The notes below the pieces were generated by a model. The model ran no database searches and had not been told where the DNA came from. It saw only the letters and a list, made by a program, of their open reading frames with translations. Made by a program: the position numbers and the translations under genes. From positions 1 to 20,008 of the IMG/VR virus record IMGVR_UViG_3300017751_004372: a DNA stretch of 20,008 bases; one strand, 5' to 3'. This document shows positions 1-20,008 of the stretch, piece after piece (positions within the stretch are counted from its first letter, which is position 1; every line of letters begins with the position of its first letter). The stretch is from a virus.

Positions 1-268
1 TGTCATTGTATTGTGCTAGGCTTACATAGTTAGACAGTTCATGTATTCTGTCATAATCTTTTAAGTCACAACTAGGTCCCCATGTATCCCAGCACCAGTC
101 ACGTAATTGATTAAATTTTATAATTTTTGCTAAGTCTGTTTGTGCTAGAGGTCTAGGACTAAAACGTTCATACTGTGGTTTGATGATAGTAGTACACATC
201 CATGTGAAGATATCATTCCCTTTAAATCGTCCATCTAATCTGTGAAACTTTAAATCTAACTCTTTCAT
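1..268 (-). CDS. Unknown phage protein, 3' part cut off by left edge
   Basis: Reading leftward from an ATG at 268, 89 codons stay open to the window edge, so only the N-terminal part is visible. It begins MKELDLKFHRLDGRFKGND and continues with an aromatic, Cys-containing stretch (RDWCWDTWGPSCDLKDYDR). The ATG shares its A with the TGA stop of the zinc-finger gene (TGATG), a typical coupled phage junction, which makes it a real gene. I do not recognise the family. The position after gp62-like and zinc-finger genes suggests an early or middle replication-associated role, but that is only context. Confidence 0.7.
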   Translation of the reverse strand, partial: MKELDLKFHRLDGRFKGNDIFTWMCTTIIKPQYERFSPRPLAQTDLAKIIKFNQLRDWCWDTWGPSCDLKDYDRIHELSNYVSLAQYND

Positions 269-975
269 CAATACCCTGCATCATGCATGAGTTCTTTTAC
301 TTCTTTGACTATAGATGGATCACGTTTGAATTTGATTGCCCACTTCTCAGGATCGATGTATTCTAATATCATTTTTTGTTGAGTTTCATCTAACTTACTT
401 AAGAACTTTACACCAGACTCACTTTGATATAGCATCCAAGGAGATATCTTTCCTTTAGTAATCTCATAACAGATTTTGTTTGGTGATGCATATCTCAATG
501 CATCATCATTTTTAATTTTTTCTTCTTCTGCAATACTGATAGCAGTTTCAATACTTCTTGCGATTGCATCTAATGGATTTTCTTCTCTCAAATATTCAGT
601 AACAAATCTAGTATAATTTTTGTCACTTGTCCATTTATCTATACGTATTTGATTCTTTAGTAACCAATCTGCATAACGACTAATGTTAATGCATTTTACG
701 TTGACACAGTAATGACCGAACTTAACGAAAGCAAGATAATAGGCACTTTTAATAAAGTCTAAATAAGTCTTTTGTTTTTTGCTTGTAGTGTTATGAACAT
801 AAAAGTTCAGCCATGATTGAAATCCAATACGATTGCCTTTTAAGTCCTTATCTCCCCATCTACGTTTATTTTCACATAGGTGTTTGTCAATCGTAGTTTC
901 TTTTTGAAATGATCGACCACAAAAGTCGCAACCAAATTTAGTTGCCGAGTTCTTTTTCGTATTCTTCGATTTCAT
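268..975 (-). CDS. C2HC zinc-finger phage protein, function unknown
   Basis: Conserved-looking marine T4-like phage protein with an N-terminal zinc-binding motif: C16-X2-C19, twelve residues, then H32-X-C34, followed by ENKRRW. A helical body of about 190 residues follows (for example INISRYADWLLKNQ and GKISPWMLYQSESG). The ATG at 975 (MKSKNTKK) is preferred. A GTG at 993 gives six more residues but neither has a clear ribosome site. The gene overlaps the gp62-like gene by 38 bases and is coupled to the next gene by TGATG. The spacing of the C-terminal helices loosely recalls the T4 gp59 helicase loader, which is a memory-based guess and not a call. A DNA- or protein-binding role in replication is the conservative inference. 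Confidence 0.75.
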   Translation of the reverse strand: MKSKNTKKNSATKFGCDFCGRSFQKETTIDKHLCENKRRWGDKDLKGNRIGFQSWLNFYVHNTTSKKQKTYLDFIKSAYYLAFVKFGHYCVNVKCINISRYADWLLKNQIRIDKWTSDKNYTRFVTEYLREENPLDAIARSIETAISIAEEEKIKNDDALRYASPNKICYEITKGKISPWMLYQSESGVKFLSKLDETQQKMILEYIDPEKWAIKFKRDPSIVKEVKELMHDAGY

Positions 976-1525
976 TATCTGTAACGAGTTCACTAAGTAA
1001 TTCTACCTCATCAAATTTTAGTTCTGGAAATTTATTTGCTAGATAAATTTTGCGTTTGTGTTGCTCACAAAATGCAGTTGTTAATTCTTTCAAGTCTCCT
1101 GCTGAGAGACCAGGATATATCTTTTTAAAATATTCTCTAATATCTTTAGGCATTGCTTTGTCTTTTAACTTAGCAACTCCTGCTTTAATCTGTGGTATCC
1201 AAGCATGAAATTGTTTGCCTATTCCAGGAGATGCTGAACACAACATCAACCATTGTAGTTTAGGATGCTTCGATACATTCTCATTGAACAGATACTTGTT
1301 TGCATGATAGTCTACACTTTGTAGATAGTATTGTGCCAACTCTTGTTTACCTTTAACTGTACTGATCCAATTGATCATCATAAACGGAACAAACTTTTTT
1401 TGTTGTTCAGGTGTTAGTCTGTCATAGTAACCATAATCTTTTTTATCAATTGCAGTAATTGCTTCAAACAGATTAAAGTCTTGTTTTTCAAACTTTTCAT
1501 CTACTGGTGTTTTTACTCTAGCCAA
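938..1525 (-). CDS. 62: Probable sliding-clamp loader small subunit (gp62-like)
   Basis: In T4, gp62 is the small subunit of the gp44/62 clamp loader, which opens the gp45 ring at primer ends. The segment NLFEAITAIDKKDYGYYD, followed by PFMMINWISTVKGKQELAQY and LMLCSASPGIGKQFHAWI, follows the order of the T4 gp62 core (FFEIIGAINNKTK, an acidic FM..AL segment, then a YLMAAVPRGKRYGKW-type segment). The KDIREYFKKIYPGLSAGDLKEL region matches the later helices. No ATPase motif is present, as expected for this subunit. Length is near 195 residues, close to the T4 protein (187). Start: a TTG at 1525 lies five bases after AAGAGG. Another TTG at 1540 is possible. The gene overlaps the 51-residue membrane gene before it. 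The usual partners gp44 and gp45 are not adjacent, which is unusual. Confidence 0.6.
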   Translation of the reverse strand: MARVKTPVDEKFEKQDFNLFEAITAIDKKDYGYYDRLTPEQQKKFVPFMMINWISTVKGKQELAQYYLQSVDYHANKYLFNENVSKHPKLQWLMLCSASPGIGKQFHAWIPQIKAGVAKLKDKAMPKDIREYFKKIYPGLSAGDLKELTTAFCEQHKRKIYLANKFPELKFDEVELLSELVTDNEIEEYEKELGN

Positions 1526-1673
1526 AATAACCTCTTGCAAACCACCCTATTGCTATTGATATGGGTGCTATAATAAACAAATCAACTACCCAATGCAATG
1601 CAATAGATAGTGTAACGATTTCTTTCCAATGCAACTTACATACATTTTTCCAATGTTCAAAAGACTTGGGCAT
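1518..1673 (-). CDS. Small membrane peptide, 51 residues
   Basis: This short gene fills the gap between the 166-residue gene and the gp62-like gene. Its ATG at 1673 lies inside the last codons of the former (17-base overlap) and its TAG at 1518-1520 lies just after the preferred TTG start of the latter. It begins MPKSFEHWKNVCKLHWKE, a basic, aromatic cytoplasmic-looking face. It ends in one hydrophobic segment at about residues 20-46 (WVVDLFIIAPISIAIGW) closed by ARGYFG. The gapless overlap on both sides and clean one-helix topology argue that it is translated. Function is unknown. Small inner-membrane proteins of this kind are common in T4-like phages. Confidence 0.65.
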   Translation of the reverse strand: MPKSFEHWKNVCKLHWKEIVTLSIALHWVVDLFIIAPISIAIGWFARGYFG

Positions 1674-2157
1674 AATCTACAACTTCGCAATTTCTGCTTA
1701 CTTCTTTGACAAAGTAAACACATCTTGGCTTAGGGCCATCTTCAATAGGAACGCATAAAAACTGACCATTACGTAGTCTTGGTGCATACCAGATAACATC
1801 TGAATAAATGTCTACAATTTCTATTGGAAGAAAGTTAGGAGCAAATGATGATAAAGGATTAAATGAAAACACATCAAAGCCTCTGTCGTTTAAAGAAGAT
1901 AATGATAGAGTCTCTAAGTCTCCTCCTTCTTCATCGCCGATCAACACTGACCAATCAACAGGCATTTTAATCTGCTTGTCGCCAATCTGCAACACAACTG
2001 CTGGTGCATTAAAAGACTCTAAAAAGATTAAAGGTATATAATAGTAATCCACAAATGACGGATTAGAATTATCTAAAATAGCAAATCGAAGATCATCAAT
2101 CTCTTCGGGTAATGTTTCCAAGTTATAGAATTGGTCTTCTAGTGTTAATATTCTCAT
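1657..2157 (-). CDS. Conserved-looking phage protein of unknown function, 166 residues
   Basis: Soluble, acidic protein beginning MRILTLEDQFYNLETLPEE, with no signal peptide or membrane segment. It has a compact beta-rich look (KMPVDWSVLIGDEEGGDLET, FDVFSFNPLSSFAPNFLPIE, APRLRNGQFLCVPIEDGPKP) and ends CEVVDYAQVF. I recognise no catalytic motif. The proline and aromatic richness of the middle suggests a binding or regulatory module rather than an enzyme. It lies 49 bases after UvsW. An AAGGAG sits 16 bases before the ATG, too far to be ideal. That same stretch encodes an 18-codon frame overlapping both neighbours. The position between UvsW and the gp62-like gene suggests a role in replication or transcription control, which is inference. 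Confidence 0.75.
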   Translation of the reverse strand: MRILTLEDQFYNLETLPEEIDDLRFAILDNSNPSFVDYYYIPLIFLESFNAPAVVLQIGDKQIKMPVDWSVLIGDEEGGDLETLSLSSLNDRGFDVFSFNPLSSFAPNFLPIEIVDIYSDVIWYAPRLRNGQFLCVPIEDGPKPRCVYFVKEVSRNCEVVDYAQVF

Positions 2158-2210
2158 GTTGTTATTATAACTGCTCCTTGCAGTGTAATCAATATTATTG
2201 GTGAAATCAT
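2154..2210 (-). CDS. Possible 18-residue hydrophobic micro-peptide between UvsW and the 166-residue gene
   Basis: The frame MISPIILITLQGAVIITT starts on an ATG that overlaps the UvsW stop (ATGA) and ends on a TGA that overlaps the next ATG (ATGA). Such double overlap is the junction style of this operon, and the peptide is wholly hydrophobic. There is no ribosome site of its own. It may instead be a coincidence, serving only to carry ribosomes from UvsW to the next start. Confidence 0.25.
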   Translation of the reverse strand: MISPIILITLQGAVIITT

Positions 2211-3667
2211 TTGTATTTTAATTTCTCAACTACAAACGGATAATTTGCTTCTCTGTAAAAAGCCTTTCTTTGTGTTAAATGTCGTTTAGCAAATCTGCAT
2301 GAACTTGTTAAGTCCCAGATTTGAACAAAGTCTTTATCTTCTGCTTTACGAATGCCACGACCGATAGACTGTATGACACGAACAAAACTTTTACCTGGTT
2401 CAATGAGTACAAGATTAAAAATCCTAGGAATGTTAATACCAGTAGAAGCCACGCCATAAGTAGCAATAATAACTTTATTAGTAGAAGTGGATACTTCATC
2501 ATATTCTTCTTTTCGATCAACAACTTTCATTCCCCCTGATACAAATACTGCATCGTCTAATCTTTCTACTAAAGCATGTCCTGCATTGATACGATCAACA
2601 AGGACAAGAGTATTGCCTTCAGTAGCAATGGTCTTAACAAGATGTGCCATTTTGTCTAAACGTTGTTCATCACTAAGCAAATGTTTTAGTTCACTTTGAT
2701 AATTACTAAACTCTTGGTCATCTTGCAACTGAACAATGTTTACATGACATTTTGCCAATACCCCTTGATCTTGTAATTCTTTTGCAGACAGTTTATTAAT
2801 AACTGGACCTAAACTTACTTCTAATGCAGTCTTTTCATAAAGTGCTTTTGGTATAGTACCTGTTAGTCCCCAACGAATAGGTACATGAGGCATTACCATT
2901 GTTAGCAGTTGCTTCAATGCATCTGCTTTAGCCATGTGTACTTCATCAACCATGACACAAATTACATCTTCGATAAATTCATCTATAGTGCATACTGCTT
3001 CACCTCTTTTAGTATTCTTTAATAGAATGTTCAGAGATTGCCAAGTACAAATAGTGTGTTGTTTGAAGTATTCTTTTCTATCACCGAAATATACTCCTAC
3101 ATCTAAGCCCATGTTGATATAGTCTTCTTCTGTTTGTGATACTAAACTTTTGTTTGGTACGATTACGATACTACGTCCATATTCTTCTACACTCTTGCTC
3201 AGAGCGGCTGTCATAATCGTTTTACCTGCGCCTGTAGCGACTTCTTGTATTGATTGAGGGTTTGCTAAGAACTGATTAATAACTTCTACTTGATAGTCTC
3301 TCAGTTCGACTGACTGCCCCTCACAGACATGTCCTTTAGGCCAGAGAACATCTTTGAATGTATCTTTCTGAATCTCTGTAAAATTAAATTGTGTTTGGTA
3401 TTCTCTTAAATCTTCTAGTTCAATATCATAGTTAAGTTGTTCTAAGATAGGAACAATTTCTGGTAGAAGATTAATAAATGTGGAACCAGCAAGACTACAA
3501 TAACTAACCTTGCCGTTCCATCTGCCTAACTTTACACTAGGCATATAACGTGCGCCAGGAACCTCATACTCAAACTTTTGCATTAATGCTCTACGAGCAT
3601 CTAATTCAAGACCAGCAATCTTTAGATTGACTTCATCTTTAATTTGTAGTATTGCAGTTCCTGGCAT
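2207..3667 (-). CDS. uvsW: UvsW-type ATP-dependent DNA/RNA helicase
   Basis: Superfamily 2 helicase that in T4 unwinds R-loops and branched recombination intermediates, drives branch migration and ends origin-dependent replication. The N-terminal DNA-binding module is recognisable (EVPGARYMPSVKLGRWNGKV, residues 35-54). Walker A is ATGAGKT (144-150), motif II is DEVH (241-244), motif III is GLTGT (267-271) and motif VI is QSIGRGIR (433-440). Length is 486 residues against about 500 in T4. The ATG lies four bases after the stop of the TonB-dependent receptor gene with no strong ribosome site, so translation is probably coupled to that gene. It fits with UvsX, UvsY-like and gp32 in the same minus-strand block. 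Confidence 0.93.
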   Translation of the reverse strand: MPGTAILQIKDEVNLKIAGLELDARRALMQKFEYEVPGARYMPSVKLGRWNGKVSYCSLAGSTFINLLPEIVPILEQLNYDIELEDLREYQTQFNFTEIQKDTFKDVLWPKGHVCEGQSVELRDYQVEVINQFLANPQSIQEVATGAGKTIMTAALSKSVEEYGRSIVIVPNKSLVSQTEEDYINMGLDVGVYFGDRKEYFKQHTICTWQSLNILLKNTKRGEAVCTIDEFIEDVICVMVDEVHMAKADALKQLLTMVMPHVPIRWGLTGTIPKALYEKTALEVSLGPVINKLSAKELQDQGVLAKCHVNIVQLQDDQEFSNYQSELKHLLSDEQRLDKMAHLVKTIATEGNTLVLVDRINAGHALVERLDDAVFVSGGMKVVDRKEEYDEVSTSTNKVIIATYGVASTGINIPRIFNLVLIEPGKSFVRVIQSIGRGIRKAEDKDFVQIWDLTSSCRFAKRHLTQRKAFYREANYPFVVEKLKYK

Positions 3668-3671
3668 TCTA

Positions 3672-5240
3672 TTATGGCCTATATTGTAGTGTAATTAAAA
3701 TTTCAACACCGCCCGAATTATATCCTGGCAAGTATTCATAAGTTTTATCTAGTATATCTCTTATTGTAGCAGATAGCAAGTAGTTAGGTGCAATTTCTGA
3801 TTCGATCTTATAATCAAGTGAACTTACATTATCTAACATTGCTATTCCATCATACGGTCCAGGCTTTCTGTCGAACAGTCCTGTATATGTAAATGACAAT
3901 GTATAATTATCTGCTTGATGTATGCTGTTGACAATTGCTTTGTACTTCGCAACTCTTGGTTGATCTGAATCAGTGTAGCCTAACTCGTAGCCTATGAATG
4001 TATCTAAGTAATCAAACGTCATTGAGTTGTTATATCTTACACCTTGTGTATCATATGAACCAGTATTAACAAACTGAGAAGAGGCAAAACTATAATCAAT
4101 GCCTTCAGAGAAATGATAATTGAAATAAGTTAGATTACCATAACCTAATTCATACCCTAATGCTTCCTCAGGATCTAAATTAAAGTTTGGCGCAGTCCAT
4201 GCATCACCATTTAACTCATAAAGAGTTGGATTACGATAAGATGTACCAGCACTAATAAAGAAGTCTCCTGATTCATAACCAATTCTACCTACTGTAGTAT
4301 CTTCTGTTATACGAATACCTATATTAGTATTAGTGAAGTTAAATAAAGCATAAGCAGAGATATTGTTCTGTGACATATCTTCATACTTTTCATATTCAAC
4401 CGTTCCACCATAGAGATGATTACCAATAGTGTGTCTTGTATCAACGTATGCTCTTTCAGCATCAGATGAGTAAGTCTCTACACCTTCTGTTTTATACTTT
4501 GCATCATTGAATGAATAACCAAATGTATAGTTATCATTTCTTACTGATAAACTTCCTTTAGTGCCTAACTGAGAACAATCATTTGACTGTGAGAAACTTG
4601 CTGTATAACAATTGTCGTAATCATAATCATACGAGGTTGCTGACACATTTGTAGTGAACTCACCTGTATCAAATTGACCTTTAGCAGTCATGTTTAAATA
4701 ATTGTCACTTTCATCATTGTCACTCCTGACACTACCATTGTCTACATTAAAGTAGGACAAATTAAAACCCTTAGCAGTGTGTGACATAAACTGATGTTTA
4801 TCACCTAGTCTTACCACAGAAACGTCTTTAGATAAATCGTCTTTAATAAAGACTGTGCCACCTAAACTTCCTGAACCATAAAGTACACTGTTGACTCCAT
4901 TGACAACTTTAATTGTCTCACTGCCTGTTGCATAATCATGTCCAAAATCATACCAACCACTACCAGCATCATTAGCAGGTACGCCATTTCTGAATACACT
5001 AGTGTGTATTGTTTGTGTTCCTCTTTCAGTGTAACCAGAAAATCCACCATAGCCGCCTGCTTGTGTTGCTTCTGGAATAAGTGATTCTAATAATAGCACG
5101 TCAGTACTAGGATTAGATTCTGATTCATATACAGTAGTTCCTACAACTACAACTTCTTCTACTTCTTGTGCTTCAACAGTCGCAACACCTAATACTAAGC
5201 AAATACTCATTGCTAGTTTGTTCATCGATCTAACTTTCAT
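3672..5240 (-). CDS. TonB-dependent outer-membrane receptor encoded by the phage
   Basis: The protein has a signal peptide (basic MKVRSMNK, hydrophobic core to about residue 21, cleavage likely after VEA or AQ). A TonB box EVVVVGT follows at 29-35, then a plug domain to about 137 with the family hallmarks FRNGVPAND (83-91) and VNGVNSVLYGSGSLGGTV (113-130). The rest alternates short aromatic beta strands and ends GVEILITLQYRP. The family imports siderophores, cobalamin or glycans across the outer membrane using TonB energy. At 522 residues it is short: the barrel is about 380 residues, against over 450 in BtuB. The final residue is Pro instead of the usual aromatic. GGAGG overlapping the end of the upstream gene, 11 bases before the ATG, is a good ribosome site. 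UvsW starts four bases after it. It is intact and in frame, embedded in the phage operon. Substrate cannot be told from sequence. It could be a nutrient importer, a receptor decoy or an exclusion factor. Confidence 0.88.
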   Translation of the reverse strand: MKVRSMNKLAMSICLVLGVATVEAQEVEEVVVVGTTVYESESNPSTDVLLLESLIPEATQAGGYGGFSGYTERGTQTIHTSVFRNGVPANDAGSGWYDFGHDYATGSETIKVVNGVNSVLYGSGSLGGTVFIKDDLSKDVSVVRLGDKHQFMSHTAKGFNLSYFNVDNGSVRSDNDESDNYLNMTAKGQFDTGEFTTNVSATSYDYDYDNCYTASFSQSNDCSQLGTKGSLSVRNDNYTFGYSFNDAKYKTEGVETYSSDAERAYVDTRHTIGNHLYGGTVEYEKYEDMSQNNISAYALFNFTNTNIGIRITEDTTVGRIGYESGDFFISAGTSYRNPTLYELNGDAWTAPNFNLDPEEALGYELGYGNLTYFNYHFSEGIDYSFASSQFVNTGSYDTQGVRYNNSMTFDYLDTFIGYELGYTDSDQPRVAKYKAIVNSIHQADNYTLSFTYTGLFDRKPGPYDGIAMLDNVSSLDYKIESEIAPNYLLSATIRDILDKTYEYLPGYNSGGVEILITLQYRP

Positions 5241-5243
5241 TTC

Positions 5244-6338
5244 TTACTTAACCTCCAATGGTCGTTTATTTTTTATTATTAGTATTTTACCCATCGCAAG
5301 ATTGCTGTGGAACTGATCATGGTCTATGTCAGAAGAATGTATCTGTAGATACATCGGTAAACTTTTGTCAGAAGTTGGAACTTCTGATGCTTCGATTTTG
5401 TTTCTAACGAAAACTGTATTGAAGTTTTTCTCTTGCAATGCAGTGATAACATCGTTAGCATATTTGATTGGCGAGTTGTAAGTATTAGTAGAAAAACTTA
5501 AGCCTCCGCAATAGATAGTGTTGCACTCTAATTCAGTGATCCATTCTAAGACTGTAGTAAGGTCATCATCGACATCTACTTCTACTGTTTGTGATGATGC
5601 AAATTTTAACTTAGCATCATCTCCTATAATTTCTTCATCTACATTAATACCTAACGTAGACATTTTGTATAAACATTTTGGAGAGTTATCTAATGTAGTA
5701 TCAGACAACAGATTATCTAAAATTTCATTTGATGATGTAACTTCGTATTTGCCGTTTGATAGAACTAACGTAGGATTCCAATGTTTCTTGGTTGCTTTTT
5801 CTTTTTCTAACTGAGTGATGATAGTATTTATTTCGTTGTGGTATACAGTTGTAAAAAAGGTAGGCAGTCTAGTATATGCTACACGTAAAGCAATGGACGA
5901 GGGAGGACATTCATAACGTTTCTTTTCTCCATTCCATTGCCAAGGATTTGCGAGTGTAGTTCTAAACTTATTAATGAAATCTTTTTTAAATGGCACTCTA
6001 ATAGTAAGTAGATTTTCTTTTGAATCAAAATCAACATTCGCATTAGTGTACTTAGGGAGACTCGGAACAACTGTAGACTGCCAAGGCAATTCTTTAAGTT
6101 CTTCTAAGTTTATTATGCCATGAGAGGCTAATTGCTTTCTATACTTACTGATAAGTTTATCAAACAAGGCAGCCTGATTCGATGTGATTTCTTTTTTCTC
6201 ATGTGTCAATGATTGCATGTTTGACATGAATTGAAAATCATAATGAGAGAGATTAATTTTACGTAGCGGGTCACTGGCTTTTAAGAAATACCAAATAACA
6301 TGTTCTTTACATTTAACATCTATACTTTCAAAACTCAT
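5244..6338 (-). CDS. HARP-like helicase-accessory protein without a helicase domain
   Basis: A 364-residue protein of uncertain function. Residues about 40-72 (LTHEKKEITSNQAALFDKLI, then SKYRKQLASHG) resemble the short helical module at the front of some phage and bacterial helicases. Residues about 104-150 (LTIRVPFKKDFINKFRTTL, then WQWNGEKKRYECPP) resemble the HARP annealing-helicase motif, in which an aromatic W-x-W/basic pattern binds DNA. The C-terminal half is acidic (VEVDVDDDLTTVLEWITELE) and may be a degenerate alpha/beta domain. No Walker motifs are present. It follows a strong terminator and carries its own TATAAT five bases before the ATG. The downstream TonB receptor gene starts four bases after its stop. 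The HARP comparison is from pattern memory and is moderate at best. Confidence 0.7.
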   Translation of the reverse strand: MSFESIDVKCKEHVIWYFLKASDPLRKINLSHYDFQFMSNMQSLTHEKKEITSNQAALFDKLISKYRKQLASHGIINLEELKELPWQSTVVPSLPKYTNANVDFDSKENLLTIRVPFKKDFINKFRTTLANPWQWNGEKKRYECPPSSIALRVAYTRLPTFFTTVYHNEINTIITQLEKEKATKKHWNPTLVLSNGKYEVTSSNEILDNLLSDTTLDNSPKCLYKMSTLGINVDEEIIGDDAKLKFASSQTVEVDVDDDLTTVLEWITELECNTIYCGGLSFSTNTYNSPIKYANDVITALQEKNFNTVFVRNKIEASEVPTSDKSLPMYLQIHSSDIDHDQFHSNLAMGKILIIKNKRPLEVK

Positions 6339-6343
6339 AGTTA

Positions 6344-6372
6344 ATTATACTTTATTGTGTCCTCGCAAACAA
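6344..6372 (-). promoter_or_regulatory. Sigma70-like promoter for the HARP-like/TonB receptor/UvsW operon
   Basis: On the minus strand TTGTTT, 17 bases, TATAAT. The -10 box ends five bases before the ATG of the HARP-like gene, so the transcript would be nearly leaderless. It lies just after the terminator of the AAA+ gene, which supports a separate transcription unit. The -35 box is only a partial match. Confidence 0.5.
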
Positions 6373-6385
6373 TTCTTTTGGTAAT

Positions 6386-6414
6386 AAAAAAAGGGACGAT
6401 CCGAAGACCGCCCC
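6386..6414 (-). terminator. Intrinsic terminator after the AAA+ ATPase gene
   Basis: On the minus strand a nine-pair stem GGGGCGGTC / GATCGTCCC (two G-T wobbles) closes a TTCG loop with C-G closure, the very stable UUCG tetraloop, and is followed at once by seven T. It lies 18 bases after the AAA+ stop codon. Confidence 0.9.
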
Positions 6415-6432
6415 CAACTCCTGACACAGAGT

Positions 6433-7470
6433 TTAAACTCTACGCATACAAGTTGATTCTGCTAACATTTTCCAGTTGTCATTTTTCTGGATTTTGAACA
6501 AGTCAGCAATCTTAAGAGCCATTCTCATTGAGATTTCTCTTAACTTTTCTGCGTTTTCTTCCATGAAGTCAAAGATCATTTCTGATTCGCCGTTCTTAAA
6601 CTTGTAGTCAGCAAACAATCCATCAGTGCAGTCTCTATCAACTTGCTTGATTCGTAACATTTTGTCACGGGCATTGTCGATAGTAAGATCCAAGAAGTGA
6701 CAACGTGATTGTAATGCTTCTAAGTGATCCTGTAACTTCTTAGACTTGATGTTATCAAACTTCAAGTTAGTAATGAAGATTGCACTACCTTTGAACTCAA
6801 ATGAGTTTGGAATGCCTTCTCTGTTTAACAGACTTGAGTCTGAGTTCCAACAAATCTTCCTAGACTTACCTGAATCAAGTGCCGCCTTAAGAATGTTAAG
6901 AGCAAGATCATCAGCAAATACAGAGTCACAATCGTCAAATACTAAAACGTTCTTAGCATCTGAGTACTTGTAAAGAACTGCATAAAGTCCTAATGCAGTC
7001 ATTGCACCTTTAACAACCTCATAACGAGTTCTGCTGTTAGTCAGTTGATCGAACAATGAAGCCTTCTCCATTTGTTGCTCAACGCCGTATGATTTACCAA
7101 CTCCCGGAGGACCTGAAACAATCATTGCTCTAATATCGCCTGCGATAGTAGCCTTAGACATATCATCTAAGATGTCGAATCTAGTTTTGATTCGGTCCAT
7201 TGCTTCTACGTCAGTCTCTACAACTTCTTTCTTAAGAGTAGTCGGCTCAAGACCGCCCATTATTGGGTTCGATGAACCCCATTCGATATCTTTGATGTTG
7301 TTCACCTTTACTCGAAAAGTTTTAATACCAAGTTTGCTTTGCCCTTCATTGAGAACAGTAACAAAGTTGCTACTTTTACCTCTTTGAAAGCCTTTCACTA
7401 ATGTGAATTCTTGGTTGATGATTGGTGCATTTTTGTACTCGCCGTACTTTATAGTGATTTTATTAGACAT
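6433..7470 (-). CDS. AAA+ family ATPase
   Basis: Walker A is GPPGVGKS (residues 120-127), Walker B is VLVFDDCD (175-182), with a sensor-1 Asn in IFITNLKFD (about 235) and an arginine-finger candidate in ALQSRC (R256). About 110 residues precede the ATPase core, beginning KITIKYGEYKNAPII, and look like a beta-rich binding domain. At 345 residues it is not a gp44 clamp-loader subunit. Its architecture is that of the remodelling-type AAA ATPases annotated in other marine T4-like phages, whose function is not established. The second Asp of Walker B is followed by C-D rather than E, giving DDCD. Ribosome site GAGGT lies nine bases before the ATG. Two consensus promoters precede it and a UUCG terminator follows, so it is an independent, highly transcribed unit. 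Targets are unknown. Confidence 0.88.
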   Translation of the reverse strand: MSNKITIKYGEYKNAPIINQEFTLVKGFQRGKSSNFVTVLNEGQSKLGIKTFRVKVNNIKDIEWGSSNPIMGGLEPTTLKKEVVETDVEAMDRIKTRFDILDDMSKATIAGDIRAMIVSGPPGVGKSYGVEQQMEKASLFDQLTNSRTRYEVVKGAMTALGLYAVLYKYSDAKNVLVFDDCDSVFADDLALNILKAALDSGKSRKICWNSDSSLLNREGIPNSFEFKGSAIFITNLKFDNIKSKKLQDHLEALQSRCHFLDLTIDNARDKMLRIKQVDRDCTDGLFADYKFKNGESEMIFDFMEENAEKLREISMRMALKIADLFKIQKNDNWKMLAESTCMRRV

Positions 7471-7505
7471 ATTTTAATTACCTCAGTGTCAGTGTGTAAG
7501 ATTAT

Positions 7506-7534
7506 ATTATACTACCTTTCGGTACCAAAGTCAA
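7506..7534 (-). promoter_or_regulatory. Consensus sigma70 promoter P2 of the AAA+ gene
   Basis: On the minus strand TTGACT, 17 bases, TATAAT. The spacer holds GGTACC and ends GAAAGGTAG, and GAAAGGT occupies the same spacer position in P1. Expected start is about 40 bases before the AAA+ ATG. Confidence 0.85.
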
Positions 7535-7586
7535 GCCTTTTTGCAAACTTTTTTATAATTATTTTGTCTGCTTTTTTACTTAACAT
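7512..7586 (-). CDS. Possible 24-residue basic leader peptide between promoters P1 and P2
   Basis: An ATG seven bases after the P1 -10 box opens 24 codons, beginning MLSKKADKIIIKKFAKRL and ending in a TAG that lies inside the P2 spacer. Eight of 24 residues are Lys or Arg and the pattern is amphipathic. If P1 starts at the A of the ATG the message is leaderless. No ribosome site precedes it. It may be a leader peptide or chance. Confidence 0.3.
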   Translation of the reverse strand: MLSKKADKIIIKKFAKRLDFGTER

Positions 7587-7593
7587 ACCGTAT

Positions 7594-7622
7594 ATTATAA
7601 GACCTTTCACCCTAAATGTCAA
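7594..7622 (-). promoter_or_regulatory. Perfect-consensus sigma70 promoter P1 upstream of the AAA+ gene
   Basis: On the minus strand TTGACA, 17 bases, TATAAT: an exact match in both boxes and spacing. The spacer contains GGGTGAAAGGTCT, sharing GAAAGGT in register with P2. It sits in the 206-base gap between the UvsY-like and AAA+ genes. Confidence 0.88.
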
Positions 7623-7676
7623 GGATTATTTTCATTATTTTGCAATTAAATTGCCTAATAAATCAATGAGTTACGT

Positions 7677-8135
7677 CTAATCTACTGTAATATCTTCCAT
7701 TCCAGCAGTTCTGAGACGTACAACATGTCCCATTTGCCACTGTTTTGCATCTAATCCTTTCATAATGCCCAGATACTTGTTTCTAAGCAGGGCTACTTCA
7801 TTGATCAAATACTCAAAGTCTATGACTTCATCTTCACCATCTACATACTTCTCAGCATCACGTGAGGTCAATGCTCGTTGATACTTCTCTAAGTACTTCT
7901 GAAAGTGACCTCTTCGTATCTTACGCAGTTTGATGTTAAGAAGGTTGAGCACCGCTTCAATCTCTTGTAATTGATTGAAACGATGTTCAGTTACTCCGGG
8001 CAGTGCTGTAATTTGTCTTTCAACTAATCCTTGCACTCTAACATCTACCTTAGATGCTATCAACTCAGTTTCATAATGAGCAATAAAATCAGGTATTACT
8101 GATAAGTCATGGCTAATGCGAGTGTACCAATTCAT
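7677..8135 (-). CDS. uvsY: UvsY-like recombination mediator (probable)
   Basis: T4 UvsY loads UvsX recombinase onto ssDNA coated by gp32. This 152-residue helical protein has the UvsY-like order: a charged helical middle (VLNLLNIKLRKIRRGHFQKY), then AEKYVDGEDEVIDFEYLINE, then a long helix ending KGLDAKQWQMGHVVRLRTAG. The Y-V/I-D-G-D/E-E pattern and the tail resemble UvsY of cyanophages as I remember it. T4 UvsY is 137 residues. Position supports it: it is in the same operon, three genes after UvsX and near gp32. The ATG overlaps the stop of the 65-residue gene (ATGA). Similarity is weak at the N-terminus, so another helical recombination accessory protein is possible. Confidence 0.6.
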   Translation of the reverse strand: MNWYTRISHDLSVIPDFIAHYETELIASKVDVRVQGLVERQITALPGVTEHRFNQLQEIEAVLNLLNIKLRKIRRGHFQKYLEKYQRALTSRDAEKYVDGEDEVIDFEYLINEVALLRNKYLGIMKGLDAKQWQMGHVVRLRTAGMEDITVD

Positions 8136-8329
8136 AGATCAACTCTACTCCAAGGATTATTAATCCTATGTTCCAGTAAGTCTTGTATAGAATAAATCCC
8201 TGCTTCTTTATACACATGAGGTGCCACTTTATAAGGTGACTTTCCCCTTGATGAATAGTATTCTTGCATAGATTTAATATACTTCTTTAAATCAGTATAG
8301 TCAGACGCCATTGGCTTCATTACAGTCAT
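8132..8329 (-). CDS. Small unknown protein, 65 residues
   Basis: Starts MTVMKPMASDYTDLKKYIKS one base after the TAA of the 81-residue gene and ends TGA overlapping the UvsY-like ATG. An upstream in-frame ATG at 8380 exists but would lie wholly in the preceding gene and adds a non-conserved-looking stretch, so the adjacent start is preferred. The protein is basic and tyrosine-rich (YYSSRGKSPYKVAPHVYKEA), with no membrane segment. No family is recognised. Its place between UvsX and the UvsY-like gene suggests a recombination accessory role by context only. Confidence 0.65.
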   Translation of the reverse strand: MTVMKPMASDYTDLKKYIKSMQEYYSSRGKSPYKVAPHVYKEAGIYSIQDLLEHRINNPWSRVDL

Positions 8330-8330
8330 A

Positions 8331-8576
8331 TTAATCCCAGTGATCCTCTTCTTCAGCATCATCAGGATCGTCAAGGTCATTTACATCTTCATCAGAAAAG
8401 TACGATAAGGCTTCGATAATTTCTTCATCTTTGCCAAATGCTTTTTTGATTTCTGTTGCAGTCATACCATCATCGATCAAATGATTTACTAATAGATCGG
8501 CGGCTTCCCTAGGGTCACCATCTTCAATACTGGGTTTAATTAATACCCAAACACTTGATAAGTCATTTAGATTCAT
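8331..8576 (-). CDS. Small acidic protein coupled to UvsX, 81 residues
   Basis: Its ATG overlaps the UvsX stop (ATGA). The predicted helices REAADLLVNHLIDDGMTATE and IKKAFGKDEEIIEALSYF look like a compact helical domain, followed by a strongly acidic tail rich in D and E ending EEEDHWD. Similar short proteins next to uvsX occur in marine T4-like phages by memory, with no assigned function. The acidic tail could mimic DNA or bind a basic partner, which is speculation. Confidence 0.7.
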   Translation of the reverse strand: MNLNDLSSVWVLIKPSIEDGDPREAADLLVNHLIDDGMTATEIKKAFGKDEEIIEALSYFSDEDVNDLDDPDDAEEEDHWD

Positions 8577-9655
8577 TCTACGTTTACCTCTTCGTTTTCC
8601 AATGCATCTTCGTTATTTACAACATCTAACGCATCTTTAACTTCAGAGTATTCGGACATGAGTCTATCTAAACAACCATCTTCGTTTGCTTCCCAAGGCT
8701 TTCTAAACTTGAGAACTTCTTCACCTGATTGAGTGATGTACTTCAATCGATTGCCTTGCTTAGTTAACAAGCCTGATTTCTCAAACAAGTCAACAAGACC
8801 TGAATAAGGATTCATACCTGTCTCATAAGGAATCTTCACTTGCACACCCTCGAAAGGTTTTGCATAACGAGTCTTCATTACTTTACAGCCTGCACGAATA
8901 CCTTTAACATCAGAAACTTTGTTGCCGTCTGCATCTTCTTTTAGTTTCATCTTCTTCATAGCAACAACAATACTAGATGCATAGATAAAGCCTTGACCAC
9001 CTGATATTTTATCATCTGGGTCAAACATATCTTGTGATGCATATGTATGATTAGTTGCAACAAGTCCAACGTTATAACTTCCGAACATGTTAACAGAGTT
9101 TCTTACTAATGATGTTAGTGCTTTAGGCTTACGACCCATGTCCCCTTTCATGTCCCCTTTGTCGAATTGATCAACATCAGTTGGTGTCAACATCATACCT
9201 AATGAGTCAATTACAAATAACACTTTAGGACGTTCTTCGTCTGCCATTGCTTTGTAATCTTTCATAAAGGTTGATATAGTTTTTGCTACATCGTCAATCA
9301 TACTCATGCTTAACTTAAGAAGTTTTTCTTCTGAAGTGTCAACTTGTAATGCTTGTAGCCATGCTTCATCAAGTGCGTTCTCTGTGTCAATTAAGACTAC
9401 AAAGATGCCTTGATCTTGTGCTGACTTTACAATGTTGCCTGCGGCAAAGTATGATTTACCTGCGCCTGATTCACCTGCAAAGACTGTTACCTTACCTAAA
9501 GGAACACCTTGATGGAAGTCACCTGAGATAAGATAGTTCAATGCATAAGAACCTGTTGAGATCCAATCAGTTGGATCGTTGAAACCTATTGATAAGCCAT
9601 CGATAGATTTGGTTATGTCTTTCCTAAATTTGGAAACGTCAAATGGTTTTGCCAC
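8573..9655 (-). CDS. uvsX: UvsX, RecA-like recombinase
   Basis: ATP-dependent strand-exchange protein that forms filaments on ssDNA for recombination-dependent replication. The RecA core is clear: Walker A GESGAGKS (61-68), Walker B KVLFVIDS (144-151), and an ATNHTYASQDMFDPDDKISGG-like L2 region near 200-220. The 360-residue length is close to T4 UvsX (about 390). The start is GTG at 9655, eight bases after AGGAG. An acidic tail (ENEEVNVE) is suited to partner regulation. It follows the BPSL0761-like gene and is coupled by ATGA to the 81-residue gene. It works with gp32 and the UvsY-like protein. Confidence 0.96.
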   Translation of the reverse strand: MAKPFDVSKFRKDITKSIDGLSIGFNDPTDWISTGSYALNYLISGDFHQGVPLGKVTVFAGESGAGKSYFAAGNIVKSAQDQGIFVVLIDTENALDEAWLQALQVDTSEEKLLKLSMSMIDDVAKTISTFMKDYKAMADEERPKVLFVIDSLGMMLTPTDVDQFDKGDMKGDMGRKPKALTSLVRNSVNMFGSYNVGLVATNHTYASQDMFDPDDKISGGQGFIYASSIVVAMKKMKLKEDADGNKVSDVKGIRAGCKVMKTRYAKPFEGVQVKIPYETGMNPYSGLVDLFEKSGLLTKQGNRLKYITQSGEEVLKFRKPWEANEDGCLDRLMSEYSEVKDALDVVNNEDALENEEVNVE

Positions 9656-9663
9656 GTTTACTC

Positions 9664-9900
9664 CTATTGATTAGATTGTTTGTTGTTAATTCTACTAGAG
9701 TTAGAAGGCTTTTGCAAGATTTCTGGGCAGGCCTCTGCCATATCATCTAAATCATAATCAGCAGGGTAATGTCTCAGTGCCGCCCTCGCCCTATCTCTGA
9801 TAAGACTTGGTACACGCGGAGTTTTGCCTGGATCGCAAAGTTCTTCTAATAATTTCTTCCCTTGTTTAAGGGCTCTAAATCTTTCGTCTGGTAGTGTCAT
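9664..9900 (-). CDS. BPSL0761-family small protein
   Basis: A 78-residue protein beginning MTLPDERFRALKQGKKLLEE, continuing CDPGKTPRVPSLIRDRARAA and LRHYPADYDLDDMAEACPE. This is the recognisable signature of the bacterial BPSL0761 family (MPDER.RA, DP.KTPRVP, RA...LRHYP). Its function is unknown. It has a strong ribosome site (AGGAG, six bases before the ATG) placed right after the gp32 terminator, and UvsX starts eight bases downstream of its stop. A homologue of a bacterial chromosomal family inside the gp32-UvsX block suggests either capture from a host or an old shared phage gene. Confidence 0.75.
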   Translation of the reverse strand: MTLPDERFRALKQGKKLLEELCDPGKTPRVPSLIRDRARAALRHYPADYDLDDMAEACPEILQKPSNSSRINNKQSNQ

Positions 9901-9913
9901 ATTTTTCTCCTAC

Positions 9914-9941
9914 AAAAAAGGGAGAGGTATTTCACTCTCCC
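9914..9941 (-). terminator. Intrinsic terminator after gp32
   Basis: On the minus strand GGGAGAG, an eight-base loop, CTCTCCC, then six T, starting nine bases after the gp32 stop. Probably partial, since no clear promoter lies between it and the BPSL0761-like/UvsX genes. Confidence 0.85.
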
Positions 9942-9949
9942 ATAATCAT

Positions 9950-10927
9950 CTAACTATTATTTTGCCTTGCACGAATCATTGCTAGAATGTCGTTTGCTTT
10001 ATCGCTAGATGGGTTTGCTTCAGAAGGAGTTTCTACTGCTGGTGCAGTTTCAACTACTGGTTCCGACGGAGTAGATGTTTCTGCTGGAGTTGCTACTTCA
10101 GCCGCTGGCGCTGGGGCCGGTGCTGGAGTTCCTGCAGGTGCATCAACACCATATGGACGATAGTAAGCACCGAACTTGTCAGTGTCATATGGACGACCAT
10201 CTACTGATGCCTCGAACATTTCTTTAATGACTCTGAGTTCTGACTCACTTGGCTTCTTAGGTAAGAAGTCTGCTAGATTGAATAGACCATGTGCTTCAAC
10301 AGCCGCTTGTTCTACTTCAGTCAATGCAGTTTCTTTACGAGACCATGATGATGTTGAGTAATCAGCATACTGACCTTTAGTCGTTTTCTTAATGTTGAAA
10401 TCAAGACCACGCATGTAATCAGTTGGCAACTCTTCCATCTCAGGATCCATCAATGAAGACTTGATCGTTTGAAAGATTTGAGGTGAAATAACAAATCTAC
10501 GAATAGGATTCGCAGGAGTATTGTCTTCCCCAATTGGGTTTTGACGAACAAAGCCTTGAAAGAGATAACTTCTCTTCTTCCAGTATTTGTTAGCCATTTC
10601 TTTTAGAGTTTCGTCTTTGTACCAAGGACGAACTTCTGCTAGTACAGGACAATTTTCTCCGAACATTTCAACACAAGGAACTTGAACAGTCACTTGTTTT
10701 GAATTTACTTCACCTTTAATACCATTGAATGGTAATTTGATGACTTGTCGTTCAATCCAAAAGAATGAGTTACCAGTATCAGCATCGGGTAAGAAACGCA
10801 ATGATGCTAATGCACCTTCGTCCATTTTCCAATGAGGATAAATCGCTCCGTCAGATTGGGGATAATTCCCTGTAGGTTTATTTTCTTGTGCCGCGAGACG
10901 GGCACGTATGTCAGCTAGACTTGCCAT
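9950..10927 (-). CDS. 32: gp32-type single-stranded DNA-binding protein
   Basis: It coats ssDNA at forks and recombination intermediates. The N-terminal region ADIRARLAAQ is basic, as in the gp32 cooperativity domain. The core has LRFLPDADTGNSFFWIERQV (43-62), PCVEMFGENCPVLAEV (84-99) and KYWKKRSYLFQGFVRQNP (114-131), the family signature. T4 binds zinc with one His and three Cys. Here only C85 and C93 are evident, and the Cys after CPV is replaced, so the site looks degenerate. Instead of an acidic tail there is a Pro/Ala/Glu/Thr linker (262-308) ending NDILAMIRARQ, which echoes the N-terminal ADIRARLAAQ. GGAG lies nine bases before the ATG. It has a strong promoter, a leader hairpin and its own terminator, as expected for a highly made and possibly autoregulated protein. 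Confidence 0.92.
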   Translation of the reverse strand: MASLADIRARLAAQENKPTGNYPQSDGAIYPHWKMDEGALASLRFLPDADTGNSFFWIERQVIKLPFNGIKGEVNSKQVTVQVPCVEMFGENCPVLAEVRPWYKDETLKEMANKYWKKRSYLFQGFVRQNPIGEDNTPANPIRRFVISPQIFQTIKSSLMDPEMEELPTDYMRGLDFNIKKTTKGQYADYSTSSWSRKETALTEVEQAAVEAHGLFNLADFLPKKPSESELRVIKEMFEASVDGRPYDTDKFGAYYRPYGVDAPAGTPAPAPAPAAEVATPAETSTPSEPVVETAPAVETPSEANPSSDKANDILAMIRARQNNS

Positions 10928-10968
10928 ATGTTTTCTCCTATAATGTATGCTTTTGTTTTAGCTTTAGT

Positions 10969-11031
10969 TTAGTTGTCGCAAGACCGAAGTCTCACTAGTG
11001 TAGTTTTTGTAAAAAACAATTTTTGACACAT
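10969..11031 (-). CDS. Possible 20-residue leader peptide in the gp32 leader
   Basis: An ATG six bases after the gp32 promoter -10 box opens 20 codons, beginning MCQKLFFTKTTLVRL, ending in TAA. The frame runs straight through the leader hairpin. With a start site at or near the ATG it would be leaderless. No ribosome site. May be chance, but it parallels the 24-codon frame at P1 of the AAA+ gene. Confidence 0.3.
   Translation of the reverse strand: MCQKLFFTKTTLVRLRSCDN
10978..10995 (-). promoter_or_regulatory. UUCG hairpin in the gp32 mRNA leader, candidate autogenous operator
   Basis: On the minus strand GTGAGAC / GTCTTGC pairs seven bases (two wobbles) around a TTCG loop closed by C-G. 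It is followed by an A-rich unstructured stretch of about 35 bases up to AGGAG and the ATG. There is no T tract, so it is not a terminator. T4 gene 32 has a structured leader element followed by an A/U-rich region that gp32 binds to repress its own translation. The layout here is analogous. Confidence 0.5.
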
Positions 11032-11037
11032 GAATCT

Positions 11038-11065
11038 ATTATACACTAATATCTTCCTGAGTCAA
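11038..11065 (-). promoter_or_regulatory. 32: Strong sigma70-type promoter of gp32
   Basis: On the minus strand TTGACT, 16 bases, TATAAT. Leader of about 105 bases to the gp32 ATG. It lies in the divergent control region facing the plus-strand cassette. Confidence 0.82.
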
Positions 11066-11113
11066 GTACTATTTATCCCCGGTTGTACCAAAAGATAAAA
11101 AAGTATAAAAAAC

Positions 11114-11175
11114 AAATGCTAACCGATAGTCTTATAGTAAATTACCTTTCCAAATACTAAATACAAGTGCTAACC
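11114..11175 (+). repeat. Direct repeat AARTGCTAACC, two copies 51 bases apart
   Basis: AAATGCTAACC at 11114-11124 and AAGTGCTAACC at 11165-11175 (ten of eleven identical) flank the likely promoter zone of the plus-strand cassette, the second copy just before the first ribosome site. They could be operator sites for a regulator of the cassette. No protein is identified. Confidence 0.4.
11157..11163 (+). promoter_or_regulatory. Candidate late-type promoter CTAAATA of the plus-strand cassette
   Basis: CTAAATA resembles the T4-type late -10 element (TATAAATA) and stands 35 bases before the first ATG of the cassette. No good sigma70 -35/-10 pair was found on the plus strand here, and the encoded proteins look late. 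The motif is short and AT-rich, so support is weak. Confidence 0.3.
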
Positions 11176-11198
11176 TCATTCATATAGGAAAACTACAT

Positions 11199-12530
11199 AT
11201 GTACATAAATTCATACATGCGACTATCGATTGCATTTGCACTTTTATTTATTGCCATGGCATATACGCCAAATATTTCTGCACAGGCCACTGGCACCTGT
11301 ACAGCAGGTACCGAGAATTGTGAGGCAAGTACTTCTACAAGTACTACTACAAATACGAATACCAACACCTCGACTAATACTAACACTAATACCAATACCT
11401 CTACTAATACCAACACGAACAATAATACCAATACTAACACCAATACGAACACCAATACCAATACCAATACCAACACTAATAACAATACTAATAATAATAC
11501 TTCGACTAGTACCAATACTAACACGAACAATAATACCAATACTAGTACTTCGACCAATACCAATACGAATAATAATACCAATAATAACACAAACAATAAT
11601 ACCAATACTTCAACAAGTACCAATACCAATACCAATAACAATACGAATAACAATACTTCGGCTAATACCAATACTAATACGAACAATAATACCAATACTT
11701 CAACAAGCAATAATACCAATACCAATAACAATACCAACAATAGTACGGTAAACAGTACCTCGAATAACACCAATACGAATAACAACAATTCTACTATTGA
11801 CCAAAATGTAAATTCTAATAGTACTTCAAACAATACTAACACGAATAACAATAACACGACCAGTAATAATACCAATAACAATAATAACACTTCTACTAGT
11901 ACAAGTGACTCTAATGTGACCACTAACAATACCAGTAAGAATGAAAATAACAACACCAACACAAACAATAACACCAACATAAACAAAACTGATCAAACTA
12001 TTAAACAGGAGATCACAACTAAGGCACCACCAGCAAGTGCGATTGCACCGAGTATCGGGTCTAGTTATTCACAAGATTTATGTACAACAGGTGTGTCTGG
12101 AGCGTTTCAGGGTCAAGTGTTCGGTTTATCAGGTGGTAAGTCTGTTAGAGATATGAACTGTGAAAGAATTAAGTTGTCCAAAACAATATATGATATGGGT
12201 ATGAAAGTAGCCGCAGTATCATTAATGTGTCAGGATCCTAGAGTATTTCAAGCAATGGAAATGGCAGGAACACCTTGTCCGTACATGGGTGCAATTGGAC
12301 CAGCCGCTTCTGACAGATGGGAAAAGAATGAAGACAGACGTCCTGATCAAAAGAAAGGTGTTAAGAGTAAAATCTTAGGCGTATTCAGTTCTGACAAAAT
12401 TGAAGTTGACCAAATATCAAACGTAACTGCTGATGAAGCCGCTTATTTAGAAAAATGTACTAGACCTGACTTTAAAGGAAGACGTAAATCTACTAAGAGT
12501 TGTGAAGCAGAATGGCACGATTCACAATAA
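11199..12530 (+). CDS. Secreted Asn/Thr-repeat protein with Cys-containing C-terminal domain
   Basis: Signal peptide at residues 1-30 (SYMRLSIAFALLFIAMAY core, SAQA cleavage site). Then comes a region of about 220 residues made almost only of Asn, Thr and Ser (44-264), mostly TN and NN pairs. After a short TKAPPASAIAPS linker is a folded domain at 270-443 with several Cys: SQDLCTTGVSGAFQGQVFGL, RDMNCERIKLSKTIYDMGMK, SLMCQDPRVFQAMEMAGTPC, then a basic end. I recall similar C-terminal domains next to Asn/Thr/Ser-rich segments in other marine T4-like phages, with no known function. AGGA lies nine bases before the ATG. A second ATG at 11217 (MRLSIAF) would also give a signal peptide. It overlaps the next gene by 19 bases. 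It probably acts in the periplasm, at the cell surface or on the virion. Confidence 0.85.
   Translation: MYINSYMRLSIAFALLFIAMAYTPNISAQATGTCTAGTENCEASTSTSTTTNTNTNTSTNTNTNTNTSTNTNTNNNTNTNTNTNTNTNTNTNTNNNTNNNTSTSTNTNTNNNTNTSTSTNTNTNNNTNNNTNNNTNTSTSTNTNTNNNTNNNTSANTNTNTNNNTNTSTSNNTNTNNNTNNSTVNSTSNNTNTNNNNSTIDQNVNSNSTSNNTNTNNNNTTSNNTNNNNNTSTSTSDSNVTTNNTSKNENNNTNTNNNTNINKTDQTIKQEITTKAPPASAIAPSIGSSYSQDLCTTGVSGAFQGQVFGLSGGKSVRDMNCERIKLSKTIYDMGMKVAAVSLMCQDPRVFQAMEMAGTPCPYMGAIGPAASDRWEKNEDRRPDQKKGVKSKILGVFSSDKIEVDQISNVTADEAAYLEKCTRPDFKGRRKSTKSCEAEWHDSQ
11328..11990 (+). repeat. Low-complexity AAY ACN repeat tract coding for Asn/Thr
   Basis: About 660 bases of degenerate hexamers of the AAYACN type (AATACC, AACACT, AATACG), interrupted by AACAAT, ACTTCG and AGTACT units. 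Synonymous third bases vary (ACC, ACT, ACG; AAT, AAC), so the amino-acid pattern is kept while the DNA is not a perfect tandem repeat. Both Asn and Thr stay while codons drift, which argues for protein-level selection. The tract may still change length by recombination. Confidence 0.9.
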
Positions 12531-15499
12531 TATCATTACTATTGATGCTACCCATGTTTGCGGTAGCACAATACACTCCTCCTGACTACAATGAGTCGAA
12601 TGCTGACGGCACCAATACCATTTACTCAGTTACTGGAGATTACGGAGATTTATATGATTTGACTCGTAGTGGTCTGACTGGTGTGTCAGGTTGTACCAAT
12701 GGTCAATTTAGTGATGACAGTGGTTGTAATGTAAGAATGGAATTTGGTTTTTCATGGGAGTGGCATAACGACTCGTATACTGCCGCAGTAATGAGTACGA
12801 ATGGTTGTCTTAAATTAGTAAAAGAAAGTTACACTATTGGTAATTGGAACAGTTTGATGTGCTACGACTACCTACCAAATCAATTAGGTAGTGGAGAAGA
12901 AGGTTATACTAAACATGTAACTGATACTCTTTTTCCCTTTTATACTGACTTGATTGGGGGAAACAGTAACAGTGCATTATTATATAAAGCATTTGATGAT
13001 TATGCCATATTCGGTTGGTATAATTTAAAAGAATACAATAGAGCATCAGAAAACAGTTTTGAAGTTTACATATTTGATTACAATGACTCTAGTGCAAAAT
13101 GCGGAGACAGTAATACAAGAATAGCCTGTACTGATTCAGAAAGAGCAGAAGTAAACAAACCTGACAACTATGGATTTTTGTACGGTGATTTAGATATCAT
13201 TCAACATGATGTTTTGATCGGAGAACAAAAAAGCAATACAAACTATACTCAATATCTATTTTATGATGACAACACAGATAACTTAGGTGATGGTAGTGTT
13301 GACAATACTTTTGATGATATGGATCAAGGGTACATAGAAGACGGTGGAGGTATATTATATTCAGAAGCAGACGGCGAGCCCGTTCAGTGTCAAAGCAATC
13401 CTTTATATTCAACAGATTGTTTATTGTATGATCTAGCATATTTAGAATATCAATGTAATTTAGATTCACAATATGATAGTGGATGTGAGTTATATGAAGG
13501 AAATGAAGTAGATCAAGGGTTGATGTGTGAAATTGATCCATTGTATGATCCAAGTTGTCCCGGGTATGATGCCGCAATAATGGCTACTAGTTCAGGAGGT
13601 TACAATCCAAGTACAGGATTAATTACTGATCCTAATACTGGAGAACAATACAATACAGATGGGTCTGTATACAATGATGGTTATGTCTATGATGACGGCG
13701 GTGTCAATGGTGACTTCGGTGATGATCCTTGGATGGAAGGTGGTGTATATGATCCTAGACTTGATCCTAACATCTCATATGATGACTTGAACACAGAACA
13801 ACAGATGTTAGTTGATCAAGGTTTATCTCCGCAAGATGCTATGTTTGTTACAATGGGAAATGAACAAATAGCCGCATTAGGTGAAGATCCATTAGCAGTA
13901 CAATTCAACGGACATAGACCAGGCGAGTATGTATTAGATGCTGTAGGTGGATTAGAAAACTATGATACTCAATTACATGATACTGCAATGCAACAACAAT
14001 CACTTGAATGGGATCCTAATGGTAACATTGACACACTTACTGCTGATGTTTGGGCAACTGAAGAATTTCAACAACAAGAAACAGAACGATTAGAGGGTAT
14101 GGTTGAAACATACGGAGACGATTTTTATTCGTTCACAGACCAAGATTGGTATGAACATGATGTTGCAACATATGGACAAGAAGAAGTTGATCAATGGCAC
14201 GAAAACATAGAATTTGATGAAGAAGGCCAAATCGATTGGGACACATTTGTTGAAGGTGCTCCTGAAGAAGAAATTTGGATAGCACAAAATGATGAGTTAA
14301 TGCCTGATTACACTGAAGAAGAAATCTTTGTAGAATCTGATGAAGTATTTGAACTTATAGTAGAAGATGAGGCATTTGAAGAATTAATTAGTGAAGCAGA
14401 ATTAGAAGAATTAACTGCTGACGAATCTACTGAAGAAATAAGAGCAGAGGAAGTGATCGAGGAACAAGTATTAATCGTAGAAGAAGAACAAGAAGAAGTC
14501 CGTGAAGAAATAGCACAAGAAGAAGTACGTGTAGAGAAAGAAGCAGAACAGGCTGTTTCAAGTTCTGGCTCGTCTTCTAGGTCAAGACCTTCTTATCAAA
14601 GTGTTGCTATCTCACAATTTGTTTCTGAAGTCTCAGATGATGCACAAACTGCCAATGTCATTGAAGATGTAATCAGTGACGGTGGAGCCTCTGCGTCAGT
14701 ACAAGTTGATTCAGGTGCATCACAAAGTTTTGCAGGACAAGACGGTAGTAGTTTTAATAACACTGGTTCACAAGCAGTTGCTAGTTCATCTAGTAGTGAT
14801 TCAACTGGTGCAATCGCAGACAGTTCAAGTCAACAACAATTTGAACAAGTAACTGGTCAAGTAGACACTGCTATTGATGTCTCTAGCACGTCTGTAGACG
14901 TTGTACAGACTTCTGCCTTTGAAGTTGCTGTACAACAACAAGAAATGATGCAAGAAGAACAGTTATTTGTGGAAAACTTCGATGACGGTACTGGTGGAAT
15001 TAGTAGTACTGACGTACAGTTTGAAGATAGTTTAACTGAAGCATTGGCGACTGGCACAGGATTGACTGAATTTTTAAGTCAACAAGCACCAAACTTTCAA
15101 CGTTTTGAAGTACAGAACTCAGTACAAGAACAACGTACTACAGAAGCAGTTGAGAGTTTAGCAGACTCTGTTGGCGCTACAGTTGCACAAGCAAACTTAG
15201 AGGCACAACTACAGAATATACAAGAAGGCGAACCTACTGATGAGGGTGGGTATGCTGACCAAACGATTGCTGTTGCCTATATAGGTTATACAGCAGGGTT
15301 TAGTGCTTACACAGGTGAGCAAGTATATAGTCAAGGAAATGCAGGCTTCTTTGACAAAAAACAAATGCCAGATGGTAGGATAGATGACAACAAAATGGGA
15401 TTCTATCGTATGGCTGGCAACACACAAGAAAAATTGTATAAGATGGTTCTTATGCAATATGGAATTAATCCAGATGAAGAAACACAGGAGCAAAAATAA
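12512..15499 (+). CDS. Large secreted acidic protein with NIDO-like domain and Cys repeats
   Basis: A 995-residue protein. Signal peptide 1-19 (FTIISLLLMLPMFAVA). Residues about 60-255 resemble the NIDO (nidogen-like) pattern: TLFPFYTDLIGG, YAIFGWYNLKEYNR, ENSFEVYIFDYN, GFLYGDLDIIQHDVLIGE. Residues about 292-353 hold three copies of a unit C-x3-P/S-x-Y-x3-C-x2-Y. A Gly/Tyr/Asp region follows. Residues about 580-685 are extremely Glu-rich and likely helical. About 685-775 is Ser/Gln-rich. The last 85 residues (DQTIAVAYIGYTAGFSAYTG, GFYRMAGNTQEKLYKMVLMQ) look folded and conserved. NIDO domains are extracellular adhesion modules in animals and bacteria. The role here could be a virion decoration, a fibre-like adhesin or an envelope protein acting on infected cells. 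It is coupled to both neighbours (TAATG at the end). Confidence 0.85.
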   Translation: MARFTIISLLLMLPMFAVAQYTPPDYNESNADGTNTIYSVTGDYGDLYDLTRSGLTGVSGCTNGQFSDDSGCNVRMEFGFSWEWHNDSYTAAVMSTNGCLKLVKESYTIGNWNSLMCYDYLPNQLGSGEEGYTKHVTDTLFPFYTDLIGGNSNSALLYKAFDDYAIFGWYNLKEYNRASENSFEVYIFDYNDSSAKCGDSNTRIACTDSERAEVNKPDNYGFLYGDLDIIQHDVLIGEQKSNTNYTQYLFYDDNTDNLGDGSVDNTFDDMDQGYIEDGGGILYSEADGEPVQCQSNPLYSTDCLLYDLAYLEYQCNLDSQYDSGCELYEGNEVDQGLMCEIDPLYDPSCPGYDAAIMATSSGGYNPSTGLITDPNTGEQYNTDGSVYNDGYVYDDGGVNGDFGDDPWMEGGVYDPRLDPNISYDDLNTEQQMLVDQGLSPQDAMFVTMGNEQIAALGEDPLAVQFNGHRPGEYVLDAVGGLENYDTQLHDTAMQQQSLEWDPNGNIDTLTADVWATEEFQQQETERLEGMVETYGDDFYSFTDQDWYEHDVATYGQEEVDQWHENIEFDEEGQIDWDTFVEGAPEEEIWIAQNDELMPDYTEEEIFVESDEVFELIVEDEAFEELISEAELEELTADESTEEIRAEEVIEEQVLIVEEEQEEVREEIAQEEVRVEKEAEQAVSSSGSSSRSRPSYQSVAISQFVSEVSDDAQTANVIEDVISDGGASASVQVDSGASQSFAGQDGSSFNNTGSQAVASSSSSDSTGAIADSSSQQQFEQVTGQVDTAIDVSSTSVDVVQTSAFEVAVQQQEMMQEEQLFVENFDDGTGGISSTDVQFEDSLTEALATGTGLTEFLSQQAPNFQRFEVQNSVQEQRTTEAVESLADSVGATVAQANLEAQLQNIQEGEPTDEGGYADQTIAVAYIGYTAGFSAYTGEQVYSQGNAGFFDKKQMPDGRIDDNKMGFYRMAGNTQEKLYKMVLMQYGINPDEETQEQK
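13385..13572 (+). repeat. Three-copy Cys-pair protein repeat inside the 995-residue gene
   Basis: Three units of about 20-24 residues: CQSNPLYSTDCLLYD, CNLDSQYDSGCELYE and CEIDPLYDPSCPGYD. Each has C-x3-[PS]-x-Y-x3-C-x2-Y, with paired Cys able to form one disulfide per unit after export to the periplasm. The DNA of the copies differs, so this is an old protein-level repeat. Confidence 0.8.
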
Positions 15500-15906
15500 T
15501 GAGTGACAAAGAAAGCATCGAAATTGAAGGCGGCGACGGAGTCGTACAAAACTTAGATTTAGACAAATATACTGATCTACTTCTAAAACTAGATGAGGCT
15601 AATGACAAAATCAGAGAGATGGAAGCATTAACTCAGGACTTAAGAAAAGTTTCCCATGAAGTGAAACCAAAAGAAAAATTCAAACTCAGTCATCTATTCT
15701 TAGATGATAACAAAATCAATGAGAAATCAATCATTGGCTTTTTATCATTCTTTATGATGGTTGCGTTTGGTATTGTAGATTTAGTGACAGGATTAGACGG
15801 TACAGATTTAGTTATATCTGACTTTATCTATACTTCTTTTGTTGTAGTGACACTAGGTTCTTTTGGTATTGCTGAAGCAGGAAAAGCATTTAGCAGTAAA
15901 CAATAG
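15499..15906 (+). CDS. Two-helix membrane protein, holin candidate
   Basis: A 135-residue protein with an acidic soluble N-terminal half, a helical segment at 22-50 (LDKYTDLLLKLDEANDKIRE) and two hydrophobic segments at about 78-98 (IIGFLSFFMMVAFGIVDLV) and 108-127 (FIYTSFVVVTLGSFGIAEAG). The TAATG overlap and GGAG eight bases upstream show coupling with the 995-residue gene. Two membrane helices next to a membrane-anchored coiled-coil gene is a layout seen in phage lysis cassettes (holin plus inner-membrane spanin), but no endolysin is visible in the window, and the N-terminal domain is longer than in small holins. It may instead anchor the secreted proteins. Confidence 0.7.
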   Translation: MSDKESIEIEGGDGVVQNLDLDKYTDLLLKLDEANDKIREMEALTQDLRKVSHEVKPKEKFKLSHLFLDDNKINEKSIIGFLSFFMMVAFGIVDLVTGLDGTDLVISDFIYTSFVVVTLGSFGIAEAGKAFSSKQ

Positions 15907-15915
15907 GAGTATATT

Positions 15916-16347
15916 ATGGCAAGTGTAGAATACGAAGGCATTAAGATGAGTGGCAGTAAACTGCTTATCATCTTACCTTTATTAGGAACGTTAATAGGTG
16001 GTCTATGGGGAGGCTTTGAACTCTATAATAGACTGCTTGAAGCAGAAGAAAAATTAGAAAATCTGCAACCAGAAGTAATTGAACAAGAGATTCTTCGATT
16101 GACTGAACTTACAGAAGTTATCAAAGATAATCTGCAAGGGGATATTGTAGAAGCATCTCGTTTAGCACGTGATGTTGAAAGTTCATCTGCTAAAACTCAA
16201 CGTGAAGTACGTGATGATGTCTATGAGATGGAACGTGAGATGCAAGAACGTTTTAAAGAGCAAGACAAAGAAATGCGTGAGATGAGAAAAGAGTTAGAAG
16301 AAAGAATTCAAACGATCTTAGAAAATCCTTTGAATGATGTTGAGTAA
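15916..16347 (+). CDS. Membrane-anchored coiled-coil protein, spanin-like candidate
   Basis: A 143-residue protein with one N-terminal membrane helix (about 14-35, LLIILPLLGTLIGGLWGGF). A very long charged coiled coil follows to the C-terminus (ELYNRLLEAEEKLENLQPE, EMEREMQERFKEQDKEMREM). This is the topology of inner-membrane spanins (Rz type), which reach across the periplasm during lysis. An outer-membrane partner lipoprotein was looked for in the vicinity and not seen. AGGAG lies six bases before the ATG. It is the last gene of the plus-strand cassette and faces the bL33-like gene end to end, with only four bases between stops. Confidence 0.7.
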   Translation: MASVEYEGIKMSGSKLLIILPLLGTLIGGLWGGFELYNRLLEAEEKLENLQPEVIEQEILRLTELTEVIKDNLQGDIVEASRLARDVESSSAKTQREVRDDVYEMEREMQERFKEQDKEMREMRKELEERIQTILENPLNDVE

Positions 16348-16351
16348 ATAA

Positions 16352-16555
16352 CTATTTGGTATGTGGGGGTAATTTTGCTTCCACAAACCATTCATGTATT
16401 CGTTTAACTGGATTGTATTTTTTGAATCTTAACTTTTGATTATTAACAGTTAAGTTTTTTGTCTTAATAGCAGTGTAATGATAAGTGTGAGAGTTTCTAG
16501 TCTCACACTCTGGTATCATGTAGACTTTCGATTGTTTCTTTTTCTTGTCGGCCAT
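16352..16555 (-). CDS. rpmG: Ribosomal protein bL33 homologue
   Basis: A 67-residue basic protein. Residues after the lysine-rich start follow bL33: KVYMIPECETRNSHTYHYTA, KTKNLTVNNQKLRFKKYNPV, KRIHEWFVEAKL. The core pattern H/F-x-Y, K.N, KL.F+KY+PV.R.H..F.EAK is the bL33 signature, and length is near the cellular 55. bL33 sits at the 50S E site near the tRNA acceptor end. Only one Cys is present, so this is the zinc-free type. Extra residues at the start and end (MADKKKKQS, PPHTK) are not in typical cellular copies. It starts eight bases after the stop of the cysteine micro-peptide and ends four bases from the opposing gene. The phage may tune or replace host ribosome components. The call rests on remembered family sequence. 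Confidence 0.78.
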   Translation of the reverse strand: MADKKKKQSKVYMIPECETRNSHTYHYTAIKTKNLTVNNQKLRFKKYNPVKRIHEWFVEAKLPPHTK

Positions 16556-16562
16556 CTATCTC

Positions 16563-16613
16563 TTAGCAACAAGTGCAGTTACAACATGTACAGCATTCGC
16601 ATTTAGTATTCAT
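16563..16613 (-). CDS. 16-residue cysteine micro-peptide, metallothionein-like
   Basis: The frame reads MNTKCECCTCCNCTCC: eight of sixteen residues are Cys, in CxCCxCC and CxCC patterns. It has the best ribosome site nearby, AAGGAG six bases before the ATG, placed 18 bases after the stop of the 880-residue gene. Its TAA is seven bases before the bL33 ATG. The site has no better use, since the bL33 start has only a weak one, so the peptide is probably translated. CxC/CC patterns bind soft metals such as Zn, Cu or Cd in metallothioneins. It could instead be a leader peptide sensing cysteine supply or tRNA-Cys. The neighbouring 880-residue protein carries a similar eight-Cys cluster. Confidence 0.7.
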   Translation of the reverse strand: MNTKCECCTCCNCTCC

Positions 16614-16631
16614 GTTTATCTCCTTAACTCT

Positions 16632-19274
16632 CTAAATTTTGATGTTTCTTATGATGTCGAGCAAATCATCACCTTCTTGTATGCTCTTCCGCTCTTGTAC
16701 CTGATTTGCGTTTTGATTATACTTGTCATTATTTCCATCATCGTCAGCACCAACGTTTCCATCTGGTGAGTTTTCGGCTTCATCGAGTTCGTCCCATGCA
16801 AATGCTTCTTTAAGTAAAGCATCAACACCTTTCATATCTTTCTTATCATAAAGATCGCCTAATTCTACGTATAGTTTAGAATTAATTGTTCCTTTTGGCT
16901 TCACTGCATTTGCTATTTTCTGAGCCATTTTTTTATCAATGCCCTTAAATCTTTCCATTGCTCTTTTGACTAATGCTGAATTATCTGCTTCATATACATC
17001 TTCTGGTTCATCAGCAGTGATCTCGTCCATAAATTGGCCTACTTGACCGCCTATGCCTTCTGTTGGCATATTATCAGGTCTATGATCTTTTCTATCTGCA
17101 GGATCACCATAATCAACGACTTGATCTTTAAGTTCATCAAAATCTATTACTATTCCTTCATCTCCTACAGCAGAAATTGTTCCATCAGAGTTATGACTAA
17201 TTGTATACTCATCACCGTTTCTTAATAGAATTATATCACCATCAGATAATGCATCATATTCTTCATCTTCAAGCATTGCTTTTTTTGGCTCTGCACTTTC
17301 TGCGCCAACTAAGTCACCTACTTTAGCAGGCCTACCTTTAGTCTTACCAGTGTTTCTCCATTGACCTGCTGGTCCTGTTTTGAAATGTCCAGCAAATGTT
17401 TGTCCGCCAGATTTAGTTTCTGATAGCCCTTGAGTCTTATCAAGTACATTTTTAACTGACGGGTGATCTGATAATCCTTTCTTAATGCCTTCGATTGCTT
17501 TAATTGCACCTGACATATTACCGTCTTTGTATCTTTTGTCATTTGCTATACCAAATGCCATTTTAATTTCTTTATCAGTAAAACCTTTGTTGTCTTTTTC
17601 TTCAGCAACTCGTTGGTCTCTAGGGTTTATGTTTGGTTGTCTAGGTTTATCATAAGGGTTTGCTAGTTCCATTCCTTTAGCAATCATACCTGGTAATGAC
17701 AAGGATGATTTTGTGAGCGGTGTTCTGGTTGTTTTGTCTTTACTTAATTCTTTTTCTGCGGTTGCAATTGCATCATCAACAGTATTAACTGTTAGTGGTT
17801 TAGTGTCACCAGCGAGGTAGGCATTATAACGTTGTTCAGTGGCGATTAATATATACCACTCTCTATCTGATTCTGAATCAAATCCTTTTTGTAACTGTAA
17901 TTGCTTCTTACGGGCTCGTATTTTTTCTTGTGCGTCCTGCACTAGTTTTATTCTGCTAGGTTGATTCGTAGTCTGCTTATGGATACGGAAGATTTCTTTG
18001 TCTGCTATACCTGCTCCTTTCTTTGTCATCGCTACCTTATCAGCAATTTGATGGGCTTCTTCTAATTCACCAGGCTTAGATCCAAAGTATGCATCCATTT
18101 CACTATCGATAGTATCTGGCTTATTGTCAGAGATGTTTTCTTCAAGTTTTGCATTGCAATTACAATGTTCACAATCTGGTGAGCATCCACAGTCTTCTGC
18201 TTTTACATCTGCTCCACAACATTTGGCTGAGCAATGTGTATCTCTTTTTTCTTCTTCTGTGATTTCTGTTATACCTCTAGCCCATTGATCTAACTCATTG
18301 ACTTCTTCAATCTCGTTGATGATGCCACTGTTTAGTCTGTTGAGAATAGGTAAAACACTTTCGATTCTTGGATCAATTGTTCCTTGTGCAAACATTTCAG
18401 CAATACTTGATGAATCACCATCGTCTTCCATTAATGGCGGAGTCCATGATTCAAAGTAAGCATTATAGCCTCTATGACTTCTCATCTTTTGCAAAGATTC
18501 TCTTAGTGATTTATGATGATTGACACCTTCTTCTATTAGTTGTGCCACTGACTCATTAAATTCACCTCTACGAGTAGCACGAACAAAGCCAGCCATCTTA
18601 GTATATTCTTCTACTAATGAAGTGATGTGCTTACCACGATCATCATAAGGAGTTCCACCTTCTGCTACGTGTCTACCATATACTCTTGCAATGCCAGGCA
18701 TTCTAGTTGGGACAGCAAATCTTTCGCCTTCAGTATTCTCTACAAAGATTTTATGAACGTTTCTCCAACGTTGCTCACCTTCACCGATTTGTCTATCATG
18801 TTGAATAACAACTTTTACATTTGGTATATTATCATTGTATGAAGTTGTTTTATTAACTGCATGATAACCTTCATTAGTTACTTCTTTCATATCTTGCCAT
18901 TTCCGTTGCGTCATATCATCGTTTAAATTAGACATGTCTTTTAGTTCAAAAGACAGTAGTTTACGACCTGCCCATTGCTTTAATTGTTTTATTAGTCCAT
19001 GCCATGAATCGTCATATTCTTTTCCTGGAGTTTTTCCAGGAGGGCTTGATGCTACATCATCACTATAATAAATTTCTAAATTTTTTGCTTTATTGATTGT
19101 TGCCCATACCTTTCCGTAATTTTCACCGTCTTTAACGAAGTCAAATTCAAAAATATCTGCTTCTTGTGGTACTGGGAGTTTCTCATTTTTTGAGTTCTTA
19201 GCCACAGGATTGTAGCCATGCGTCTTTAAGAGGTCGTATAAACGTTTATTAAATGATTCCTGATCGATTGCCAT
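16632..19274 (-). CDS. Large terminase-linked phage protein with eight-Cys cluster
   Basis: An 880-residue protein, mostly charged and helical with no signal peptide. N-terminal parts include GYNPVAKNSKNEKLPVPQ, then ELKDMSNLNDDMTQRKWQDM. A well-ordered region follows at about 150-285 (FAVPTRMPGIARVYGRHVAE, GGTPYDDRGKHITSLVEEY, HRGYNAYFESWTPPLMEDD). Residues about 346-376 hold eight Cys (HCSAKCCGADVKAEDCGC, SPDCEHCNCN). A beta-rich patch lies near 690-720 and acidic linkers near the C-terminus, ending DDLLDIIRNIKI. It follows the terminase by 17 bases with AAGAGAT before the ATG. Large proteins in this place in marine T4-like phages are usually unnamed and suspected to be virion or head-interior proteins. 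That is context only. Confidence 0.75.
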   Translation of the reverse strand: MAIDQESFNKRLYDLLKTHGYNPVAKNSKNEKLPVPQEADIFEFDFVKDGENYGKVWATINKAKNLEIYYSDDVASSPPGKTPGKEYDDSWHGLIKQLKQWAGRKLLSFELKDMSNLNDDMTQRKWQDMKEVTNEGYHAVNKTTSYNDNIPNVKVVIQHDRQIGEGEQRWRNVHKIFVENTEGERFAVPTRMPGIARVYGRHVAEGGTPYDDRGKHITSLVEEYTKMAGFVRATRRGEFNESVAQLIEEGVNHHKSLRESLQKMRSHRGYNAYFESWTPPLMEDDGDSSSIAEMFAQGTIDPRIESVLPILNRLNSGIINEIEEVNELDQWARGITEITEEEKRDTHCSAKCCGADVKAEDCGCSPDCEHCNCNAKLEENISDNKPDTIDSEMDAYFGSKPGELEEAHQIADKVAMTKKGAGIADKEIFRIHKQTTNQPSRIKLVQDAQEKIRARKKQLQLQKGFDSESDREWYILIATEQRYNAYLAGDTKPLTVNTVDDAIATAEKELSKDKTTRTPLTKSSLSLPGMIAKGMELANPYDKPRQPNINPRDQRVAEEKDNKGFTDKEIKMAFGIANDKRYKDGNMSGAIKAIEGIKKGLSDHPSVKNVLDKTQGLSETKSGGQTFAGHFKTGPAGQWRNTGKTKGRPAKVGDLVGAESAEPKKAMLEDEEYDALSDGDIILLRNGDEYTISHNSDGTISAVGDEGIVIDFDELKDQVVDYGDPADRKDHRPDNMPTEGIGGQVGQFMDEITADEPEDVYEADNSALVKRAMERFKGIDKKMAQKIANAVKPKGTINSKLYVELGDLYDKKDMKGVDALLKEAFAWDELDEAENSPDGNVGADDDGNNDKYNQNANQVQERKSIQEGDDLLDIIRNIKI

Positions 19275-19291
19275 AGTATTATTTATCTCTT

Positions 19292-20008
19292 TTAGTTAAT
19301 CACAGCAAAGAACGGCAAGGGTGCAACCATTTCATCATGGTCACGCATATGCTCTGTCAAATCACTATGGAAGTCTGTAATGTCTTGCAATATACGTACT
19401 ACAAGTAATGTAGCCATTACTAAATCATCGTTGTCTCCTATCTTAGCGGCATAACTGCCACCAGATGCAACAAATGTTTTTAATTCACTGATCAATGCTT
19501 TACTTTTAACATTCATTTTCTTGCTTTCCATCAATGTTTTCATCTTAGCACATGCCGCAAGTTTTACTTTTTGTGTTGTGTTATATCCTCTACGTTTTTT
19601 ACCCTTTTCACTTAAGAAGATACCTTGAATGTTTGATTCACCATACTCTGATAATGACACTAAAGCCGCTTCTCCGATCGAATTGTTTTCTAGTGAGTAG
19701 TAGATGTTATTTGGTTCACCAGTTATTTCTGCAATATGTTGTGTAATCTGTCCTAGTAATTTAATTTGTTGAGGAATGTCAGTTTTATTATCTTTCCATT
19801 CTCCTATTTGAGTAGTAGTGTTTGCTTCAAAGATTTGTATAGCGGCTGGGTCTCCACCTGTACCTAATGACGGATCTAGTCCTAATACATAGACCATATC
19901 CTTCTTGGGTTTTTGAAACCATCTGACTTGTCCCATTCTATTAACAGGTTCTACTGATTCTAACATTATTAACGTATTAGGATTAATAAGTGTTTCGTCT
20001 GCGATTAA
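19292..20008 (-). CDS. 17: Large terminase subunit, nuclease domain (5' part cut off by right edge)
   Basis: The frame is open to the right edge, so the ATPase half lies outside. The visible 238 residues form the RNase H-like nuclease domain of a gp17-type packaging motor. YVLGLDPSLGTGGD supplies the first metal Asp, YYSLENNSIGEA the catalytic Glu, and IGDNDDLVMATLLVVRIL the last Asp. KGKKRRGYNTTQKVKLAACA is the region just before the late helices, as in phage terminases. The domain cuts concatemeric DNA at the start and end of packaging. It reads into the 880-residue gene and the cysteine peptide/bL33 pair. An internal ATG at 19966 is not the true start. Confidence 0.9.
   Translation of the reverse strand, partial: LIADETLINPNTLIMLESVEPVNRMGQVRWFQKPKKDMVYVLGLDPSLGTGGDPAAIQIFEANTTTQIGEWKDNKTDIPQQIKLLGQITQHIAEITGEPNNIYYSLENNSIGEAALVSLSEYGESNIQGIFLSEKGKKRRGYNTTQKVKLAACAKMKTLMESKKMNVKSKALISELKTFVASGGSYAAKIGDNDDLVMATLLVVRILQDITDFHSDLTEHMRDHDEMVAPLPFFAVIN

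Follow-up and report, generated by a model that had tools for sequence, protein, structure and literature searches.

Why a phage would keep a gene for an outer-membrane receptor inside an operon of recombination genes was the question raised by a 20,008-base IMG/VR contig, which was analysed over its whole length and is called the window here. The open reading frame concerned (3672..5240; minus strand, as are all its parts and its recombination neighbours) starts with ATG, follows a Shine-Dalgarno sequence GGAGG that lies within the 3' end of the upstream gene (5252..5256), and encodes a BtuB-like TonB-dependent outer-membrane receptor (TBDR) of 522 aa, as judged from the Pfam Plug family (PF07715), NCBIfam TIGR01779, an AlphaFold2 (AF2) model and Foldseek. 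A leader (signal) peptide was recognised by eye at about residues 1-24 (5169..5240, with an inferred cleavage site), and a TonB box, EVEEVVVVG, was located by eye and from conservation at residues 26-34 (5139..5165). Leaders were seen by eye in all aligned relatives, and mean conservation over 63 representatives was 0.73 for the TonB box versus 0.36 for the leader; both elements, first named in a sequence-only reading of this DNA, are thus visible and conserved in the relatives. An odd conserved leader, NFHxNFSPLYAxxxFMLFMLWASE, heads 57 of the 158 receptor ORFs (L042:9938 and L019:9929 are examples) and alternates with ordinary leaders across distant receptors. It was considered as a separate phage module and rejected as such, being seen in no other ORF of the receptor loci.

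The plug domain spans about residues 35-137 (4830..5138; Pfam match at residues 46-129, and AF2). The same reading had named a plug and proposed HMMER comparison with both receptor families: PF07715 was matched by the window protein at 35.4 bits (E 1.6e-8, cut-off 23.9) and by 21/21 aligned relatives, and the barrel model PF00593 was matched by two of the 21 relatives and not by the window protein. The AF2 model, built from 21 relatives (pLDDT 74.5, pTM 0.77), contained a plug and exactly 22 barrel strands (DSSP; residues 138-522, 3675..4829), and its best 50 Foldseek matches were all TBDRs. Because 22 strands are predicted, the canonical number, the strand count was taken as normal and the loops as short, so that an earlier description of a 'short barrel' applies to loop length and not to strand number. 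The last residue is Pro, non-aromatic as had been remarked; the C-termini found in the family are RP, R, K, N or W, and the non-aromatic end is a trait of the clade. The C-terminal ends of the phage receptor and BtuB could be aligned (YETVYGYQTAGREY / YEYLPGYNSGGVEI). PADLOC gave no defence match for the receptor.

Downstream of the receptor lies a UvsW-like helicase gene (2207..3667; phrog_16, E 1.8e-79, and other helicase families), with 4 nt between the receptor stop and the UvsW ATG. Upstream is a 'HARP-like' gene (5244..6338) whose stop is 3 nt from the receptor ATG; four-base gaps had been claimed on both sides and are found on the UvsW side only, and the HARP-like identity gained no support from Pfam, in which the gene has no family. 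Further upstream are a phage AAA ATPase (6433..7470; phrog_1250, E 2.3e-84), which is a conserved neighbour, a UvsX-like recombinase (8573..9655; phrog_97, E 2.7e-69) and a gp32-like single-strand binding protein (SSB; 9950..10927; phrog_1192, E 3.4e-63, PF08804). The identities of UvsW, UvsX, SSB and TerL in the window were backed by Pfam or PHROGs. As far as the contigs reach, the order SSB - UvsX - ... - AAA - [HARP-like] - TBDR - UvsW was found in every receptor locus of at least 9 kb except L040. Among receptor-bearing loci, the HARP-like gene was confined to the clade of the window; of the 76 informative loci of a second clade, whose UvsW is about 54-59% identical to that of the window, 62 had the receptor immediately flanked by AAA and UvsW. 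The gene is thus resident between phage genes in many contigs, and synteny with UvsX, SSB, TerL and UvsW in many independent contigs rules out an assembly join or host contamination, for which the recurring neighbourhood had been proposed as the check. With the intact ORF, the Plug match and the AF2 model, this recurrence bears out the view that a full-length TBDR is built stably into the operon. On the opposite strand (11199-15499, plus), the window also carries two adjacent genes for secreted proteins, one of 443 aa with Thr/Asn repeats and the other of 995 aa with a leader and without a Pfam match; their counterparts in L019 are 84-87% identical.

BtuB is the outer-membrane cobalamin transporter of Gammaproteobacteria, and kinship to it was estimated by several routes. 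The NCBIfam model TonB-B12 (TIGR01779) matched 21/21 aligned relatives. For the window receptor the match (E 2.2e-13, 49.6 bits) lay far below the equivalog cut-off of 599.7 bits, and the protein is therefore called BtuB-like and was not filed as BtuB; matches to haem/haemoglobin and ZnuD receptor models were weaker. When the family profile was compared with all PDB chains, BtuB alone was found at about 2e-16, and PhuR followed at 1e-3. BtuB (2gsk) was also the first Foldseek match of the model (TM 0.76), which makes it the closest protein in both the sequence and the fold searches of the PDB, and hhalign aligned the family profile to E. coli BtuB with a probability of 98.3. BtuB (TIGR01779; PDB 2gsk, 1nqh) and the phage receptor have in common a plug, a 22-stranded barrel, a similarly small size and a TonB box. 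They differ in sequence (about 20-24% identity between phage receptors and bacterial BtuBs, in line with the score far under the equivalog cut-off), in the shorter loops of the phage protein, and in genetic setting, the phage gene lying in a recombination operon with no cobalamin riboswitch in the window.

Bacterial relatives, found by searching bacterial genomes with the phage profile, pointed to the same ligand class. A cobalamin-class riboswitch was present upstream of 15 of the 17 best relatives tested: directly upstream in 8/8 of the first eight, and in 7/9 of the further ones, where one was of the AdoCbl-II type and one barely above threshold. As a control, 30 of the 90 Plug matches in the eight genomes were scanned for riboswitches, these being the loci that the search kept and not a random draw; nine had a cobalamin riboswitch, and when scored with the phage profile these took precisely the top nine places (46.7-106.5 bits versus at most 25.7 for the other Plug genes), a ranking expected by chance once in C(30,9) (p = 7e-8). 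In a quick tree of 50 receptors, in which the phage branch is long (2.12), the phage clade (support 100) was placed inside the BtuB/B12-riboswitch clade (31 rows, SH-aLRT 97) and apart from CirA and other receptors of those bacterial genomes; one member of the BtuB/riboswitch clade, L375, has no riboswitch. The riboswitch-controlled bacterial TBDRs (for example L363, L365 and L366), although the best bacterial matches, stand outside the clade formed by the phage receptors (support 100 for that clade) and differ in being ORFs of 600-690 aa, several of which stand beside btuFCD-like or cob-like genes by eye.

Residues of the ligand side were then compared. Extracellular loop 2 lies at residues 170-179 (SVRSDNDESD; 4704..4733) and the loop 3 region at residues 204-222 (YDYDYDNC...SNDC; 4575..4631). 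In BtuB, D179, D193, D195, Y229, D230 and D241 are what we take to be the Ca2+ ligands of loops 2 and 3. When 62 phage proteins were aligned, the positions of D193, D195, Y229, D230 and D241 held E, D, Y, D and D, kept in 62, 62, 61, 62 and 53 of the 62 proteins, respectively; the corresponding window residues are E177, D179, Y208, D209 and D221. The column of BtuB D179 is Ser in the phage receptor, so that five of the six Ca2+-site columns are kept as E, D or Y, and the acidic positions of loops 2 and 3 count among the likenesses to BtuB. Loop 3 also carries a cysteine pair, Cys211/Cys222, which is invariant in the phage family, absent from E. coli BtuB and present in L363, the best bacterial relative, where the motif reads YDNC...TNDC. 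Import of cobalamin, one of several roles suggested from the sequence, is the best supported of them, by profile, Foldseek, riboswitches, tree and Ca2+-site columns.

The gene is under purifying selection, as its dN/dS of 0.13-0.21 against relatives indicates. Over the 63 phage representatives, extracellular loops were more conserved (0.65) than strands (0.54), and strands more than periplasmic turns (0.38). Bacterial cobalamin receptors gave the same order of loops, strands and periplasmic turns when the phage topology was transferred onto their sequences; an AF2 model of an enterobacterial BtuB, intended as a control, reached a pLDDT of 48.6. A barrel segment at about residues 281-400 (4041-4400, minus) has been exchanged among close relatives, the window resembling L006 there and L005 resembling L011. 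Between the window and L005, synonymous divergence was 0.24 in the receptor gene versus 0.03-0.10 in neighbouring genes.

The first scan of viral contigs yielded 47 relatives of the receptor, and a profile-guided scan of IMG/VR yielded 158, from 100% identity downward. Of 14 long records tested, 13 had the gene, each in a single copy; they include contigs of 217 kb and 250.5 kb, from whose size the viruses bearing it are probably jumbo phages. No receptor was found among isolate phages (50,697 phage records, tblastn with two family members). No bacterial member of the family came up among 84,980 species genomes scanned by motif or in profile searches of overlapping sets of 369, 398 and 299 genomes, in which the best bacterial score with the phage profile was 80 bits (107 for the whole ORF) versus about 600-850 for full-length phage members. 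The family is apparently virus-only, and recent capture from a host was rejected on this absence of bacterial members from the motif scan and profile searches.

Among the best 80 UvsW matches, 75 were without a receptor, although some of these, such as L098, start too close to uvsW to be judged. In many receptor-less relatives the AAA, HARP-like and UvsW genes follow one another without interruption, and the HARP-like gene runs into uvsW; empty sites of the second clade have an AAA-UvsW gap of 86-103 nt in nine loci and 492 nt in two. In the UvsW tree, the clade of the window (25 receptor-bearing rows and the truncated L098) was sister to 43 receptor-less rows, and the longest branch split off the second clade. 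From the empty sites and this tree, the receptor gene entered a defined slot. Seven receptor-less loci (L126, L134, L146, L150, L156, L159 and L167) hold unrelated cargo genes in the AAA-uvsW interval, which is accordingly regarded as an insertion site for accessory genes. The window-clade receptor is 47-51% identical to some second-clade receptors, and second-clade members are more divergent among themselves; on these sequence comparisons, a later transfer between the phage clades is favoured. A rooted tree nested the window-clade receptor in the second clade (88/94 and 94/84). This nesting was not kept as proof of transfer, since a reduced unrooted receptor tree set the two clades cleanly apart and the AU test does not decide the matter.

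Taken together, the evidence favours a viral importer of corrinoids (B12), derived from a bacterial BtuB, produced in the infected cell and drawing its energy from host TonB, a reading to which we assign a probability of roughly 60%. We infer the steps as follows. The receptor gene would be translated during infection together with the recombination and replication operon, and its product would be brought to the outer membrane and inserted there by the host Sec/BAM machinery. There it would bind a corrinoid at the conserved extracellular loops, probably at a Ca2+-ordered site of loops 2 and 3 like that of BtuB, and import it on the energy of host TonB-ExbBD, with uptake completed by host BtuFCD. 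The benefit to the phage would be that host reactions which depend on B12, such as methionine synthase and the methyl/folate cycle, are kept running through the long infection of a large phage.

Phage-encoded users of B12 were looked for as well. NrdJ was not found over cut-off in 23 phage records, and NrdA adjoins NrdB in the phage records examined, so the phage ribonucleotide reductase (RNR) was assigned to class I, which is not B12-dependent; CobS was absent from the phage records. A link to a B12-dependent viral enzyme through RNR or CobS was dropped on these grounds. With a class I RNR and no confirmed phage B12 enzyme, any gain for the phage would come by way of B12 enzymes of the host. 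Of 21 receptor-bearing records, 4 matched the B12-binding domain PF02310 and there was one further weak match, versus 1 of 10 records without a receptor. The proteins in receptor-bearing records (L264, L265, L266, L267 and L418:3161-5230) have lengths of about 616-728 aa and contain partial B12-binding domains. They resemble radical-SAM proteins, and a Pfam radical-SAM domain was found in the weak match, L418:3161-5230, the only one scanned; a DxHxxG motif was not visible by eye in the PF02310 proteins.

The ligand may have drifted in specificity since BtuB, given the score far below the cut-off, the identity of about 20-24% and the long branch. As a rival reading, the protein would be a working TBDR for something other than B12, be it haem, a siderophore, a different metal chelate or a modified corrinoid relative; the switch would have come after it left the BtuB clade. 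The long branch and the identity of about 22% to bacterial BtuBs speak for such a switch, as do the weaker matches to haem/haemoglobin and ZnuD models and the metal cofactor that NrdAB, and hence the phage enzyme, requires. The first-rank similarities are nonetheless all to cobalamin receptors, and with five of six Ca2+-site columns kept, a change of ligand is possible but doubtful.

BtuB is a well-known receptor of phages and colicins, and phages use TonB-dependent receptors for entry. A phage copy might thus replace or mask host BtuB against phages and colicins that use it, while still admitting some B12, and both the position of the gene within a cargo-rich interval and the exchanged barrel segment, as pressure on surface parts might cause, would suit superinfection exclusion of this kind. 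It is nevertheless unlikely, because across 63 diverse proteins no part of the barrel is better conserved than the extracellular loops, and exclusion alone would need neither the TonB box nor the acidic residues of the ligand side, all of which are kept.

Phages can pick up host genes, and the receptor gene could in principle be such a recent acquisition that serves no function, or its product could act on rival phages as a decoy. Viral TBDR genes are indeed on record (PMC9723777, PMC8857322). Such an origin is very improbable for a virus-only clade of 158 relatives at a fixed locus, with no bacterial member in the motif-scanned species genomes or the profile-searched ones, and with loops that are conserved and not diversifying; loops conserved above strands, together with the kept TonB box, suit a functional ligand receptor more than a decoy. 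That the protein merely ties up host TonB by its conserved TonB box is hardly credible, since the conserved loops and the plug and ligand residues are not needed for that and purifying selection extends over the entire gene. Occupation of TonB, exclusion of colicins or rival phages and a decoy function, all raised alongside cobalamin import, were not supported and are improbable.

SusC-type TBDRs have large barrels of about 800 aa or more, an N-terminal carboxypeptidase-like domain and a SusD partner; the window receptor has 522 aa and no such N-terminal domain by Pfam. The only clear TBDR match to the receptor model in BFVD was A0A8D9FQQ5 from an uncultured marine phage, which is of the SusC type (805 aa model; TM 0.57, 12% identity). 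The marine megaphage Mar_Mega_1 encodes a SusC-type TBDR proposed for carbohydrate uptake, likewise a viral TBDR, for which the accessible part of the paper describes no conserved operon position (PMC9723777). TBDR domains are enriched in Bacteroides/Alistipes gut viral bins (PMC8857322) and occur in hot-spring phage bins (PMC6302217); the available sections of these two reports give domain counts or annotations and no BtuB kinship, fixed locus or ligand class. No earlier report of a viral btuB or cobalamin receptor was found in open-licence PMC papers. Viral TBDRs as such are already known; what appears to be new, no report of it having been found, is a conserved, apparently virus-only TBDR family with a narrowed ligand class.

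The 250.5-kb contig (G021) carries additional genes of envelope and signalling type. A CHASE2-domain adenylate/guanylate cyclase (L410:3346-5415) lies about 3 kb from a FecR-domain protein and curlin-repeat-like secreted proteins (L410:8694-11526; curlin match below the Pfam cut-off), an arrangement that resembles bacterial surface-signalling clusters. A DUF481 outer-membrane barrel (L416:1847-2530) and a lipoprotein-like FG-GAP protein (L415:3900-6335) are also present, so that this phage has further envelope genes besides the receptor.

The wider picture, for and against which we see even odds, would be a lineage of large T4-like phages with a long-fixed B12 importer of their own, probably reshaping the surface of the infected cell, the gene having apparently been passed between distant clades into the same slot. 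B12 limits many marine microbes. If it is imported by these receptors, viruses would intervene directly in the movement of a limiting vitamin, and infected cells would become sinks for B12.

Follow-up and report, generated by a model that had tools for sequence, protein, structure and literature searches.

A 16-residue peptide that is half cysteine is encoded immediately ahead of a bL33-like ribosomal protein gene in the window, the 20,008-nucleotide stretch of viral DNA analyzed here (IMG/VR record IMGVR_UViG_3300017751_004372). It belongs to a recurrent family of micropeptides found in marine T4-like phages and their kin, and the preferred reading, to which a probability of about 50% is given, is that the micropeptide is translated and would fold around metal, acting as a buffer or carrier in the manner of a very small metallothionein, and that its gene is a dispensable cassette. 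The features on which the argument rests are the following:

16352-16555, minus strand: bL33-like ribosomal protein of 67 aa with one Cys (Pfam PF00471, 24.2 bits, just under the cut-off of 25 bits; NCBIfam rpmG_bact, 20.9 bits, also just under its cut-off)
16563-16613, minus strand: micropeptide coding sequence MNTKCECCTCCNCTCC, stop codon included (from the frame and at least about 58 distinct homologous peptides in IMG/VR)
16620-16625, minus strand: Shine-Dalgarno (SD) sequence AAGGAG, 6 nt before the micropeptide ATG (from the sequence and the SD-to-ATG spacing of the family)
16632-19274, minus strand: 880-aa protein without a family match, directly upstream and 18 nt before the peptide ATG, with homologues in relatives L001-L021
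18147-18242, minus strand: DTHCSAKCCGADVKAEDCGCSPDCEHCNCNAK, a module of 8 Cys within the 880-aa protein; its Cys spacing is conserved in homologues
19292-19966, minus strand: C-terminal part of a T4 gp17-like large terminase (PF17289 and phrog_36964; tblastn to T4-like and jumbo myophages)

Read 5' to 3' on the minus strand, the order is thus the end of the large terminase, the 880-aa protein, the micropeptide and the bL33-like protein. The terminase gene is probably cut off by the window end, since the frame in relatives continues past the ATG seen in the window. Because the 20-kb record encodes UvsW-, UvsX/RecA- and gp32-like proteins together with a T4-like terminase, the window is, by its gene content, a fragment of a T4-like phage with no close cultured relative. 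Neither blastn of a stretch of the window nor tblastn of its bL33 protein gave a match among cultured phages. The window also encodes a protein with a TonB-dependent receptor plug domain (3672-5240, minus strand; PF07715, 35.4 bits), an unusual cargo for a T4-like phage, and a TonB-receptor-like C-terminus lies, as judged by eye, directly 5' of the phage bL33 in L024, L025, L028 and L034-L036. On the plus strand, a secreted-looking protein of 443 aa with a long Thr/Asn/Ser repeat (TNTNTNNNT...; 11199-12530) is followed by an acidic protein of 995 aa, and a similar-looking pair is present in L127.

The micropeptide frame runs on the minus strand from 16613 to 16563 (ATG AAT ACT AAA TGC GAA TGC TGT ACA TGT TGT AAC TGC ACT TGT TGC TAA) and translates as MNTKCECCTCCNCTCC, with Cys at 8 of 16 residues. 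The plus strand at 16563-16613 reads LATSAVTTCTAFAFSIH, and nothing comparable to the Cys peptide is found there. The original prediction of a half-cysteine peptide of sixteen residues had the coordinates and the eight Cys right, leaving the strand unstated. Its well-spaced AAGGAG is found at 16625-16620, six bases before the ATG, and its placement ahead of a bL33-like gene also holds, with the bL33-like ORF starting at 16555, 7 nt past the peptide stop. In the window the Cys-codon pattern is present a single time, and 100 dinucleotide-preserving shuffles contained no match to it even when as many as 2 mismatches were tolerated; a chance origin of the Cys frame is rejected because of this null result and, as the stronger test, because of conservation in relatives. 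No T4-type late promoter (TATAAATA) was found within the window.

Relatives were gathered through bL33 alone, which introduces no bias towards Cys, and comprise 63 IMG/VR loci. Looking for short frames upstream of rpmG-like genes, as the original prediction had proposed, yielded, among the closest of these, six more loci (L002, L003, L004, L014, L015 and L020) that share an SD-led ORF after the same upstream gene, each with eight Cys; the peptides of bL33-linked relatives are MNTKCECCSCCNCTCC, MSKCTCCECCNCTCC, MKCECCSCCNCTCC and MNSKCKCCSCCNCTCC. Loci that keep the ribosome site and lose the Cys codons or the frame, which had been named as evidence against a peptide, were looked for among the bL33 relatives and not seen. 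Within the window clade, Cys codons changed at 0 of 16 first and second positions and at 3 of 8 third positions, whereas spacer codons changed at 4 of 8 first and second positions (Fisher p 0.007 and 0.03, on small numbers). L004, compared with L002, differs in the first two spacers and retains all Cys. Selection acts on a peptide at this locus, to judge from Cys codons that vary only at the third base while the spacers change; the numbers are small, and the family-wide data agree.

The gene can also be cleanly absent. L001, whose bL33 is identical to that of the window, lacks the whole micropeptide unit: its homologue of the 880-aa protein has the same terminal residues, RNIKI, and the start of bL33 follows a few bases on. 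Clean absence is likewise seen in L008-L013 and in L016-L019/L021. In L127, by contrast in location, a family member sits between genes that resemble, by eye and from their N-termini, homologues of those at 11199-12530 and 12512-15499 of the window. Given these whole-unit absences and the other location in L127, the micropeptide gene is, on comparative grounds, a small dispensable cassette able to occupy different places and gained or lost as a unit.

Beyond the bL33 loci, a motif scan of IMG/VR in which no SD was demanded returned 107 stretches. About half were artefacts of GCT repeats read out of frame within other genes, recognizable by the lack of an SD, by CCCC runs and by their position inside those genes; the remainder were short ORFs, and nearly all of the genuine members carried an SD although none had been demanded. 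Later scans included the SD in the pattern, the widest of them demanding only CxCCxCC, and the scans combined gave at least 62 distinct peptides, or at least about 58 without artefacts. The family follows the pattern M-x(0-6)-CxCCxCCxCxC(C), with 13-26 residues of which about half are Cys, and is spread over diverse viral contigs (for example, MCSCCKCCNCNCC, MSKCKCCKCCNCTCC, MNCKCCECCNCDCC, METNSCKCCKCCSCTCC, MCKCCKCCTCTCPECN, MSNSNNCKCCKCCTCECENCCD and MKKCDCCNCCDCGCGC). Little varies in the core CxCCxCCxCxC, the endings differ (CC, CPECN, CENCC or CGC), and the N-termini vary in length with the frame kept. Among 61 distinct DNA cores, TGT and TGC are mixed at every Cys column and the spacer positions hold K, E, N, D, S or T almost without exception, the conservation of Cys being partly built in by the search patterns; in the scans for CxCCxCC only, almost no genuine match among those listed lacked the later Cys. 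The genes are tightly fitted between their neighbors, with a median gap of 9 nt to the next gene (20 nt or less in 42 of 59) and of 11.5 nt to the previous one (25 nt or less in 44 of 56). Members thus have in common an SD-led ORF of 13-26 codons and a Cys spacing that stays the same among unrelated neighboring genes. Such ORFs are too short to be called by standard gene finders, and the micropeptide would be missing from most annotations for that reason, though many marine phage contigs carry it.

Cellular genomes almost entirely lack such peptides. When 84,980 bacterial and archaeal species genomes were scanned, 8 matches came up, of which six proved to be repeat artefacts; the two real ones are both in Woeseiaceae (MNDKCECCKCCKCNCC and MNNKCECCKCCKCNCC, one in each of two genomes, in surroundings that do not look phage-like). 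Real matches are present in only 2 of the 107 genomes of that family. These copies, at position 6382 of L174 (reverse strand) and position 742 of L175, are preceded by a conserved stretch, ATATCAGACTTGAGGT, and followed by the gene of a small protein that looks secreted. Woeseiaceae are a possible cellular source of the micropeptide. The core motif was found in none of six cultured or single-cell-derived Kyanoviridae (HTVC008M, Melnitz, AG-345-L05, S-SSM7, P-TIM40 and P-RSM6), and tblastn of a 22-aa member against cultured phages returned nothing, a test left nearly empty by the low-complexity filter. The primase/UvsX region of one peptide contig, L083, places it near HTVC008M and Melnitz. Across these surveys, cells rarely carry the micropeptide, whereas it turns up repeatedly in phages that are uncultured and mostly marine, where the marine habitat is taken from the bL33 and Kyanoviridae relatives and not from sample records.

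Searches of Pfam, NCBIfam, PHROGs and the PDB with E values up to 10 gave only one chance match, in PHROGs (E 8), although the shortness of the peptide weakens the test. No prior description of the peptide was found, including by a text search for motif strings among the papers listed; the phage small genes of Fremin et al. (2022) lay outside the comparison. A global small-protein catalogue has a 30-nucleotide minimum (PMC11364881), so that such ORFs could be in it, and the family may have been described before.

The neighbors of the micropeptide are not constant across the family and include bL33, packaging genes, tmRNA, tRNA and Fe-S carriers. Since they are so mixed, a single fixed regulated partner is ruled out. 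Probable terminase and head genes are among them, from a reading of the ORFs, and some neighboring ORFs have a nucleotidyltransferase-like start, FGRFNPPTTGH. Of 50 peptide contigs, 9 encode an A-type Fe-S carrier (PF01521), compared with 1 of the 50 controls (Fisher p 0.016), the controls not being lineage-matched; only some cases are adjacent, and the carrier gene is directly downstream of the micropeptide in L166 and L170. IscA/HesB-like PF01521 genes adjoin or lie near the micropeptide in L166, L170, L184, L189 and L127. Neither a metal transporter nor a promoter of the metal-regulated kind was seen next to the micropeptide gene.

A phage tmRNA was found a short distance downstream of the micropeptide in 9 of 45 loci scanned and in 0 of 45 control loci. 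The tmRNA is of the one-piece type in L184, L210, L212, L215, L219 and L220 and permuted in L065, L142 and L146; the tag peptides differ, and an apparent tmRNA 5' end is also present in L196 and L230. Phage tmRNAs are already known and rare, occurring in about 2.3% of phage genomes (PMC9004378). The link was considered as a clue to function: it is real, but it is confined to part of the contigs, and it was set aside as context.

A second Cys cluster lies close to the micropeptide in the window lineage, inside the 880-aa protein. The module DTHCSAKCCGADVKAEDCGCSPDCEHCNCNAK has eight Cys in 26 residues and one His; it gave no family match in profile and structure database searches and looks like a metal-binding insert. 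L011/L013 have a further cluster (CACGCGPKDKCTCDASCSKCDC) after the first module. The module is missing in L002 and in L014/L015, all three of which have the micropeptide, and every full-length homologue without the micropeptide retains the module. Both are present in the window, L003, L004 and L020. Since no full-length locus lacks both, the distribution is suggestive of a functional overlap between the two predicted metal-binding parts, with few independent lineages represented.

The preferred reading joins these observations as follows. The micropeptide would be translated together with the neighboring genes and would fold only around metal, under the reducing conditions of the infected cell's cytoplasm. 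Its eight thiols, in the arrangement CxCC-x-CC-x-C-x-CC, would form a small metal-thiolate cluster, most likely with Cu(I) or Zn(II). A CxCC motif in CopG binds a tetranuclear copper cluster (PMC7558416), and the micropeptide has two CxCC units, one on either side of a CCxCC. Twelve residues may be too short for a monomeric cluster, and oligomers might be needed. During infection, the peptide would buffer or carry metal like a pared-down metallothionein, presumably to the benefit of the phage, while its gene would behave as a dispensable cassette of an SD and 13-26 codons that is gained or lost whole between adjacent genes. Candidate uses are to buffer metal freed by host breakdown, to provide phage enzymes with metal or Fe-S chemistry, or to strip metal from host proteins, and the sequence favors none of buffering, supplying or stripping. 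What the sequence by itself can establish is the frame, the SD, the family, the invariant Cys spacing, the restriction of Cys-codon variation to the third base and the gain or loss of the unit as a whole. The idea of an unannotated phage metal-binding peptide was already put forward in the original prediction; it has gained a widespread family, invariant Cys spacing, hydrophilic spacers and a neighboring Cys cluster, with metal binding itself still a prediction.

Among the other explanations, the one that survives best, though it is judged unlikely, is that the thiols act chemically: a redox peptide (a disulfide donor, an oxidant sink or a zinc-stripping factor) would modify host proteins instead of holding metal in store, for instance as a take-over factor. 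The extreme thiol density fits this, as do the translation-related genes (bL33 and tmRNA) among its neighbors, and there are known effects of small phage proteins on the physiology of bacteria (reviewed in PMC11323111). However, no thioredoxin-like partner was seen, and the fixed CxCC/CCxCC spacing suits a metal cluster better than free thiols.

Somewhat less probable again is a small virion component, made with the late head and packaging genes and either disulfide-cross-linked in the particle or carrying metal into the cell. A large terminase gene is indeed nearby in the window lineage, other head and packaging genes are indicated by ORF reading, and many neighbors begin with MK(T/S)FK-like N-termini, which we take to resemble the T4 capsid-targeting sequence. 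Other members, however, adjoin tmRNA, tRNA or Fe-S carrier genes instead of structural genes, and the gene is dispensable within a lineage.

The original prediction had also offered a cysteine-sensing leader, in which a shortage of Cys-tRNA would slow ribosomes at the eight Cys codons and thereby alter how the gene that follows (bL33 in the window) is expressed. This idea is invited by a string of Cys codons directly ahead of a translation gene, and the 7-nt gap to bL33 would permit translational coupling, but it is very improbable and was rejected. The downstream genes are unrelated across the family, with no constant gene tied to the sensed amino acid, and one of them is a tmRNA and not a protein gene; most phage bL33 loci have no peptide. 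An attenuator would require a terminator or alternative hairpin between leader and gene, and none was found in the 7-nt gap setting, where the fold is ordinary (z -0.82) and there is no Rfam match. The spacer residues are also restricted, which a leader would not need. Scarcely credible is that there is no peptide at all and that a conserved DNA or RNA element reads as Cys codons by accident or the pattern is a low-complexity artefact: about half of the raw matches of the first scan were GCT-repeat artefacts, but these are easily set apart from genuine members, and the codon-level pattern, the SD at the correct spacing, the in-frame N-termini of varied length and the lack of an RNA fold all speak against it.

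A broader proposal, put forward tentatively and as somewhat less likely than the metallothionein-like role itself, is that these genes form a hitherto undescribed class of mobile phage micropeptides, each scarcely more than an encoded ligand for a metal-thiolate (or Fe-S) cluster; they would be interchangeable with the Cys modules of larger phage proteins and would let marine phages acquire or manage metal in the cell they infect. The family opens to test whether marine phages manage copper, zinc or Fe-S chemistry during infection through a 15-residue peptide, one short enough to be synthesized, so that metal binding could be decided quickly. The family would be, to our knowledge, the shortest gene-encoded Cys-cluster peptide family and the first class of metallothionein-like genes from tailed phages.

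Several known systems invite comparison. Phage-encoded bL33 and other ribosomal proteins have been described (Mizuno et al. 2019, PMC6375957), and the window neighbor at 16352-16555 belongs to the same known kind; the micropeptide, in contrast, is a separate gene, missing at most phage bL33 loci. With the leader peptides of amino-acid biosynthesis it shares a tiny ORF upstream of a gene and many codons for one amino acid, but it differs in having no attenuator, unrelated downstream genes and restricted spacers. In composition the micropeptide resembles metallothioneins, such as bacterial SmtA, mycobacterial MymT, the fungal Cu-thioneins and the animal metallothioneins, in the very high Cys content, the CxC, CC and CxCC spacing, the near absence of aromatic residues, the hydrophilic K/S/E/N/T spacers and the small size, without a His-dominated core. 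The alpha domains of animal metallothioneins contain stretches such as SCCSCC and KCSCC. No match to a metallothionein family that would point to common descent was found in Pfam, PHROGs, NCBIfam or the PDB, a test weakened by the short length. Unlike metallothioneins, the micropeptide is phage-borne, its metal binding is predicted, and its 12-residue core is two-thirds Cys and roughly half as long as the smallest fungal Cu-thioneins. The copper site of CopG shares the CxCC motif; however, CopG is a thioredoxin-fold protein, whereas the micropeptide has its two CxCC units and central CCxCC in just 16 residues, with no larger protein around them.
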